A stretch of DNA of 64,000 bases from Bryobacterales bacterium KBS 96 (GTDB lineage Bacteria; Acidobacteriota; Terriglobia; Bryobacterales; Bryobacteraceae). Location of the stretch: positions 4,111,304 through 4,175,303 of the forward strand of contig KB906767.1 in assembly GCA_000381625.1 (NCBI GenBank). The letters run 5' to 3'. Below, piece after piece: positions 1 to 64,000 of this stretch. Position numbers and translations under genes: made by a program. The notes beneath the pieces are model-generated. The model ran no database searches, was not told the DNA's origin, and saw only the letters and a program-made list of their open reading frames with translations. How positions within the stretch are numbered: position 1 is the stretch's first letter; each line of letters starts with the position of its first letter.

Positions 1-2
1 TG

Positions 3-32
3 GCGGCCGGCGTGGTTCTGCTTGCTCATTAG
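3..32 (+). CDS. Possible 3' end of an upstream gene
   Basis: The first bases can be read as the last nine codons of a hydrophobic C-terminus (AAGVVLLAH) ending at TAG 30-32, 12 bp before the next start codon. That spacing would suit an operon with the glycosyltransferase. Nine codons are too few to name a family, and the reading could be chance. Confidence 0.25.
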   Translation, partial: AAGVVLLAH

Positions 33-44
33 CGGGGACCGCCG

Positions 45-1157
45 TTGACGCTTTGTTGGCTCATCCTTCTGCCCGCGTTTGTCTACCAGGTTCTTTCGAT
101 TGCGGCTTCGCTCCGTCAGTTCTTGCGCCAGCCGCCATTATCCGGTTTTCAACCGCCGGTCTCGATATTCAAGCCCATACGCGGACTCGATCCGGACATG
201 TACGAAGCGCTGGTCTCGCATGCCAGCCAGAATTATCCGGAGTTCGAGATTCTATTTGGCGTTTACGATGAAAGCGACCCGTCGGTGCCGTACATCCACC
301 AGCTCCAGCGCGAATTCCCCGATGTCGCGATTTCATTAATCGTCGGAGCGAAGCCAGCCGCCAACGGCAAAGTCGGCACGCTTTGCGCTCTCGCCCGGCA
401 CGCGCGGCACCCTGTCTGGCTAGTGAACGACAGTGATATTCGAGTGACTGGCGCCTATTTGAGTGAGATCGTCGCGCCGCTCGCGGACGATTCGGTCGGA
501 TTGGTTACCTGTCTCTATCGGGCTGTTCCGCACAGCTTGCCTGGGTACTGGGAAGCACTCGGTATTTCGATTGATTTCATGCCGAGCACACTGGTTGCTC
601 CGCTGGTCGGTGTTCGAGAATTTGCACTGGGATCGACATTGTGTTTCCGTTCCGCGGATTTGCTGAAGGCCGGAGGATTCGAAGCGCTGACCGATTACAT
701 TGCGGACGATTTTCAATTGGCGCGCCGGGTCCTACGCAGTGGAACGCGAGCGCATCTCTCGACGCACGTAGTGGAAACTTCGCTGAGCGATACGAGCTGG
801 TCCGGAGCGTGGCAGCACCAGCTCCGCTGGGCCCGTACCATCCGCTTTTCGAAGGGATGGGGTTATCTCGGCCTACCGATTACTCACGCCGGGGTTTGGG
901 CGCTTGCCGGATTTGCCTTGCACATTTGGCCCGCGGCGTTGATCCTGCTGCTTGCTCGTATTGCCGCGGCTGTTGTATCCGGGTGGCTGGTGCTGCGCAT
1001 CAGAAGGCCGCTGTGGGAGGCATTGCTTGCGCCGCTCTGGGATTTGTATGCATTTTCCGTCTGGGTCGCGAGTTACCTGTCGAACGAAGTGCAGTGGAGA
1101 GACCAGCGCCTCCGGATTTTACGAGATGGCCGGGTAGAAGCAATCCCCAGGCGCTAG
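45..1157 (+). CDS. hpnI: HpnI-like family 2/21 glycosyltransferase
   Basis: A 370-residue membrane glycosyltransferase of the ceramide-glucosyltransferase type (Glyco_transf_21). The relatives called HpnI add N-acetylglucosamine to bacteriohopanetetrol in hopanoid side-chain synthesis. Seen here: an N-terminal membrane segment (about residues 3-20), the metal/nucleotide-sugar motif NDSD at 128-131, IADDF at 219-223 as the acceptor-side acidic motif, and QHQLRW at 257-262, the (Q/R)xxRW signature. Two or three membrane helices follow (about 278-360). It starts at TTG 45; the only in-frame codons after the TAG at 30-32 contain no ATG or GTG, and GCGGGGA lies just upstream. No hpnJ/K or squalene-hopene cyclase is visible, so hopanoid specificity is inferred from family resemblance. 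A glycolipid glucosyltransferase is the alternative. Confidence 0.75.
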   Translation: MTLCWLILLPAFVYQVLSIAASLRQFLRQPPLSGFQPPVSIFKPIRGLDPDMYEALVSHASQNYPEFEILFGVYDESDPSVPYIHQLQREFPDVAISLIVGAKPAANGKVGTLCALARHARHPVWLVNDSDIRVTGAYLSEIVAPLADDSVGLVTCLYRAVPHSLPGYWEALGISIDFMPSTLVAPLVGVREFALGSTLCFRSADLLKAGGFEALTDYIADDFQLARRVLRSGTRAHLSTHVVETSLSDTSWSGAWQHQLRWARTIRFSKGWGYLGLPITHAGVWALAGFALHIWPAALILLLARIAAAVVSGWLVLRIRRPLWEALLAPLWDLYAFSVWVASYLSNEVQWRDQRLRILRDGRVEAIPRR

Positions 1158-1577
1158 CATGCTGGTACTAAGAAGTACAGAACATTTTGCCCAGAGAGAC
1201 CGCGGTCGATCAAAGTACCGGTATCAAAACTGAAACATGCAGGACGGTGTATGTCCTTGTTTGCGCTTCCTGCCTTCGGCATAATCGCCGTAGTCGTGGC
1301 TATCGAGGCGGAGTCATTCATTGCGCTTCGGTGGGCCGCTTTCCATTCGTTTACTCCTTTAGCTCGAGGGAGTTCCGCGAGTAAATCTCGTCGGGGCTCC
1401 CCGTTTTCTAATTCACGGCTCCGATGGTCCTTTTTGCGTGTGCGCTGTTGCTGATTTCGATTGTTGCCGGGAGGCGTTTGCGCGATCGCCAAAGCGTATG
1501 CCTGCCTGCTCCGGACTGGCGGCATAAAGCACGTCGGCCGAGGCTTCAGCAGCCGGTGGAGCGGCCCTCCCGCTTGG
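1158..1577. other. Intergenic stretch, no supported gene
   Basis: About 420 bp between the glycosyltransferase and the tRNA promoter. Short open frames exist on both strands, but none has a convincing ribosome-binding site, domain or composition. It may be decayed sequence associated with the tRNA integration site. Confidence 0.5.
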
Positions 1578-1583
1578 TATACT
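1578..1583 (+). promoter_or_regulatory. -10 element of tRNA-Arg(ACG)
   Basis: TATACT lies 10 bp before the tRNA 5' end, which is the usual distance for a sigma-70 -10 box starting close to the mature tRNA. No good -35 is visible at the matching distance. Confidence 0.5.
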
Positions 1584-1593
1584 ACTAACTGTT

Positions 1594-1670
1594 GCGCCCG
1601 TAGCTCAGTTGGATAGAGCGTCTGGCTACGAACCAGAAGGTCGGCAGTTCGAATCTGTCCGGGCGCACCA
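1594..1670 (+). tRNA. tRNA-Arg (anticodon ACG)
   Basis: The cloverleaf folds completely: acceptor GCGCCCG pairs with CGGGCGC, D-arm GCTC/GAGC, anticodon stem TCTGG/CCAGA with loop CTACGAA (anticodon ACG, 1628-1630), T-arm GGCAG/CTGTC with TTCGAAT loop. Discriminator A and an encoded CCA end it. The ACG anticodon is normally converted to ICG by TadA and reads CGU/CGC/CGA. A decayed integrase lies 37 bp downstream in opposite orientation, so its 3' end was probably used as an attachment site. Confidence 0.97.
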
Positions 1671-1707
1671 TAGAATCAATCAGTTAGGGCTTTTGGCTAG
1701 ATCAACC

Positions 1708-1899
1708 TCATCCGGCTCCCCCAATCAAAACCCCATCACTTATTTCGAGAGCCAACATTCTTTCGGGCTCGAGAACGTCCTTGCGGAGTACGGCATCCCA
1801 GCTCTCGGCAGTGGCGATTAGGTTGGCGTCGAGCTTCTGCTGGTAGTGCTTCAGTGTGGTTTCGACCTCTGTATGCGGAATCTCTGTCGATTCAAAATA
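1708..1899 (-). pseudogene. C-terminal scrap of a tyrosine recombinase (integrase)
   Basis: Read on the minus strand, this frame ends at TGA (1708-1710). It contains HTEVETTLKHYQQ, which resembles the histidine-to-tyrosine tail of phage-type integrases (catalytic His, ten residues, catalytic Tyr). A hydrophilic tail of about 40 residues follows. Only about 64 codons remain, with no N-terminal or core domain. The tail closely matches in style the tail of the larger integrase remnant at 38.3-38.9 kb (TLRHYQK). It sits 37 bp behind the tRNA-Arg 3' end, with its 3' end facing the tRNA. The frame is the same as that of the TetR gene and starts directly after the TetR stop codon. I infer a leftover of an element integrated at this tRNA. 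Confidence 0.6.
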
Positions 1900-2541
1900 C
1901 TATTGAATGAATCGAAACAGCAACAATGCAAGCGAGCGTGTCAGCCACGTCTCGTACTTCTCCGGTGGCCACCGGCGCTCTGTCACCATTAAGCGATAGT
2001 GGTCCGGGCCGGTGAGCGACCACAGAATATCCAGGGCATCGGACTCCTGCAGCCCTTCGCGAAGTATCCCGCTATTGGCCCAGGCATGCACGATCGGCTT
2101 CTGTCCTTTTAACCTCCGCGCTTCACCTTCCTCCCATAGCGCTTCGAGATCCGCTTCTGCCCGGCTCGCGCTGCGCGCAATCTCAATGAGATCGGCAGAT
2201 CGTTCATAAAATCGGCGCGCAAACGATACGAGAAGCCGGAGTTGTTCGCTCGATTGTCCGGCGGCTGCGCGGAGGCTTTTTTGCAGGCTCGCGACATCGG
2301 CCTCGGCATCCGCCGCGTCGAGCAGAGCAAAGAGCACGGCACGCTTCGATCCATAAGTCACGTAAAACGTTGGAACGGATACGCCCGCTTCGCGTGCGAT
2401 CACCTCAATGGATGTTGCGCCGTACCCGTGCTTGGAAAATAACCGCCGCGCGCATTGGCCAATCCTTAAACGTGTGGCTTGGGCTGCCGCTCGGCGCTTG
2501 CTCGAATCATAGGCGCGCTTGGGCCTGGAGGCTTGCGTCAT
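1900..2541 (-). CDS. TetR/AcrR family transcriptional regulator
   Basis: A 213-residue one-component repressor. The N-terminal DNA-binding domain is typical: a basic leader, then residues about 24-70 with the helix-turn-helix signature (RLFSKHGYGATSIEVIAREAG, followed by VSVPTFYVTYGSKRAVL). The remainder is the variable ligand-binding helical domain, so the inducer cannot be told. It is divergent from the small membrane protein at 2594, with 52 bp between start codons and an inverted repeat in that gap, so it probably represses that gene and itself. The last codons run directly into an integrase remnant in the same frame. The true C-terminus may have been changed by that event, although the length is normal for the family. 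Confidence 0.9.
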   Translation of the reverse strand: MTQASRPKRAYDSSKRRAAAQATRLRIGQCARRLFSKHGYGATSIEVIAREAGVSVPTFYVTYGSKRAVLFALLDAADAEADVASLQKSLRAAAGQSSEQLRLLVSFARRFYERSADLIEIARSASRAEADLEALWEEGEARRLKGQKPIVHAWANSGILREGLQESDALDILWSLTGPDHYRLMVTERRWPPEKYETWLTRSLALLLFRFIQ

Positions 2542-2555
2542 GAGCTCACTTCAGT

Positions 2556-2570
2556 TATAGTACAGCTATA
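2556..2570. promoter_or_regulatory. Candidate TetR operator
   Basis: Inverted repeat TATAG-tacag-CTATA in the 52-bp gap between the divergent TetR and DUF1772 genes. Position and symmetry suit an autoregulatory operator; the arms are only 5 bp, so this is tentative. Confidence 0.4.
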
Positions 2571-2593
2571 TTTAATATCGAGAGAGGACATGA

Positions 2594-3079
2594 ATGCGCC
2601 TGTTCGCGTCGTTAACGCTTTGGATGTTCGTTGTCGGGACTAGTTTCATTCTCGGCGCCGGTCTATATGAAATGCTCGTAGTCGTGCCCTTCTGGGCAAG
2701 CAATGCGCCGCAATCGCTCATGGAGGGCAATCCGTTTCTGCGCGTTCCCATCCGCTCCGGCCAAGCGTTTTGGCCCGTGGTGACGCCCTGTCTCGGGATC
2801 ATAGCGCTTGCAGCATTTCTGAGCAGCTTTGGCATGCCGCAAAAGGAGATGATTTGGCGCCTATCGGGAACCGGGCTTCTATTGATTATCACCGTTGTGA
2901 CGCTGGCCTATTTCAGGCCGTCGATCATCAACATGGTCATACATCACGGCGCAGGGCGGTCGGCCGATGCGCTCGCGGCCGACGCGAAAATGTGGGTTGC
3001 GCTGAACTGGGTGCGAATCGCAGCGGTAGCGGCTTCGCTGGGCATGGGCCTGCGTGCGTTGACACTCCCGACGGCTTAA
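2594..3079 (+). CDS. DUF1772/anthrone-oxygenase-like membrane protein
   Basis: A 161-residue integral membrane protein with four predicted hydrophobic segments (about residues 6-30, 60-80, 88-108 and 136-155), the layout of the DUF1772 (anthrone oxygenase-like) family. Conserved features such as an early Gly-rich helix and a central RxGQAFWP loop are in place. The family's bacterial function is not established. The start at 2594 follows GAGAGAGGA; an ATG four bases earlier is out of frame. It is transcribed divergently from a TetR regulator, which suggests it is induced by a small molecule. A SnoaL-like gene follows 135 bp downstream on the same strand and may be co-transcribed. Confidence 0.75.
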   Translation: MRLFASLTLWMFVVGTSFILGAGLYEMLVVVPFWASNAPQSLMEGNPFLRVPIRSGQAFWPVVTPCLGIIALAAFLSSFGMPQKEMIWRLSGTGLLLIITVVTLAYFRPSIINMVIHHGAGRSADALAADAKMWVALNWVRIAAVAASLGMGLRALTLPTA

Positions 3080-3214
3080 TCAGCACGGAAGCGAATGCCA
3101 AGCTTCAGTCGTGGCAAAGCAAAGCAGCCAGATCAATGTCTACGCTCGCAGGGCGGGCCCCAAGGATTGGCCGAAGGCTTGGGCACAGTACGATCTCGGC
3201 GATGGAGGGGACGG

Positions 3215-3631
3215 ATGAATAGCGAAGAGAACAAGAGACTTGTGCTGGAGCACTATGAATCGTTCGTACACAAGCAAGACGCCGAGGCGGTGAGAAGGCA
3301 GTTAGCGCCCGATTTTCGGGACAACGAGATGCCTCCCGAGACGCCGCCCGGCCCAGAACCCGTTTTGCAGTACCGCGCTATGCTGCACAAGGCATTCCCG
3401 GATCTGCGCATCGAGATTGAGGACATGGTGGCGGAAGGGGACCGTGTAGCCGTACGCGCCAGATGGACCGGCACACATCGCGCCGTGCTGCCGATGATGC
3501 CTTTTCCAGCCACGAATCGTGCGTTCGCGTTCTCCGGAATGGTGTTCTGGCGCATTCGCGACGGGAAGATTGTGGAGCGTTGGGCAATGATTGACCGTCT
3601 GGGTCTACAGCAACAACTTGCCCCGAACTGA
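3215..3631 (+). CDS. SnoaL-like / NTF2-fold ester cyclase family protein
   Basis: A 138-residue soluble protein with the pattern of SnoaL-like NTF2-fold proteins: an N-terminal helix (EENKRLVLEHYESF), a conserved RDN segment, then alternating strands ending in FWRIRDGKIVERW, the family's most recognisable motif. The family includes polyketide cyclases and many proteins of unknown substrate. I chose ATG 3215, preceded by GGAGGGG, over an upstream start that would add 40 low-complexity basic residues. Its position after the TetR/DUF1772 pair suggests, but does not prove, a shared regulon. The substrate cannot be assigned. Confidence 0.8.
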   Translation: MNSEENKRLVLEHYESFVHKQDAEAVRRQLAPDFRDNEMPPETPPGPEPVLQYRAMLHKAFPDLRIEIEDMVAEGDRVAVRARWTGTHRAVLPMMPFPATNRAFAFSGMVFWRIRDGKIVERWAMIDRLGLQQQLAPN

Positions 3632-4030
3632 TGCGCCACTCCAATTCGGGCTCAATCCCTGTCGATTCAAAGGCTTGCACTTGCCCCAGGAACGATAGCG
3701 CGTGATACGAACAAGCGAACCAGGCGAAGTCGCAAAAGGGGTCCCTTTCGCCCGCTTGCGTCACCATCACGACGTCTGAGGAGTCTCTGCCGTAAGATCT
3801 CCGAACGCTGATATTTCTTTCGGTTAGACATCGCGAGAAATCGACCAAGGCCGTGTTCGCCCATCCGTTTGCCGGACTTACGGGAGTCGGGGACAGAATA
3901 TCTACCAGGTCGATCCGAACGGTATAGTACTCGCCGTCACGAGCAGTTGTTCAAAGGCTGCTAAACGAACGTCAAACGAAGTAGTCTAGCTAAGGCAAGC
4001 GGGTATTTAATCCACAACGAGAGAAGAACG
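3632..4030. other. Intergenic stretch with possible gene debris
   Basis: About 400 bp without a supportable gene. A minus-strand frame through 3640-3848 looks protein-like in places but has no recognisable domain, start signal or conserved motif. It may be old transposon or integrase debris. Confidence 0.4.
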
Positions 4031-4189
4031 ATGACTATCATAATCATTATCATTTTGATTTTGCTTCTCGGCGGAGGCGGCGGATATTACGGCTACGGCC
4101 GCTATGGATATGGTGGCGGAGCTGGAATTGGTCTGGGGACCATTCTGGTGATTCTGTTAATTGCGTACCTTCTCGGTTTCTTCCGCTAA
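4031..4189 (+). CDS. DUF3309-like tiny Gly/Tyr-rich membrane peptide
   Basis: A 52-residue protein that is easy to miss. Residues 2-13 are almost pure Ile/Leu, residues 14-33 are a Gly/Tyr-rich linker (GGGGG, YYGYG, YGYGGG), and residues 34-51 form a second hydrophobic stretch ending in FFR. This matches small DUF3309-type proteins: a membrane segment, a Gly/Tyr/Trp-rich middle and a second membrane segment. A purine-rich site (GAGAAG) lies 5 bp before ATG 4031. The family has no known function; it often lies near stress genes. It stands alone here, with more than 390 bp of non-coding DNA on each side, so it probably has its own promoter. Confidence 0.7.
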   Translation: MTIIIIIILILLLGGGGGYYGYGRYGYGGGAGIGLGTILVILLIAYLLGFFR

Positions 4190-4623
4190 CATCGCAAGAT
4201 TACGAGTGAGAAGCGGGTATAGCCGTTGCCGTTTCGGGTGGAGCGGATTTCCGCGTCCTGGTCGAGATAACCGATGAGAGTGTTGCGATTTCGCAAGCGT
4301 GTCTTGCGACCAGGGCGGATCCATTTCCGTAACGCCGGGCCCAACGGCAATCTCACTATAGCCGACTACACGGCAAACTGAAAGCCAATCATCTGGTCTT
4401 GGCTGTTCAGCCGAATCTATTCGGTAGCTTCGGCCAATTCCATGTTGCCCGTTGTTCGGGCGAAATCACCCGGTGAGCTCTCACTGGCCAGCTCTGCGAT
4501 ACGCTCGGTTTGCGCCTAGTTTGGTTCAGCATTGAGGCGAGCTGTGGTACCTGCGCGCCTCCGGCGCACGCAAAGACAGCACTTGCGGTACCTGTTTAGA
4601 AATAGTATATTCCAAAATAGCCT
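4190..4623. other. Intergenic stretch upstream of the PadR operon
   Basis: About 430 bp with no supportable gene. The promoter-proximal end is AT-rich (TAGTATATTCC, about 4605-4615, just before the GTG start at 4624) and is the likely place for the PadR promoter and operator. Confidence 0.4.
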
Positions 4624-4968
4624 GTGACGAAGATACCTGAATACCGCGACCTGTTTCCGGGAGCACTGGAGATGATGATCCTGCAATCGCTTCGGCTGAA
4701 GCCCATGCATGGCTATGCCTTAGCGAAACACATCAAGCAGGTTTCGGACGACTTGCTGCAAATCGAGGAGGGCTCACTCTATCCAGCGCTGCAGCGCATG
4801 CTGAAGCAAGGGTGGGTTAAATCGAAGCTGGGGATCTCCGAGAAGAATCGTCCAATTCGGATTTATAGCCTCACGAATGCGGGGCTCAAGCACCTCGAGA
4901 AGGAAGTCTCCAGCTTCGAAAAGATGTTCGCCGGCATCACGCGAGTACTCGCGGCCGTTGAATCTTAG
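4624..4968 (+). CDS. PadR family transcriptional regulator
   Basis: A 114-residue winged-helix regulator of the short PadR type. Typical parts are the ALEMMILQSL helix, the MHGYALAKHI segment, the EEGSLYPALQRM recognition helix (about residues 47-60) and the wing with LTNAGLKHLEKE. The start is GTG 4624. The stop is 8 bp before the start of the large permease gene, with GGAG between, so both form one operon. In Acidobacteria PadR genes are regularly found directly upstream of this permease type. By analogy PadR should repress the pair and be released by a ligand such as a toxic compound or antibiotic; the ligand is unknown. Confidence 0.93.
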   Translation: MTKIPEYRDLFPGALEMMILQSLRLKPMHGYALAKHIKQVSDDLLQIEEGSLYPALQRMLKQGWVKSKLGISEKNRPIRIYSLTNAGLKHLEKEVSSFEKMFAGITRVLAAVES

Positions 4969-4976
4969 GAGTCCTT

Positions 4977-7628
4977 ATGGGATGGCTCAAGAACTTCCTT
5001 TCTCGCCGCGCTCGTTATACCGAGCTTGCGGAGTCGATCCGAGAACACCTTCAGGAAAAGGCAGAAGAGTTGATGGAGGACGGACTCTCGCGGGAGGAGG
5101 CCATGCACAGAGTCCGCCGTGAATTTGGCAACGCCACTCTCATTGAAGAGCGTAGCCGCGAGGTCTGGCAGTGGCCGAGAGTGGAATCAGTTTGGCGGGA
5201 TGGAAAGCATGCGGCCCGGCAATTACGGCATAGCTCTGGCTTCACAGCTACGGTAATCCTCACGCTTGCGCTTTCTATTGGCGCCAATACGGCGATCTTT
5301 TCGATTGTGGACACGCTTCTGCTGAAGAGCCTCCCGTACGCTCACCCGGAACGTTTGGCGACAATCTTTGCGCGGACTACTGGCTCTGAATCCTCCGACG
5401 CACGAAGGAACATAGACGGTGAGCAATGGGAGCTACTGCAACACGATGTGCCCTCAGTGATGCCCGCTATTTCCGCTCTACGCACCTCGGGCGTGAACCT
5501 CGAAGCCGGCTCCCATATGCAATATGTTCATGAAGGACGGGTCTCGGCACACTACTTCGACGTGCTGGCTCTCCATCCTTTTGCCGGACGCAATTTTTCG
5601 GAGGAAGAGGATCTTCCGCGCGGTCCCAGAGCGGCCATTCTGAGTTACGCTTTGTGGCGCATGGTTTTTGAAGCGAGGCGCGATGTCTTGGGACAAATTG
5701 TTCTGCTGAAAGGCGAACCGTACACGATCATAGGCGTGCTGCCCGAGAGCGCCAACACTCCCTTGAATGCCGATTTATACACTGCGCTCCAACCGAGCCG
5801 CGAAGGCGAGGGCCAGGCAACTAACTTTCAAGGGATTATGCGGCTGCGCGACGGCGCGACCTGGGAACAGGCAAATAGTGAGATCAATCGCGCTTTGGGC
5901 CAGAGCGTCCGTGCGCAACGTCTTCTGAAGACCGGCGCGCGGATAACGTATTACTCTGTACCCTTGCAAAAAGGCGAGACGAATACGCTTCGACCTGAGA
6001 TTTTGGCGCTGATGCTGGCAGCCGGCTTCATTCTGCTCATCGCTTGCGCGAACCTTGCCGGGCTGACGCTGGTGCGCATGTTGCGCCGCACGGGTGAGAT
6101 CGCCACACGACTGGCGCTGGGCGCCACGCGCTGGCAAATTCAGAGGCAGCTTTGGATCGAAAACCTGCTGCTTGCTCTGCTGGGAGGAACTGCAGCCATA
6201 GGCGTGGGCTTCGTCGCACTGCGCGGGCTGTTGCTGCTCCTGCCGGAACATTTTCTACCGGTTGCGAACGTTCCTCTTGATAGCCGCGTCTTGGGCTTCA
6301 CGCTTTCTGTGTCTCTGCTCACGAGTATCTTGTTCGGCATGTTGCCGGCGCTTACGACGGGGAAAGTCGATTTGAAATCCTCTATGGCGAGCCGCGGCGT
6401 AATAGGTGCGGGCAGCGTTCGCCTCCGGCAAGGGCTGATTGCCGGAGAAGTTGCGCTGACGGTCGTCCTGCTGGCCGCTGCCGGGTTGCTGATCCGCACG
6501 CTCATCTACCTGGAGACCATGCCCCCGGGTTTCAATCCAAACGGAGTGATCGCGGCTAAAGCATCCCTGGACGACGTCCGATACCAGGACCCGGTAGCGT
6601 TCCGAAAACTGCTCAACGAGAGCCTCGCCGCTATGCGGGAAATTCCTGGAGTGAAGAATGCCGCTGTCGGATTGGCCCTGCCGTATGAGCGTGCCCCGCT
6701 GAATTCAGTGAAACTCACCGGCGGCAAGGAGTCGGGACGGGAAATTACAACAAACGAGGTGTATGTCACGCCTGGCTATTTTGAGACCTTGCAGATCCCG
6801 GTGCTTGCAGGCCGAGCATTCACCGATGCAGACGGCCCGAATGCGCAGCCGGTTGTGATCGTCAATCAGACATTCGCACGTAAGTTCTTCCACGAGGGAA
6901 ATCCTGTGGGACGATTTCTCAACCGGGACAACAAGAACCTGTTGATCGTGGGGATTGTATCGGATACTTTGCTGTCCTCTGCCGCCCGACTGAACGAAGG
7001 CACGGCGCCGTTAACCAAACAGGAGGGCATCTATATTCCCGCTGCACAATTCGTGGATGGTAAATTTCTCTCGTTACTGAATACCTGGTTTCAGCCAAAC
7101 TGGGTTGTTCGCACTGCCGGCCCGGTCAAAGATTTGATTGCGCAGATGCAGCGCGCTCTGGCCGCCGCCGACCCGAGGCTGCCTTTTTCCGGCTTTTACT
7201 CGATGAAGGACCTTATGGCCGGGACACTCGCGATGCAAAGGATCGAGGTCGCGCTATTAGCTGCGATGGCTTCGCTTGCGCTGTTGCTCAGTGCGGTTGG
7301 TATCTTCGCACTGGTGGCGAACATTGTCGCGCAGAGGACGCGGGAGATTGGCATCCGCATTGCCCTGGGTTCCACGATTCAAAAAACGATGCTGCATATC
7401 GGGAGGTCGGGAGTAGGCGCTTCGGCTGTGGGATTAGTCGTAGGACTGATACTCTGCGCAGGCGTGCTTCGTGCTATGCGTAGCGTTCTCTACGGTGTGC
7501 ACGTGTATGATCTACCGACCATCCTGGTTGTCGTGCTAATCCTCTCTGCTGCAACGCTCCTCGCAACCACAATACCCGCCCTGAGAGTTGCACGGATCGA
7601 TGCGGCCAAGACACTGCGAGAAGAATAG
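4977..7628 (+). CDS. Acidobacterial duplicated orphan permease (ADOP), MacB/FtsX-like
   Basis: An 883-residue inner-membrane protein made of two tandem FtsX/MacB permease units. Residues 1-70 are a cytoplasmic helical domain (EHLQEKAEELMEDGLSREEA) characteristic of ADOP proteins. The first membrane segment (about 90-112, LTLALSIGANTAIFSIV) opens a MacB-type periplasmic domain. Three more helices follow around 338-440, then a second membrane segment (about 485-505), a second periplasmic domain, and three helices at about 755-870 with the RTREIGIRIALGS motif. No ATPase gene is adjacent, which is why the family is called orphan. It presumably works with a MacB/LolD-like ATPase encoded elsewhere, exporting a lipid-like or toxic substrate. 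Substrate unknown; family assignment is firm. Confidence 0.92.
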   Translation: MGWLKNFLSRRARYTELAESIREHLQEKAEELMEDGLSREEAMHRVRREFGNATLIEERSREVWQWPRVESVWRDGKHAARQLRHSSGFTATVILTLALSIGANTAIFSIVDTLLLKSLPYAHPERLATIFARTTGSESSDARRNIDGEQWELLQHDVPSVMPAISALRTSGVNLEAGSHMQYVHEGRVSAHYFDVLALHPFAGRNFSEEEDLPRGPRAAILSYALWRMVFEARRDVLGQIVLLKGEPYTIIGVLPESANTPLNADLYTALQPSREGEGQATNFQGIMRLRDGATWEQANSEINRALGQSVRAQRLLKTGARITYYSVPLQKGETNTLRPEILALMLAAGFILLIACANLAGLTLVRMLRRTGEIATRLALGATRWQIQRQLWIENLLLALLGGTAAIGVGFVALRGLLLLLPEHFLPVANVPLDSRVLGFTLSVSLLTSILFGMLPALTTGKVDLKSSMASRGVIGAGSVRLRQGLIAGEVALTVVLLAAAGLLIRTLIYLETMPPGFNPNGVIAAKASLDDVRYQDPVAFRKLLNESLAAMREIPGVKNAAVGLALPYERAPLNSVKLTGGKESGREITTNEVYVTPGYFETLQIPVLAGRAFTDADGPNAQPVVIVNQTFARKFFHEGNPVGRFLNRDNKNLLIVGIVSDTLLSSAARLNEGTAPLTKQEGIYIPAAQFVDGKFLSLLNTWFQPNWVVRTAGPVKDLIAQMQRALAAADPRLPFSGFYSMKDLMAGTLAMQRIEVALLAAMASLALLLSAVGIFALVANIVAQRTREIGIRIALGSTIQKTMLHIGRSGVGASAVGLVVGLILCAGVLRAMRSVLYGVHVYDLPTILVVVLILSAATLLATTIPALRVARIDAAKTLREE

Positions 7629-7908
7629 AAACACTGCCATGCCCAAAGCGGCTCTTAGATTAACCGGGATTCGCTAACTTCCCTCGGCCACTCGGGAAGT
7701 GTTGCCAGATGCGGCTGAAACAAGCCGCCCGGCGCGTGGCGATTTTCTATGCTTGCCACTTGGACGAAAAACGCATTAAGGTTTGTTTTGCGGAGGAGGA
7801 ATCCTCAATGTACGCGTCGCCGACAACGTGTCAACATGAATTGCTTCCGGGTGGCCACAAACCGGACGGATGCCATGGGGTGAATCATCGACCACACGGG
7901 GCCGACCG
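7629..7908. other. Convergent intergenic region with a weak terminator-like hairpin
   Basis: 280 bp between the convergent permease and sigma-factor genes. ACTTCCC (7677-7683) pairs with GGGAAGT (7694-7700) around a 10-base loop. No T-run follows, so intrinsic termination is uncertain. No gene is seen. Confidence 0.35.
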
Positions 7909-8652
7909 CTACTTCTTTGAGAGCACGGCCGCCAGAAACCGGAGCTCGGACTCCACTTCCGCAGGATCGGCGACGGTATCCGCAATTTCCTGGCGAAAGA
8001 GTTCGCGATACCTCTTCCGAAGCCGGTGAATGGCCACTTTAAGCGCCCCTTCTGAAGTGTTCATTTCGCGAGCCAGTGCAGCATAGGGCGCATCCGACTG
8101 CCCAAGCAAGAACACCTTCAGCCGCTCGAAATGCTCGGGGCGTCCATGCTGCAGGAATTCGTCCCGCAGTTTTTCCGCCACTCGGTCGAGCACTGCAAGC
8201 GCCCAGCGCCGTTCGAAGATGTGCTCTGGCGTTTCGTCGTGGGCAGGCTCGCGCCGGTAGCGCTCTTCGCCGGACGGAAATTCGAGAGGCGCCACTGCTC
8301 CACCACCGCGTTTGTGCGCGCGCCGGCGGTCTTCTTCGTCGGCCACGAAGAATTTCAAGGAAGTCAAAATAAAGGACCGGAAACGTCCCTTCTCCTGGTC
8401 AGCGCGATCGAGATATCGGCCTTCTAAGATGCGCATGAAGAAGTCCTGCGTGAGGTCCTGCGCCCGATCGGCAGGATAACCGCGCCGCCGCAGATAGGCA
8501 TACAGTGGATACCAGTAGCTCTCACACAGAGACACCAGTGCGGAGCGAGCTTCCTTCCGATGTGGATGGCCCGCAGCGACCACCAATGTCCACCGTGTGG
8601 TTGGAAATTGAGAAGATGATCCCGGCAAAGTGTGCATGGTCTGACTGTTCAT
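7909..8652 (-). CDS. ECF-type RNA polymerase sigma factor
   Basis: A 247-residue sigma-70 family protein. Region 2 is recognisable at about residues 35-105 (YWYPLYAYLRRRGY, then DRAQDLTQDFF, then the strand-opening helix around KGRFRSFILTSLKFF). Region 4 is at about 165-215 with the HTH segment ALAREMNTSEGALKVAIHRLRKRY. A long charged linker joins the two and about 30 residues extend past region 4. The usual acidic DAED patch in region 2.2, which contacts core RNA polymerase, reads RAQD here. It lies 47 bp downstream of a Ser/Thr kinase gene on the same strand, and no anti-sigma factor is nearby. In other bacteria such kinase-linked ECF sigmas are activated by phosphorylation; that mechanism is inferred here. 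Confidence 0.88.
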   Translation of the reverse strand: MNSQTMHTLPGSSSQFPTTRWTLVVAAGHPHRKEARSALVSLCESYWYPLYAYLRRRGYPADRAQDLTQDFFMRILEGRYLDRADQEKGRFRSFILTSLKFFVADEEDRRRAHKRGGGAVAPLEFPSGEERYRREPAHDETPEHIFERRWALAVLDRVAEKLRDEFLQHGRPEHFERLKVFLLGQSDAPYAALAREMNTSEGALKVAIHRLRKRYRELFRQEIADTVADPAEVESELRFLAAVLSKK

Positions 8653-8699
8653 GATCTGTTACAGAGAATAAGGAATCCGCTGCGAAGGGTTACACGCAA

Positions 8700-11600
8700 T
8701 TATTGTTGTTTCGCAGCCTCAGCGTTGGCTTCCCGGATCACTGGAATGTCGTTATCTGCATCCTTCCAAATAGCGAGAAGGCGCCCATAGGCGCCGGCCG
8801 ATTTTGCGCGATCCCCCAAAGCGGACAACGCTCTGGCCAGTTGAAGACGCGCCAGAGGTCCGATCGGATCGTTCAGCATGATGCCCGGATGATCCAGAAT
8901 GTTTTGAAATTCAGCAGCGGCCTCGCGGTGGCGGTTCATCCGGGAATAAGCGAGGCCACGCACGTAGACGGGATAGAGAGCTCCGAAGAAGGAAGCGCCC
9001 GTGAAGTATGCGCTGCCCGGAACGGCGAGGTCGTATGGAGCGGAGGCTTGCGTTATTTCGAGCGCTTTTGGTGGTTCATCCTCGTTGAGTGCTTCGAGCG
9101 CCCACAGCACAGGCAAGTAACTGAATTGGACAGACGTATCCTCCGGGTAGCGTTTTTCGAGTTCCGCCGCTATCTGTTGGGCTTCGGCGGAATCGCGCAG
9201 GAGCGCGAGCGCAAACGCAGGTCCATAATCGGCATCCCGGCTTCGGAAAAACGACAATGCCCTGGCCGCACTTGTTAGAGCCTCCGACCGGTTCCCGAAC
9301 AAGGCATTCCACACCGGCGCAACTGCTTGAAATATGGCGGCCCGCCCTACTAAGCCTCCCTGGCGAGCCAGACCTACCGCGCGTGCTGCTAGCCGATCTG
9401 CTTCTTTCAGGCGTCCTTGATACGCCAACGTCATGGCTTCCTGGTGCTCGAACCATCCTTGGGCCTCCAGTTTCGCCCGCCGTTGCGTCGCTTCTCTTTC
9501 CATGGCGGCCTTGTCGTTCCTGAGAAAAGCGACGAAGTACCGAACGAGCGAGAACTGAACGACTTCGATCCTGCGTTTCGACGCCTGGTGAAGGAGTGCC
9601 TCGGCTTCCCGCAGGCGGTTCAGGTAGAGGTAGGCGAAAGCCACGTTTTCGTAGCCGATGGCGAAATCCGGATCCAGGGCGATCGCCTTTAGACCTTCTT
9701 CCACCGCTCTGTTGTAGCGGCCAGTTCCGGACGATGTAAAGCCCGACAAGAATCCGTGCGGTAAGAGGTCCGTGGGGTATTTTCGCGTCCATGATTCCAA
9801 CGTCTGCCGGCACAGTTCCAGGTTTCTGGTTAATTGCCGGTGGTAGGTGAAAGTGATGAAGTAATTCTCCCGATCGCTGACACCATCCCGCAGTTCGTAG
9901 GCGTTGGTTACATGCTCCGCAGCAAGTTCGGTCTCCCCGAGGTCGGCATGTACACGGCCGAGGTTGGCATAAGCCATCGCAAATTTTGGGTCGAGCTCGA
10001 TGGCGCGCTTCAAGAGTGAAACGGCTTCTGCTGACTGTGCTCTCGCCTGGAACTCCCGCATTGCCGCGCTGTAGGACCTCCAGGCCTCGAGTGATGGGGT
10101 GGTTGCTTCGGCCGGGAGACTGGGCTCCTTTTCCACGCGCGGCAGCAACTCGCCAGCCCGGGTTCCGAAACGGTTCGCCATCTGGTGTAGCGCTTTGAAG
10201 ACGTCCTCTTTTTTGGCTGCTGACGCCTGCTCTTCGTTCAGAACGTCTCCGGTCCGGCAATTCCTTGCGCGCACGCCCAATACGTACTGTTTGCCAAGGC
10301 GTGCAATCCAGCCCTCCATGACTGCTGCACTGCCTGTCCGCTCGCAAATTTCGGACGCAAGATCCGGCGTGAGCTTGGCATCCGGAGCACGGAGCATCAG
10401 GCGCAGTGTTTCGCTCGCGCGCAGATCCGGAAGAACGCTGACGTACGGAGATTTGCCAAGCTCGACGGCCATCATTTGACGAAGCGTCCCGTCGAACACC
10501 GGCTCTCTCGTAGTATTCGCGAAATCCGCGAGAACAATCGTGACTTTGGTTGCCGGCCCGGGTTTCGGAAGAGAGTCGCGTTGCATAACCGGCCAGGGAG
10601 TCACTCGATCCGCTGTGCCGAAAACGGCTGCCCTGTGCCTGCGAAGAAACTTGCGCGCCCGGTAGAGCGCACCAGGCGGTGCCGCGAGCACCGGCCGGTG
10701 CTCAAGATATCTCTCAATATCGGCCGTCAACTCAGCAACTGAACGGTATCGGCGTTCCCGAAGTTTTTCCAAAGCTTTCAGCGTGATCCAGTTCAGGTCG
10801 CCATCCATCAGGCGGCGCAAGGACGCGGGATCGGTCTGCCGGTCCACGGCAATCTGACGTGCTGCCGCGCCCATTGCGTTCAGCTTGCGAGACAGCGGCG
10901 GAGCTTCTTCTTCCCGGATAATCCGGAGCATCTCGCCTAAGCCTGCCTGGCGCATTCTGGCTAGCTCGAAAGGAACAGTGCCGATCAGCAACTCGTACAA
11001 GAGCACGCCGAGCGAATACACGTCGGAGGTCTCATCGACCGCTCCGGTCATCACCTCCGCCTGCTCGGGACTGGCGTACTCCGGCGTGCCCACCATCTGG
11101 CCGAATTGTGTCAGGAGAGTGTTCTCCACAGCCCATTGATCCGTCGCTTTGGCGATGCCGAAGTCGATCACTTTTGGAAGGGGTGCGCCCTCCTGTTCCT
11201 TAACCAGCACATTCGATGGCTTGAGGTCGCGGTGGATGACACCTTTCTGGTGCGCGTGCTGGACGGCGCGGCAAACTGCGAGATAAAGTTCTAACCGTTG
11301 GCCGATTGCAACACGATGGCGGTCGCAGTACTGGGTTATGGGTACGCCTTCGATGTACTCCATGACGAAGTATGGCCTGCCCTTGAGCGTGGCGCCAGCG
11401 TCGAAGATGCGCGCGATATTCGGGTGATCCATCATCGCCAGCGTCTGACGCTCGTTGGCGAAGCGAGCCAGGACCTGGCCCGTGTCCATGCCGAGTTTGA
11501 CCACTTTGAGGGCTACCGTGCGGCGAATGGGTTCGCGCTGCTCGGCCAGGTACACGGTACCCATACCGCCTTCACCTAAAGGTCGAATGATCTGATAACG

Positions 11601-11789
11601 GCCGAAATCGTCATCGCTTGTCGGCGCCATTTCTGGATCACTGGCCTGAGTTCCGGACTCGCCGACGCGAATCGAAGTATCGAAAGCGCCCTGGATGAGA
11701 CAACCAGGGCACAATCCCACGGGATCATCGGAAACCAATTCCTCTCCGCATTGAGGGCAGTTTGGCATCTGGACAGGAGCAGCAGCCAT
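8700..11789 (-). CDS. Ser/Thr protein kinase with zinc ribbon and TPR sensor region
   Basis: A 1029-residue PknB-type kinase. Residues 11-30 hold a CxxC...CxxC zinc ribbon (C11, C14, C27, C30). The kinase domain spans about 63-385 with the glycine loop LGEGGMGTV (71-79), Lys95, HRDLKPSN (186-193), DFG (209-211) and SPE (240-242), so it should be active. Next comes a conserved region beginning near 430 (TIVLADFANTT, CERTGSAAV), and from about 590 TPR-like helical repeats. Such proteins usually have a transmembrane helix just after FLRRHRAAV; here that stretch is missing, so the protein looks cytoplasmic. I chose ATG 11789 at MAAAPVQ, before the zinc ribbon; ATG 11768 is an alternative. An ECF sigma gene follows 47 bp downstream. 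Confidence 0.92.
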   Translation of the reverse strand: MAAAPVQMPNCPQCGEELVSDDPVGLCPGCLIQGAFDTSIRVGESGTQASDPEMAPTSDDDFGRYQIIRPLGEGGMGTVYLAEQREPIRRTVALKVVKLGMDTGQVLARFANERQTLAMMDHPNIARIFDAGATLKGRPYFVMEYIEGVPITQYCDRHRVAIGQRLELYLAVCRAVQHAHQKGVIHRDLKPSNVLVKEQEGAPLPKVIDFGIAKATDQWAVENTLLTQFGQMVGTPEYASPEQAEVMTGAVDETSDVYSLGVLLYELLIGTVPFELARMRQAGLGEMLRIIREEEAPPLSRKLNAMGAAARQIAVDRQTDPASLRRLMDGDLNWITLKALEKLRERRYRSVAELTADIERYLEHRPVLAAPPGALYRARKFLRRHRAAVFGTADRVTPWPVMQRDSLPKPGPATKVTIVLADFANTTREPVFDGTLRQMMAVELGKSPYVSVLPDLRASETLRLMLRAPDAKLTPDLASEICERTGSAAVMEGWIARLGKQYVLGVRARNCRTGDVLNEEQASAAKKEDVFKALHQMANRFGTRAGELLPRVEKEPSLPAEATTPSLEAWRSYSAAMREFQARAQSAEAVSLLKRAIELDPKFAMAYANLGRVHADLGETELAAEHVTNAYELRDGVSDRENYFITFTYHRQLTRNLELCRQTLESWTRKYPTDLLPHGFLSGFTSSGTGRYNRAVEEGLKAIALDPDFAIGYENVAFAYLYLNRLREAEALLHQASKRRIEVVQFSLVRYFVAFLRNDKAAMEREATQRRAKLEAQGWFEHQEAMTLAYQGRLKEADRLAARAVGLARQGGLVGRAAIFQAVAPVWNALFGNRSEALTSAARALSFFRSRDADYGPAFALALLRDSAEAQQIAAELEKRYPEDTSVQFSYLPVLWALEALNEDEPPKALEITQASAPYDLAVPGSAYFTGASFFGALYPVYVRGLAYSRMNRHREAAAEFQNILDHPGIMLNDPIGPLARLQLARALSALGDRAKSAGAYGRLLAIWKDADNDIPVIREANAEAAKQQ

Positions 11790-11902
11790 TTTATGACTTT
11801 TATGCCAGACGCTGTAACCTCGGGCGCCGGCATTCCTTACTGGTGTCAGGTGAGCCGGATTGGAACCGGCAAACAAGATCGATTAAGACGAAGGAGAATC
11901 GC

Positions 11903-12439
11903 ATGAAACGCCTTACGAAAAGAAGCACAAACGTAGCACTGGCGTTGTGCTTGGCGGTACTCGGCATGGCAATCGAGGCGCGGGCTGACTGTCAAGACGC
12001 CCGTGGCCGAATCAGGGAGACTCAAATTCGGGCGCCAAACGATCCTATGGGGAGGACGTTATCCAATGTGGATGGCGTGCTAAACGGCGCCGGCACATCG
12101 CTGGTCACCAGCACTAATGAAGCCGCAGGTGGGGTGCTCACTGCGACATCACTCGATGTCTTCGTAACCATCCAGGGCGATTTGTTAACTGCGACTGGAG
12201 CTGTTCAGCTCACTCCCATTCCAGACAAGCCTGCGGGCGAGTTCCGGGAAAACGCGACCCTGACGATCACTGGGGGATCGGGCAAGTACGACGGAGCTAC
12301 CGGCACGATCACGCTCAAAGGACGCGCTCACAACCTCTTTGGTCCCGCCATTACGACCTTCAATGTGACTTATCAAGGTTCCGTTTGCGGTCCGAATATT
12401 AAAGAGGACGGAGACGACGACGGAGACGACAGAAACTGA
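11903..12439 (+). CDS. Small secreted protein of unknown function
   Basis: A 178-residue protein with a clear signal peptide (KRLTKRSTNVALALCLAVLG, cleavage probably after ARA near residue 27). The mature part is rich in Thr/Gly and strand-like, with a repeated pattern (TLTITGGSGKYDGATGTITLKG) reminiscent of allene-oxide-cyclase-like or dirigent-like barrels. Two cysteines sit near the start and end of the mature domain. The last ten residues are almost all acidic (DGDDDGDD), possibly binding divalent cations. ATG 11903 follows AAGGAG. It is divergent from the kinase gene with 113 bp between starts, so the two may share control. The barrel suggestion is weak; function unknown. Confidence 0.7.
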   Translation: MKRLTKRSTNVALALCLAVLGMAIEARADCQDARGRIRETQIRAPNDPMGRTLSNVDGVLNGAGTSLVTSTNEAAGGVLTATSLDVFVTIQGDLLTATGAVQLTPIPDKPAGEFRENATLTITGGSGKYDGATGTITLKGRAHNLFGPAITTFNVTYQGSVCGPNIKEDGDDDGDDRN

Positions 12440-12634
12440 ACGTTCGTCGATGGGATGCAGTGTACGGCCGGGAGTTACGTCATCGATACGAGATGTGGCG
12501 CTCGAGGGCTAATCGTCGAAGCGGCGGCGTCCGGCCGCGCTGCCGTCGCGACGGTCAGGAGGCTGCGTCGCGGCCATATTCCGCCAGGTGCCGCGTAACG
12601 CGCATACCGCGGACGCGGCGTCGCCCGAACAGGG

Positions 12635-12949
12635 TCACTTGTCTTTGAGGCTATCGCGCCAGGCCATTGCTTCTAGTTCGACTCGAATTGCGTCGGCGAC
12701 AGGAACAACGGGGCGCGCCTGGAATTCAAAAGCCGGCAGCATCGAACAGAATTTGTGAACTTCCAGCGGATCATCGCAATCCATCAACATGTACCCACCC
12801 CAATCGCCGACGCGGATGACGAACGATTCGATCTTGAAGTTGGCCGGCGCCTTCCACGGGCTGAACACTTCCAGAATTCGTTTTTGGGCATTCTCGTACT
12901 CCATAGGCGAACCTTGCGGCCGTTCGTTCCAACTGATCATGTACTTCAT
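12635..12949 (-). CDS. DUF3303 family protein
   Basis: A 104-residue soluble protein. The beginning MKYMISWNERPQGS and the middle GGYMLMDCDDPLEVHKF with a following FEFQARPV are the hallmarks of DUF3303 proteins, small alpha/beta-barrel-like proteins of unknown function. The start ATG 12949 is supported by a strong GGAGGGA site about 7 bp upstream; a longer frame upstream is non-coding in character. No operon partner: a decayed region lies upstream and a 195-bp gap downstream. Confidence 0.8.
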   Translation of the reverse strand: MKYMISWNERPQGSPMEYENAQKRILEVFSPWKAPANFKIESFVIRVGDWGGYMLMDCDDPLEVHKFCSMLPAFEFQARPVVPVADAIRVELEAMAWRDSLKDK

Positions 12950-13458
12950 CTTGGTGCTCCCTCCTGAGTTGTGGTCGTTCCACCGGCGCCGTTGCGTAGG
13001 TGCCAATGTACCGTTCAATCGTACAATTAGCGCTCAAGCATAAGTCACCCTTGTCTGTACAACGCGCTTCCCGCTATGTAGACAGGCTCGCGCTCGGCTG
13101 GCGTCCAGCACTGAACGGCAACAAACCGTCAACTGGCCTGCATGACAGTTTCCTTGAACGGCGTCTTCATGCCGGTTGACGGGTTGATCCTCGACGGATA
13201 CAACACGAAGGCCCGGGTGCTTGAAATGCTGCGTGTCGCCACCCAAGAAAATCGGGTTCAAAGTCGCCATATTCCTGCTACTTACCGGGCTATTCTGGGC
13301 GCGATGACGACTTCGGTCTCGACCTGCTCGTGAAAGACTCCAGCCGGATTCAGTCTGAGTAGCGCTTTCGTTAGCTCCGCCCTCAAACGCTATAGCATTG
13401 TTGCCGAATAATGGCTTGGCGGAACCTGATATTGAATAGATGCATCCGATGATCGAAC
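12950..13458. other. Decayed stretch, no intact gene
   Basis: About 510 bp between DUF3303 and a broken methyltransferase. Frames on the minus strand run long but lack starts, ribosome sites and motifs. Together with the adjacent pseudogene this looks like a region of gene loss. Confidence 0.45.
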
Positions 13459-13827
13459 TTATGTCTCGTGTGACAGCGCTCCGAAACTCATGAGCTGTGA
13501 AATTGGAGAAGTATTCTGAACGGACCAGCGCTGGTTCGTGTTCAGGTTCTTGTGGGTTGGATTTCGGATGCCGAGTTCGCGGCCCAAGGAATTTTGAAAC
13601 GATGTGATTTCTGGATCTGGATCGACGGCGACAACCTCTCCGACGGTGTAGGAAAGCGGGATTGCGATGGTGTCGGGACCGCATCCCAAATCCAGGACGC
13701 GCACGCCCTTGCCGAGGTTGTAACGCTCGATAATGAAATCGATCGTCGCCTGCGCATATGGCGCACGGAAACGGTGGTAATACGACGCCGTGCCGGCGAG
13801 CGGCGAGCCTTCAAGCGAAGCTGGCAT
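13459..13827 (-). pseudogene. Truncated SAM-dependent methyltransferase
   Basis: The first 70 residues are a clear class I methyltransferase N-terminus: a YYHRFRAPY leader, then motif I VLDLGCGPDT (usually GCGPG or GCGTG), then VGEVVAVDPDPE as motif II, whose acidic residue binds the ribose of SAM. After about residue 78 the sequence loses all similarity and ends at 122 residues; the family needs about 240-270. Motifs III-VI are absent, so it cannot be a functional enzyme. The downstream 400 bp is non-coding, which suggests decay or replacement of the 3' half rather than a sequencing frameshift. Confidence 0.7.
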
Positions 13828-14072
13828 TACTTAATTGCATCACCTTGGCACGTTTGAAATGGATCATGGCCGCAAGCGAAACGTCTTGCCCGGCGATGAA
13901 AATGGCGCACCATAGAGGGGCGCGCCTGCCACTTGGCCGTGTAACGCGTTAGCGTTCAATCTCAGCAACATCGACCATCCATCAAAATGGATGAAACGGA
14001 GCGGAGTCGTCGTTCGGTAACCACGTGTTCTGTCTTAAGTTAGACATTTCCGATCGTTGATAGCCTAAGCGG
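13828..14072. other. Intergenic region, nothing recognised
   Basis: About 245 bp between the broken methyltransferase and the DUF4337 gene. No gene, repeat or clear regulatory element is visible. Confidence 0.4.
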
Positions 14073-14591
14073 CTAAGCAAACCAGGCCGTCAAGGCAACG
14101 ACGAGTCCTATCACGCCAGCACTCGCTCCAATCCAAAAGAAGGAACGCATCTTCGAAAGAATCGAGAGCGACGAAAAAACGATCGCGATCTCAAGCAGAA
14201 CTTCACCCACGTGAAAACGGTTGGCGCGCCTCCCGCTACTTTCGCTTTCGGCGTGAAGCTCTTGGGCCTGCTGTTGTATTTCCCGGCGTTCCTTGTCGTA
14301 GCGCGCGCCCTCGGCCGCGTAGCGTTTCACCAGGATCGGATCAGCTTTCGAAGCCGCGAGTGTGTCGTGCGCAACCTGTGCGGAGTAACGCCGAACATCT
14401 TTCGCCTGTGAAAAGGCCCATTGGTCTGCACTCTGTTGTTCGTGGAGCAGTTCTTCGGTATTGAAGTGCTGGCCGAGAACGGAGATGATTGCGAGGAGAG
14501 CGGCAATAATCGCTATCGTGCCGGCTACGGTTCTTTCAAACGGACCATGGGCAGCGTGTACTTGCTCCTGGAGTTCTTCGTTGGCCGACAT
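14073..14591 (-). CDS. DUF4337 family membrane protein
   Basis: A 172-residue protein with a short cytosolic start (MSANEELQEQVHAAHGPFER), one membrane helix at about 22-40, a charged coiled-coil middle (about 50-125, rich in Glu/Lys/Gln with WAFSQAKDVRRY), and two more helices at about 128-170. This is the usual layout of DUF4337 proteins. Function unknown; the central coiled coil would sit on the periplasmic side if the first helix is N-in. It is monocistronic in appearance, with non-coding DNA on both sides. Confidence 0.8.
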   Translation of the reverse strand: MSANEELQEQVHAAHGPFERTVAGTIAIIAALLAIISVLGQHFNTEELLHEQQSADQWAFSQAKDVRRYSAQVAHDTLAASKADPILVKRYAAEGARYDKERREIQQQAQELHAESESSGRRANRFHVGEVLLEIAIVFSSLSILSKMRSFFWIGASAGVIGLVVALTAWFA

Positions 14592-15195
14592 GAGGATAAG
14601 CTACCATGCGTTTGCCGTGGCACCGACGGCAGGTCGGCAGGGCCCTTACCGATGCGACTCTACTTTGCCAATCAGATCGAGCTCCGCGAATTTCTTTGGA
14701 AGAAAGTGTAAGTTACCCCGCCGCGGTTCAGAGCAGCGTGAGTCTATTCTCCCCGGTAGCGCTTGAAATATAGGTAATGAGAAACACAATCTTGCTGGAC
14801 TAAAGCGTTTCGGATAGTGGCGGATCGATGCGCAAGCCGAAATGATTGTGTTCAAGTCCTCGTGAAGTGGCGCTTCATCCAAGTGAGAATCCGCTTCCCC
14901 AGGATCACAAACCTACCGGCTCAGCGTCGTGCACCCACCCGAACGACGCGAGACTATCATGTTCGTTTGTTAGGACCCGTAGGAAACCCAGATGCATACC
15001 AGGTGGATTATCGTATCGATTCCATAACAAAACGGGGATACGTTGTAACCCTGTTTTCCGTGCACTATCCGAAAGATCGGTAAACGTTGCCTGATCCGGC
15101 AAAAGTAATCTCGTCGAAAGCCGCTTCGCTTCAGTCTCAGCATAGCCGACTATACGTCCCAGTGGGAAGGATCCGCTGAGCGGGCGGCGCCGGCG
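14592..15195. other. Intergenic stretch, no supported gene
   Basis: About 600 bp. A plus-strand frame ending near 15083 has a protein-like last 40 residues (YQVDYRIDS, VVTLFSVHYPK) but no start signal or known domain. It may be the end of a lost gene. Nothing else is seen. Confidence 0.4.
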
Positions 15196-16212
15196 TCATT
15201 TGTCGACGACTTGTACTTCGGGCCAGCCTGATTTCCAGATGAGCGGCATGATGGCGAGGGTTGCTTTCCCTCCCATCCGGGTATCGCCCTCAAAATCGGA
15301 GGTGAACCAGCTTTTTCCGTCGTCGACAAGAATGCCGGCGTGACCGGGTCCAAACAGCGGTCCTTTGTTGGAAAGCAAGAGAGTGCCACCGGCTTTTAGC
15401 AGGTCGACGCCATCCTTGTCGATGTAAGGGCCCGTGATTTTACGGCTTCGTCCAACGCGAATGTTGTAGGTGCTGTTCACACCGCGGCAGCACGAGCCCC
15501 AATTGACAAAGAGATAGTAATAGCCATCGTGCTTGTAAAGGCACGACGCCTCGATTGACTTGTTGTACGCCAGAGATGAGAGCGGCGCATCCGGGTTCAA
15601 TCGCTTACCGGTCTTCGGGTCAAGTCGCACGAGCTTGATTCCGCTCCAGTAGGAGCCGAATGCAAGCCATAAAGTTCCGTTGTCATCGGAAAACACAGAG
15701 GGATCGATTGTGTTGAAGTTGCCACCCTCTCGCGATTGCACGACAATGCCGTGATCGGTCCAGTGATAGGCGGGATCGGCCGGATCGAGAGTAGGGGTAG
15801 TCGCCAGGCCGATTGCCGAAGTAATTTTGCCGAAGCTGGAGACGGAGTAGTAGAGCAGATATCGATCGCCGAGGTGGATGACATCGGGAGCCCAGTAGTT
15901 CATGTTCCGGTTGTCGGGAACGGTTGCGGCAATCCACTCGGGAGCGGTCCGGAACACTGGAGGGCCGGGTTGCCACTTCACCAGATCTTTGGAATGAAAC
16001 GAAGGAATGCCACGTCCGGTATAGAAGACCCAGAACTCGTCTTTGCACTTCACAATCGTCGAAGGGTCGCGAGTAATGATTCCCCGGCTTGCGGTTTGCT
16101 CAAGCGGCAGCCCAGCTCGTGATGCCAGGTCTGTATCCTCCGCGAACGCGATTGCCTGAAGAGATCCAGCCAGCAGGAGAGTTGAGACGACGCAGTATGA
16201 AGAGAATTTCAT
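15196..16212 (-). CDS. GH43 arabinan endo-1,5-alpha-L-arabinanase-like enzyme
   Basis: A 338-residue secreted glycoside hydrolase with a signal peptide (residues 1-24, cleavage near AFA-ED). The five-bladed propeller carries the GH43 catalytic set: Asp49 in TRDPS as general base, Asp170 in TIDPSVF as pKa modulator, and Glu221 in SIEASCLYK as general acid. Family motifs MNYWAPDV, FGSYW and GPGHAG are present. By family it cleaves alpha-1,5-L-arabinan in plant pectin side chains, though the specificity within GH43 needs a tree. It is divergent from the PQQ dehydrogenase. With the receptor and beta-helix protein further on it suggests use of plant-derived polysaccharides. Confidence 0.88.
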   Translation of the reverse strand: MKFSSYCVVSTLLLAGSLQAIAFAEDTDLASRAGLPLEQTASRGIITRDPSTIVKCKDEFWVFYTGRGIPSFHSKDLVKWQPGPPVFRTAPEWIAATVPDNRNMNYWAPDVIHLGDRYLLYYSVSSFGKITSAIGLATTPTLDPADPAYHWTDHGIVVQSREGGNFNTIDPSVFSDDNGTLWLAFGSYWSGIKLVRLDPKTGKRLNPDAPLSSLAYNKSIEASCLYKHDGYYYLFVNWGSCCRGVNSTYNIRVGRSRKITGPYIDKDGVDLLKAGGTLLLSNKGPLFGPGHAGILVDDGKSWFTSDFEGDTRMGGKATLAIMPLIWKSGWPEVQVVDK

Positions 16213-16521
16213 TGATCTAGTCTCTACCGTTATTTCCTTATGCTCGCAGACTCACTCTGCGCGGGCTTGAGTCTCAAGTCGCTTCGCCGTCCAGGTGAAA
16301 GCCGCAGATGGCATCAACGTTACGCCGGGTATGTCTTTGGAGCTGGATCGTATCTACATGCATTTCAGCGGCAGCGCGGGTGCCGCAGCGTGCGGCCGAC
16401 TCCTCTTTTTTACAATTTCCTCACACTGTTAAGTGAAACGCCTGATAAATCGGTTCGCTCCAACTCGTAGCCGCTGTTCTCCGGAACACGGCGCCAAAAC
16501 GCACTTTCCCAGTGAGGTTTT
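16213..16521. other. Divergent promoter region
   Basis: 309 bp between the divergent GH43 and PQQ dehydrogenase genes. It must hold both promoters, but no strong consensus boxes or symmetrical operator could be singled out. Confidence 0.4.
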
Positions 16522-18624
16522 ATGGAATTTCTGCGTAACAAAACGATTTTGCTTCTAATTTCCTTCCTGTTCGTAGGCATCGCGTCCATCCGTCCTGCTA
16601 GCGTCACCAGGTCGGACTGGCCCTCGTACAGCAATGATCCCGGCGCAATGCGCTACGCCAATCTCAACCAGATCAACAGGACCAATGTGTCCTCGTTAAC
16701 GCCCGCGTGGATATTTCACACCACAGTCATGAATCCGAGCACCTCCTTCGAATCGCAGCCGATTGTGGTCAACAACACGATGTACGTCACCTCGCCGCAT
16801 GGGCACGTGTTTGCACTTGATCCTTCCAGCGGCGCACTGAAGTGGACTTTCAATCCGGATATTCCGCCCCTTTCGGATCTCGCGGTCTGCTGCGGGCAGA
16901 CGAATCGCGGCGTGGCTGTCGGCGACGGGAAGGTGTTCGTGGGACAACTTGATGCGTCGCTGGTTGCGCTAGATGCCAACTCGGGCAAGGTGCTCTGGAA
17001 GGTCAAGGTGGACGATTACCACCGCCATTGGACCGAAACGATGGCGCCTCTGTTTGTGAACGGCAAAGTGATCATCGGAGCCTCCGGCGGCGAGTTTCAG
17101 CTTCGCGGCCACGTCTCTGCATATGACTCGGCTACCGGCAAATTAGTATGGCGATTCTACACGGTTCCAGGCCCGGGCCAGAAGGGCAACGATACCTGGG
17201 CGGGCAACTCGTGGAGGAGGGGGGGCGCGACAGTGTGGACCACGCCGGCGGTGGATCCGCATCTCGGCCTGCTTTACATCACCACCAGCAACGCCGCACC
17301 CGATCTGAACGGCTCTGCACGAGCCGGCAACAACCTGTTTACCGCTTCCGTGGTAGCCCTGGATGTGAATACGGGCGCCTACAAGTGGCACTTCCAGGAG
17401 GTCCACCACGATCTATGGGATTACGACGCGACCCAACCGGTCCACTTGTTCACGGCCACGAAAAACGGCCAGCAAGTTCCCGCCCTCGCGCACGCAAATA
17501 AGAATGGAAATTACTTCATTCTCGACCGCCGCGACGGAACGCCGATCTTCGACGTCACCGAAACCAAGGTCCCGACCGATCCGGACTGGCAGCATCCTTC
17601 ACCCACGCAGCCCATGCCAGCCACCGATCCTCTGATCCCGCAATCGGTTGAAACGCCTGTCCTTGGCGTCACCCCGGCTGATTTCTGGACGCCTCCCCAA
17701 GAGCAAACCCTTCTCATCCAGCCAGGTTTCGAAAGCGGACCCGAATACGCGCCCAGCGCTTTCAGCCCTCGCACAAAGTACGCCTATATCAATGCCGGCG
17801 GGTACGATCCGTGGACCATCCGCTCCAGTCCCACACTGTTCAACAGTCTCGGGTCTAGTGGGAATGGCAACATCAAGGGCGTGCAGGGCTTCGGATTGCT
17901 GGATGCAGTGGACACCACCACGGGCAAAATCGTCTGGAAAATCCAGACGCCCGAAAAGCTCGTCTCCGCCGTCACTGTCGCGGGTGACCTGGTTTTCTTC
18001 GGCGAAGGCAACGGCACGTTCAACGCCGTGGACGCGAAGAGCGGCACTAAGCTATGGTCCTTCAAAAGCACGGAACCAGGCGTCGGCGGAGCTAACGGTA
18101 ACTCCGCAGCCTATGTCGTCAATGGGCGCGAGTTCATCGTCATGGGATTCGGCGGGAACGCCCGCGAGCGTGGCGATGGTGCGACCTCGCCCGTCGGCGA
18201 TGCGCTGATCGCGTTCTCGCTGCCGACTAGTAACAACGAACCGGCCGTCGTAACGGCGAGCCCGAAACAGGTCGATACTGGCGCGATTCCACCATCAAAT
18301 CTGATTCCTCCCGCGACCTCCGCGCCGCCCGGCGCCACCGTCGTTACTCTGAACACGCATGACCTTATCTTTAAACCCAATCGATTTACCGTGAAGGCCG
18401 GTCAAAAGGTCGCGGTGCACATCTTGAACTCCGGAGATTCTGACATGAATTTCGCGGTCCAGTTGCCAAATGGAACGTTCGGACTCAAAAGCGAGGTTAA
18501 GGCCGGCACGGACGCCTTTTTCGTTTTCACCGCGCCCTCGCGACCCGGGGAATTCAAGTTTTTCAACCCCGATTCCCCAGTACGATTCTTCGGCAAAGAT
18601 GGCACGATTCATGTGACATCTTAA
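16522..18624 (+). CDS. Secreted PQQ-dependent dehydrogenase with C-terminal cupredoxin-like domain
   Basis: A 700-residue exported quinoprotein. A signal peptide or anchor covers residues 8-26. The eight-bladed propeller (about 30-575) has the PQQ-binding features of quinoprotein alcohol/glucose dehydrogenases: the adjacent cysteine pair at 123-124 (AVCCG), GASGGEF, the WTTPAVDP blade and WDYDATQPVH with the likely catalytic Asp. Tryptophan-docking repeats such as TGKLVWRFY recur. A linker leads to a cupredoxin-like beta-sandwich (about 608-700). In that domain the usual copper ligands are not seen: MNF stands where HNF is expected, and no Cys/His pair follows near the C-terminus. The physiological substrate and electron acceptor are unknown; no cytochrome c gene is adjacent. 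Confidence 0.87.
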   Translation: MEFLRNKTILLLISFLFVGIASIRPASVTRSDWPSYSNDPGAMRYANLNQINRTNVSSLTPAWIFHTTVMNPSTSFESQPIVVNNTMYVTSPHGHVFALDPSSGALKWTFNPDIPPLSDLAVCCGQTNRGVAVGDGKVFVGQLDASLVALDANSGKVLWKVKVDDYHRHWTETMAPLFVNGKVIIGASGGEFQLRGHVSAYDSATGKLVWRFYTVPGPGQKGNDTWAGNSWRRGGATVWTTPAVDPHLGLLYITTSNAAPDLNGSARAGNNLFTASVVALDVNTGAYKWHFQEVHHDLWDYDATQPVHLFTATKNGQQVPALAHANKNGNYFILDRRDGTPIFDVTETKVPTDPDWQHPSPTQPMPATDPLIPQSVETPVLGVTPADFWTPPQEQTLLIQPGFESGPEYAPSAFSPRTKYAYINAGGYDPWTIRSSPTLFNSLGSSGNGNIKGVQGFGLLDAVDTTTGKIVWKIQTPEKLVSAVTVAGDLVFFGEGNGTFNAVDAKSGTKLWSFKSTEPGVGGANGNSAAYVVNGREFIVMGFGGNARERGDGATSPVGDALIAFSLPTSNNEPAVVTASPKQVDTGAIPPSNLIPPATSAPPGATVVTLNTHDLIFKPNRFTVKAGQKVAVHILNSGDSDMNFAVQLPNGTFGLKSEVKAGTDAFFVFTAPSRPGEFKFFNPDSPVRFFGKDGTIHVTS

Positions 18625-18928
18625 GCTCACGCTTGGTTTGACGGAGGCGGCGGCGCGAGAATCTTGAGGGAGGTCGACCAATGAAGACTTCCCTCAAACA
18701 TTGAGGCGCCCCTCTTTGAGCCACTCAAGTTGTGTGCTACATCCGGCGCGATCTTTCTTGCTTTCCTGTCAATTCCTCAAAACAGAACGGGTAATTTTTT
18801 GATCACCCGCTCCATCTCGGCGGCCGAGTACTGCTGGCTTTCGTCCACTCCCCAGCCTTACTTGCCGCCGCCTCGTTGCGGACATTTCACGTATTATTTG
18901 AGCTGGACAAATCACATACTAGCGGCAT
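18625..18928. other. Intergenic region left of the insertion sequence
   Basis: About 300 bp between the dehydrogenase stop and the IS target duplication. No gene or clear terminator seen. Before the insertion, part of this stretch was contiguous with the TonB-receptor upstream region. Confidence 0.45.
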
Positions 18929-18944
18929 CCGATTCAAAAAAGGC
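18929..18944. repeat. Left 16-bp target-site duplication
   Basis: CCGATTCAAAAAAGGC directly abuts the left TG end of the insertion sequence and is repeated exactly at 20625-20640. Confidence 0.9.
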
Positions 18945-19111
18945 TGTCAAGCCTCGTTGAAAATGTCCCCGGTTTTACCTCGTTAGAAATGTCCCCTTTT
19001 GCAGCGCGGCCAAGCAGGCTGCTGGTAGAGTAATTAGCGCGCATCGGGGTCGCGCCCGACACGTACCCAAGACCGAAGCGACGGACTGGCTCCGGGGCAA
19101 TCGGTTCAATC

Positions 19112-19138
19112 AAACCCTTCTGGTGATCAGGAGGGTTT
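19112..19138 (+). terminator. Intrinsic terminator inside the IS, plus direction
   Basis: Stem AAACCCT...AGGGTTT extended by CTG/CAG around GTGAT, followed by TTATTG. It would stop transcription entering the element from the left flank. Confidence 0.5.
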
Positions 19139-19200
19139 TATTGTTTCGGCATTGCCATGGTGAAGCTCCCGAGCCGAGGTCTTGGGTTAGTAAACGCGAA

Positions 19201-19229
19201 GACAGCCGGGCCGGTTTTGCCCGGCTGTC
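19201..19229 (-). terminator. Hairpin directly after the transposase stop
   Basis: A perfect 10-bp GC-rich stem (GACAGCCGGG with CCCGGCTGTC, 9-base loop) one base past the transposase stop codon at 19231. On the minus strand it is followed by a short T-containing stretch. It is a likely terminator for the transposase gene. Confidence 0.55.
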
Positions 19230-19230
19230 C

Positions 19231-20532
19231 TTATGGATTTCCGAGTTTCTGCGAAGCCTGAAGCGCTTTGCGCGCCAGCATTTGCTGATAGCTCTTCTGC
19301 TTGAACGGATGATCCATAGGCAGCGCCTTGCTCTTACGATGTTGCGCGAGTGATTTGCGGATGACCGCCGGAGGCGCGGTAGCCGGCCGTTGTCCGATCT
19401 CGTCCCATTCCATCCGTTGCTCGCGATAGTAGATTTCGATCCGGCCGTCCTGCCATTCGCAAACAGTGACTTTGCTGCGCGCCGGAGCATGTTGCCGGCT
19501 ATTGCGCCGAATCTGGAACAGCCGGGCATGATAGCTGACTACCCAGTCGTTACTGATGGTGCGCGTCTCTTCCAGCCGGAAGATCTCGTCTAAGTCCAGG
19601 CCCTTCGGCACGGCCGTGTGAAAATCTTCGGGCGCTTGCGGCGCACTCACGAAGCGGCGGTTGTGGTCCGCCAAATAGCCGGGCAGAAAATGGTTGCCGT
19701 CGTCCCTCGAAGCGATCTGCTTCAGACGCATCTTCTTGATTAAGCGGCCCTGATGTGTGCCGTGGTTTCGCTCCACCCGTCCTTTCGCCTGGGGCGAACT
19801 GGCGGCGATGATACGGATTCCCAGCTTCGCGCACATGCGCCCAAATTGCGTTACCGGTACTTCTCCACGCAATTGTTGCTTGGGTGTCGGCTCTTGCACG
19901 TATACGTTCTTCCAGTCCGTATACAAGGCCTTCGGAATGCCGTATTTACTCACCCATTTGCGCAGCACCGTCACCGCCGCCCAGATCGTCTCTGCCTCGC
20001 TGAAGAGCGCCTCCGTCCGGCTGGTCGCATCATCGACCATGTTCATCAGAAAGCACTTGGTGCCGCGCTCCTCAAACCAAGCATGCTGGCTGCCATCGAA
20101 CTGCACCAATTCTCCGAAGTGCTTCTGCCGTTCCCGTCGCTTACGATGCGCTTTGTGCTTGCGCTGACGGCTCCATAAGCCTGCTTCGAGCATCCAGCGC
20201 CGTAACGTTTCCGGATGCACCTCCAAGCCATCATCACTGCTCAGATGCTCAGCCGCCAACGTCGGACCAAATCGTTCGCCGATCTTGCCGCTATACTTCT
20301 CCCGGATCAGCGCTAGTGCCCGCGCCCGCAACTTCTTTGGCTTGCTCCAGCTGGAGGGCCGTCCCGCGCTGCGATGTACCAACCCGGGCGCGCCTCCCTC
20401 CCGATACCGCTTCCAGATCCGCTTCGCCTGCCGGTAGCTCACCTCCATCAGCGTTGCCGCGTCTTCTAATCCGATCTCTTTTCGGCTGGCCCGGCCCATC
20501 ACTTCGTGCCGCTTCAGCTCCCTCACACTCAT
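19231..20532 (-). CDS. ISNCY/IS1202-family DDE transposase
   Basis: A 433-residue transposase. The N-terminal part (1-110) contains two helix-turn-helix modules (SVRELKRHEVMGRAS, then ATLMEVSYRQAKRIWKRY) that should bind the repeated AATGTCCCC end sequences. The rve-type catalytic core (about 130-300) has the DDE residues in QFDGSQH, LYTDWKN and KGRVERNHGT. The C-terminal domain is basic. All catalytic residues are present and the frame is open, so the enzyme is probably functional. ATG 20532 (MSVRELK) is preferred over TTG 20547. Length is normal for the family. Confidence 0.9.
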   Translation of the reverse strand: MSVRELKRHEVMGRASRKEIGLEDAATLMEVSYRQAKRIWKRYREGGAPGLVHRSAGRPSSWSKPKKLRARALALIREKYSGKIGERFGPTLAAEHLSSDDGLEVHPETLRRWMLEAGLWSRQRKHKAHRKRRERQKHFGELVQFDGSQHAWFEERGTKCFLMNMVDDATSRTEALFSEAETIWAAVTVLRKWVSKYGIPKALYTDWKNVYVQEPTPKQQLRGEVPVTQFGRMCAKLGIRIIAASSPQAKGRVERNHGTHQGRLIKKMRLKQIASRDDGNHFLPGYLADHNRRFVSAPQAPEDFHTAVPKGLDLDEIFRLEETRTISNDWVVSYHARLFQIRRNSRQHAPARSKVTVCEWQDGRIEIYYREQRMEWDEIGQRPATAPPAVIRKSLAQHRKSKALPMDHPFKQKSYQQMLARKALQASQKLGNP

Positions 20533-20624
20533 CCCTGTCCTTCCCAACCCAAGCCCTCTGCTGACCCAGGTTAGGGGACATTTCTAATGTGGCCTCATGG
20601 GGACATTATCAAAGTGGCGCAACA

Positions 20625-20640
20625 CCGATTCAAAAAAGGC
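20625..20640. repeat. Right 16-bp target-site duplication
   Basis: Exact copy of 18929-18944, directly following the right CA end of the insertion sequence. It lies about 115 bp before the TonB-receptor start codon, so the element sits in that gene's upstream region. Confidence 0.9.
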
Positions 20641-20755
20641 TTGTAATGGGACGCGGCATCGGACAGAATAGTCCAGTCATCTATTTGGGGCCTACGTCGG
20701 CTCAGAGTAGCAACTATTGAACTGCGGAGCCAGCCCCAACAAAGGGGGAAATACC

Positions 20756-23700
20756 GTGCGCATCGGCAAGGCATTATTGGTTGCACTTACAATGCTGATC
20801 TTTGGCTGCGTCGCGATGTATGCGCAGGGCCAGGCTGTGAATGCTCAGTTGAACGGGACTGTGACCGATCCAAATAATGCCGGCGTCCCCGGAGCAAAGG
20901 TGACGCTCTCGAATGTGGAAGTCGGTTTCTCAAGACAATTGAACACGTCCGATACGGGTCAATACACGTTCTCGCTGATACCCCCTGGCACATACGAGTT
21001 ACGGGTGGAGAAGCCGGGCTTCGACCTCTATGTGCAACCAAAGGTTGTGCTGGCGGTCGGGCAGTCTTCCACACTGAACGCGAAGCTCCAAGTTGGATCT
21101 GTTACTCAGACGGTGGAAGTGACTGGGAATGCGCCAGTGCTCGAAACCGGCAATGCCAATGTCGGTTCCGAGGTAAGCACGAAGCAGGCCGTGGAATTAC
21201 CGCTCAATATTCGAAACGTGTTCGGTTTGGTTGCGCTCGACTCCAGCGTAAACAACAGTCAGCAGAATCAAGCGTTGAATCCGCCAGGGTCGCAAGGCAA
21301 CGTAGACCAGGACATTTCGTTTTTCAATTTCGGCGGCGGCCGGTTTGGCACGACGGCGTTTTTGCTCGATGGCCATTGGGACGGCGCAGGCGATTGGGAC
21401 GGAATCATTTACGTGCCGTCAGTCGATGAACTCCAGGAGTTCAAAATCCAGAGCAACTCATTCTCTCCTCAATATGGCTGGAGCATGGGGAACGTGATCA
21501 ATGCGGTGACCAAATCCGGAACCCGGAGCTTCCACGGCGACGCCTTCGAGTTCCTGCGCAACAACAATCTCGACGCTAATAATTTTTTTAATAACCTGAA
21601 CGGTCTGGCGCGACCACAATTCAAGCGCAACCAGTTCGGATTCACGGCAGGTGGCCCGGTCTATCTTCCGAAAATATATCGTCAACGCGATAAAACATTC
21701 ATCTTTGGAACCTATGAGGGGCTTCGGCAGCAGACGCCGACAACTCTACTCACCACCGTGCCGACCGATCTCCAACGGAATGGCGACTTTTCTCAGACAC
21801 CAACAACGATTTACAACCCGTTCACGACGCGGCTTGTAGGTGGAAATTACGTGCGGGATTTGTTCCCCGGCAATGTTATCCCAGCGTCCATGCTAAATCC
21901 GGTATCACAGAAGTTGCTGGCGTACTACCCGCATGCAAACCGGCCCGGCGACCCCAGAACCGGCGTAAATAACTTTGTTGGCACAGCGGGGCTTCCCACC
22001 GACAGCGATCAGTACACGATCAAAGTGGATCACAATATCAACGACTTCCAGCACTTGTTTGTCCGCTGGTCGCAGAAGCGCCAGTTCAAGCAACTGGAAG
22101 GCAATTTTTTCGGCGCGAACAATCCAGGCGGAAACGGTACGCTGGCTCCCGACAATCGCTGGGATGCCGGACTCGGGTATTCGTATGCGATCTCTCCAAC
22201 GCTGGTGATGGTTGCCAATTTGGGATGGGGCAGATGGGTGGAAGGGCGCGTACCGCAGGGCGTTCCCTTTGAGCCGTCTTCAGTAGGGCTGCCGGCATTT
22301 CTGGATGGCTACGGAGGCCCAGGCGCCTTTCCGGGCATCACGATTAACGGCCAGCAGAGCCTGGGTTCCGGGGTGCTGAACGCCACTCCGCGTGAGGCTC
22401 GAACCTATTCCGTCGACTTTACAAAGAATTCCGGAAACCACACCTTTTCCGTAGGGTTCACTGGCATCACCTTCGTATTGACTACTTCGAATTCCTCGCA
22501 GGCCAGCTTCAATTTCGGCGCTGACTTCACGCAAGGGCCAAATCCGACGGCGGCTCTCCCCAATACCGGCTTCGGAGTTGCCTCGTTCCTGCTTGGCACA
22601 GGTGATAACAGCAGCGCCGGTATTACCTTAAGCGCTAGCGCGGCTTTCGTAAAGAAGTATTTTGGTTGGTATTTCAATGACGACTGGAAGGCGACGAACA
22701 AACTTACTCTCAATTTGGGATTGCGATATGATTTCCAGACTTCGCCGACAGATCGTTTTGACAGGCTGTCCTATTTCAGCCTGGCGCAAAACCCAATTTC
22801 GAAGCAGGTAGGCCTCGACTTGCCGGGGTCCATGGTTTACACCGGTGACGGCAATCCACGCAGCATTTACGACCCGCAATACACGAATTTTGCTCCCCGG
22901 GTCGGTTTGAGCTATCAGGTCGCGAGTAGGCTCGTCTTCCGCGCTGGGTTTGGCATGTTCTATACGCCGGCAATGGAATTTGGCGATTATCAGGGATTGT
23001 CGCTCAACGGCTTTAGCCAGACGACTCCTTACGTGGGTACGGTCGACGGAGTCACGCCCGCAAGCTTGTTAAGCGATCCGTTCCCCGCCGGGTTACTGCA
23101 GCCCCCGGGCAAATCGGCTGGAGGCGCGACAAATGTGGGGCAAGCAATCAATGCGAGTATTCGCAACCGCCCCACGCCTTATGTCGAGCAGTGGACCGCA
23201 AACTTGCAGTATGAGATTGCGCCGGAGACTGTGGTGCAAGCGGCGTATATTGGAAATCACGGCGTGAAGCTGCTATTTGGCGCCACTTCGGAGATGAATC
23301 AGCTTCCTGTAGCTGATCTGGCGCTTGGTAACGCGCTGCTTGCACCCGTGAATAATCCGTTTCAAGGCGTGATCGCGAGCGGCGCTCTCTCCGGTCCCAC
23401 TATCCCTTATGGCCAACTCTTACGGCCATTTCCACAGTACACATCAGTTGGAAACGTGCAGATGCCGGCGGGCTTTTCCTCGTATAACGCGCTGGCGCTA
23501 TCGGCTACTCGGAGGTTCAGCAACGGATTACAGTTCCTTCTCTCCTATACTTGGTCGAAGTACCTGACCAACACGGAAGGACCGGAGGGGTGGACGCAGG
23601 GAGCCGCCCAGTCGGTACGGAACTGGTACGATACCTCGCTCGAAAAGTCACTCAGCATCAACGACATACCTCACAGCTTTGTCGCGAGCTATATCTACGA

Positions 23701-24205
23701 ACTGCCAATTGGTAACGGCAAGAAGCTGCAACCTTCTAACAAAATCGTCGAGGGAATTGTCGGCGGTTGGCAGGTGGCCGGAATTTCAACGTTTAAGGAC
23801 GGCTTCCCGTTGCCTGTCACGGCGGCGAATAATAATACCAACTCATTCGGCGGCAACCAGCGCCCGAATGTGTCATCAGACACAAGCGTTCCGAACCAAT
23901 CGATTTACGAGTGGTTCAACGTTGCGGCATTCACCCAGCCCGCTCCATTCACGTTTGGCAATGCGCCTCGAACGGCTGGGTATCTAAGGGCGCAAGGGAC
24001 GCTGAATCAGGACGCCACGCTGCAGAAATATTGGCAACTGTGGAATGAGTCCACGAAACTGCAATTTCGTGCCGAGTTTTACAACCTGTTTAACCGTACC
24101 GGCTTTTACGCACCCAGTACTACGTTTGGTAATGCTGACTTTGGCACGATACCCGGAGCATTTCCTGGCCGCTCAGTACAGCTTGCGCTGAAGCTGTATT
24201 GGTGA
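20756..24205 (+). CDS. Oar-like TonB-dependent outer-membrane receptor
   Basis: A 1149-residue outer-membrane protein of the large acidobacterial type. A signal peptide (residues 1-23) is followed by a carboxypeptidase-regulatory-like beta-sandwich (about 28-115, LNGTVTDPNNAGVPGAKVTL...SLIPPGTYELRVEKPGF), then a plug-like domain (about 120-240, ending in FKIQSNSFSPQYGWSMGNVINAVTKSG), then a long beta-barrel ending in the aromatic QLALKLYW. The GTG at 20756, after AAAGGGGGAAAT, gives a proper signal peptide and is preferred over TTG 20717. By family it imports large nutrients such as glycans or peptides with TonB energy; the ligand is unknown. Two TPR genes and a thioredoxin follow. An insertion sequence lies about 130 bp upstream. 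Confidence 0.9.
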   Translation: MRIGKALLVALTMLIFGCVAMYAQGQAVNAQLNGTVTDPNNAGVPGAKVTLSNVEVGFSRQLNTSDTGQYTFSLIPPGTYELRVEKPGFDLYVQPKVVLAVGQSSTLNAKLQVGSVTQTVEVTGNAPVLETGNANVGSEVSTKQAVELPLNIRNVFGLVALDSSVNNSQQNQALNPPGSQGNVDQDISFFNFGGGRFGTTAFLLDGHWDGAGDWDGIIYVPSVDELQEFKIQSNSFSPQYGWSMGNVINAVTKSGTRSFHGDAFEFLRNNNLDANNFFNNLNGLARPQFKRNQFGFTAGGPVYLPKIYRQRDKTFIFGTYEGLRQQTPTTLLTTVPTDLQRNGDFSQTPTTIYNPFTTRLVGGNYVRDLFPGNVIPASMLNPVSQKLLAYYPHANRPGDPRTGVNNFVGTAGLPTDSDQYTIKVDHNINDFQHLFVRWSQKRQFKQLEGNFFGANNPGGNGTLAPDNRWDAGLGYSYAISPTLVMVANLGWGRWVEGRVPQGVPFEPSSVGLPAFLDGYGGPGAFPGITINGQQSLGSGVLNATPREARTYSVDFTKNSGNHTFSVGFTGITFVLTTSNSSQASFNFGADFTQGPNPTAALPNTGFGVASFLLGTGDNSSAGITLSASAAFVKKYFGWYFNDDWKATNKLTLNLGLRYDFQTSPTDRFDRLSYFSLAQNPISKQVGLDLPGSMVYTGDGNPRSIYDPQYTNFAPRVGLSYQVASRLVFRAGFGMFYTPAMEFGDYQGLSLNGFSQTTPYVGTVDGVTPASLLSDPFPAGLLQPPGKSAGGATNVGQAINASIRNRPTPYVEQWTANLQYEIAPETVVQAAYIGNHGVKLLFGATSEMNQLPVADLALGNALLAPVNNPFQGVIASGALSGPTIPYGQLLRPFPQYTSVGNVQMPAGFSSYNALALSATRRFSNGLQFLLSYTWSKYLTNTEGPEGWTQGAAQSVRNWYDTSLEKSLSINDIPHSFVASYIYELPIGNGKKLQPSNKIVEGIVGGWQVAGISTFKDGFPLPVTAANNNTNSFGGNQRPNVSSDTSVPNQSIYEWFNVAAFTQPAPFTFGNAPRTAGYLRAQGTLNQDATLQKYWQLWNESTKLQFRAEFYNLFNRTGFYAPSTTFGNADFGTIPGAFPGRSVQLALKLYW

Positions 24206-24243
24206 GTGGGAACCCGTCCGGAACTGGTCGATAATAAGAGTTC

Positions 24244-25407
24244 GTGCGCCGGAATTGCCTACCTGTTTTGATGCTGATAGTGCTTTGCTCCGGCATGCGC
24301 GCCGAGCAAAAGGATTACGCGGACGAGATTCGCGCCGCTCAAGAACACGGCCGGTACGGTATTGCGGCTGAGTTATACCGCAAGTTGATCGATTCGGGAA
24401 CGGACAGCCCGGAGATTCGCAGCAACTACGGCGTGATGTTGCAGTTGGCTGGAAAGAGCCGCGCGGCGACGGAGCAGTTCCGGGTCGCTTTACATGCGAA
24501 TCCAAATCTTGCAGCCGCCAATTTATTCAACGGCCTGGCGGAGCTGGATCTCGGCCGGACCAAACAGGCGATTCCCTATCTGGAGCGCGCGGTCCAGTTG
24601 GACCAGGTGCGGCCCGAACCGGAACTGGCCCTCGGCAGAGCTTATGCCGCATTGCGGGATTTCAAAAGCGCCAATGACGCCTATCTCAAGGCTGCGAAAC
24701 GCGATCGAAACAGTGCCGAAGCATGGTACGGAGTGGGGATTACCGACCGCAGTCTTGCCGAAGCTGAGCTAAATCATGGAGCGCGGAGTGGCCGGGTACA
24801 AACGCCTGAGACGCGGACGTTGCTGGACGATGCGTACAAAGCGTTGAGGCGGGCCGCGGAATTGGATCCTCAATCCGCGCGAGTCCACTTGATCCTGGGA
24901 GAAAGCATACGCGATTCTGGCAAGCTGGTGCAGGCGATTCCGGAGTATGAGACCGCAATCCGGCTGGAACCGCAGATGGAAGCGGGTTACCTTGGGCTAG
25001 CGACGACGTACTGGAAGCAAGGAGAATGGGAAGAGGCTATGCCGCCCTTGCAACGTGCTCTAGAACTTGCGCCGCATGATGCGGAAGCGCATGCGATGAT
25101 GGCTGACCTTCTGTTCCGGCAGAACGATCCGAAGGGCGCCGGACAACAAGCGGCTTTTGCTATATCCGGAAACCCTAAACTCGCGCTGCCGCGAGTGGTG
25201 CTGGCTCGTATCGACCTGGCCAACAAAGAGCCCGTCAAGGCTGCCGCGGAGTTGGAACAAGTAGCGGAACTCGACCCGGATGGCAGCTACCATTTTCTGC
25301 TTTGGAGGGCTTACAAGATGGCAAAGAAGCCGGAGCAAGCGGAGGCGGCGCTGGCGGAGTTTCACCGTCGCCGGGATGCTATTGACAAGCCAGCCGTCCA
25401 CCCATAG
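24244..25407 (+). CDS. Exported TPR-repeat protein
   Basis: A 387-residue protein with a short signal peptide (residues 1-20, LMLIVLCSGMRA). About nine tetratricopeptide repeats then fill the length, with typical PEIRSNYGVMLQLAGK, AEAWYGVGITDRSLAE and AHAMMADLLFRQND units. It starts at GTG 24244, 38 bp after the receptor stop, so the two are probably co-transcribed. TPR proteins of this kind act as periplasmic or outer-membrane scaffolds, perhaps helping the receptor assemble or hand over substrate; that role is inferred. It resembles the TPR protein encoded on the opposite strand just downstream in repeat order and in several signature stretches, so the two are likely paralogues. Confidence 0.85.
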   Translation: MRRNCLPVLMLIVLCSGMRAEQKDYADEIRAAQEHGRYGIAAELYRKLIDSGTDSPEIRSNYGVMLQLAGKSRAATEQFRVALHANPNLAAANLFNGLAELDLGRTKQAIPYLERAVQLDQVRPEPELALGRAYAALRDFKSANDAYLKAAKRDRNSAEAWYGVGITDRSLAEAELNHGARSGRVQTPETRTLLDDAYKALRRAAELDPQSARVHLILGESIRDSGKLVQAIPEYETAIRLEPQMEAGYLGLATTYWKQGEWEEAMPPLQRALELAPHDAEAHAMMADLLFRQNDPKGAGQQAAFAISGNPKLALPRVVLARIDLANKEPVKAAAELEQVAELDPDGSYHFLLWRAYKMAKKPEQAEAALAEFHRRRDAIDKPAVHP

Positions 25408-25409
25408 TT

Positions 25410-26717
25410 CTATTTCACGGAATGCAAGCGTTGCTCCCTTTGTAATTCATCGCGCCGAATATCCGTTGATTTGCGGAGAGCTTCGTCCGCCTCCTGAAGA
25501 CGGCCCAGTTTCCGGAGAGCGATCGATAACTGGTAGTGAATTTCTCCGTGAGTATCAGCAGGGAGAGCCAATCTTAGTTCCCGCGCCGCATCTCCGAACT
25601 TTTCAAGATGAAGGTAGGCCCGGCCCAGATCGGCTCGAGCGCTAAACGCGTCCGGCTGCGCCGCTAAGTACGTTTCTAGTAACGGGACGGCTTTTAAATA
25701 TCTATGCTGGCGAACGTCAATGTTTGCGAGTTCAAATACCGCGGTCATCAAAGTCGGGTCGAGATGCAGAGCTTGCTGCAAATAATGCCTGGCGCGATCG
25801 AAATCGCCAAGCTCCCAATACACGGTGCCGATTCCAAGCAGAGCGCCTGGATCCCGTGGCTGGGCCGCTGCCGCTTTTTGATATTCCACTAGCGAATCGG
25901 CGAATTTACGATGTTGCCGGTTCAGATCTCCGAGGAACAAATGAGACTCCCAGGAATCAGGAGCGATTTGCAGAAAGCGAAGGAACGCTGACCGCGATGC
26001 CTCAGCCAGGGATTTAGCTTTCTCAAACTCGCGCGCCGCCTCGGGCGCCTCCACCGGGTCAGAAGCAGCGGACTCGCCAAATGCCTCTTGAGCGAGCCTC
26101 TCGTCTCCTCGCGACAGGAGAAATTCACCTAACAGCTGCTTTGAATAAGCATGGCCGCCGGGCATTTCCGCCAATGTTTTCGATGCCGCTTCCGCCATGC
26201 GCTCGTTGCAGATCGCGAGTCCATACCAAGCGATAGAATCATTTGACGAGAGCTTGATCTGTCGCCGATAGATGGCTGCCGCTTCGGGGAGTTGCTTGAG
26301 GGCAACATGTGCGCTGGCCAGCCCGAGCAACGCGTCGCGATTGGCGGGATCGCGTTTTAGCACGCGCTCGAGGGGCTTAATCGCTTTATCAGAAATTCCG
26401 ATTCGCACTGCCGAGAGCCCGGCGACGAGATCGGCAGACGGGAACTCTTCTGGGCCGCGAGCCAGTTGAGTCGTCGTCTCCCACGCCTGCTTGTAATCGC
26501 CCAAGGCATAGTACATTACTGCAAGATTATTTAGCGCCTCCGGCGCGTCAGGGCGAATCCTGAGCGCCGCCTGATAACACTGAATGGCTTCGGCGTATTT
26601 TCGTTGCGAACTGAGCTCGGCCGCCTGGCGGAAGAGCGACTCGTAGCTGCCGGCGCCAAATAGTCCGTGGCTGAGCAGTACGGCGATCAGGAAAAGGCAA
26701 AGTCGATGGCCGGTCAT
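25410..26717 (-). CDS. Exported TPR-repeat protein, paralogue of the preceding gene
   Basis: A 435-residue protein with a signal peptide (about 1-20, LFLIAVLLSHGLFGAG) and about ten TPR units. The stretches SIAWYGLAICNERMAE and SHLFLGDLNRQHRKF match AEAWYGVGITDRSLAE and VHLILGESIRDSG of the neighbouring TPR protein at corresponding places, pointing to duplication. It is convergent with that gene; the stops are 2 bp apart. It is the last gene of a minus-strand operon (Gfo/Idh/MocA, thioredoxin, TPR) with a 27-bp gap to the thioredoxin gene. The role as a scaffold is inferred; no catalytic domain is present. Confidence 0.85.
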   Translation of the reverse strand: MTGHRLCLFLIAVLLSHGLFGAGSYESLFRQAAELSSQRKYAEAIQCYQAALRIRPDAPEALNNLAVMYYALGDYKQAWETTTQLARGPEEFPSADLVAGLSAVRIGISDKAIKPLERVLKRDPANRDALLGLASAHVALKQLPEAAAIYRRQIKLSSNDSIAWYGLAICNERMAEAASKTLAEMPGGHAYSKQLLGEFLLSRGDERLAQEAFGESAASDPVEAPEAAREFEKAKSLAEASRSAFLRFLQIAPDSWESHLFLGDLNRQHRKFADSLVEYQKAAAAQPRDPGALLGIGTVYWELGDFDRARHYLQQALHLDPTLMTAVFELANIDVRQHRYLKAVPLLETYLAAQPDAFSARADLGRAYLHLEKFGDAARELRLALPADTHGEIHYQLSIALRKLGRLQEADEALRKSTDIRRDELQREQRLHSVK

Positions 26718-26744
26718 GGCGGCGAAAACCCATAAAGCGGAAGA

Positions 26745-27299
26745 TCAACGATTCGCCGGCGCAGCTTCTTTGGGCGAAGCTCGCGTGGGATGAAGCACTT
26801 GCAAGATCTGCTCGCGCAGCATCGACCTGTTGCGATGGCCGTCGTCACCTTGTGCTGGCGTCTGATAACGAATAAGGCCGGCGGCGTCGATCAACACGAA
26901 CTGCGGAGCCACAAAACGATCTGCCGGACCGTAACCCAGGAACGAAGCCACATCGCTTCCGAGCGTCCAGCCAACGGGCAGAGTGAAATGATTGCTGTTG
27001 ACGAAATCTTCGACGAGCACCGCGGCGTTGGGATTGAAAGCGACAGCAATAGCCTGAAAGCCCTGGGCGCCAAATTCCGATTGAAGCTTCTGCGCGGTGC
27101 GAGTGGCGTTAACGCAGGGCGCACACGTCGTGTAGATGAACTCAATCGCTATTACTTTGCCGAGGTAATCGCTCAGTCTCCGCTGTCCCTGAGAGGGGAT
27201 AGTGAACGAAATCTCAGGAGCCTGCTTGGGCATTGGCGGCGCCGCTATCAGAGCGAAGCAGGAGAATAGGAATAGACTCAGTGCGGTCGTGAGGCGCAT
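26745..27299 (-). CDS. TlpA/peroxiredoxin-like exported thioredoxin
   Basis: A 184-residue thioredoxin-fold protein with a signal peptide (residues 1-20, LSLFLFSCFALIAA). The redox motif is CAPC in FIYTTCAPCVNA, followed by GFQAIAVAFNP and the cis-Pro region FVAPQFVLID, so it is of the TlpA/AhpC-TSA type. It should act outside the cytoplasm in disulfide reduction or exchange. ATG 27299 follows GGGGAG at a good distance and is preferred to an upstream start that would read into the preceding gene. It lies between a Tat-exported oxidoreductase and a TPR gene on the same strand with almost no spacing, so it is part of that operon. Confidence 0.85.
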   Translation of the reverse strand: MRLTTALSLFLFSCFALIAAPPMPKQAPEISFTIPSQGQRRLSDYLGKVIAIEFIYTTCAPCVNATRTAQKLQSEFGAQGFQAIAVAFNPNAAVLVEDFVNSNHFTLPVGWTLGSDVASFLGYGPADRFVAPQFVLIDAAGLIRYQTPAQGDDGHRNRSMLREQILQVLHPTRASPKEAAPANR

Positions 27300-27300
27300 A

Positions 27301-28524
27301 TTAATAACACACTCCCCTCTCGGCATTATTTCCTAAGGGAAGAGACTGGCTTGTGATGATGCGGTTCTCGCGATACGAGAGATTGCCCATCTGGCCAGGG
27401 CGAGCTGCGTCAATGCCCACAGCTATGTGGGCATTCGGTAATTTGCGGGAACGTACGCAGTCCAAAAAATTTTGCAAGTGCTCGCGGGTGCCGTCTACTT
27501 GGGCAAGGCGTACCTGCCGCGCGGGCAAAGGCAATTCAAGGCTTTCGGTGTAGCCTGCCGGCTCTGGGTAGAACGCATAACCGTCCCGCTCAACGCGCAG
27601 CATGCCTTGTGTGCCGCGCAATGTGATGCCGCCGCCTTCGAGGACGCTGATCAGCGAGGTATGGAAAATAACCTGGAATTTGCCAGAGTAGAGATACGAG
27701 GCGCAGAGTGTGTCGGGACAGTCCTGCCGGAGGAGCTTATATTTACCGCCCGTCGCCGACACAGAAGCTGGCACATTGCTGTCCATATACCACTGAACAA
27801 CGTCGATCCAGTGTGTGAATAAATCGGTCAGCGCTCCTCCTCCAAAATCCCAGTAATAACGCCAATTTGTATATTTATAAGCGTCGAATGGCTGGGGCGG
27901 GGCAGACCCCAGGAACATCTTCCAATCGAGCTTGCTTTCGTCCACATCGGGCGGAATTGGACGCCGCTGCACGTAATTCTGATACCAATGCGTCTCGATA
28001 AACGTAATCTGTCCGAGAGCGCCCGAATCGACGATGCTCTTGGCCTCGACGATATGCGGCCAGCTTCTCTGCTGCATGCCAACCTGTACGACCCGCTTTG
28101 AAGCCGCTACTGCCCGTTCAAGTATTTCTCCCTCTTCGAGTGTGTGGGTCACCGGCTTTTCGACATAGACATCCTTGCCAGCCTCGACCGCGGCGGCCGT
28201 CATCGCGCTATGCCAGTGGTCGGGCGCTCCAATCACCACTGCATCGATTTCCCGGTCTTCGAGCAGCTTGCGGAAATCGGTGTACTCAGCCGCATAGCTG
28301 GCGTACTTGATTCGCGCCTCATCCCTGTGCGGCCCGTAGATGTCACAGAGAGCGACTACCTGATTGCCTGGGATATTCTGCAGCAACGAAAGCAGGTACT
28401 GGCAACGGCCACCGGTGCCAATCGCGCCAATTCGGATGCGGTTGTTGGCGCCGCGCACGGCGCTACGCGGAAGCGTTGCCGCTAAGGCTGTATTGGTCAA
28501 AAATTGTCGGCGATTGCTAAGCAT
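27301..28524 (-). CDS. Tat-exported Gfo/Idh/MocA-family oxidoreductase
   Basis: A 407-residue NAD(P)-dependent sugar-oxidoreductase-like protein. The N-terminus carries a Tat signal (NRRQFLTNTALAATL). The Rossmann part begins with RIGAIGTGGRCQYL (about 31-44) and holds the family motif YVEKPVTHT (about 120) with its catalytic-site Lys. The C-terminal alpha/beta domain has GGGALTDLFTHWIDVVQWY with conserved acidic and His residues. Such Tat-exported members are common in Acidobacteria and Planctomycetes and may act as glycoside hydrolases or sugar-modifying enzymes with tightly bound NAD. The stop is 1 bp before the thioredoxin start, so it leads the operon. Confidence 0.87.
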   Translation of the reverse strand: MLSNRRQFLTNTALAATLPRSAVRGANNRIRIGAIGTGGRCQYLLSLLQNIPGNQVVALCDIYGPHRDEARIKYASYAAEYTDFRKLLEDREIDAVVIGAPDHWHSAMTAAAVEAGKDVYVEKPVTHTLEEGEILERAVAASKRVVQVGMQQRSWPHIVEAKSIVDSGALGQITFIETHWYQNYVQRRPIPPDVDESKLDWKMFLGSAPPQPFDAYKYTNWRYYWDFGGGALTDLFTHWIDVVQWYMDSNVPASVSATGGKYKLLRQDCPDTLCASYLYSGKFQVIFHTSLISVLEGGGITLRGTQGMLRVERDGYAFYPEPAGYTESLELPLPARQVRLAQVDGTREHLQNFLDCVRSRKLPNAHIAVGIDAARPGQMGNLSYRENRIITSQSLPLGNNAERGVCY

Positions 28525-29018
28525 GGGCCTTTAGACTTTTAGCAGAGAGCAATGGAAATTCCTTGCTTTCGCAATTCTACGCGAGTTGAACTGGCTTTCC
28601 TGGGGAGATCACGTCCGGGAAGCGGCTTCGGCAACTAAATAGGGCCGGGTCCAGTTCCGTAGGGGAGTAATGCCATTTGCTTTGCAAGCAGCAAACGATC
28701 CAAACTTCCCAGAGCGATTCCCGCCAGAGCGGCGTGGCTCTCATGATTTAGGTCGTGCTGCAGTGCTGCAGTTGTGGCACAGAGGGGCCAACACGGACCT
28801 AATGTCAAATTTGCCGACCATCCATTAAGGGATCTGCCAGGCATGCTCGCCATTGCTTCGTTTCTCGAAACCCCGTTCTTCGTTCCCAAGTACCGTGAAG
28901 TGTGCGAACGGGCTGCGACCTGGGCCGGTTTCGATATGGTGGACTTTGTTAGCCGTTGGTTGCCGGCATCGATTTGGCTGCGGACAACTATGCAGGTTTG
29001 GCCGACAAGGTGAGAGGG
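28525..29018. other. Intergenic stretch with possible frameshifted remnant
   Basis: About 490 bp. A plus-strand frame at roughly 28800-28940 has protein-like content (LETPFFVPKYREV, ATWAGFDMVDFV). A second frame from about 28956 continues plausibly (GIDLAADNYAGLADKV) into the start of the next gene. This could be a decayed gene end, but I do not recognise the family. Confidence 0.35.
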
Positions 29019-30194
29019 ATGTCAGAATCATTTTCGTTTTTTAAGCGGCGCGAGTTTGGACGCATGGCGCTGACGGGAGTGGCTTCGGCGGCGTGGTCGC
29101 AGGCGGCGGATCTGTCGAGTCAGGCCGTTGCTCCGCAGGGCTTCGTAGATGTGCGGCAGTTCGGCGCCGTTGCAGATGGGAAGGCAGACGACACGGCTGC
29201 GCTGCAGCGTGCAATTGATGCAGCAGGCAAAAAGAGTGGAGGAGTGTTTTTGCCGCCGGGTGTATATCTGGCGCGCGAACTGAAGCTACGGGCCGGAGTT
29301 GCGTTGGTAGGCGTGCCGGGTTGGAACTATAGCAGTCCGGGCGGTTCTGTGTTGCGGCTGGCGTCGGCGGATGCAAGTTGCTTGTTGAACCTTACCGACG
29401 CGCGCGGGGCCACGGTTGATGGCCTGGCGCTGGATGGGCGCTTGCTGGGCCAGAACGTTCATGGCATGTTCACCAACAGGACTGAGTTCGGCAAGCATGA
29501 GGATGCGTTTCGCATTGAGCGATGTCAGGTGACTCGATTCAGCGGCGACGGTTTGAATCTGTCGAAGGCATGGTGCTTCAGCGTTCGGCATTGCATGCTT
29601 GCGTTCAACGGAGGCGATGGGCTGAACCTGCGCGGGTGGGACGGATTCATTCTGGACAACTGGTTTTCCGGAAATAAGCGGGCCGGGTTTGGAGCGCGGT
29701 TCGAGAATGCCTCCTTGACGTTCACGTCCAATCGTGTGGAGTGGAATCACGAGGAGAACATGGTCGTGGTGGGCGGCGACGGGTATCAAATTACGGGCAA
29801 CTTCTTCGACCGCGCGGGGACGTGCGGTCTAGCGTTGCGCAAAGGGTCTAGGCCGTGCAAGCAGTTTACTATTACGGGGAATTTCTTCAAGCGCAGCGGT
29901 AAGTTTGCGAATCCGGAGAGCCATGATTCGGCGCAGATTTTGCTCGAGGAGGCGCACGGAGTTACTTGTACGGGAAATAACTTTGAATGCGGGCGAGACG
30001 ATGGGGGAACGGGCGTTTGGAGCCCGTCCTACGGCATCGTCTATACCGGTTTGGTGGATTGCGTTGTTACCAACAACGCGATGAACGAGGGTGCGTTGCG
30101 AACGCTACTGCTGGATGCAGGCGGGACTGCGGATGGCGCGATTGTGCGGGACAATCCGGGACGGGTGTTTCGTTTGGATCAGCCACGCAACTGA
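29019..30194 (+). CDS. Exported right-handed beta-helix protein (pectate-lyase-3 type)
   Basis: A 391-residue protein with a Tat-like signal (KRREFGRMALTGVASAAWS). The mature start VDVRQFGAVADGKADDTAALQRAI is the classic N-terminus of the pectate_lyase_3/glycosyl-hydrolase-28-like superfamily. Repeated parallel beta-helix rungs follow (FSVRHCMLAFNGGDGLNLRG, ITGNFFDRAGTCGLALRKG). It probably cleaves or binds an acidic polysaccharide at the cell surface; the active-site residues cannot be placed without a structure. I chose ATG 29019, with AAGGTGAG in front, which gives a proper export signal. It is a likely partner of the GH43 and oxidoreductase genes in polysaccharide use. Confidence 0.83.
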   Translation: MSESFSFFKRREFGRMALTGVASAAWSQAADLSSQAVAPQGFVDVRQFGAVADGKADDTAALQRAIDAAGKKSGGVFLPPGVYLARELKLRAGVALVGVPGWNYSSPGGSVLRLASADASCLLNLTDARGATVDGLALDGRLLGQNVHGMFTNRTEFGKHEDAFRIERCQVTRFSGDGLNLSKAWCFSVRHCMLAFNGGDGLNLRGWDGFILDNWFSGNKRAGFGARFENASLTFTSNRVEWNHEENMVVVGGDGYQITGNFFDRAGTCGLALRKGSRPCKQFTITGNFFKRSGKFANPESHDSAQILLEEAHGVTCTGNNFECGRDDGGTGVWSPSYGIVYTGLVDCVVTNNAMNEGALRTLLLDAGGTADGAIVRDNPGRVFRLDQPRN

Positions 30195-30279
30195 CAAAGG
30201 CTTGGCCCAAACTATGTCGACGAGAGCGTCAGGTTTGAACGTTGTTGAGAGTGAGGCAATTGTCGAAATGGATTAGGAT

Positions 30280-30450
30280 GTGACGAGTTCAAGCAAATTG
30301 GACGTGAATGAACTGCTCACTCCGGCTCTGATTGTGGACACGGATGTGGTTCGTCACAACATCCGCTGCAAGCAGCGAATCCGCAACGCTATCAACACCG
30401 AATCGGCATCCAGCCAAGACGTCGGACCGGTTCGGGCCCGTAATGGACGG
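30280..30450 (+). pseudogene. 5' scrap of a D-threonine-aldolase/alanine-racemase-like gene
   Basis: The GTG at 30280 opens a frame whose first 28 residues read like the N-terminus of this PLP family (VNELLTPALIVDTDVVRHNI). After that the family's next motif, resembling RPHxKTHK, appears only in a shifted frame (about 30395-30425), and the rest of the enzyme is missing. The class II fructose bisphosphatase gene starts 75 bp further on. It is too short to be functional. Confidence 0.5.
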
Positions 30451-30524
30451 CTGCCGGACCGTACGGGAGTTGATCCACAACGTTTACGGCTAGAATGAAC
30501 CCCAGGCAGGAAGGTGGCAGTTCT

Positions 30525-31529
30525 ATGGCCAACGTAACCGATCTCGAGCAGCACCTGGCGCTGCATTTTGTGTATGTCGTCGAACGGGCAGCGGTGGCGA
30601 GTGCCCGCACGATGGGACAGGGCGATCGAAAAGGGTCAGACCAGGCTGCGGTGCAGGCGATGCGAGATGCGTTCGAGCACCTGCCGATAGCCGGCAACAT
30701 CGTAATCGGCGAGGGAGAACGGGATGAGGCGCCGATGTTGTACATAGGAGAGAAGGTCGGTGCACCGCGCGAGGACGGTCGAGCCCATAGCGAAGTCGAT
30801 ATTGCCGTCGATCCGCTGGAAGGCACGAACCTATGCGCGACCGGCGCCAACAACGCGATCGCGGTTCTCGCCGTGGCAGAACCCGGAGGGCTTTTGCACG
30901 CCCCGGATTGCTACATGGAGAAGATCATCGCGGGGCCCGCCTGCCGGGGAGCGATTGACCTGGATGCGCCTGTCGCCCAGAATCTCAAGTCGATCGCAAG
31001 GCGGTTAGATCGTGAGGTAAAGGACCTAACGATCATCGTGCTGGACCGGCCGAGGCACGCGCAGCTCATTGAAGATATCCGCAGGGCGGGAGCAAGAATC
31101 CGCTTGATCGGCGACGGCGATCTGTCTGCCGGGATTGCCGTTGCCGTTCGGGGAAATGGGGTGCATGCCGTGATGGGAGTCGGGGGCGCTCCCGAAGGGG
31201 TTATTACCGCTGCCGCGATGCGCTGCCTCCATGGCGAAATTGTGGCCCGCCTGGTTGTGGATACACCGGAACTGCGAGAACGAGTGGCCCGGATGGGTAT
31301 TAAGGATCCGGATCGGGTTTATACCGCCGGCGATCTGGCTCCTGGTGATCAAATCCTCTTTGCCGCGTGCGGGGTAACCGACGGGGCTTTGCTGCGCGGC
31401 GTCCGCTTTTTCGGGGAAGGGCACCGGACACATACACTCGTTATGACATCAAGCGCCAACAGCGTTCGATTCATCGATACGGTACACATGGACCGTCATC
31501 CCGGCCCACGAGGTGTCCGGCTATATTAG
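30525..31529 (+). CDS. glpX: Class II fructose-1,6-bisphosphatase
   Basis: A 334-residue cytoplasmic enzyme that removes the 1-phosphate of fructose-1,6-bisphosphate in gluconeogenesis. Length and sequence fit GlpX throughout: [19 protein letters not shown] (metal ligands), [12 protein letters not shown] (Asp/Glu metal and substrate site), [13 protein letters not shown], and [17 protein letters not shown] 30525 (MANVTDLEQ) follows AGGAAGGTGG and matches the usual GlpX N-terminus; an ATG 30 bp upstream is less likely. It appears monocistronic. Class II enzymes usually depend on Mn2+. Confidence 0.95.
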
Positions 31530-31548
31530 GCGCTTGCTTTTGGTGTGA

Positions 31549-31803
31549 GGATTTTGTTCTTACACAGTTACGCCGCCAGCAGATAACAACTTCGAACAGG
31601 TTCCTGAATACGAGACCAAACGTTACGAGGGCCGAATCAAGGAAGCAGGGATTCTTCTGTCCGTTCACAGCGACAACAGCGACTGGACGAAAAGGGCGAA
31701 AGATCTGCTGAAGCAGACCGGCGCTGAAGATGTTTTTTCTACGAGCGAAGCTTCGGCCGATTACGCTAAGAGGCGACAAGCCAATCGCAAGAGGAAGCAG
31801 TAG
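31549..31803 (+). pseudogene. C-terminal remnant of a YflT/17M-like stress protein
   Basis: This frame has no usable start codon (a stop at 31546-31548 closes it). It encodes the typical end of a small general-stress protein: EYETKRYEGRIKEAGILLS, VHSDNSDWTKRAKDLL, TGAEDVFSTSEASAD, then a basic tail and TAG 31801-31803. The N-terminal domain and the Gly-rich membrane segment of the full protein are missing, so this is a 3' leftover. Family name from memory; the C-terminal pattern is distinctive. Confidence 0.6.
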
Positions 31804-31846
31804 CATGTGACGCGATCGATAGAGGTGCTTTCGTTACCGTACCCAA

Positions 31847-31880
31847 CCCGGCGATCTCCAGTGGAATCGCCGGGTATTTT
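31847..31880 (+). terminator. Intrinsic terminator
   Basis: A perfect 9-bp stem CCCGGCGAT/ATCGCCGGG with a 10-base loop, followed by TATTTTGC. It lies just behind the stress-protein remnant and is probably its original terminator, still able to stop transcripts from glpX. Confidence 0.7.
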
Positions 31881-32100
31881 GCTTCTAGGCCCTTTTTTTC
31901 GCGGCGCAACGTCAACATCGGCCGACGCGCGCCGCGTTGCATGCATGAAATACGTGGCTGCAAGCGTGGACGTGAAGCGCGCAAGCTACCGTCACAATCT
32001 CCGAACCTGGATGCACACGCGGAATACTTTTTGAGATTCATCAAAGAGTCTTGCTTGGACCGCTTGATCCTTCTTCGGCGAGCACTCCTTGCCGAGGGAC

Positions 32101-33231
32101 TCAAGAATTCGGAAGAGTGACAAGGCCGGGAAACCAACGTAAGGCGTTATCGTGAAATAGCCTGCGCAGGACAGACGGAGGCAGCGCCAAGCCACGGTAG
32201 GTATGGCCCAGGTACTCGACATTCTGGTCGGTAGAAAAAAATTTCCAATCGCGAGCATATGTCTTGCGGAATTCAGCAAGCGTATCTGTGGTTTTGGATC
32301 GGGGAAGAACCACCAGATCCGTAGCGTAGAGCACTCGGTCCTGGTACTTCAGCAGGAACGCCCGTACTTTGTCGCGTGGCTGGAGCATGAAATATGGTAC
32401 GCGAGCCGCCACATCAACGGCGAAATTCGGGTAACGATCAAACCGCCGGGCGATGTCATCGACGTTGGTCTCCATACTGCCAAGATGTGCGCCAACTAAA
32501 CGCAACTTCGGATTCTGTTGCAGCAGGTGATCACGCGCCGCGAGGATGGTTTCCTTTGAGGGCCAGTCGGGATGTGCATAGGCGTACTCGCCGGGGTGCT
32601 CCTTGTAGTAAGAGAAATCGGGGCTGGCGGGATTAGGCGCCTGCCAGCAGGAGTCCGGTTCGGCCAGGTGGGCTATCAGCGTACGGTTGTGCGCAGCGAT
32701 GTCCCGATAGATGGGCTCAAACGCGGGGTCATCGGCCATAACCCAATTCCCGGCTTTATTCTTCATCTCCATGCCCATCACTTTGTAGATCTTTACCGCC
32801 ACAGCGCCTTGCGCGAAGTCATCGTTGAGCTGGCGAATGGCGCGGGCGCTGAACCCCGGCTGTTCGAATCCATATGGATCGAATGTGGTGGCAAAGGCGG
32901 CGCGGCCTTGAGTGCTTTGCCGGAATTTGAGGACTTCCGTGCGTTGCGGCTCCAGTCCCTTGTAGTCGGGGTCACGATCGTCGATTACGCAGATGTTGAC
33001 CGCCCGGAGGTTCAACTGCTTAACCAGCGCTGTGAGTTCCGGATCATTCTTGTAAACGTGGATGTGCGCGTCAACGGGATCAACTTCCGAAAAGCCTTTC
33101 AGGAGCGCCCTCTCGTTGCTTGCCTCAAGCTGAAATGCTTGAGCCGTAAGCTGAACGGACGAGAGCTTCAGGCCAGCAACGATCACCATTGTCATAAGCG
33201 CCGTCACAAGAACGAACCTGAACATCTTCAC
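32101..33231 (-). CDS. Exported amidohydrolase (Amidohydro_2 type)
   Basis: A 376-residue metal-dependent TIM-barrel hydrolase with a signal peptide or anchor (residues 4-25). Metal and active-site motifs are in the standard order: DAHIHV (about 52-57), LIAHLAEP with a conserved His, RLVGAHLGSMETN, and YATDLV with the catalytic Asp. The family includes decarboxylases and lactonases acting on aromatic or carboxylated substrates, so the exact reaction is open. It is flanked by non-coding DNA on both sides and seems monocistronic. Confidence 0.82.
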   Translation of the reverse strand: MKMFRFVLVTALMTMVIVAGLKLSSVQLTAQAFQLEASNERALLKGFSEVDPVDAHIHVYKNDPELTALVKQLNLRAVNICVIDDRDPDYKGLEPQRTEVLKFRQSTQGRAAFATTFDPYGFEQPGFSARAIRQLNDDFAQGAVAVKIYKVMGMEMKNKAGNWVMADDPAFEPIYRDIAAHNRTLIAHLAEPDSCWQAPNPASPDFSYYKEHPGEYAYAHPDWPSKETILAARDHLLQQNPKLRLVGAHLGSMETNVDDIARRFDRYPNFAVDVAARVPYFMLQPRDKVRAFLLKYQDRVLYATDLVVLPRSKTTDTLAEFRKTYARDWKFFSTDQNVEYLGHTYRGLALPPSVLRRLFHDNALRWFPGLVTLPNS

Positions 33232-33560
33232 GGGCCTCCTGATGAACCTTCACTATACGAGAGTGCCTCGAATATCTGCGATACCGCCTTGCTGCGCCTC
33301 ACAAGCCGAAACCCAGCGCCGCCATTATAGGTGCAATGCCAACTTCCGGTTCCGTATCTGGCGGACACCTTCGGGATGAAGGCCCGAACACAATTCGTAA
33401 ACGCTGCGCCGTCACATGCGAGTAGTCGACTGCAAGGCCATTCACATCCACAATTAGCGCGTTATACGTCCAAGTGGCTTCCGCGAAGCGTAGCCGACTT
33501 TTGGTTATCGGATCTCGGTGAGTGCCTTGGCGATCATGCACTCATCGAGATCCGCCGATT
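33232..33560. other. Intergenic stretch, possible remnant of a C-terminus
   Basis: About 330 bp. A minus-strand frame (33299-33541) reads LIVDVNGLAVDYSHVTAQ, which has some resemblance to the end of a secreted sugar-active enzyme. It lacks a start signal and wider support. No intact gene. Confidence 0.35.
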
Positions 33561-34295
33561 TCAGATGGCCGAGAAGCCGCCATCGACAGACAACTCCACC
33601 CCATTCACGAAGCTCGAATCGTCTGAAGCAAGAAACAGCGCGACGGTCGCAATTTCCTCAGGACGACCCATCTTTCCCCGTGGGATCAGGGATTCGAACA
33701 TCCGCTTCGCCTCCTCGTCGAGAACTTGGTCCTGCATCGGTGTGGCGATCGGCCCCGGGCTCAGCACGTTCACTCGGATATTCCTGCCCTTCAGTTCGTT
33801 GAGCCAAGTGCGTGCGAATGAGCGCAACGCCGCCTTGCTCGCCGAATACACTCCGTAACCAGGAAACCCTTTCACCGAAGCAACTGACCCGGTCATGAAG
33901 ATCGATCCGCCATCGTTGAACAGCGGCAACGCCTTCTGGACCGTAAACAGCGTGCCGCGCGCATTCAGGCCGAAGGCCGCATCGAAGTGCTGCTCGGTAA
34001 TCTCGCCTAGTTTGACGGCTTCGCCCGTGCCAGCGCTCGCGTACAAGACGTCGATCTTGCCCTTTTCCCGCTTGACTGTGTCGAACAGACGGTCGAGGTC
34101 GTCGAGATTTGCCGCGTCACCGCGCACGCCGGTCACGTTCCGGCCAATCAACTTGACGGCCTCATCGAGCTGCTCCTGCCTCCTACCCGTGATGAAAACG
34201 TAGGCGCCCTCTTCAACAAAGCGCTTGGCGCTTGCTAGCGCCATACCGCTCGATCCTCCCGTGATCACTGCAACCTTACCCTCTAGCTTTCCCAT
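33561..34295 (-). CDS. SDR-family NAD(P)-dependent oxidoreductase
   Basis: A 244-residue short-chain dehydrogenase. The coenzyme motif reads TGGSSGMALA (residues 12-21; the usual TGxxxGxG has Ala at its last Gly here). NAG-like YASAG, the catalytic Ser in GSVASV, and YSASK as the Tyr-Lys catalytic pair are present, and it ends in GVELSVDGGFSAI. ATG 34295, with GGGAG in front, is the start. It is divergent from an AraC regulator with 122 bp between starts. That arrangement is typical for AraC-controlled SDRs that act on small carbonyl or quinone compounds. Substrate unknown. Confidence 0.92.
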   Translation of the reverse strand: MGKLEGKVAVITGGSSGMALASAKRFVEEGAYVFITGRRQEQLDEAVKLIGRNVTGVRGDAANLDDLDRLFDTVKREKGKIDVLYASAGTGEAVKLGEITEQHFDAAFGLNARGTLFTVQKALPLFNDGGSIFMTGSVASVKGFPGYGVYSASKAALRSFARTWLNELKGRNIRVNVLSPGPIATPMQDQVLDEEAKRMFESLIPRGKMGRPEEIATVALFLASDDSSFVNGVELSVDGGFSAI

Positions 34296-34417
34296 AATTA
34301 CTCCCTTCGGTAGATGTGTAGAATTCACTTACAGAAGAGTAGATGTCTTTGGCGGTGGACAAGAACTGCTCGGGAGTCCTAGTCTTTTGTCTATTCGTCC
34401 AAAATAAGGAGACTACG

Positions 34418-35377
34418 TTGGACCCGATCACAGATATCTTTAGAACGATGCACGTAACCGCTTTCGGTCTGCACAGGCTCGAAGCCACAGCCCCGTGGGG
34501 CGTAATACAGGAGAAGCAGACCAAAGAAAAAGTCACGCCATCCGACAAAAAGATTTCACCGACAGATTTGGCGCACTTCGCCATGCTTTCGCGTGGCAAC
34601 TGCTGGCTGAGTGTGGAAGGGATTCCGGAGCCGATTCCCCTCACCGGTGGCGATTGCTTTTTGGTGGCCCGGGGGACTTCGATTGTTTTGCGCGACAGCC
34701 CGCGAACACGTCCGAGGTGGACTTTCCGCGAGATTGCGGCCACGGCCAACAGCAACGTCGCTCACTATGGAGGTGGTGGCGCAACGACGACAATCGTCTG
34801 TGGGTCCTTGAGTTTCGATCGCGCCTGCCTGAAGCCGATCACTCAGTTATTGCCGAGCTTCATTCTGATTAGGGCCGATCAGGCACGCACGCTTGCTCTT
34901 CATCTCACAATGCAAGCGCTGGCGTCAGAAATGGCAGAGCAGGCGCCGGGATCGGACGTAGTCGCGACTCGGCTAGCCGAGGTTCTGTTTATCCAAGCGC
35001 TCCGAGCGCATATAGCGTCGGGACCGGAACGCAACAAAGGATGGCTTCGTGCGATTTTCGATCCTCAAATAGGCACTGCCCTGAGTGCCATTCACGACAG
35101 AGTGAATACACCCTGGACGGTCGAATCCCTGGCCGAAGCGGCGGGCATGTCTCGCTCCGCATTCGCAGCACGTTTCAAAGAGCTACTCGAACAAACACCA
35201 TTGGAATATGTAACCGAGTGGCGGATGCAGAAGGCGATGCAGTTACTACAACAGCGTGACAAGAAGCTCATAGATGTTGCTCGGTCGGTCGGTTACGAGT
35301 CCGACGCTGCGTTCAGTAAGGCGTTCAAGCGAGTTGTCGGGGCCAACCCTGGTGAATACCTCAAACGTGGTATTTGA
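34418..35377 (+). CDS. AraC-family regulator with cupin-like sensor domain
   Basis: A 319-residue regulator. Residues 1-180 are a cupin-type ligand-binding domain (AraC_binding_2/cupin_6, with HFAMLSRGNCWLSVEG and GGDCFLVARGTS). Residues about 215-315 are the double helix-turn-helix DNA-binding domain (TVESLAEAAGMSRSAFAARFKE, then DVARSVGYESDAAFSKAFKR). I chose TTG 34418 because it follows AAGGAGA at 6 bp and the next upstream frame adds unrelated residues. It is divergent from the SDR gene, which it probably activates. Confidence 0.9.
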   Translation: MDPITDIFRTMHVTAFGLHRLEATAPWGVIQEKQTKEKVTPSDKKISPTDLAHFAMLSRGNCWLSVEGIPEPIPLTGGDCFLVARGTSIVLRDSPRTRPRWTFREIAATANSNVAHYGGGGATTTIVCGSLSFDRACLKPITQLLPSFILIRADQARTLALHLTMQALASEMAEQAPGSDVVATRLAEVLFIQALRAHIASGPERNKGWLRAIFDPQIGTALSAIHDRVNTPWTVESLAEAAGMSRSAFAARFKELLEQTPLEYVTEWRMQKAMQLLQQRDKKLIDVARSVGYESDAAFSKAFKRVVGANPGEYLKRGI

Positions 35378-35497
35378 AGACCAGGGTCATGCCGGAATGG
35401 CGGAAGATTTTAGAAGCGGAGGATTCCGGCTTTCGCGGCGGGGCCTAGGTGCCATGGAAGTGTGTTCTTCCACTGAAATGCTGTAGGACAAGAACTG

Positions 35498-35660
35498 ATT
35501 CGGAAAGGGCGCCGGATCTTCTTCACCAGCTGCGAAATGTTGGTGCAGGAACTGCTGATTGCCAAGCGCGATCTCAAACTCAGCAAGCTGATCAAGCAAT
35601 ATGCCCGCTACGAAGGGACCTCGGCTACATCCGGCAAAACGCGCGAAGAAATGGAAATAC
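35498..35660 (+). pseudogene. Fragment of an IS21-type IstB ATPase gene
   Basis: The frame reads RKGRRIFFTSCEMLVQELL and then AKRDLKLSKLIKQYARYEG, the central part of IstB helper proteins. The following DLGYIR motif (Walker B region of IstB, DDLGY) appears in a different frame at 35617, and REEME in the first frame again, so there are at least two frame disruptions. Neither istA nor the terminal repeats is present. This is a decayed piece of an IS21-family element. Confidence 0.65.
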
Positions 35661-35711
35661 AATACCGCCAAGGCTGTAAAGCACTCAACAGTGTACGACG
35701 CCAATTCCTTT

Positions 35712-36821
35712 TTAAACATCGACGCCAAGATCGCTCCAGTTCACTACCCGGCGTTGGAACATCGCATCATTTCCGAGGATAGAAGTGAGCGCGGCGGTCG
35801 CGCCGATCGTTACGTCGGCCGGAGGCTGGGCGCCGGCCAGGATCGATGCATAAAAGGCGGCTATATGGGCTCCCTGCTGGTCCTCCGCTTTGGTGGACAA
35901 AACCGTGGGTTGTTCTCCTGAGAGCGGATAAGCGGTCGCCTCAGGGGCTAACAGGTCTACGGCGCCCTTTGTTCCAAAAACGTGTATGTATTGTCCAGGA
36001 TTCGACAATCCCCGGGGATGAAAAACATTTTGGCTGAATGAAAGCTTCAGGCTTTTAGGGTAGTCATAGCTCAGAGTTCCGCAATCGAAGATCGTGCGCC
36101 CAGGTGGATCGTTTTTATATCGCAGAGTCGCTCCAAAGCCGGCTGCGCCGGTCGGATGACTTCCCATCACCCAGTTGCAGAGATCGAGATTGTGAACAGA
36201 CTGTTCCAGAAGGTAACCGCCTGATTTAGAAACGTCGAAATACCAGTCACTGGACGACCCGTCGTGAGCGATATCCGCCGACGCATGCCTTTGCGCGTCG
36301 ATCGTCATCACGTCGCCGATTACTCCCTCGTGAATTTTCCGTATGGCCGTCTGTAGACTCTTCAACGACCGCAATTGCTGGCCAGGCACAAAGATGCGAT
36401 CCGAAGCCTTCGCAGCGGCGATGAGTTGGCTTACCTGATCCGCTGTCACGCCTATGGGTTTCTCACAATAAACGTGCTTACCGGCCTTGAGCGCGGCAAT
36501 TGCCATTTCGCTGTGAAGATAGGGCGGCGTGGCGATAAACACGGCCTGTACATCCTTCTGCTCCAAAACCTTCTGCCAATCAACATACGTCCGAGGATTG
36601 TCTCTCGAAGCAGTGGAAGCCGCTCTGTCCAACCGGTCGCGTTTGATATCGCAAACCGCCACGACTTTGGCGTTTGATTGCTCCAGTATCGTTTTCAACA
36701 GATACGATCCTCGATTACCGACGCCAATCGAAGCCGTACCCACACGCGGCGCAGATTGGGCAGAAAGGGCAATCGGGTATAAAGCTGAACTCAGTAAAAA
36801 CTCTCTTCGCTTTACATCCAT
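35712..36821 (-). CDS. Tat-exported Gfo/Idh/MocA-family oxidoreductase (second copy)
   Basis: A 369-residue member of the family. It has a Tat-type start (VKRREFLLSSALYPIALS), a Rossmann motif GTASIGVGNRGSYLL, and the site motif YCEKPIGVTADQ. The C-terminal domain has SGGYLLEQSVHNLDLCNWV, whose Gln/Glu and His correspond to the second catalytic region. It differs strongly from the copy at 27.3-28.5 kb, so it is not a recent duplicate. An 8-bp tandem repeat array lies upstream. No operon partner is evident: the upstream membrane-protein gene is separated by 131 bp containing a hairpin. The substrate is probably a sugar or glycoside. Confidence 0.86.
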   Translation of the reverse strand: MDVKRREFLLSSALYPIALSAQSAPRVGTASIGVGNRGSYLLKTILEQSNAKVVAVCDIKRDRLDRAASTASRDNPRTYVDWQKVLEQKDVQAVFIATPPYLHSEMAIAALKAGKHVYCEKPIGVTADQVSQLIAAAKASDRIFVPGQQLRSLKSLQTAIRKIHEGVIGDVMTIDAQRHASADIAHDGSSSDWYFDVSKSGGYLLEQSVHNLDLCNWVMGSHPTGAAGFGATLRYKNDPPGRTIFDCGTLSYDYPKSLKLSFSQNVFHPRGLSNPGQYIHVFGTKGAVDLLAPEATAYPLSGEQPTVLSTKAEDQQGAHIAAFYASILAGAQPPADVTIGATAALTSILGNDAMFQRRVVNWSDLGVDV

Positions 36822-36850
36822 AGGACGGCTAGTTTATCATCACCACTGCA

Positions 36851-36905
36851 TAATCAGGGGATCAGGTAGTCAGGGGATTAAGGATCAGGTGGTCAAGTAA
36901 TCAGG
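36851..36905. repeat. Degenerate 8-bp tandem repeat
   Basis: Seven successive units near TAATCAGG: TAATCAGG, GGATCAGG, TAGTCAGG, GGATTAAG, GATCAGG (one base short), TGGTCAAG, TAATCAGG. It lies between the oxidoreductase start (36821) and the 3' end of the membrane-protein gene. Confidence 0.75.
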
Positions 36906-36931
36906 GGCACGCCCGTCGCTTGATTACTCGA
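36893..36931. terminator. Hairpin next to the tandem repeat
   Basis: TCAAGTAATCA (36893-36903) pairs with TGATTACTCGA (36921-36931) with one mismatch and a 17-base loop. It lies just past the stop of the membrane-protein gene read on the minus strand. It may act as terminator or attenuator before the oxidoreductase gene; there is no clear T-run. Confidence 0.35.
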
Positions 36932-36952
36932 TTATCTGCCCCGCCCGACTAC

Positions 36953-38101
36953 TCAGATCTTCAGAAATATCTTACGGCGATAAAGCCATAAGCAGACATA
37001 CCACATGACGCACAGCACCAGTATGTTCTGAGGAATCGCACCGAAACCGCCCATGAACGAGAAGTCTCCTGTAAAGACCTTGAGGCCGCCGTTTAACCAG
37101 CCGCGGAGCACTTGAGAAAACGAGTAAATGAAGATTGAGTTCATCCCGACGACAACCATTGGGAACGCCCATCGCTTGATCTGTCTCATTTCGATGAGCC
37201 AGTAGAAGACCATCAGCATCAGGACCACCCATCCGGCGCTGAAAAAGGTGAACGAAACGGTCCACAACCGCTTAACCATGGGATTGAAGGGCTCAAGCGC
37301 CAATCCCAGCGCAAATCCGGCCACTGCGGCAATCGCCAGAATTTTCAGCTTTGACCATTGGGGAATGGCGCTCTGCAACAACATGCCGGCCCAATAGCCG
37401 AACAGAATCGTAGCTGCATTGCCAATGAAATTGATGGTGGTGTAATAACCGGGATAGTTATAACCGAGTATCTTTAAATCGATTACGGCGCCAATGTTGC
37501 CAACCTTTGAGAATGCACCCTGGGGTCCGGGAAAGAAGGCAAACAGCGCCCAATAGCCGGCCAGCATGATGAATGCGCAAACCACCTGATAGGAAAAACG
37601 GAAACGTGTGATTAGAAAGCACAGCGTGTAACCGAAACCTATCTGACACAGCACGTTAATGAACTGCAATTGAGGATGAGATCGGTCCGAGTCAAAATTA
37701 GAAAGAACGTTGCTTAGAACGATGAGCATGAATGATCGCCAGGCGACATGCTTGAAGAGTTGAGAAGACGTAGCGCCCTTCGAGATCCTGCGGGCAAACG
37801 CGAAGGGCATGGCGATGCCGACCATGAACGTGAAAGCCGGTTGGATAAGGTCCCACAGCGTAACCCCCGTCCATTCAGAATGGTCCACTTGCGTTGTAAG
37901 CCAACTCAATTGCGGGTACGACTGGAGTATCGACGTGCGAGCTTCAATCAGCCCAAATGCGTGAGACACCAACAACAGCATGATGAACCCGCGGTAAGCA
38001 TCCAGGCTAACCAGCCGCCCGCCGGTGCTCTGACCCGGCGTGTGTTGTTGCGGCGCCGGAGCTTCAACCACTTTTTCAGAAACAGCAATTTCAGTAGCCA
38101 T
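36953..38101 (-). CDS. DUF5009/COG4299-type polytopic membrane protein
   Basis: A 382-residue inner-membrane protein with about ten hydrophobic segments from residue 32 on. The signature RLVSLDAYRGFIMLLLVSHAFG near the N-terminus, followed by WTGVTLWDLIQPAFTFMVG, defines the family that includes heparan-alpha-glucosaminide N-acetyltransferase-like proteins. These are thought to transfer acyl groups across the membrane to amino sugars, but bacterial members are not well characterised. A charged cytosolic leader of about 28 residues precedes the first helix. It shares orientation with the downstream oxidoreductase. An acyl or sugar link is plausible but inferred. Confidence 0.82.
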   Translation of the reverse strand: MATEIAVSEKVVEAPAPQQHTPGQSTGGRLVSLDAYRGFIMLLLVSHAFGLIEARTSILQSYPQLSWLTTQVDHSEWTGVTLWDLIQPAFTFMVGIAMPFAFARRISKGATSSQLFKHVAWRSFMLIVLSNVLSNFDSDRSHPQLQFINVLCQIGFGYTLCFLITRFRFSYQVVCAFIMLAGYWALFAFFPGPQGAFSKVGNIGAVIDLKILGYNYPGYYTTINFIGNAATILFGYWAGMLLQSAIPQWSKLKILAIAAVAGFALGLALEPFNPMVKRLWTVSFTFFSAGWVVLMLMVFYWLIEMRQIKRWAFPMVVVGMNSIFIYSFSQVLRGWLNGGLKVFTGDFSFMGGFGAIPQNILVLCVMWYVCLWLYRRKIFLKI

Positions 38102-38269
38102 CGTTCAACTTCCCATTTCCAAGTAGTCGATTTTGTTCGATCCGATGCCGTACATTATCAGATCAATTTTAAGGCGAGCTGGATCTCTCGAGCGGGCCAC
38201 GCAGTACGGATTCGCCCGAAGGTTGAGGAATTCACATTATTGTCAGGATCGTACGCCACCTGATACGTT

Positions 38270-38909
38270 GGCAACTTTCGGACAAATTGCCCGTGGCTAC
38301 CTCGCCACCGTTAAACCGGGATGGGGTGCGCACACGATTAGAACGTCCAAAGGCCTGATTGAATACGCGCTGATCGGCGGGAAGCTGGGTACGCGGCCCG
38401 TCGGGGAACTCAACGAGATCGAGTTACAGCAATTTCTAAATGCCCATGTACCGTCGGGTGCAAGTCGATCCAAGCTGTCGAACTGCTCCTTTATCTCCGG
38501 AACATTCTCGATCACGCCGTCGTGAAAAAGATTATCGCGAGCAATCCGGCCCGGAACCCAGGCTATCGGCTGAAGGCTAAATCGCGGAAGACCGTCTCTC
38601 AGCGATATCTCAACATTGAGGAGTGTTAACGCTTAGTGTTCGCGCATGCGTAGGCTTGTTCATCAGGCGAACACGAATGGGAATGGAGCTCGAGACAACC
38701 GACTTGAATTTTCAAGTTCTACGGCGTACCTGCGGCAGCTCCTCGGTGCCAAAGCGAAAGATCCGAGAGATACGCAAGCGTACCTGCGGCACGCGGACCC
38801 GTCCGTGACCCTCCGGCATTACCAAAAATCCATTCCGAGTAGCGTCCGTGCCGCTGCTGACGCACTTGAAACCGAACTGATCGGGCCGAAGAAACACCGA
38901 ACCAATTGA
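38270..38909 (+). pseudogene. Frameshifted tyrosine-recombinase (integrase) gene
   Basis: Three pieces of one integrase can be seen in order. From about 38270 comes the SAM-like core-binding domain (TFGQIARGYLATVK, LNEIELQQFLNAH). Near 38460 the frame changes, continuing as AVELLLYLRNILDHAVVKK, SNPARNPGYRLKAKS and RYLNIEEC. The final part (QAYLRHADPSVTLRHYQK, with the box-II His and catalytic Tyr) is in another frame ending at 38909. Much of the catalytic core between is missing. The stop lies 53 bp from the tRNA-Thr 3' end, and the gene faces the tRNA, as expected for an element integrated there. Confidence 0.8.
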
Positions 38910-38962
38910 ACAGGTTCTGAACAGCTTGCCGTCCGAGGAGAGAAGCTAAATTTATGAAATCA

Positions 38963-39038
38963 TGGAGCCACCCGCCGGGATCGAACCGGCGACCTGCTGA
39001 TTACGAATCAGCCGCTCTACCATCTGAGCTAGGGTGGC
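38963..39038 (-). tRNA. tRNA-Thr (anticodon CGT)
   Basis: A full cloverleaf on the minus strand: acceptor GCCACCC/GGGTGGC, D-arm GCTC/GAGC, anticodon stem GCTGA/TCAGC with loop TTCGTAA (anticodon CGT), T-arm GCCGG/CCGGC, discriminator T and encoded CCA. 76 nt. It reads ACG codons. Its 3' end borders the integrase remnant. Confidence 0.97.
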
Positions 39039-39090
39039 TTGCAAACCCTGATTGTACCCGATCAAGCGCTTGGGCCTAACGATGTTACGC

Positions 39091-40722
39091 CTATCGAACT
39101 GCTTGCGGAGCCTCATACTCGGCGTAAGGGCCGGCAAAGTCTACGATGGCCGTTCCCGATTTGCCGCCGCTCGCCCCCTCGGCGCCGAAATGCCATATAC
39201 GAGTCGCCACTTCGTCAATCAGATCCTCGTCATGGGTCACCAGCAGCACAGTCCCTTCGAACTTTTGCAGCGCCACATTCAACGCGTTAATCGCCTCGAG
39301 ATCCAGGTGATTTGTCGGCTCATCGAGCACCAGCACGTTCGGCTTCTGCAGCATCAGCTTGCAGAACATCAGCCGCGCCGCTTCGCCCCCTGATAGAGCT
39401 TCCGTGGGCTTCAGCCCTTCTTCTCCGCGAAACAGCATCTGACCAAGTAATCCGCGAATCTCTTCCCGCGATGCCTGCGGATCGTGCGAGTGCAGCCACT
39501 CTTCCACAGTCGTCCCATCCGGAATGCTGCCACGATGATCCTGTGCGAAGTAGCCGACCTGAACTTCATGTCCCCACTCCACGTCGCCTGAATCGAGGCC
39601 GACATCGGGGTCGGTTACGCCAGGCGCATTTGCCAGCAAAGCCTTCAGGAGCGTGGTCTTCCCCGCTCCGTTTCTGCCCATTAGGGCAATCTTTTCGCCG
39701 CGTGGCGCCGCTGCTGAAAACCCGTTGATGACCTTGAGCCCGTCATAGCCCTTCACGACATTTTTACATTCCAGAGCGTGCCGCCCCGATGGGCGCTTCT
39801 GCTCAAACCGGATGTACGGGCGCTGGATGTTCGAACGCGCCAGTTCCTGTGTTTGCAGCCGCTCCACTTCCTTCTTGCGGGAGGTCACCTGGCTTGCGCG
39901 GGTGCCGGCGGAAAACCGCGCAATAAATTCGTTGAGCTGCGAAATCTTCTTTTCGCGCTGCGCATTTTCTGCTTCAATCCGCGAACGGATCTGCGTCTTT
40001 TGCAGCACCATGTCGTCGTATCCGCCCGGATACGCAATGATCGTTTGGTAATCGATATCCGCAATGTGCGTGCAAACGCCGTTCAGGAAATGCCGGTCGT
40101 GCGAAATCACGATCAGAACACCTTCGTACCTCGTCAAAAATTCCCGCAGCCAGTGAATCGATTCCAGATCGAGGTAGTTCGTAGGCTCGTCCAGCAGGAG
40201 GACTTGGGGATTTCCGAACAAAGCTTGCGCCAGCAGAACGCGCACCTTCTGTCCGCCTTGCAATTCGCCCATCGTTCGGTTGTGTAGCGGCTCCGGAATA
40301 TCCAAGCCGTCGAGCAGAACCGCGGCATCGCTTTCCGCCGTATAACCGTCTTCTTCCGCGACAATTCCTTCCAGTTCGCCCAACCGCATCCCGTCGTTGT
40401 CGGTGAGATCCGTTTTGGAGTACAACTGTTCGCGCTCTTCGAGCGCTTTCCAAAGCGGCTGGTTCCCCATCACCACCGTATCGATCACGCGGAATTGATC
40501 GAATTGATACTGATCCTGCCGGAGTACGCCGACCTTTTTGGGGCGGACCACAGTGCCTTTTTGCGGTTCCAGTTCCCCCGAAAGTAGCTTCATGAAAGTC
40601 GATTTGCCTGCCCCATTCGGGCCGGTCAAACCGTAGCGGCGCCCTGTTTGAAACGTCGTGCTGACATCTTCAAACAAAACTTTCCCGCCGTAGCGCATTG
40701 TGACATTGCTGGTTGAAATCAT
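39091..40722 (-). CDS. ybiT: ABC-F family ATPase, YbiT type
   Basis: A 543-residue soluble protein with two ABC ATPase domains and no membrane part. First domain: Walker A GPNGAGKST, signature LQGGQKVRVLLAQAL, Walker B LLLDEPTNYLDLES. Second domain: GRNGAGKTT, LSGGEAARLMFCKLM and VLVLDEPTNHLDLEA. The linker holds the helical interdomain stretch ending in ARSNIQRPYIRFEQKRPS. Order and length closely follow E. coli YbiT. ABC-F proteins bind the ribosomal E site and help with stalled or difficult peptides, and some confer antibiotic resistance. ATG 40722 matches the YbiT start; the 14 extra residues from an upstream start are unlikely. Probably housekeeping. Confidence 0.92.
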   Translation of the reverse strand: MISTSNVTMRYGGKVLFEDVSTTFQTGRRYGLTGPNGAGKSTFMKLLSGELEPQKGTVVRPKKVGVLRQDQYQFDQFRVIDTVVMGNQPLWKALEEREQLYSKTDLTDNDGMRLGELEGIVAEEDGYTAESDAAVLLDGLDIPEPLHNRTMGELQGGQKVRVLLAQALFGNPQVLLLDEPTNYLDLESIHWLREFLTRYEGVLIVISHDRHFLNGVCTHIADIDYQTIIAYPGGYDDMVLQKTQIRSRIEAENAQREKKISQLNEFIARFSAGTRASQVTSRKKEVERLQTQELARSNIQRPYIRFEQKRPSGRHALECKNVVKGYDGLKVINGFSAAAPRGEKIALMGRNGAGKTTLLKALLANAPGVTDPDVGLDSGDVEWGHEVQVGYFAQDHRGSIPDGTTVEEWLHSHDPQASREEIRGLLGQMLFRGEEGLKPTEALSGGEAARLMFCKLMLQKPNVLVLDEPTNHLDLEAINALNVALQKFEGTVLLVTHDEDLIDEVATRIWHFGAEGASGGKSGTAIVDFAGPYAEYEAPQAVR

Positions 40723-40938
40723 CGTGGGTGAACCTTTGAACCGAGGAACCGGAACTCCGCACAACTCGTTAGAAGAGAACTAGGCTAGCGGAAATCGTAC
40801 GAGTAAAACCCGGCTGGAGAGCCGGTTCCACGAGCGAACACTGTGGACTGGCAAGCGCCGAAAGCTCTCCTGCGGAAACTTACCTCCATTTTAGCAGCCT
40901 GGACTGCCTCGTAGCGAGTCTGCCTATCGCGCCTCTCC

Positions 40939-41922
40939 TCACCTATTCGCCACATACAAGCCCATTGCCCGCTTGGCATTCCTGATCGTGTTCTCCGCGA
41001 TCGGCAGAACACGCCGTTGCCCTTCGAGCAGCACCGAATCTATGTAACCGCGATCGGCAGTGATTTCACGGTATTTCCGCTGGATCGGCTCTAGCCGGGA
41101 GACAACCGCTTCGGCCACCAATTTCTTAAAATCGCCGTATCTCATGCCTGCGACCGAATTCTTCGTTATGAATGGATCGCAGGCGTGTGCAATGGTGAAC
41201 AGATTTGCAACCCCCGGGCCCATATTTTCGGGATCGACGGCGGGCTGAGAGTCCGTTGTGGCACGCGCGATCTTCTTACGGACAATGCTTGGCTCATCGA
41301 GCAGCGCGATAGCGTGATTTGTTCCCGATACCGATTTGCTCATTTTCGTGGTGGGGTCGTCCAGGCCCATAATGCGCGCGCCGACGGCCGGCAGACGCGT
41401 TTCCGGCATGACGAATGTGTCGCCGTACATCGAGTTGAACCGCTGCGCGATGTCGCGAGCGAGTTCCAGATGCTGGCTCTGATCCTCGCCAACGGGAACG
41501 ATCTTCGCCTGATATACCAGAATATCGGCGGCCATCAGAACGGGATATTGCAGCAGCCCGGCGCCCACGGTCTCCTGCTTCTCCGCTTTCGCCTTGTATT
41601 GCGTCATCCTGTTCAGCCAGCCAAGCGGAGTGACACAGGTGAGCATCCATGCGAGTTCAGCGTGGCCGGAAACGCTCGATTGCACCACGATCGACGACTC
41701 TTGCGGGTCGATTCCCGCTGCAATAAACAGCGCCGCGGTTTCGCGGATCTTTTCCGCAAGCTCTTTCGGATCTTGATACACCGTGATCGCGTGCAAATCG
41801 ACGATGCAGAAGATGCTCTCGTAATTGCTCTGGATTTCCGCCCAGTTCTTCAGAGCCCCCAGATAGTTGCCTAAGTGAAGCTGACCGCTGGGTTGAACGC
41901 CAGAGAGAACACGTGCCTTCAT
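40939..41922 (-). CDS. trpS: Tryptophanyl-tRNA synthetase
   Basis: A 327-residue class Ic aminoacyl-tRNA synthetase that charges tRNA-Trp. The ATP-site HIGH-like motif is HLGN (residues 16-19, in QPSGQLHLGNYLGAL) and the KMSKS loop is present (TTKMSKSVSG). Other family stretches are AGIDPQESSIVVQSSV, ILVYQAKIVPVGEDQSQHLEL and RYGDFKKLVAEAV. Length is as in other bacteria. ATG 41922 gives the conserved N-terminus; no Shine-Dalgarno sequence is obvious, so the transcript may be nearly leaderless. It is divergent from the rRNA methyltransferase gene with 29 bp between starts. Confidence 0.96.
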   Translation of the reverse strand: MKARVLSGVQPSGQLHLGNYLGALKNWAEIQSNYESIFCIVDLHAITVYQDPKELAEKIRETAALFIAAGIDPQESSIVVQSSVSGHAELAWMLTCVTPLGWLNRMTQYKAKAEKQETVGAGLLQYPVLMAADILVYQAKIVPVGEDQSQHLELARDIAQRFNSMYGDTFVMPETRLPAVGARIMGLDDPTTKMSKSVSGTNHAIALLDEPSIVRKKIARATTDSQPAVDPENMGPGVANLFTIAHACDPFITKNSVAGMRYGDFKKLVAEAVVSRLEPIQRKYREITADRGYIDSVLLEGQRRVLPIAENTIRNAKRAMGLYVANR

Positions 41923-41951
41923 GATGGTAGGAGAAACTCTTATCGTAAGGG

Positions 41952-43172
41952 ATGAAACCTCTCGAAACAAAAAATCGGAAGACAACGGTCGACGTGGAGA
42001 AGTGGGTTTATGGCGGCGACGCGCTATCGCGCATCGACGGCCAGGTCCTGCTGACGCCGTTCGCGTTGCCCGGCGAGCGCATCGAAGTCGAGCCGGAAGG
42101 CGCCAAGGGAAACTTGCTGCGTGCTCGCTCAATGCAGGTGATCGAGCCATCTCCACGGCGCGTTGAGCCGCAATGCGAGTACTTCGGCCGCTGCGGCGGT
42201 TGCCAATATCAACACGCCGACTACGCCTATCAGATCGGGCAAAAAGTGGCGATTCTGCGCGAAACCCTGCGCCGGCTTGGCGGCATTGCGTTCGAGGATG
42301 AAATCCCTACCATCGCCGGCGACCCCTGGCGCTATCGCAATCGCATTCAGCTTCATTTCGATCGGGGCCGTGTTGGTTTCCGGCTCCACAACTCTCACGA
42401 CCTTTGCCCGATTACGCACTGCCCTATTTCATCGCCCAAGCTGAATGACGCAATTGCAGTTCTGGCTGGCGCCGTGAAACGGCCGGGATGGCCGCGCTTT
42501 CTACGGTCGTTGGAGTTGTTTACTAACGAGAAGGAAATACAGCTAAACGTTATCGAGGCTGACCGTCCTGTTGCCGCCCGCTTTTTCACCTGGTGCGCCG
42601 AGCTTATTCCGGGGACCGTGCCGGGAGCCCTCGAATACCAAAGCGCCGGGCATACCCTCCGCATCAGCCGCGGCGCTTTTTTTCAGGTGAACCGGTTTCT
42701 GATCGATGCCCTCGCCGCGGAGGTTCTCGGTAACCGGGAAGGCGGGTCTGTCGTTGACCTCTATGCAGGCGTGGGATTATTTTCATTGCCGCTTGCAACG
42801 CGTTTTGCTCGGGTCGACGCGGTAGAACGCGGGCTTTCCGCCTATCGCGATCTCGAAACCAACGTAGCCGTCGTCGCAGAGCGAGTGTTTCCGGCGCGCG
42901 CCTCGACCGAAGACTACTTGCGTACTTTGGCAGCGCCGCCAGATGCCATTGTTGCCGATCCGCCTCGCGCGGGATTGGGCCCCGAAGTCACCGCCGAACT
43001 GCTACGCATTGGTGCGCCCCAATTGACAATTGTGAGCTGCGATCCAGCTACACTCGCTCGCGATCTGAAAGTGCTCACGTCTCTTTACAAGATCGAACGC
43101 CTGGCGCTGGTCGATTTATTCCCGCAAACGTTTCACTTCGAGACCGTCGCTCATCTGGCGGTGAATCGCTGA
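41952..43172 (+). CDS. RlmD/RumA-type 23S rRNA (uracil-5-)-methyltransferase
   Basis: A 406-residue SAM-dependent RNA methyltransferase. An N-terminal TRAM-like domain (about 10-60) is followed by an Fe-S cluster motif (CEYFGRCGGCQYQ at about 74-86, and a later Cys in ITHCPIS). The C-terminal part has SAM motif I VVDLYAGVGLFSLPLA and motif IV ADPPRAGL. The catalytic Cys is in VSCDPATLARD and the general base probably in FHFETVAHL. By family it makes m5U in 23S rRNA (RlmC/RlmD class); the exact position cannot be told. The ATG follows TAAGGG. Its 3' end overlaps the convergent VWA gene by 22 bp. Confidence 0.9.
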   Translation: MKPLETKNRKTTVDVEKWVYGGDALSRIDGQVLLTPFALPGERIEVEPEGAKGNLLRARSMQVIEPSPRRVEPQCEYFGRCGGCQYQHADYAYQIGQKVAILRETLRRLGGIAFEDEIPTIAGDPWRYRNRIQLHFDRGRVGFRLHNSHDLCPITHCPISSPKLNDAIAVLAGAVKRPGWPRFLRSLELFTNEKEIQLNVIEADRPVAARFFTWCAELIPGTVPGALEYQSAGHTLRISRGAFFQVNRFLIDALAAEVLGNREGGSVVDLYAGVGLFSLPLATRFARVDAVERGLSAYRDLETNVAVVAERVFPARASTEDYLRTLAAPPDAIVADPPRAGLGPEVTAELLRIGAPQLTIVSCDPATLARDLKVLTSLYKIERLALVDLFPQTFHFETVAHLAVNR

Positions 43173-45643
43173 AACAATCCGCGCCACTTGCGAACCACTA
43201 ATTCGGCAACCGTCAACGCGATCGCCAGCGCGAGCAGGGTCGGCCAGAGTCGCCATGTAGTCGATAACGACCGGCCGTTATTGCTGAAAACATCGCGTGG
43301 AGCAGGGTTGAATTCGCCTCCGGTCAGTGCCGCAATCTGCCGTAATAGCGAGGCATTCGAGCCGTAGTCGAGCATTTCCTCTTGTTGACGGTACAAACCG
43401 ATCTCCGGGAATGTGGCGGTGGGCTCAAGCGGACGGATACGGAATAGCCCGCGCAATTCACCGAGGTGCAAACGCCCGCGATACGCGCCTGGCGCTGTCC
43501 GAACCACCTCGATCGGCTTCTCATACCCGTTCGGACCCATTACGTATATTTGCGGCGGCGTCGTGGGATCCGGCATGCCCGGCCCTAGATGATATTCGGC
43601 GATCAGATCCTGATTCACCTGATCGAAATGCGCCAGTGCCTCCGATTTTGCGGAGTGAGGCAGAAGATCGCGCGTGATATTGATCCAGAATTTGTCGTAT
43701 CCGGGCCAGGTCATCCAATCCGCCGCCCATCGGCTCTTGGCATCGGACGTGAACACGGCGGCGCGCCCCAATCCGTACTGCCACCGCACATACAGGGGAT
43801 CTTTCTTTTCCGGATCAATCGACAGGATCGTGTCGGCTGTCGGTTTCGATACGAAGCGCGTATAGCCCTTCAGCGCCGGTGCCGATGCGATGTCGATGCC
43901 GTCCAGCACTTCCGCCTTCATATCCACAATCGGCTTTAAAGCCCGTTCAACAGCGGTCGATCCCGTGTACTCCAGAACATCTTTAAGCAGAATCTGCTCC
44001 AGGCCTTGCGGTTCGTTCAGGAAATAGCTTTTCCCGCCGGCGGTTGCCGCAATCTTTTCCAGATAACTGCGATTGACATCCTGGCCGAGGCCAACGGTGG
44101 AGATGGTCAGATTGTGAGCCTGCGCGGCGGTGGCGAGTTCGAGACTGTCGCCTTCTTCGGAAATCCCGTCAGTCAGTAGCACAATATGCCGGTAGGTCGC
44201 GTGCGTGGCCAGCACTTTCCGGTAAGCTTCCGTCAGCGCCGGGGCGATCTGCGTGCCGCCGTCAGGCGTAATCCCTGAAATCAGCCGTTTGATTAGCGAC
44301 TTGTCTTCAGCGCGCCGGATCGGCACCGCCCACTGATATGAGTTGTCGAAGATCAAGACACCGATCAGATCCATCGGGCGCAAGTGATCCACAACCCCGA
44401 TTGCGGAAAGCCGGGCCAGCTCAATCTTTCTACCTTCCATGGAAGAAGACTTGTCGATGATCAGCGCAACGCACGTGCCTTCCGGAGTCCTTGGCGGCGC
44501 CAGCTTTGCGGGTAACGCCTGGTCGAGCGCGTCCATCTGCTTGTCTTCCTTGTAGGCCTGCTTTTCACCGCCGATCAACAAAAGACCGCCGCCGTCCTTC
44601 ACGTACGTTTGAAGGCGCTGCTTCTGGTCATGGGAGAGCAGATTCAGGTTCAGGTTGTTCAATATGATGAGTTGAAAGTTGTCGAGCGGTGAATTCAGCA
44701 GCCCGGGATCGCTCTTCACGTCGAACTGAGCGTCGCCAAGAGCCTCCATCAGGTTCCGGTCGGTTTGTCGCGGGTCTTCGGATATATAGAGAACCTGCGG
44801 CCTATTAAGATCGATGGCCTGCTCGAACTCTGTGCTGCCTCCGCCCGGCAGCGTGATCCGCCCGGCAACCGAGGTGATACCGCTTGTATTGATGCGAGCA
44901 TGCACGTGTACAGGTGTAACCCCCTCCGCCAGCGTCACGGGATTGTCCCCCAGGGGCTTCCCGTCGGCGCTTAGCAACACCGCGCCCTGGCCGGCCGCGG
45001 TGGATTGCACCGATAGATCGATGGGAATTTCCTCGCCGGAGTAGGCCGCGTGCGGCATCGACACCGAGAGCACACGAAGTCCTGTCTGCTCCCGCCCCTC
45101 CAGGCTGAACGCGTCGACCGGGATCCCCAGGCGCTGTAATTGTGCGATGGCCCGAGCGCTGCTTCCCTCGTTCTCCTTGCCGTCGCTGATAAGGACCAGC
45201 TTGGGAATGCGGCCCGCTGGAATCGCGGCTACGCCCTCGCGGAGAGCTGCTTCAAGGTCGGTACCCTGGCCTCCTTCCCGCGCGGTTCGCTCCAGTCGCC
45301 AGCCGTTGCGCACTTCTTCAGGCTTCAGGGCCCGGACCTGTCGCGCAAACGGGACAACTCGCATCCAGTTTCCACCCTTTTCTCGCGCCATCACATTGAC
45401 GAGAGAGGCCGCGCGGTTGAGATCCGTGTCCGAGATGCTGCCGGACGTATCCACGAGCACCACAACGCCTGTCTTCGTTTCGGGCATTCTGAGCGAGGGT
45501 TCGGAGAAGGCTAGAAAAATCGCCACAAAGCTGAGCATCTTCAAACAAAAAGGTAGTCTTCTGCTGGTCCGGGGCCACTCCCGGATGGCATAGCCAAGCG
45601 GAAGCGCCACAAGTAGCAGCGCGAATGGATGCGCAAACGTCAT
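43151..45643 (-). CDS. Membrane protein with two VWA domains and a glutamine-amidotransferase-like fold
   Basis: An 830-residue protein. Two N-terminal hydrophobic segments (about 4-20 and 32-50) are followed by a first VWA domain with MIDAS motif DTSGS (about 65-69). A class I glutamine-amidotransferase-like domain (about 290-370, KDGGGLLLIGG) comes next, then a second VWA domain with DKSSSM and TDGISEEGD. A long beta-rich part follows and a final membrane helix (about 800-820). Both VWA metal sites look intact. It is the last gene of the MoxR/DUF58/BatA-like/VWA operon; ATGA overlap with the gene before. Such operons are thought to couple an AAA+ chaperone to envelope or metal-insertion tasks; the substrate is unknown. 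Confidence 0.85.
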   Translation of the reverse strand: MTFAHPFALLLVALPLGYAIREWPRTSRRLPFCLKMLSFVAIFLAFSEPSLRMPETKTGVVVLVDTSGSISDTDLNRAASLVNVMAREKGGNWMRVVPFARQVRALKPEEVRNGWRLERTAREGGQGTDLEAALREGVAAIPAGRIPKLVLISDGKENEGSSARAIAQLQRLGIPVDAFSLEGREQTGLRVLSVSMPHAAYSGEEIPIDLSVQSTAAGQGAVLLSADGKPLGDNPVTLAEGVTPVHVHARINTSGITSVAGRITLPGGGSTEFEQAIDLNRPQVLYISEDPRQTDRNLMEALGDAQFDVKSDPGLLNSPLDNFQLIILNNLNLNLLSHDQKQRLQTYVKDGGGLLLIGGEKQAYKEDKQMDALDQALPAKLAPPRTPEGTCVALIIDKSSSMEGRKIELARLSAIGVVDHLRPMDLIGVLIFDNSYQWAVPIRRAEDKSLIKRLISGITPDGGTQIAPALTEAYRKVLATHATYRHIVLLTDGISEEGDSLELATAAQAHNLTISTVGLGQDVNRSYLEKIAATAGGKSYFLNEPQGLEQILLKDVLEYTGSTAVERALKPIVDMKAEVLDGIDIASAPALKGYTRFVSKPTADTILSIDPEKKDPLYVRWQYGLGRAAVFTSDAKSRWAADWMTWPGYDKFWINITRDLLPHSAKSEALAHFDQVNQDLIAEYHLGPGMPDPTTPPQIYVMGPNGYEKPIEVVRTAPGAYRGRLHLGELRGLFRIRPLEPTATFPEIGLYRQQEEMLDYGSNASLLRQIAALTGGEFNPAPRDVFSNNGRSLSTTWRLWPTLLALAIALTVAELVVRKWRGLFQRFTAR

Positions 45644-47559
45644 TTGTTGGCCAGCTCCTCTCTCGGTGACGGACTGGATTCAGAACGTGCCGTGCGGCGC
45701 CGTAGCCGCAAAGGCCGTTGCTGGCCAAAGAACAACCACTCGATCAGCAGTGCGAGACCGCCGAGAGCAGCAAGCCATTTCCACAAATCGAGGGCAGAGG
45801 GAGCAAACCAGTAGGTGCGCGGCAGTTCCCGAGGAGTGGCGGCCGGCGGTTGCCACGCGAATTCCGCCATGCCCGGCAGCGTCAGAGAAAGCACGCGCTC
45901 CCGATCGTTCGAGAGAACGCGCACTACACTGGGCCGCACCGTATAGAGCTGCAACACGCCGTTTCGAACCGTGAAGGGCACGGCCAAGCCGCGATCGTCG
46001 ACAATTTTCAAAGTCTGCGCGGATTCCTTGGCATCCAGAGGAACGGAGGCCAGGCCGACGGCGCCCGCCGTCAGTTGAAAGGCGCGAAAGCTCTCCGGCT
46101 CCAACCAGCGCAACAGATTTGCGAACAGCAGAGGGGTTGAAACTTCAAAGCGCAGCGGACCGTTCATTGGATCGAAGCCGATCACGGCGGAACGCGCACG
46201 ATCCGCGGTTCCCCCCTGCGCTACTACGACGGGGCCCTCATCGGTGCTGGCAACGGGAATCCCTCCCGTTACGCTCTCGAAAATTTCAGCGCTCGGCAGG
46301 CGCAATTCCTTGCTGTGAAGTCCGGCGCCCAGCGGGGTTTCCGTGTGCCACCGGTTCAGTATTGCGTCCGTTTGGGTTGCTGCGACGGGAACGGGCGAGT
46401 CCTTCGCGGGCGGCATGATCCAGAGACTCGGAAGCTGGGGCGGAGACTGGGGAGCCATGCCATCCAACAGCAGGACATCCGCGTTGGGATGAGGCGTGTA
46501 CTGGTCGGGCCTGCTGTAGATTGCATGCAATCGCGGATTCGAATCGAGCAACGGCCGCCAGGCGTCGGGTCGCGACGAGAAGACCGCGACCTGCAGCAAC
46601 CCGGCGGGCGGTAATTCCACTTCGGCGTGATCGTCTGATGGAAGAGAATCCCCCGGCGTGATCCGGGCGGCGAGTGTTCCGGCGCCGCTCGTCGAAAACC
46701 GGTATTCGGCGCTGCCGCTTTCGCCAGCCTGGAGCGAAATCCGGCGAGGCTCGAATTCCGAGCCCGCGAACCGGACGTGCAAAACTACGTTGCGCGCCTG
46801 TGCTCCGTAATTACGCAACGCGATGGATGCTTCCCATAGATTTGCGGCGGATTCAGAGCGGCGCAATCCAATCCCGCGTATGCCAACGTTCTCCGAGCTG
46901 GCTTCCACGGTCACCACGCGCAATCCAGGTGTTGCGGCGGGCATGTCGTCGGAATTCGCGATCCGGGCCGCTCCGATATAGACGATTTCGCCGCGGCCGC
47001 TGCCGGACCAATGCAACGCTCGCGTTGCCGATTCCAAACCTTGCCGCAGATTCAACGCGGTAAACGAGGGTTGGCTCGCCGCGATCGCCTGAAACGACTG
47101 CTTGCGATCATTCGTAAAGCTCGTCGCCGGCGTCGTGAGGCCATCCGTTCGCATCACTATCAACCGGTCCCGCGGTGGAAGCGACGCCACATACGCCAAG
47201 GCCTTCTGTTTCGCTTCGTCCAGCAGATTGGAAGCGCCGTTCCGCTGCGCCATCCACGATGACGTGTCGAGCAGCAGAACATGATCCTGGCCCGCTTGTT
47301 CGCGGCTGCCCCATTGTAGTTGTGCGATCGCCAGCAGCAGCAACAACAGGCCGAGCAACTGTAGCGCCAGCGACCAGGGGTCTCGTACCCGCTTGCGCCG
47401 GCGCTGCTCGTCCACACGGGAAGCATCCACCCAGAAACGCAAGGTCGAGACGATTCGCTTCCGTTTCGCGCGATCCAGCAGATAGAGCGCGGTAATGATC
47501 CCGGACAGCGCGGCGAGCAGTGCGGCAAATTCGCCGAGCGTGAGATTCAGAAAAAACAT
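45640..47559 (-). CDS. BatA-like membrane protein with degenerate VWA domain
   Basis: A 639-residue protein. It begins with the BatA-type N-terminal region: two hydrophobic helices (about 8-28 and 60-85) around a basic loop (DRAKRKRIVSTLRFWVDAS). A VWA-like domain follows in which the MIDAS reads DTSSW instead of DxSxS, so metal binding is doubtful. The central part is beta-rich. The C-terminal end has a membrane helix (about 595-615) and a basic tail. It lies 6 bp after the DUF58 gene and overlaps the next gene start by 4 bp. It probably serves as a structural partner in the complex. Confidence 0.83.
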   Translation of the reverse strand: MFFLNLTLGEFAALLAALSGIITALYLLDRAKRKRIVSTLRFWVDASRVDEQRRRKRVRDPWSLALQLLGLLLLLLAIAQLQWGSREQAGQDHVLLLDTSSWMAQRNGASNLLDEAKQKALAYVASLPPRDRLIVMRTDGLTTPATSFTNDRKQSFQAIAASQPSFTALNLRQGLESATRALHWSGSGRGEIVYIGAARIANSDDMPAATPGLRVVTVEASSENVGIRGIGLRRSESAANLWEASIALRNYGAQARNVVLHVRFAGSEFEPRRISLQAGESGSAEYRFSTSGAGTLAARITPGDSLPSDDHAEVELPPAGLLQVAVFSSRPDAWRPLLDSNPRLHAIYSRPDQYTPHPNADVLLLDGMAPQSPPQLPSLWIMPPAKDSPVPVAATQTDAILNRWHTETPLGAGLHSKELRLPSAEIFESVTGGIPVASTDEGPVVVAQGGTADRARSAVIGFDPMNGPLRFEVSTPLLFANLLRWLEPESFRAFQLTAGAVGLASVPLDAKESAQTLKIVDDRGLAVPFTVRNGVLQLYTVRPSVVRVLSNDRERVLSLTLPGMAEFAWQPPAATPRELPRTYWFAPSALDLWKWLAALGGLALLIEWLFFGQQRPLRLRRRTARSESSPSPREELANK

Positions 47560-47565
47560 GCTGGC

Positions 47566-48459
47566 CTAGGCCACACCCTGCGTGCGCACAAGCGCCCCGA
47601 AAATCGATTCTTCGAGCGAAGCGCTGCTCGGAAGTCCCGCATAACGGCCGCCATTTCGTAGCGCCAGGCGGCGAATTTCGCCGGCATACGCGTCGAATGC
47701 ATTTGTGTACTCGCTTCGCGTGTCGTTGCTCAGCCCAAGCTTCAGAACGTCGCCGGTTTCGGCATCCACGAGTTCCATTTCGCCATCTCCGGCCGGAACG
47801 CGATCTTCATCTCCCCACACCTGAATCAGATACAACTCGTGACCGAAGTCCGCCAGATATTGCAGCGGATGCAGGCAATCTCCGTCGTCCAGAAAATCGG
47901 AAATAACGATGAGTAGTCCGCGTTGTGAATACTCGCCGATAAATTGCCGGACTGCGTCCAGATACTTTGTACGGCCTTTGGGCTCGAGCAGCCGCAAGAA
48001 TTCTTCAGCCGGCTGAAAGCGATGGCGCCCGCCTCCGCAGAGGAAGGGATCCAGAAGCTTGGTGGAAAACGGCTGTAGCGTAATGGTGTCGAGACGAACC
48101 AGGCCGATGTAGCAAAGCGCCGCCGCCAGTTTTCTGGCAAAATCGAACTTCGATAGCTGGCCTGGCGTGTGGCCGGCCGTCATCGATGCGCTTGTATCGA
48201 GCATCAAACGCACCGGAACGCGTGGCTCTACCTGGAACATCTTCAGGAAAAGCTTCTCGAGGCGCATGTACGCGCGCCAGTTGACGGCGCGCAGGTCGTC
48301 GCCGTGATGGAATAGGCGATGATCGAGAAACTCCTGGCCCGATCCACCGAACCGCGAGGGATTGTGGCCGCCGACAAGCCCGGAAAACGACTTGTTCCAG
48401 TGCAGCGTCAGCCGCTCTAATCGCTCGAGAAACGTGCTGTCGAGGAGCGGTTCGTGCAT
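47566..48459 (-). CDS. DUF58 domain protein (VWA-like)
   Basis: A 297-residue cytosolic protein. The DUF58 core motif DHRLFHHGDDLRAVNWRAYMR (about 46-66) is followed by VWA-like sequence with LMLDTSASM as intact MIDAS and ISDFLDDGD as a second acidic stretch. DUF58 proteins are regular partners of MoxR ATPases. It starts 17 bp after the MoxR stop, so it is translated in the same operon. Function in the complex is inferred from such pairs elsewhere. Confidence 0.9.
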   Translation of the reverse strand: MHEPLLDSTFLERLERLTLHWNKSFSGLVGGHNPSRFGGSGQEFLDHRLFHHGDDLRAVNWRAYMRLEKLFLKMFQVEPRVPVRLMLDTSASMTAGHTPGQLSKFDFARKLAAALCYIGLVRLDTITLQPFSTKLLDPFLCGGGRHRFQPAEEFLRLLEPKGRTKYLDAVRQFIGEYSQRGLLIVISDFLDDGDCLHPLQYLADFGHELYLIQVWGDEDRVPAGDGEMELVDAETGDVLKLGLSNDTRSEYTNAFDAYAGEIRRLALRNGGRYAGLPSSASLEESIFGALVRTQGVA

Positions 48460-48475
48460 GGTGGTCCTGGTTCGT

Positions 48476-49495
48476 TCAGCCGGCGGCCCGGCGGCGTCCG
48501 CCCGCGCTGGCGTCCGTCATGACGTGCTGCAGGATGGTTTCCGGCGTTTCACCATCGGCATGCGCATCGAAATTGAGAATAATGCGGTGCCGGAGAACGG
48601 CGGGAGCAATCGCCGCGACATCCTCGATACTAAGGTGGAGCCGCCCGTTCATCAGAGCCAGAATGCGCCCGCATTCGATCAGCGCCTGGGCGCCCCGTGG
48701 CGAACTGCCATATCGTATATAACGGTTCGTAATATCGGAAGCGATCGCGGACCCGGGTTGCGTCGCCATCACCAGATCGATGGCATACTCCTGGACATGC
48801 GGCGCAACGATCACCTGCCGGCAAATGGATTTCAACTCGGCGATATCGTCGTAATTCAAGATCTGCTGCAGCGCGGGCTCTTCCTGCTTAACCGTGACAT
48901 CCACAATCCGGCTAAGATCGTCGCGCGATGGGAACGTAACCAGGATCTTCATCAGAAAACGGTCGAGCTGCGCCTCGGGCAGCGGATAGGTCCCCTCCAT
49001 TTCGATAGGATTTTGGGTCGCCATCACGAGAAAGGGAGGCTCAAGGGAATACGTGGACGTGCCGCTGGTGACGGTTCTCTCCTGCATGGCCTCAAGCAAT
49101 GCCGACTGCGTCTTCGGAGTCGCCCGGTTGATCTCGTCGGCCAAAACCAGATTGGCGAAAATCGGCCCCGGTTGAAACCGCAGCACGCGATGTCCCTGGT
49201 CGTCCGTTTCCATGATCATACTGCCGACTATGTCGCCAGGCATGAGGTCCGGGGTGAACTGGATACGCGAATATTTGAGATGTAAGACGCGAGCCAGCGT
49301 CCGCAGCAGCGTTGTCTTTCCGAGGCCGGGCACTCCTTCGAGCAACACGTGTCCTCCGGCGAGCAGGCAAATCAGCACTCCGTCGATGACGTCCCGCTGG
49401 CCGACGATAATTTTTGAAATTTCGTCACGAACTCGTGTCAGTTGCTCGGTTGCGCGCTCAATAGCGGCAGCATCGGCTTTGACCACGTCTGGCAT
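48476..49495 (-). CDS. MoxR-type AAA+ ATPase
   Basis: A 339-residue ATPase with Walker A GVPGLGKTT (about 57-65), Walker B LADEIN (about 117-122), sensor motifs in FLVMATQNP and EAQLDRFLMK, and the C-terminal lid with SSPRGAQALIE, all characteristic of the MoxR family. ATG 49495 follows GAGGTGAGA; a GTG 6 bp upstream is possible. It leads a four-gene operon with DUF58, BatA-like and VWA proteins. It probably acts as a chaperone loading or remodelling a VWA-containing partner; the target here is unknown. Confidence 0.93.
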   Translation of the reverse strand: MPDVVKADAAAIERATEQLTRVRDEISKIIVGQRDVIDGVLICLLAGGHVLLEGVPGLGKTTLLRTLARVLHLKYSRIQFTPDLMPGDIVGSMIMETDDQGHRVLRFQPGPIFANLVLADEINRATPKTQSALLEAMQERTVTSGTSTYSLEPPFLVMATQNPIEMEGTYPLPEAQLDRFLMKILVTFPSRDDLSRIVDVTVKQEEPALQQILNYDDIAELKSICRQVIVAPHVQEYAIDLVMATQPGSAIASDITNRYIRYGSSPRGAQALIECGRILALMNGRLHLSIEDVAAIAPAVLRHRIILNFDAHADGETPETILQHVMTDASAGGRRRAAG

Positions 49496-49554
49496 TCTCA
49501 CCTCATTCTAAAAACACTTATTTCAAGGCGTGCTGACTTGCGAGGCTTCGTCTA

Positions 49555-50136
49555 TCAAGACGAAAACAGCATGTGCTTTGGTTGCCGGCCTTTCTCCCCG
49601 CAGTCCTTTGTATACAGGCTCGCATAGCTGTCGAGTATGTAGCTGTCGGACGAAAATCCCAGTTCCACGGCCGTGCTATCTATCCAGTCACCAGGCCCCT
49701 CCAGTTCCAGAAAGGCTCCTATGGGCGTTTCGTCGAGAACGATTGAGCCCGACGCCTCCCGCTGGCGGAATTCGGTTCGAAACTTCTCGTACCGGAAGAC
49801 TACTCCATATCCCAGCCGGGCCAAAATGTCCGATACGGTCGCCAGCGAACCCACCGTCGTTTCGAGTTCCGGCCGGGTCTTGTGCGGACCGGCCTTGGCG
49901 GGCCCCTTCCAGGTGATAACGGCGCGCTCACCCGATTGACGCAGGCGCAGAATCATACCCGTCTTTCTTAGTTGACGGTCGGGCAGGTCGTACAGGCTGT
50001 TCGATTCAAATTCCCGAGGCTGGCTGATGAGGTATCCGGCTTTGCGCAACCGTAGCGTTATTTCGCCGATATCCCGAACCGGCAGCTTTACTTCCGTTTC
50101 GACCGCGCCGCTAATCATCTGTTCCGATTGTCCCAT
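49555..50136 (-). CDS. CYTH domain protein (CyaB/thiamine-triphosphatase type)
   Basis: A 193-residue protein with the CYTH signature ETEVKLPV (residues 13-20, the ExExK motif), later TWKGPAKAGPHKTRPELE with conserved basic and acidic residues, and FRYEKFRTEF and IVLDETPIGAFLELEG near the end. CYTH proteins hydrolyse triphosphates or, in class IV, cyclise ATP. The eight-stranded tunnel binds metal and triphosphate. It lies 59 bp upstream of the MoxR gene on the same strand and may be co-transcribed, though this combination is not a known fixed pair. Exact activity cannot be told. Confidence 0.87.
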   Translation of the reverse strand: MGQSEQMISGAVETEVKLPVRDIGEITLRLRKAGYLISQPREFESNSLYDLPDRQLRKTGMILRLRQSGERAVITWKGPAKAGPHKTRPELETTVGSLATVSDILARLGYGVVFRYEKFRTEFRQREASGSIVLDETPIGAFLELEGPGDWIDSTAVELGFSSDSYILDSYASLYTKDCGEKGRQPKHMLFSS

Positions 50137-50143
50137 TGGCGGC

Positions 50144-50149
50144 TATAAT
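50144..50149 (+). promoter_or_regulatory. -10 element of tRNA-Arg(TCG)
   Basis: A perfect TATAAT 10 bp before the tRNA. A weak -35 (TTCCGA, 50122-50127) lies 16 bp further upstream, inside the start of the divergent CYTH gene. Confidence 0.65.
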
Positions 50150-50159
50150 GCGAAAGGAC

Positions 50160-50236
50160 GCGCCCGTAGCTCAGTTGGATAGAGCGACAGACTTCGAATC
50201 TGTAGGCCGGGGGTTCGAGCCCCTCCGGGCGCGCCA
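50160..50236 (+). tRNA. tRNA-Arg (anticodon TCG)
   Basis: Acceptor GCGCCCG/CGGGCGC, D-arm GCTC/GAGC, anticodon stem ACAGA/TCTGT with loop CTTCGAA (anticodon TCG), T-arm closing GGGGG/CCCCT-type pairs around TTCGAGC, discriminator G and encoded CCA. The first 27 bases are identical to tRNA-Arg(ACG) at 1594. No integrase lies next to this one. Confidence 0.96.
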
Positions 50237-50356
50237 GATTTCCAGTTCAAACATCTGCAACGGATCGAATATCCGGCTGGGCCCCGGATTGGCGATTTGC
50301 ACACGCTGCATTGAGCGTATGGCGGAAAAATTTGGACCAAAGTTAACGGATCGCCG

Positions 50357-51037
50357 CTACTGGCAAATGACAATCTGATTTCGCTTAAGAATTGGAATCT
50401 CGATGGAAGCGCCGTTTTCGCGCGGCAACAATAGTGCCTTCACTTCGGCTTTTGCGTACCCCGAACGAGAGATCAGCAAATCATAATGGCCGGCCGGAAG
50501 ATCGTCGAACGCAAATTTGCCCCCTCGATCGGAACGGCGCATCGACACCTGCTCACCCGCCCGCCATACCGTTACTTTCGCGTTCGAAACAGGGCTGCGA
50601 CCGTAATAGTCCTGGATAATACCATGCAACCGGGGCTTCATGGCGCCTGGAGTTTGGTACACAATCGAGGAGTGTGGGCCACAGTAGTTCATGTCTGGGA
50701 TGCTCCCAACTTTAAGAACAATCGCCAGTGATTGAGAGCCTTTAGTAGTGAAGTCGACCGGAATCGTCTGCTTGATGAAGCCCGGCCGCGAGAGTTCAAG
50801 CTCATATAATCCGCTAGGCACATCCTCAAACCGGAAACCTCCGGCTGTGCCCGATTTTGTTCGAAACGCCCGGTCAACCGAGATCAGCAGCACCGACATC
50901 CCTTCCAGAGGAGCCGAAGCAGGATCGGTCAACCGACCCGTCAGCCGACGATCGTCTTGACTCTGCACCGAAGCGCTAGCCACAAGCAGGCACAGTATCG
51001 GAAGAACGAATTTCGAGGCAGCCGGATGGGTCGCCAT
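50357..51037 (-). CDS. Exported protein with two carboxypeptidase-regulatory domains
   Basis: A 226-residue protein with a signal peptide (residues 1-27, LPILCLLVASASVQS). Two carboxypeptidase D regulatory-like beta-sandwiches follow. The first is about 32-108 (LTGRLTDPASAPLEGMSVLL...DVPSGLYELELSRPGF) and the second about 135-220 (LHGIIQDYYGRSPVSNAKVTV...DLPAGHYDLLISRSGY). There is no peptidase domain; such proteins act as surface binding or transthyretin-like scaffolds. ATG 51037 gives the proper signal peptide. It lies behind the terminator of the lectin gene, so it has its own promoter. Role unknown. Confidence 0.82.
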   Translation of the reverse strand: MATHPAASKFVLPILCLLVASASVQSQDDRRLTGRLTDPASAPLEGMSVLLISVDRAFRTKSGTAGGFRFEDVPSGLYELELSRPGFIKQTIPVDFTTKGSQSLAIVLKVGSIPDMNYCGPHSSIVYQTPGAMKPRLHGIIQDYYGRSPVSNAKVTVWRAGEQVSMRRSDRGGKFAFDDLPAGHYDLLISRSGYAKAEVKALLLPRENGASIEIPILKRNQIVICQ

Positions 51038-51118
51038 CACGAGAAACAATAAGCGGAAGTCTTGATTGTATTACGATTTGGCCCGGCGCCACCGAGCATG
51101 CATGCTCATAACGACAAA

Positions 51119-51154
51119 ACGGGCGGGGCCGATACGTGCATCCGCCCCGCCCGT
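51119..51154 (-). terminator. Intrinsic terminator of the lectin-propeller gene
   Basis: A perfect 11-bp GC-rich stem (ACGGGCGGGGC with GCCCCGCCCGT, 14-base loop). On the minus strand it is followed by TTTTGTCG. It lies 47 bp past the stop at 51201. Confidence 0.85.
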
Positions 51155-51200
51155 AGAGAACCACCGGATAATTACGTCCTATGGCTCGCTTGCATTCGAT

Positions 51201-54200
51201 TCATTGCCCGGTGTTACTGAACGTCAACGAGAGTATATTCTGGGTTGCGCTCAGGCCGCCGGTCCCGGCGGTGAAACCCATGAAGGCATAGTTGCCTCCG
51301 ACCGCTTGGGGAATATTGATCGGGAACGACGCCGTATACGTCAGCGCCTGGTTATTCACGTCCGTGATCGTGGCGCCGAGCGTAGTTCCATCGTAGGTTA
51401 GGTGAACTGCAAAGGTGTCGCCGCTGTGCAGATTGAGTCCAGTCGGAGTCAAGTCCAGGGAAGGCGACGTTGGAGACGCGCCTCCGGTGAAGATCCCGAT
51501 CGAGTTGACGCCCTCGCCGCTGTTATCAAAAAGGTCGAATTTGAGGGCCACGCTCTGCCCGATACCGGTGCCGAGGCCGTTATACGGATCGCTTCCATAT
51601 CCCAGGCCTCCACCCAACCCGCCAAGTGCTTGCGGGCCGGTGTTCTGCAGCACGAAGGCGAAGCCGTCCGCTTGAGCGTTCGACAACTGGAAACGAAAGT
51701 CGGCGGTGAAGTTCTCAACGTTTACCGGTGTGTTGAAATAAGCGCTGCGCGCTTCGTATCCTCCGCCGTCTGTGAGTTGAAGATTCCCGCCGTTGACGCT
51801 GGCGCCGTTGTTCAGAACCATTGCGGCCGAATTGAAGCCGGTCGGGAAGTAGGGCGACGGGCTGAAATTCCAGTTCAGGATTTCCTGGATCGCCGAATTG
51901 GCCCCGGTTCCTGCGGTGAATCCGACATACGCTGTTGGGCCGCCTACGTTCGCCGGAATGTCCACCGTGAAATTGGTGGAGAATGTCTTGGTCGGATCGT
52001 TCGTGTCCGTGATCTTCATCGCCAGTACGGAACCGTCATAGGTCAACCGGACCTTGTAAATGTGTCCGTTGTGCAGGTCAATTCCCTGATTCGTCAGATC
52101 GATCGACGGCGAGGTAGGACTCGCCCCGTTCAGAAACAGACCTGTCGTGTTCGTTCCTTCACCGGAGTTGTCGAACAGATCGAATTTAATCGCGACGCTA
52201 TTCGGTATGTTCCGCTCGGTGTAGCTGATATGGTAATTCGGCTCAGGACCATAGCCGAGCCCGCCGCCGAGCGATCCCACTGCGGTCGGGTCGCTTCCCT
52301 GGATCGTGAATGTGAAGCCATCGGCCCCGGCCCAACTGAGCTGGAATTCAAAATCCGTCGTGAAATGCTGGATGTTTACAGGCGATGTATAGAATGCGCT
52401 GCGCGCCTCCCCATTGCCGCCATCCGTCAGTTGCAATCGGTTGCCGCTGATTGTGGCGCCGCCGTTCAGCGACAGTCCCGCTGCCGAAAAGCCGTTTGTA
52501 AATTCCGGCGCCGGCGGCGTGGAGGACGATTCCACTGTGAAGAACGCCGAGGCAACCGGACTTGGCGAGAAACCGCTTCCCGTCGCAAACGCATGAATGC
52601 TGGTGGGACCCGAGATCTCGATCGCTCCGTTGTACACCGGCGACGATGTGCTCGGAATGGAGCCGTCCGTAGTGTAATAAATGGTCGCGCCTTGCGAACT
52701 CTCGGATAGCGTGATCGATTGAGGCGAATTGAAAACCGTTCCGGCCGGTGCGCTGAAAGTTGGCGCGGCGGCGGGAGGATTGCCGGTTCCCTGAGACGAC
52801 AGCAAGCCGTACACCGTCACGCTATTCAGACCGGGCACGAATACTCTTCCGTCCGTCACGATGGGATTTGTGAACTTGACGGCATAGGCCGGGACATCGC
52901 GCGAATTAGGAGCATCGTTGCTGCTGTAAAGCCTGTTTGCCAGATTCCCGGCATCGTAAGCGTACAGAACGGCCGGCCCGTTCCCTCTGGCCGAGTTATC
53001 GATCGCCCAAACGACGCCATTCGAAGCGCCGCTCGCGGAAACTACCGGACTGGTTCCACTTGTCGTATAGTTCGTGCCGTAGTGATCCGCCGACTGCGAA
53101 ACCGGGTTCCACGAAAGTTGCCCGTTACTGAGGGTATAGGCCGCTAACACGTTGCCGTCCGCCCCGACATACAGCGTGTTGTTGAAGAGCGCGAAGCTAT
53201 TGTGAAGTGTGGTGCCCGCAAAGATCGTCTGCACGTTTGCGTTTGCAGTCGGGTTGTAGCCGCTCATTGAATCCCGGTTGAGTAAATAAATGTTTCCGGC
53301 TTTATCCGACGACACCAGCAAATGGGGGTACGGACCGGGTTGATCGGGCAGCACGATGGCCGATCCAACACCGGTGTCCAGATCGCCGGCATTTAACTTG
53401 TCCTGGTCGTTGGCCATGAAGAAATCGCCAAACTGGATTCCGGAGTTAGTGCTGAGCCGCAGCACCGCCTCGCCGTAATTGTTATTTGTGGGATCCGACG
53501 TTCCGTTCCCCGCCGCCAGAAATAGATTGCCCTTATTGTCCGTCGAAATCGCTCCGCCCGCCATCCAGATGCCGCCGCCCCATCCATTGGGAGTGGTGCA
53601 ATACACGCCCACCTGCTGGCTGATATTGGACGCTTGATAGCCGAGTACCCATCCGTGATAGTTGCCCATATCTCCGTGCGCGGCCCATGCAATGTAAACC
53701 ACGCCGTTCACCAGCGTGAGCGCTGCCCGCTGATGCTCGCGCATCGGGTCGAAATTCATCGTTCCATTTGAACTTCCCGCGCCGTTTCCCGGCACGGAGG
53801 CTCGAATCACCGTGGGGCCGTTCATCTTTTCGGCCCCGGTCCCCAGATCCAGCGCGTGTAGTTCCTGGACGTAACTAACGGCCCCTCCGGATGTGTGCTT
53901 AGTTAGAGAAACGAGATAGAGAGTGTTACTCGCCGGGTCAATCACAGGCGTACCGGTAATTCCGATCTCAGGCACAATGTCGGAAGTGGCCACATCTGTA
54001 TATGGCACCGTCGTAACGCCATTCGCCGGATCGATGAACGATACCTTCCAGAGATATCCTTGGGCGGGATTGTTGCCGTCCGCATCGAAGGCATACACGC
54101 TGTCATGCTCAGTCGCAACGTAAATAACGTTGTGAACTCCCTGACCCGGGACATTAACCTGCGTCTTATAAAGAGGCTGTGTATACGTGAATCCGTCGGT

Positions 54201-54431
54201 AGGAAAGCTGTATAGTTTTCCAAATGTCTGCTGATTTACGTTTTGTGGCGTCAGCACATATTCGGACGCATTCAGGCCTGTCCGGGCATTGTCGTATTTG
54301 TACGTCAATACATCGGTCGCATGCGCGATTCCGCAGCCGAAAACGGCGAGCAGCGCAACCGGCGCGAACACACGTGCCGCGAGAGAACTGTTTCGCGATT
54401 GTCTGGCGTGAAGGGGGTAGGACTGAGTCAT
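51201..54431 (-). CDS. Secreted beta-propeller protein with Chb/Hex-type domain and two L-type lectin domains
   Basis: A 1076-residue exported protein. The signal region is about 10-40 (ARVFAPVALLAVFGCGIAHA). Residues about 42-555 are a PQQ-like/WD-type propeller (YKYDNARTGLNASE, IYVATEHDSVYAFDADG, repeated GTPVID and VYVG-like strands) without the PQQ-enzyme active-site motifs. A chitobiase C-terminal-like domain spans about 560-635 (TIYYTTDGSIPSTSSPVY). Two L-type lectin-like domains follow (about 638-858 and 859-1076). Each begins with a GF...LQLTDGG segment and carries FDLFDNSGEG, the likely Ca/Mn-binding region, and YVGFTAGTG or FMGFTAGTG near the end. The two are clear tandem duplicates. 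It is probably a carbohydrate-binding surface protein. ATG 54431 follows GGAGCG. Confidence 0.86.
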   Translation of the reverse strand: MTQSYPLHARQSRNSSLAARVFAPVALLAVFGCGIAHATDVLTYKYDNARTGLNASEYVLTPQNVNQQTFGKLYSFPTDGFTYTQPLYKTQVNVPGQGVHNVIYVATEHDSVYAFDADGNNPAQGYLWKVSFIDPANGVTTVPYTDVATSDIVPEIGITGTPVIDPASNTLYLVSLTKHTSGGAVSYVQELHALDLGTGAEKMNGPTVIRASVPGNGAGSSNGTMNFDPMREHQRAALTLVNGVVYIAWAAHGDMGNYHGWVLGYQASNISQQVGVYCTTPNGWGGGIWMAGGAISTDNKGNLFLAAGNGTSDPTNNNYGEAVLRLSTNSGIQFGDFFMANDQDKLNAGDLDTGVGSAIVLPDQPGPYPHLLVSSDKAGNIYLLNRDSMSGYNPTANANVQTIFAGTTLHNSFALFNNTLYVGADGNVLAAYTLSNGQLSWNPVSQSADHYGTNYTTSGTSPVVSASGASNGVVWAIDNSARGNGPAVLYAYDAGNLANRLYSSNDAPNSRDVPAYAVKFTNPIVTDGRVFVPGLNSVTVYGLLSSQGTGNPPAAAPTFSAPAGTVFNSPQSITLSESSQGATIYYTTDGSIPSTSSPVYNGAIEISGPTSIHAFATGSGFSPSPVASAFFTVESSSTPPAPEFTNGFSAAGLSLNGGATISGNRLQLTDGGNGEARSAFYTSPVNIQHFTTDFEFQLSWAGADGFTFTIQGSDPTAVGSLGGGLGYGPEPNYHISYTERNIPNSVAIKFDLFDNSGEGTNTTGLFLNGASPTSPSIDLTNQGIDLHNGHIYKVRLTYDGSVLAMKITDTNDPTKTFSTNFTVDIPANVGGPTAYVGFTAGTGANSAIQEILNWNFSPSPYFPTGFNSAAMVLNNGASVNGGNLQLTDGGGYEARSAYFNTPVNVENFTADFRFQLSNAQADGFAFVLQNTGPQALGGLGGGLGYGSDPYNGLGTGIGQSVALKFDLFDNSGEGVNSIGIFTGGASPTSPSLDLTPTGLNLHSGDTFAVHLTYDGTTLGATITDVNNQALTYTASFPINIPQAVGGNYAFMGFTAGTGGLSATQNILSLTFSNTGQ

Positions 54432-55279
54432 GTCGCTCCAACTGATTATGTATCTATACTGGGACGCTTTTGCAAAAGAACGATTACACATTTGTTACAT
54501 ATCTGCGGTTTTAGGCCGAAAGTTTGTCCTCATCCCGGAATGCGTAACAACTATCGGGATTGGCTCGTGATTACCAGGCGTCAATGCTGAGATTCAACGG
54601 CTGTCGAAGTTGAGGAAGGGCGCGAACGCGATACGCCGAACCCAAAATACTCCGTGCGCGAGCAAATTCAGGCAATCAGCCCGAAAAATCCTCACAATTG
54701 GAATAAAACGCCAGGAGGACCACGCTTGCCAGGAAGACGGCAAAACCGGATCTGGCGGCTCGGCTTCCTGGAAGACAGGTCGGAACGCCTGCTCCACCGC
54801 TCCGCCGTGTAGACCGGGATATCTCGTACTGGAAGATATAGAACCAAATAGTGCTCCAGGAGTTCGCGTCGCCAGACGGCGAGAAACGCAAATCGGATGT
54901 GAGGCCCGAACGACTGGCATCTGACGATGCCAATCCTCCTCCGCTCTGGACCCATTGTAAGCGGAAAGCGAATGAATGGGCATTTAACTCCGTCGATTCA
55001 GACGAAAAATACCGACATGATTCCAATCCAGCGCGAGAATCGGCAATTTCTATCCAAAACGACTCCAAGTAGCCGGCCTAACCGCTCGCTCAATCGAGAT
55101 GATCTGCCATTTTGGTTACCCAAACAACAACCGTTAGATAAATTAAACATGCTCTTGCCGATCGCATTCACCGGTTCGCGAAAATCGACGGTGCACTAAC
55201 CCGGCGGTAGCATGGTTTAGATAACGGGTTGGAAGTCCGCCACTTCAGCCATCCCGCCGCTTTGCGCAGGCGGATTTCG
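54432..55279. other. Long non-coding stretch upstream of the cobalt/nickel transporter
   Basis: About 850 bp without a supported gene. A cobalamin or NiCo riboswitch was looked for before the CbiM start and not seen; the short inverted pair AACCCG/CGGGTT (about 55198-55228) is too weak. A sequence at 54715-54815 looks like an interspersed repeat. Confidence 0.45.
54726..54815. repeat. Candidate interspersed repeat unit
   Basis: On the minus strand this reads as GCGGAGCAGGCGTTCCGACC followed by an inverted pair CCAGGAAG/CTTCCTGG. Translations of it (VEQAFRP or GGAGVPT) recur, as far as I remember, in spurious proteins of many acidobacterial genomes. Only one copy is in this window. Confidence 0.35.
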
Positions 55280-57181
55280 ATGCATATTCCAGACGGTTAC
55301 CTGAGTCCCTCCACTTGCGGTGTAATGTATTTCCTCGCGCTGCCGTTCTGGTCTGGCGCGCTGATCCGCTTGAAAGCCGTTCTTTCGACCCGGGTGGTTC
55401 CGCTGTTATCGCTGTTCGCGGCCTTTTCGTTCGTCGTGATGATGTTCAATCTCCCGCTTCCGGGGGGCACGACCGGACACGCAGTAGGTATGGGTATCGC
55501 AACGATCGTCCTTGGCCCGGCGGCATCCATACTGGCTATCTCGATTGCGCTTCTGGTGCAGGCATTGTTTTTCGGCGATGGGGGAATCAGCACCTTCGGC
55601 GCCAATTGTTTCAACATGGCGATCGCCGGCTCGCTCGTCGCCTACGCCGTGTACCGTCTGGTGGGAGCCGGAGCCAGCCTCACGGCAAGGCGGAGGGTGT
55701 TTGCGGCGGGCGTGGCCGGCTATATCGCCATTAACGTTTCTGCTCTGCTGGCCGCTATCGAATTTGGCATTCAGCCTGCCCTGTTTCGAGACGCATCGGG
55801 CGCGCCACTTTACTGCCCGTATCCCTTGAGTGTTTCAATTCCCGCGATGATGATTGGCCACCTGACATTTGCGGGCCTCGCGGAATTGATCGTGACGGCC
55901 GGTCTAGTTTCGTATTTGCAACGAGCCGATCCCTCGCTGCTGCGTATCACCGCTCCGGAAGCGCCCGATCGCGACTCTCCGCGCGAAGCGGGCGAAGCTG
56001 TGCGTTGGCCCGCCGCTCGCAAGCTATGGCTGATTCTGGCAATCGTTCTGGTCATCACTCCCTTGGGCATCGTCACCGCCGGCAGCGCTTGGGGGGAGTG
56101 GTCCGCGCAGGATTTCGAAAACCCAGGTGCCCGGCGTGAGATGGCGGCAGCGTCGCGAAATCAGGCCCCGCCCTCCCAGGCGCCCAAAGGTCTTCAGAGA
56201 TTGTCCTCTCTCTGGACCGCTCCGATTTCGGGTTATGCCCCGAGATTCGTAAAAAACGCCTACTTCGGCTATTTTGCTTCGGCAATGACGGGCGTAGGAA
56301 TTATTATTCTGTTCGTTCTGTTCTTGAGCCGTGTTTTCCGGGCACGCGCGCCGAACCCGAAGCGGCAGCGCGCAAGCTTTCTGGAAAAGACCATGTCCGG
56401 TTTCATCCGCGCAACACAGCACGCAATCTTCGCGGAGGACCTGGCGCGATCCGATGGTTTGCTGCAACGCTTCGATCCGCGCGTGAAACTCACCGGGACA
56501 CTGGCGCTGATCGTCGCATGCGTGGCCTCCAGACGGTTGATCGTGCTGGCCGCGCTCTTGTTATTCGCCTGTCTACTGGCGTTTCTTTCACATGTGCCGT
56601 TGAAAACGCTATTAGTTCGCGTTTGGCTGGCCGTATTAGGATTCACCGGCCTGATCGCATTGCCCGCCGTCTTTTTAACTCCTGGGGTCATGCTGGCGCG
56701 CGTTCCCGTCGTGGATTGGCCAATTACCGTGCAGGGGCTCAGAACCGCCGCGTTCCTCATTCTGCGTGCGGAAACGGCCGGCACTTACTCGCTTCTCCTG
56801 ATCCTATGCACGCCCTGGATACGGGTCCTGAAATCGCTGCGTTTTTTCCGGGTCCCGGCCTTATTTGTGCTGATTGTCGGGATGACCTATCGATATTTGT
56901 TTTTGTTGTTGCAGATAGCGGAGGAAATGTTCGAGGCCCGTCGCGCGCGGCTGGTCGGCGTTCTGCAACCGTCCGAACGGCGCCGTTTGCTGGCCGGGAC
57001 CGCCGGCGTGCTTTTGGACAAGAGCCTGCAGTTGAGCTCCGAAGTACACGCCGCCATGCAGGCCCGCGGCTATCGTGGAGAAGTGCATCTCCTCGAGGAC
57101 ATACGCATGCTGCCGGCGGATTGGCTCCGGCTTGGAGCGGCAGCCGGCATTTCCGTCCTCGCGATCTGGTTCGGCCGATGA
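55280..57181 (+). CDS. Fused CbiM-CbiN-like-CbiQ cobalt/nickel ECF transporter
   Basis: A 633-residue membrane protein in which the substrate-binding and transmembrane subunits of a group I ECF transporter are one chain. Residues 1-235 are CbiM/NikM: it starts MHIPDGYLSP, and Met1, His2 and His67 (in TGHAVG) are the expected Co/Ni ligands. Residues about 260-345 resemble the CbiN/NikN (PDGLE) part with two membrane helices and a periplasmic loop with GSAWGEW. Residues about 385-633 are CbiQ, with GMTYRYLFLLLQIAEEM and the QARGYRG-type coupling motif. The next gene, CbiO, overlaps by 4 bp. Co versus Ni cannot be decided from sequence; no cobalamin genes are nearby. Confidence 0.9.
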   Translation: MHIPDGYLSPSTCGVMYFLALPFWSGALIRLKAVLSTRVVPLLSLFAAFSFVVMMFNLPLPGGTTGHAVGMGIATIVLGPAASILAISIALLVQALFFGDGGISTFGANCFNMAIAGSLVAYAVYRLVGAGASLTARRRVFAAGVAGYIAINVSALLAAIEFGIQPALFRDASGAPLYCPYPLSVSIPAMMIGHLTFAGLAELIVTAGLVSYLQRADPSLLRITAPEAPDRDSPREAGEAVRWPAARKLWLILAIVLVITPLGIVTAGSAWGEWSAQDFENPGARREMAAASRNQAPPSQAPKGLQRLSSLWTAPISGYAPRFVKNAYFGYFASAMTGVGIIILFVLFLSRVFRARAPNPKRQRASFLEKTMSGFIRATQHAIFAEDLARSDGLLQRFDPRVKLTGTLALIVACVASRRLIVLAALLLFACLLAFLSHVPLKTLLVRVWLAVLGFTGLIALPAVFLTPGVMLARVPVVDWPITVQGLRTAAFLILRAETAGTYSLLLILCTPWIRVLKSLRFFRVPALFVLIVGMTYRYLFLLLQIAEEMFEARRARLVGVLQPSERRRLLAGTAGVLLDKSLQLSSEVHAAMQARGYRGEVHLLEDIRMLPADWLRLGAAAGISVLAIWFGR

Positions 57182-57999
57182 ACGCAAACCGGCCAAATTC
57201 CCCCGTTTTTCACCTGGAAGATGTTGTTTTCCGGTATGGCGCGGTAACGGCGCTCGATGGATTTTCTTTCCAAGTGAACCACGGTGAAAGCGTTGCCCTG
57301 CTCGGCGCAAACGGATGCGGGAAATCGACGCTGCTGCGTATTCTGGCAGGTCTTTCGTTCCCTGCCGCCGGCCGCGTCACGTTTTGCGGCCAGGCGCTCA
57401 CGGCGGAGCGCCTGGCGGACGCTTCCTTCTCAACCCAGTTCCGCAGGAGAGTGGGATTGCTCTTCCAAAATTCCGAGGTGCAGCTTTTCAACGCCACCGT
57501 CTTCGATGAATTGGCGTTCGGCCCACTTCAACTCGAATGGCCCCGCGATCGAATCCGCAAAACGATTTCCGATCTGCTGGAGGTAATGGGCATCGCCCAT
57601 TTGAAGGACCGCGCCCCGCACCGGCTCTCTGGAGGCGAAAAAAAGCGGGTAGCTCTGGCTTCGGTGCTGATCCTCGATCCCGATATCTTATTGCTGGACG
57701 AGCCCACCGCCGCGCTCGATCCCGCGAGTCAGAGCCAGATTTTCGATTTGTTGATTTCCTGGCGAAATAGCGGCCGGACCGTTATCCTTGCCACTCACGA
57801 TCTCGATAATCTGGAAGATATTGCCGGCCGGTGCGCCGTTTTCGATCGGGGCCGGATTGTGGCGGAAGGCGCTCCCCTCGATATTCTTCACGATGTCGCC
57901 CTGCTCGAGCGCATTCAGCTCGTGCGTCCGCATCACCATAAACACGAACCCGGCGCCGCTCAGCCGCATCCGCATCCTCATCTTCATACCGGCGAATAG
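57178..57999 (+). CDS. cbiO: CbiO-type cobalt/nickel ECF transporter ATPase
   Basis: A 273-residue ATP-binding subunit. Walker A GANGCGKST (about 43-51), Q-loop in LLFQNSE, ABC signature LSGGEKKRVALASVL, Walker B ILLLDEPTAALDP and switch His in ILATHDLD are present. The C-terminal about 24 residues are very rich in His (HHHKHE, HPHPHLH), not needed for catalysis, and likely bind the metal ion. ATG 57178 overlaps the stop of the fused permease gene (ATGA), so the two are translationally coupled. As only one ATPase gene is present it should act as a homodimer. Confidence 0.93.
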   Translation: MNANRPNSPVFHLEDVVFRYGAVTALDGFSFQVNHGESVALLGANGCGKSTLLRILAGLSFPAAGRVTFCGQALTAERLADASFSTQFRRRVGLLFQNSEVQLFNATVFDELAFGPLQLEWPRDRIRKTISDLLEVMGIAHLKDRAPHRLSGGEKKRVALASVLILDPDILLLDEPTAALDPASQSQIFDLLISWRNSGRTVILATHDLDNLEDIAGRCAVFDRGRIVAEGAPLDILHDVALLERIQLVRPHHHKHEPGAAQPHPHPHLHTGE

Positions 58000-58014
58000 C
58001 GCGCCGGGGCTTGA

Positions 58015-58413
58015 TTACGGCTTCTCTTGGCTCTTCACGAAATTCAAGATGTCGAAATGCCGGACTTCGCGGTCTGGGAAGAAACTGTTGATCGCGTCCT
58101 GCTCGTCGTCGAACACCTCGAAGATGGTCGTCAACTTCGTCAGGACCAGCAACTCAATATGACGTTTCGATAAATTCAGAAGCTTAAGCGCCCCGCCCTG
58201 CTTCTGAATCCCGGTGAAGCACATCACCATGGTGCCGAGGCCCGTGCTGTCGATGAACTCCACTCGCTTCAGGTTCAAAATAATGTTGAGTCGTTTCCGA
58301 TCGGCCAGCTCGACGACTCGCTCGCGAAGCGAACTCGAATCCGTGCCGGCAACCAGCCGTCCATCGAGATCGAGGATAGTAAGCCCTTCGACGTCTCGCT
58401 GGGCGATATTCAT
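58015..58413 (-). CDS. STAS-domain anti-sigma-factor antagonist
   Basis: A 132-residue SpoIIAA/RsbV-like protein. The STAS fold shows VEGLTILDLDGRLV as first strands and FIDSTGLGTMVM (about 53-64), whose Ser is the usual phosphorylation site for a partner kinase. About 25 residues extend past the fold. It lies at the 3' side of the cbiO gene, convergent with it and divergent from fadN. No RsbW-like kinase or phosphatase is adjacent, so its partner is elsewhere. Confidence 0.88.
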   Translation of the reverse strand: MNIAQRDVEGLTILDLDGRLVAGTDSSSLRERVVELADRKRLNIILNLKRVEFIDSTGLGTMVMCFTGIQKQGGALKLLNLSKRHIELLVLTKLTTIFEVFDDEQDAINSFFPDREVRHFDILNFVKSQEKP

Positions 58414-58569
58414 TGCCGCCAGTTTACCAACCTGCTGGCGACGTGGTTTCGATGCGCAGGGCTTTGCTCACAACCGGCTGGACTCCGGCTCGCAATTCGA
58501 TACACTTTCGCATAGCCGCCAAAACGATGGCCGGCGCACCGCGCGTCAGCCGGCGAGGACTCTCAAGAA

Positions 58570-60894
58570 ATGCGATCCATTCAACGCGTCGCCGTACTCG
58601 GCTCAGGCACAATGGGCTCACGCATCGCAGCTCACTTTTCGAACGCCGGAATCCCCGTTATTTTGCTGGACCTTGCCGCGGATGGCCCAGACCGCAACGC
58701 CCTGGCCCGCAAAGGCATTGAGAACGCACTGAAGCAGAAGCCAACGGCGTTCTTTGTCCCACAGAACACGCGCCTGATTCAAGCTGGCAATTTCGAGGAT
58801 GACCTGCAATTGATCCCATCGTGCCAGTGGGTGATTGAGGCCGTCACGGAAAACCTCGATATCAAGAGAGCGATCTGGAGCAAGGTGGACGAGTGCCGGG
58901 CGCCGGATGCTATTTTGTCAACGAATACGAGCGGCATTCCGCTTGCGCAGATCTCGCGGGATTTCGATGACGGCTTTCAGCGTCAATTTCTCGGCGCCCA
59001 CTTCTTTAATCCGCCTCGTTACCTGCATCTGCTCGAGGTGATTCCCGGCGCCCAAACCGATCCCGGCATTTTACGCTTCGTTACGGAATTCGGCGAAAAC
59101 GCGCTCGGCAAGGGCGTGGTCCTTTGCAAAGATACGCCCAACTTCATTGCGAACCGGATCGGCAGCTTCTTCGGATCGGCGGTCGTGCGGACCATGATGG
59201 AAGGCAATTACACAATCGAAGAAGTGGATGCGCTCACGGGGCCGCTAATCGGGCTGCCGAAAAGCGCCTCCTTCCGCTTGTTCGACATCATCGGCCTCGA
59301 CGTCTGGGCGTTTGTGGCGAAAAATCTATATGAAGCCGTGCCTGGTGATCCGTGGCGCGAATGGTTTGTGCCGCCGCCGTTCCTTCAAACCATGATCGAG
59401 CAAGGTTGGATCGGCGAGAAGCGCGGACAGGGGTTCTACAAACGCGTCGGCCCGGACAAGCAAATCCACGCGATCGATTGGAAGACCTTCGCTTACCATC
59501 CGGTTCGCAAGGCCAGTTTTGAATCCGTCGAGGTGGCCCGGACGATTCCCGCTCTTGACGAGCGCATCCGAAAGCTTGTCGCCGGCACGGACCGCGCGGG
59601 TTCGTTTCTGTGGAAGGTGCTCAAGAGTGTATTTCTGTACTCTACGGAGATGGTCGGCGAGATCTCCGACCGGATCGTTGAAATCGATCGGGCGATGCGT
59701 TGGGGCTACGGCCACAAGCTCGGTCCGTTCGAGTTTTGGGATGCGCTCGGGTTCAACGATGTAGCCGAGCGGATGCTCGCCGAGGAAACGACTCTGCCGG
59801 AATCGATACAGCGTATGCGAGCGGAGGGCGCACGATCGTTCTATCGCCCTGCCGACCGGCTGGATTTTCCACATACGGAATATTTCGATCTCGCCAGGTC
59901 GGTCTATCAGCCGCTCGAAGCACGCCCCGGCGTCATCGTGCTCGGCGACATGAAGCGGGCCCGGGGAGTTGTCGAGAAGAATGCCGGAGCGTCTCTGATT
60001 GATATCGGGAATGGCGTGCTTTGCCTGGAGTTTCACAGCAAAATGAACGCTATCGGCGAAGATGCGCTGCGGATGATCGACAAGGCTATCCAGCTTTTGC
60101 CGGAGCGGTTCGATGCAATGGTAATTGCAAATGAAGGAGAAAATTTCAGTGTTGGCGCCAATCTGGTTCTGCTGCTGACTGCCGCGCAGGCGGGCGAATT
60201 CGACGAGCTGGAACAAACCATCGACCATTTCCAACAGTGCATGCTCCGCATCAAATATGCGCCAAGGCCGGTGGTTGCAGCCGTTTTCTCCCGGGCCCTG
60301 GGCGGGGGTTGTGAAATAGTGCTGCAGAGCCATGCGGTGCAGGCCTCCGCCGAGACCTACATCGGTCTTGTCGAAGTCGGCGTCGGCTTGATTCCAGCCG
60401 CGGGCGGGTGCAAGGAGATGACGCTTCGGTTTGACGATTCAATGAAAGCATTTGAGTTGATCGGCCAAGCCAAGGTTTCGGGAAGCGCCGTTGAAGCGCG
60501 CCAGTTGGGTTTCTTGCGTGCGACCGACCGGATCGGTATGAATCCCGAGTTGCTGATTGGAGATGCGAAGGAGCTTGCGTTGCAGCTTGCCCGGACGTAC
60601 CGCCCCGGTTTCCCCAGAACGGATATTCCCGCTGGCGGTGATGCTGCTTATGCGAAAATGCGCCTGGCTGCGTGGTCCCTTCGCGAGAGCGGCATGATCG
60701 GCGATCACGATTTTACAATCGGCGAAAAGCTTGCATTCGTGCTCAGTGGTGGCCGCGTCACTTCCGGCGCGCAGGTCAGCGAACAGAACCTGCTCGATCT
60801 CGAGCGTGAAGCATTTTTAAGCCTGTGCGGCATGTCCAAAACCCAGGAGCGGATTCAGTACATGCTAAAGACCGGCAAGCCTTTGAGGAATTAG
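58570..60894 (+). CDS. fadN: 3-hydroxyacyl-CoA dehydrogenase/enoyl-CoA hydratase (FadN type)
   Basis: A 774-residue beta-oxidation enzyme. The dehydrogenase part comes first: NAD motif VLGSGTMGSRIA (about 9-20), catalytic His in GAHFFNPPRYLHL, EVIPG and the C-terminal HCDH domains with GQGFYKR. The enoyl-CoA hydratase part is C-terminal (about 480-660), with SRALGGGCEIVL as oxyanion hole and YIGLVEVGVGLIPAAGG holding a catalytic Glu. The order (dehydrogenase before hydratase) is that of Bacillus FadN, not E. coli FadB. fadA follows after 3 bp and fadE after that, as in the Bacillus fadNAE operon. It is divergent from the STAS gene. Confidence 0.93.
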   Translation: MRSIQRVAVLGSGTMGSRIAAHFSNAGIPVILLDLAADGPDRNALARKGIENALKQKPTAFFVPQNTRLIQAGNFEDDLQLIPSCQWVIEAVTENLDIKRAIWSKVDECRAPDAILSTNTSGIPLAQISRDFDDGFQRQFLGAHFFNPPRYLHLLEVIPGAQTDPGILRFVTEFGENALGKGVVLCKDTPNFIANRIGSFFGSAVVRTMMEGNYTIEEVDALTGPLIGLPKSASFRLFDIIGLDVWAFVAKNLYEAVPGDPWREWFVPPPFLQTMIEQGWIGEKRGQGFYKRVGPDKQIHAIDWKTFAYHPVRKASFESVEVARTIPALDERIRKLVAGTDRAGSFLWKVLKSVFLYSTEMVGEISDRIVEIDRAMRWGYGHKLGPFEFWDALGFNDVAERMLAEETTLPESIQRMRAEGARSFYRPADRLDFPHTEYFDLARSVYQPLEARPGVIVLGDMKRARGVVEKNAGASLIDIGNGVLCLEFHSKMNAIGEDALRMIDKAIQLLPERFDAMVIANEGENFSVGANLVLLLTAAQAGEFDELEQTIDHFQQCMLRIKYAPRPVVAAVFSRALGGGCEIVLQSHAVQASAETYIGLVEVGVGLIPAAGGCKEMTLRFDDSMKAFELIGQAKVSGSAVEARQLGFLRATDRIGMNPELLIGDAKELALQLARTYRPGFPRTDIPAGGDAAYAKMRLAAWSLRESGMIGDHDFTIGEKLAFVLSGGRVTSGAQVSEQNLLDLEREAFLSLCGMSKTQERIQYMLKTGKPLRN

Positions 60895-60897
60895 TTT

Positions 60898-62073
60898 ATG
60901 CAAGACGCAGTCATTGTCGATTGTGTGCGGACGCCGGTCGGCAAAGCGCCGCGAGGCGCTTTGCGTCATACCAGGCCGGACGATCTTGCTGCCTCTGCAA
61001 TTAGCGCACTTTTCGAACGTCACTCCGTCATTCCCAAGGAGGATGTCGAGGACGTGATTCTTGGATGCGCGATGCCCGAAGCCGAATCAGGACTGAACAT
61101 GGCGCGTATCGCGGCCCTGCGCGCCGGTTTGCCCGATTCCGTGCCGGGAATGACCATTAACCGGTTCTGCTCTTCAGGACTGCAAGCAATCGCGCTTGCG
61201 GCCGAGCGGATACAGGCGGGCGCCGCACAGACGATGATTGCCGGAGGCAGTGAATCGATGAGTTTACTGCCCCGAGCGGGCCACGCCTTTTCTCCCAATC
61301 CTTACCTGGTTGAACAGATGCCGGAACTGTACATGGGCATGGGGCAGACGGCGGAACGATTGTACGGCCGCTACCGGATTTCTCGCGAGGATCAGGACTC
61401 ATTCGCCTTGCGCAGCCATCGGCGCGCGCTTGCCGCGCAGACGGAGGGCCGGTTCGCCGGCGAAATTATCCCGGTACAAGTGGAAGAGAAGGAATTCGAT
61501 GGCCGCCACGTTGCGGCGTCCACTTCGGTGTTCGACAAAGACGAAGGGCCGCGGCCGGATACGTCGCTCGAAGCACTGGCTGCGCTGAAGCCGGTTTTCC
61601 ACGCAAACGGCACGGTGACGGCTGGCAACTCATCGCAAACCAGCGACGGCGCAGCGGCCGCTCTCGTAATGTCTTCACGGAGAGCCAGGGAACTAGGCTT
61701 GCGCCCGCTCGCTCGCTTCGTTGCCTTTGCTGTGGGCGCCGTGCCGCCCGAAGTCATGGGCATAGGCCCCGTTGTGGCTGTGCCTAAGGCTCTGGCGCTC
61801 GCCGGGCTGACGCTGAAAGACATCGGCGTGATCGAGTTGAATGAAGCGTTCGCGGTGCAGGCCCTCGCTGTCATTCGCGCCCTCGGATTCGATGAGGATC
61901 GGACGAATGTGAACGGAGGAGCAATTGCCCTCGGTCACCCCCTGGGATGCACCGGCGCGAAGCTAACGGCGACCATCCTGCGCGAGATGCAGCGCCGCTC
62001 GGCACAGTTTGGAATGGTGACGATGTGTGTCGGAGGCGGCCAGGGCGCCGCCGGCATCTTCGAGTTGCTGTAA
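60898..62073 (+). CDS. fadA: Acetyl-CoA acyltransferase (3-ketoacyl-CoA thiolase)
   Basis: A 391-residue thiolase cleaving 3-ketoacyl-CoA with CoA, the last step of beta-oxidation. The active-site nucleophile Cys is in NRFCSSGLQA (about 90). The His is in GGAIALGHPLGCTG and the second Cys in MCVGGGQGAAG near the C-terminus. These are all the catalytic residues of the family. Length is typical. It starts 3 bp after fadN and ends 10 bp before fadE. Confidence 0.95.
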   Translation: MQDAVIVDCVRTPVGKAPRGALRHTRPDDLAASAISALFERHSVIPKEDVEDVILGCAMPEAESGLNMARIAALRAGLPDSVPGMTINRFCSSGLQAIALAAERIQAGAAQTMIAGGSESMSLLPRAGHAFSPNPYLVEQMPELYMGMGQTAERLYGRYRISREDQDSFALRSHRRALAAQTEGRFAGEIIPVQVEEKEFDGRHVAASTSVFDKDEGPRPDTSLEALAALKPVFHANGTVTAGNSSQTSDGAAAALVMSSRRARELGLRPLARFVAFAVGAVPPEVMGIGPVVAVPKALALAGLTLKDIGVIELNEAFAVQALAVIRALGFDEDRTNVNGGAIALGHPLGCTGAKLTATILREMQRRSAQFGMVTMCVGGGQGAAGIFELL

Positions 62074-62083
62074 AGGAGTCTCC

Positions 62084-63853
62084 ATGTCGACGGCCATGAC
62101 TGCCGGACCGCTTGCCGGCGGCGAGTTTCTGTTACGCGCGGTTCAACCGGACGAGGTTTTCACACCCGAAGATTTCACCGAAGAGCACCGTGCGATTGCG
62201 CGTACAACGGAAGAGTTCTGGGCCAAAGAAGCTGTCCCTCGGCTTGAGGCCATTCAGCACCAGGAACCGGGCGTTGCCGCCACTCTGTTGCGAAAGTCAG
62301 CGGAATTGGGATTAACCAGCGTCGTCATACCCGAAGAGTTCGGCGGCATGGGCCTCGATCTGACCTCGATGATGATTGTCGCCGAAGGAATTGCCAAGGA
62401 TGGCTCGTACGCCGCATGGCATGGCGCGCATACCGGCATCGGAACGTTACCGCTTCTGCTCTTCGGCACGGCGGAACAGAAGCGGCGGTATCTGCCGAAA
62501 CTCGCCAGTTGTGAAATGATCGCCGCCTATTGCCTGAGCGAAGCTCAGGCCGGCTCCGATGCAATGGCTGCTCGCACTACCGCCAAACTGGCCCCCGATG
62601 GAACCCACTACATCCTGAACGGCCAGAAGATGTGGATCACGAATGGCGGATCAGCGGACCTATACACCGTCTTCGCGAAAGTCGACGAAAAACTCACGGC
62701 ATTTCTTGTTGAGCGCTCGTTCGACGGGGTCAAGCAGGGAGCCGAAGAACGAAAGATGGGCATCAAGGGTAGCTCCACGTGCGCCATCTATTTCGACAAC
62801 GTAAAGGTTCCGGCTAACAACGTACTCGGCGAGATCGGCCGCGGCCACGTGATCGCGTTCAGCATCCTGAACCTCGGCCGTCTGAAACTTGGGGCGTTTG
62901 TGACCGGTGGCGCAAAAAACATCTTGGCGCAATCCATCCGTTATGCAAAAGAACGCGTCGCCTTCGGAAAACCAATCGCCGAGTTCGGGTTGATCCAGCA
63001 TAAGCTCGCCGAAATGGCTGCTCGCCTGTATGCGGCTGAATCGATGAGCTATCGCGTGGATGGCCTGCTGAACCGGGCATCGGGCGGCCTCGATTGGAAT
63101 GCTCCCGATGCGGCTGCGCGAGTCCTGAAAGCAGCCGAGGAGTATGCAATTGAATGCTCGCTCGTGAAGGTGTTTGCGTCCGAAATGCTCGATTTCGTTG
63201 TCGACGAGGGCGTTCAGATTCACGGCGGCTACGGTTATCATCAAGACTATCTCGTCGAGAGAGCCTATCGCGATTCGCGCATTAACCGCATTTTCGAGGG
63301 CACGAACGAGATCAATCGCCTGTTGGCGACCGGCATGCTTTTGAAACGAGCGCAAAAGAAACAATTGCCTCTCGTGGAAGCCGTGAAGAAGTTACAGACG
63401 GAATTGCTGGAGCCTCTGAACCGCGATTCGAGCACAAGTCCCCCGGAATTCCTATTAGTCCAGCAATCAAAGAAGCTCGTCCTCTTCCTCTTGGGCGCCG
63501 CGTACCAGAAATTTGCCGCAAATATCGAGGAGCAACAGGAAGTGCTCGCCGGTATCGCGGACGCGATGATGTCGGCCTTTACGCTGGAATCGAGCGTGCT
63601 GCGTTGGCTGAAAGCAAAGAAACACGGCGTTGGAGACATTGCCGGCGCTTACTGCTCGCTGATAGCGAACCAGGCGCTGCGTGAAATGGAACGCGCGGCC
63701 ACGGAGGTTATTGCGGCGTGCAGCGAAGGCGATGAGTTGCGTGCCGGACTCGCTGTTCTGAGAAAGTTGACGCGCCGCGACACCGCCGATGTCATCGGCA
63801 TTCGCCGGCAGGTGGCTGGTAGATTGTCGGAAGCAGGCCGGTATATCGTCTGA
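62084..63853 (+). CDS. fadE: Acyl-CoA dehydrogenase (FadE type)
   Basis: A 589-residue flavoenzyme that oxidises acyl-CoA to enoyl-CoA, the first beta-oxidation step. The core is an acyl-CoA dehydrogenase domain: AYCLSEAQAGSDA for FAD and substrate binding, WITNGG, RVAFGKPIAEFGLIQ, and YRDSRINRIFEGTNEI with the catalytic Glu. A C-terminal helical extension (about 430-589) is typical of the long Bacillus FadE/VLCAD-like type. ATG 62084 follows AAAGGAG. It is the third gene of the fadNAE operon. Confidence 0.94.
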   Translation: MSTAMTAGPLAGGEFLLRAVQPDEVFTPEDFTEEHRAIARTTEEFWAKEAVPRLEAIQHQEPGVAATLLRKSAELGLTSVVIPEEFGGMGLDLTSMMIVAEGIAKDGSYAAWHGAHTGIGTLPLLLFGTAEQKRRYLPKLASCEMIAAYCLSEAQAGSDAMAARTTAKLAPDGTHYILNGQKMWITNGGSADLYTVFAKVDEKLTAFLVERSFDGVKQGAEERKMGIKGSSTCAIYFDNVKVPANNVLGEIGRGHVIAFSILNLGRLKLGAFVTGGAKNILAQSIRYAKERVAFGKPIAEFGLIQHKLAEMAARLYAAESMSYRVDGLLNRASGGLDWNAPDAAARVLKAAEEYAIECSLVKVFASEMLDFVVDEGVQIHGGYGYHQDYLVERAYRDSRINRIFEGTNEINRLLATGMLLKRAQKKQLPLVEAVKKLQTELLEPLNRDSSTSPPEFLLVQQSKKLVLFLLGAAYQKFAANIEEQQEVLAGIADAMMSAFTLESSVLRWLKAKKHGVGDIAGAYCSLIANQALREMERAATEVIAACSEGDELRAGLAVLRKLTRRDTADVIGIRRQVAGRLSEAGRYIV

Positions 63854-63876
63854 CGATATCTATTTCCCGCCGGCGC

Positions 63877-64000
63877 TTATGGCTTGAACCGGAAAGAGAT
63901 CACCGATTGGCTTGGAACGGGCACGCCGTTGCGGCTGGCCGGGCGGAAACGGTACTGCCGCACTGCATCCAGCGCGGGCGGTCCCAACAAGCCCGAAGTC
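63877..64000 (-). CDS. TonB C-terminal domain protein, 3' end only
   Basis: The minus strand from the window edge reads a frame ending at TAA 63877-63879 with PPALDAVRQYRFRPASRNG, the conserved beginning of the last strand region of TonB C-terminal domains, then VPVPSQSVISFRF. Only the last about 40 residues lie in the window. It probably belongs to an energy-transducer or TonB-like regulator gene convergent with fadE. Confidence 0.75.
   Translation of the reverse strand, partial: TSGLLGPPALDAVRQYRFRPASRNGVPVPSQSVISFRFKP

Follow-up and report, generated by a model that had tools for sequence, protein, structure and literature searches.

Background

As far as the available text of the literature goes, the kinase-linked ECF sigma factors that have been worked out are members of ECF43 in which a Thr of region 2.2 is phosphorylated, and T106 of EcfK provides a precedent for a phosphosite in the linker (available part of PMC13147305). 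Groups ECF59, ECF61, ECF62, ECF217 and ECF283 have been catalogued as kinase-linked by gene neighbourhood, four of the five examples listed for them being planctomycetes, and the portion of PMC8999054 consulted states that non-ECF43 groups keep a DAED-like motif, with Ser or Thr in or near it in some, and may work differently. The portion of PMC8103513 consulted describes a motif replaced by uncharged residues and a phosphorylated Ser in ECF59, and the two sources differ on the mechanism of the kinase-linked groups. A literature search for target promoters or output genes of the five groups found none.

The locus described here lies in a window of 64,000 nt from Bryobacterales bacterium KBS 96 and contains a Hanks-type Ser/Thr kinase gene next to an ECF sigma gene (Table 1). 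This pairing is of a known kind, and the proposal of the first-pass annotation that it is an independent example is misleading given the groups already catalogued. What is new is a conserved inverted pair of promoter-like elements around the kinase gene. The locus is interpreted, with a probability of roughly 0.6, as a self-contained cassette in which the kinase would act on the sigma factor, and the sigma factor on its own gene and on one gene for an exported protein.

Table 1. Features of the KBS 96 kinase-sigma locus (window positions)
Feature	Position	Strand	Remarks
ECF sigma gene, 247 aa	7909..8652	-	sigma2, sigma4 and a family-wide C-terminal helix; region 2.2 is RAQD
TGTAAC-N14-TCCTTA promoter-like element	8669..8694	-	faces the sigma gene, leaving 16 nt to the ATG
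Hanks-type Ser/Thr kinase gene, 1029 aa	8700..11789	-	Pkinase E 5e-42
Linker where relatives carry a membrane helix	10585..10640 (approximate bounds)	-	24-nt in-frame deletion in DNA alignment against helix-bearing kinases
TAAAAT, housekeeping-type -10-like, for the kinase	11788..11793	-	19 nt from the inner edge of the GTTACA/TGTAAC element
TGTAAC-N15-TCCTTA promoter-like element	11813..11839	+	faces the divergent exported-protein gene
Divergent gene, 178 aa, presumed output	11903..12439	+	signal-peptide-like N-terminus

The gene pair and its relatives

The kinase gene comes first and is separated from the sigma gene by 47 nt (8653-8699), in agreement with the spacing first reported. No anti-sigma domain was found in the seven genes that flank the pair (4624-18621 of the KBS 96 window), which bears out the earlier remark that no anti-sigma gene is seen. 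A plasmid search with the sigma factor as query gave no match, so plasmid carriage is unsupported.

At least 542 relatives of the sigma family were confirmed in one scan, and 79 loci, labelled mostly Acidobacteriota, Planctomycetota and Verrucomicrobiota, were kept. An adjacent Ser/Thr kinase gene on the same strand was present in 67 of these 79; two further loci had the adjacent kinase on the opposite strand, nine were limited by contig edges and one had no kinase. The pair is thus conserved across phyla, and by gene neighbourhood the sigma factor belongs to a kinase-linked family.

Sigma factor and region 2.2

The sigma factor has the sigma2-plus-sigma4 architecture of ECF proteins. Sigma70_r2 and Sigma70_r4_2 were found in that order slightly under the Pfam cut-offs, Sigma70_r2 passing its cut-off in the whole-genome search (25.5 bits), and TIGR02937 matched at E 6e-9, below its cut-off. 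The structure model (pLDDT 83.6) retrieved sigma factors at the head of the Foldseek list, with a best E of 0.016 and low TM-scores. Two features pointed out in the first-pass annotation were seen again: the tetrad RAQD in region 2.2 (residues 63-66), and a C-terminal extension, which follows region 4, is common to the whole family and is modelled as a helix at residues 230-245. In the extension T226 is conserved in 76 of 78 sequences and E236 is invariant in 64.

RAQD was found in one of 80 sigma factors, that of KBS 96 itself, and is therefore ruled out as a hallmark of the family or of kinase-linked sigma factors. It is the extreme of a trend, the commonest tetrad being DAQD outside the close clade and QAQD inside it. 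Net acidity of the tetrad is +1 in 13 of 16 close-clade members and 0 in two, including KBS 96, whereas it is +2 or +3 in 51 of 64 sigma factors outside the clade. This lower acidity, together with the reported phosphorylated Ser of ECF59 (PMC8103513, as available) and the presence nearby of T68 in the DLTQ stretch (Thr in 69 of 80), favours the earlier suggestion that a phosphate placed on region 2.2 or close to it, on T68 for example, supplies the negative charge that RAQD lacks, so that the sigma factor can bind core RNA polymerase as in EcfP/PknT. However, Ser and Thr are absent from residues 63-66 in all 16 close-clade sigma factors (7 of 80 have one overall), so that charge restoration within the tetrad is unsupported; D66 is retained in 79 of 80; and T68 is frequent, too, where the tetrad is more acidic, in members whose kinase neighbour is of the same type. 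An EcfP/PknT-like mechanism is accordingly considered unlikely.

Elsewhere in the sigma factor, Ser/Thr positions are highly conserved at T18 and T19 (FPTT), S/T22, T141 and T226. None of these is claimed as a phosphosite despite this conservation, because T19 and T141 directly precede predicted helices in the model and their conservation can be explained by structural helix capping.

Promoter-like elements around the kinase gene

Both inverted copies of TGTAAC-N14/15-TCCTTA were present in 20 of the 27 close-clade loci searched. Six others had the sigma-side copy only (five end at a contig edge and one has an interrupted kinase), and one had no element. A TANAAT sequence at 17-20 nt accompanied 17 of 20 kinase-side sites in the close clade, compared with 0 of 17 sigma-side sites. 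The two genes had been described as one transcription unit; their same-strand adjacency holds, but a single unit is too simple a description, since a promoter-like element faces the sigma gene within the 47-nt gap and the kinase has a TANAAT element of its own. As the conserved TAAAAT (11793-11788) overlaps the ATG at 11789, the kinase may really start at the downstream ATG at 11768. An alternative assignment, with TAAGGA as -35 and GTTACA as -10 of a promoter for a kinase-sigma operon, was rejected because the second copy would then face away from the sigma gene, and in the other orientation both copies face start codons.

In the KBS 96 genome the exact pattern matched only at the two cassette copies, against one match for the backwards control, a count that is not remarkable alone. 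In the carrier genomes, exact-pattern matches (63) were not far above the control (43); a strict form, selected after the sites had been seen, occurred 52 times, spread over 23 of the 24 carrier genomes, and was absent from 24 non-carriers. The elements are inferred to be promoters used by this sigma factor. They might instead be binding sites of another regulator, or recombination sites that exchange sensor and output parts, as their arrangement as an inverted pair flanking the kinase gene, the variation in flanking genes among genomes and the disagreement between sensor and kinase-domain trees would suggest. This alternative is judged improbable: every close-clade copy that has a gene lies 10-77 nt before its start codon, extra copies at two loci (L269 and L272), on stretches where no kinase is present, stand before genes for exported proteins and fit promoters better, and a related element occurs upstream of the sigma gene at 4 of 63 more distant loci against 0.07 expected, for a pattern drawn after the hits had been seen. 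That no more than 4 of these 63 loci have the element before the sigma gene nevertheless counts against the cassette reading.

All 29 non-sigma genes first collected behind the element in relatives encode exported-looking proteins, against a background of 168 of 520 by a similar rule. Fifteen further matches were found in carrier genomes, ten of them within frames of at least 150 aa; four of the fifteen were of strict form, two within frames and two, orthologous to each other, before a gene without a signal peptide, which rules out that every copy drives an exported protein. The divergent 178-aa protein of KBS 96 gave a sub-threshold Pfam match alone (AOC_like, E 0.021), which was not used as an identification, and its single-sequence structure model reached a pLDDT of only 48.

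Loss of the membrane helix

The kinase consists of a Cys-rich N-terminus (CPQC..CPGC), a kinase domain at approximately residues 65-281, a linker and a TPR-bearing C-terminal region presumed to be the sensor. The stretches VALKVVK, IHRDLKPSN and IDFGIAK are taken to be the Lys, HRD and DFG motifs of Hanks-type kinases. A scan of 19-residue Kyte-Doolittle windows along the KBS 96 kinase found no strongly hydrophobic stretch, the maximum mean of 1.48 falling within the kinase domain. In 20 of 22 close-clade kinases the linker holds a membrane-helix-like stretch (hydropathy 1.67-2.50), which is missing in KBS 96 (-0.13) and in one relative, L191 (0.81). The KBS 96 kinase is thus probably cytoplasmic, as first proposed, and the soluble form is derived. 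Solubility is not in itself unusual, as 7 of the 15 kinases of the genome, this one included, show no helix (four of the seven being partial stretches).

In the sensor tree KBS 96 and L191 are sisters (support 100/99) and one helix-loss change is needed; in the weakly supported kinase-domain tree they are not sisters and two changes are needed. The dN/dS values between the two are 0.14 for the kinase, 0.23 for the sensor, 0.13 for the sigma factor and 0.51 for the fast-evolving linker. A decaying kinase, in a pair that no longer works as a switch in KBS 96, would be in keeping with the absence of a helix that 20 of 22 close-clade kinases retain, the fast linker, and the interrupted kinase frames of two relatives (L185 and L189). 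Decay is nevertheless the least probable of the alternatives weighed here, since the 1029-codon frame is open with its catalytic motifs present, both elements are intact, and the low kinase dN/dS between the helix-less pair is similar to that between KBS 96 and helix-bearing relatives, which points to purifying selection persisting after helix loss.

Proposed mechanism

In the cassette as interpreted here, the kinase would be made from its own housekeeping-type promoter, and its TPR region would sense a signal on which the kinase phosphorylates and activates the sigma factor, no anti-sigma factor being involved. Activation would probably occur through a Ser or Thr outside the region 2.2 tetrad; Thr141, in the sigma2-sigma4 linker, is a first guess suggested by the analogous T106 of EcfK. 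The active sigma factor would recognise TGTAAC-N14/15-TCCTTA and transcribe its own gene, giving positive feedback, and the divergent gene for an exported protein. With the membrane helix lost, the signal read by the KBS 96 sensor region would now be a cytoplasmic one; in relatives that region presumably lies outside the cytoplasm.

A wider proposal is advanced tentatively and held to be somewhat doubtful as a whole. It is that Bryobacteraceae possess exchangeable signal-to-secretion cassettes that form a family, retaining the kinase domain, the sigma factor and the pair of inverted promoters but swapping the sensor region and the exported output between genomes; that helix deletion made the kinase of one lineage cytoplasmic and turned its sensing from outside to inside; and that the sigma factor lost most region 2.2 acids and gained no phosphosite there, implying kinase control unlike that of EcfP.

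The open-access literature searched held no description of the promoters, outputs or membrane loss of this cassette type. A widespread sigma family with a kinase neighbour and without a region 2.2 Thr gains a concrete candidate promoter and, in a near-complete genome, a candidate regulon of two sites, together with a naturally soluble kinase whose purification should be simpler than that of a membrane receptor. With these at hand, kinase control of a sigma factor lacking a region 2.2 phosphosite becomes a directly testable question.

Comparison with known systems

EcfP/PknT of Vibrio parahaemolyticus and EcfK/PknS of Xanthomonas citri, both of group ECF43, likewise place an ECF sigma factor beside a Hanks-type kinase, and PknS has TPR repeats like the KBS 96 kinase (available parts of PMC8999054 and PMC13147305). 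According to the same texts, activation of the sigma factor by the kinase is shown for EcfP/PknT and EcfK/PknS, whereas for KBS 96 we infer it; the phosphorylated Thr of region 2.2 lies in STTA in EcfP and in QATE in EcfK, in contrast to RAQD in KBS 96; and PknS is a membrane receptor, whereas the KBS 96 kinase has no transmembrane helix after the kinase domain. The ECF43 examples belong to other phyla, and the phosphorylatable Thr of their DAED-equivalent tetrad has no counterpart in KBS 96 or its close clade. ECF59, ECF61, ECF62, ECF217 and ECF283, as far as PMC8999054 could be consulted, resemble the KBS 96 locus in having an adjacent kinase gene and usually no anti-sigma gene.

Gene pair and neighbourhood

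The sigma factor (247 aa) and the adjoining Hanks-type Ser/Thr kinase (1029 aa) lie in a 6.69 Mb genome of two contigs (96.7% complete). Closest named relatives of the sigma gene, among the matches listed, were Bryobacterales/Acidobacteriota. In Pfam the kinase matched a kinase domain (5e-42) plus TPR repeats, and the sigma factor matched sigma2 and sigma4, both weakly. An AlphaFold model of the sigma factor (64 sequences) reached a mean pLDDT of 83.6 and showed residues 230-245 as a C-terminal helix; top Foldseek matches to it were sigma factors, mostly ECF (best E 0.016, TM-scores low).

Features of the kinase–sigma locus (window coordinates)
Feature	Position	Strand	Remarks
PadR-type regulator gene, then MacB/FtsX-type permease gene	4624-7628		oriented towards sigma gene
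Sigma gene	8652-7909	-	downstream of kinase gene, 47 nt gap
Element copy	8694-8669	-	directed at sigma gene
Kinase gene	11789-8700	-	upstream of sigma gene
Element copy	11813-11839	+	directed at divergent gene
Short open frame	13462-13827	-	partial below-threshold methyltransferase match; possibly gene remnant

At least 542 sigma relatives were confirmed in one scan of genome contigs, and the best 79 loci of these were used. A same-strand kinase frame was present within 1.2 kb of the sigma relative at 67 of the 79, in the order kinase-sigma at 20 and sigma-kinase at 47; at the remaining 12 the kinase was on the opposite strand (2), contig ends were limiting (9) or there was no kinase (1). The sole kinase-less locus, L107, comes from a record labelled Akkermansia muciniphila and extends over 14.7 kb. 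The gene pair picked out by the first-pass annotation is thus conserved in relatives, and its remark that no anti-sigma gene is seen was borne out for the seven genes around the pair in the window, which lack an anti-sigma domain.

Sigma matches at 1e-60 or better were found in 46 of 237 genomes of the same family and were absent from the other genome of the window's genus (88% complete). When ten window proteins were compared with 19 close loci, sigma and kinase were matched at all 19, PadR and MacB weakly at one, and the six other flanking proteins at none (1e-10); the flanking genes are not common to the close loci. Plasmid records gave no match.

Inverted promoter-like element

Upstream regions of 19 kinases of the close clade, the loci nearest to the window's pair, were aligned with L179 left out. 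One strongly conserved block was found, the reverse complement of which reads TGTAAC-N14/15-TCCTTA (the element). Shuffles of the window averaged 0.01 matches. Exact matching across the genome gave the two copies flanking the kinase gene and no others, and the backwards control gave 1; the argument therefore rests on where the copies lie and how well they are conserved rather than on their count. Allowing up to two mismatches gave nothing more above control (3 against 10, and 3 against 4 in another comparison). Both copies were present at 20 of 27 close-clade loci searched (in four of these, one copy differs by a single base), the sigma-side copy alone at six (five at contig ends, and L185 with an interrupted kinase) and neither at L186.

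In 24 carrier genomes the exact pattern matched 63 times and its backwards control 43 times; in 24 non-carriers the figures were 7 and 21, respectively. A strict form, a filter picked after the sites had been seen, gave 52 matches in 23 of the carriers and 0 in the non-carriers. TGTAAC alone occurred within 200 nt upstream of the sigma gene in 6 of 64 cases, including L066 (1.2 sites expected; other strand 3 of 64), and a two-part pattern drawn after those hits were seen preceded 4 of 63 distant sigma genes (0.07 expected). On the kinase strand, TANAAT lay 17-20 nt further on at 17 of the 20 kinase-side sites and at none of the 17 sigma-side ones, so the kinase probably has a separate, housekeeping-type promoter. 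We infer that the elements are promoters of the window's sigma factor and that the kinase activates it.

Genes behind the element

A first set of 29 non-sigma genes behind the element comprised 20 beside close-clade kinases and 9 chosen by likeness from further exact-pattern sites; they are not independent, several coming from one genome and two being near-identical copies. In each of the 29 encoded proteins a basic stretch at the N-terminus gives way to a hydrophobic one, and an AXA-like site is present (background by a similar rule, 168 of 520 frames). The proteins form five sequence clusters; the window's protein, which groups with four others, had no convincing Pfam family. Element copies also precede exported-protein genes in stretches without a kinase (L269:6330, L272:4873). 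Beside a kinase gene in genome G201, two consecutive exported-protein genes each have their own copy (L270:796 and 2823), a putative larger local regulon.

The 15 remaining carrier matches of the exact pattern were examined last. Ten lay within frames of 150 aa or more, one (L288) preceded a signal-peptide-like protein, one (L296) a doubtful frame and one (L297) nothing. The other two, L293:2067 and L295:2053, are orthologous strict-form sites in two related genomes, lying 26 nt upstream of a 120-aa frame that lacks a signal peptide; the strict form was otherwise found here at two sites within frames. The rule that all element outputs are exported was therefore rejected: a match to the pattern does not in itself prove that the output is exported. 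For cassette-type sites (kinase, sigma and divergent exported-protein gene), which are themselves unaffected, the rule stands.

Kinase without a membrane helix

A hydrophobic stretch directly follows the kinase domain (19-residue mean 1.67-2.50) in 20 of 22 close-clade kinases, the window's included in the 22; in the same linker region hydropathy is -0.13 in the window and 0.81 in its relative L191, and both lack 24 nt at overlapping positions. In the sensor-region tree these two are sisters (100/99), and a single change accounts for the helix loss; in the weakly supported kinase-domain tree they are separated, which requires two changes. This disagreement points to recombination between parts of the kinase. 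In the sensor region L191 is 79% identical to the window, six relatives 68-72%, most others 44-49% and two 35%; kinase-domain identity is 65-87% throughout.

Between window and L191, dN/dS was 0.14 for the kinase, 0.51 for the linker, 0.23 for the sensor and 0.13 for sigma (129 residues); comparing the window with five helix-bearing relatives gave 0.09-0.13, 0.28-0.49, 0.21-0.26 and 0.08-0.17, respectively. If the loss was ancestral to window and L191, constraint would have continued after it, which argues for a functional soluble kinase. A kinase of this type is nothing unusual in this genome, where 7 of 15 had no helix in the stretch examined. A second kinase there (G000:C1:491005-492051; kinase domain 54% identical) retains a membrane-helix-like stretch. 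Two relatives, L185 and L189, have interrupted kinase frames and retain the sigma-side element.

Region 2.2 of the sigma factor

Residues 63-66 (the tetrad, DAED in most ECF factors) were counted in an 80-row sigma alignment, 16 rows being close-clade. Outside the clade 26 of 64 read DAQD, and acids minus bases came to +2 or +3 in 51; within it QAQD was found in 13 of 16 (others EAQD, KAQD, RAQD), with a balance of +1 in 13, 0 in 2 and +2 in 1. D66 is retained in 79 of 80. The window's genome has 40 sigma matches, the window's sigma factor among them; 30 of the others were covered, and among the 21 readable tetrads in these, inspected by eye, none began with a basic residue and one (AALD) lacked both acids in question. 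The weakened patch described in the first-pass annotation is real and lineage-specific, but it offers no residue to be phosphorylated, Ser/Thr being present in 7 of 80 tetrads and 0 of the 16 close-clade ones. Highly conserved Ser/Thr positions lie elsewhere: T19 (80/80), S/T22 (80/80), T141 (S/T, 77/79) and T226 (76/78).

Comparison with known systems

Kinase-sigma pairing is already known in kind; as far as the open-access literature searched goes, what is new is the soluble-kinase lineage, the inverted pair of elements, the exported outputs and the mosaic composition. Judged by title or abstract opening, the same literature gave nothing relevant on the putative promoter element or its outputs. 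The Solibacter genome paper mentions many kinases and ECF sigmas and, in the parts covered, no kinase-sigma pairing (PMC3174227). Five further groups are catalogued as kinase-linked by gene neighbourhood (PMC8999054, PMC8103513, PMC13147305, in the parts covered); PMC8999054 and PMC8103513 disagree, in those parts, over whether the acidic motif is kept in them. According to the same portions of these three papers, STTA replaces DAED in EcfP and a Thr within it is phosphorylated, while EcfK has QATE (T51) and a further control point at T106 in the linker. Both thus have a Thr in the tetrad, whereas the window's sigma factor has RAQD, in which Ser/Thr is absent.
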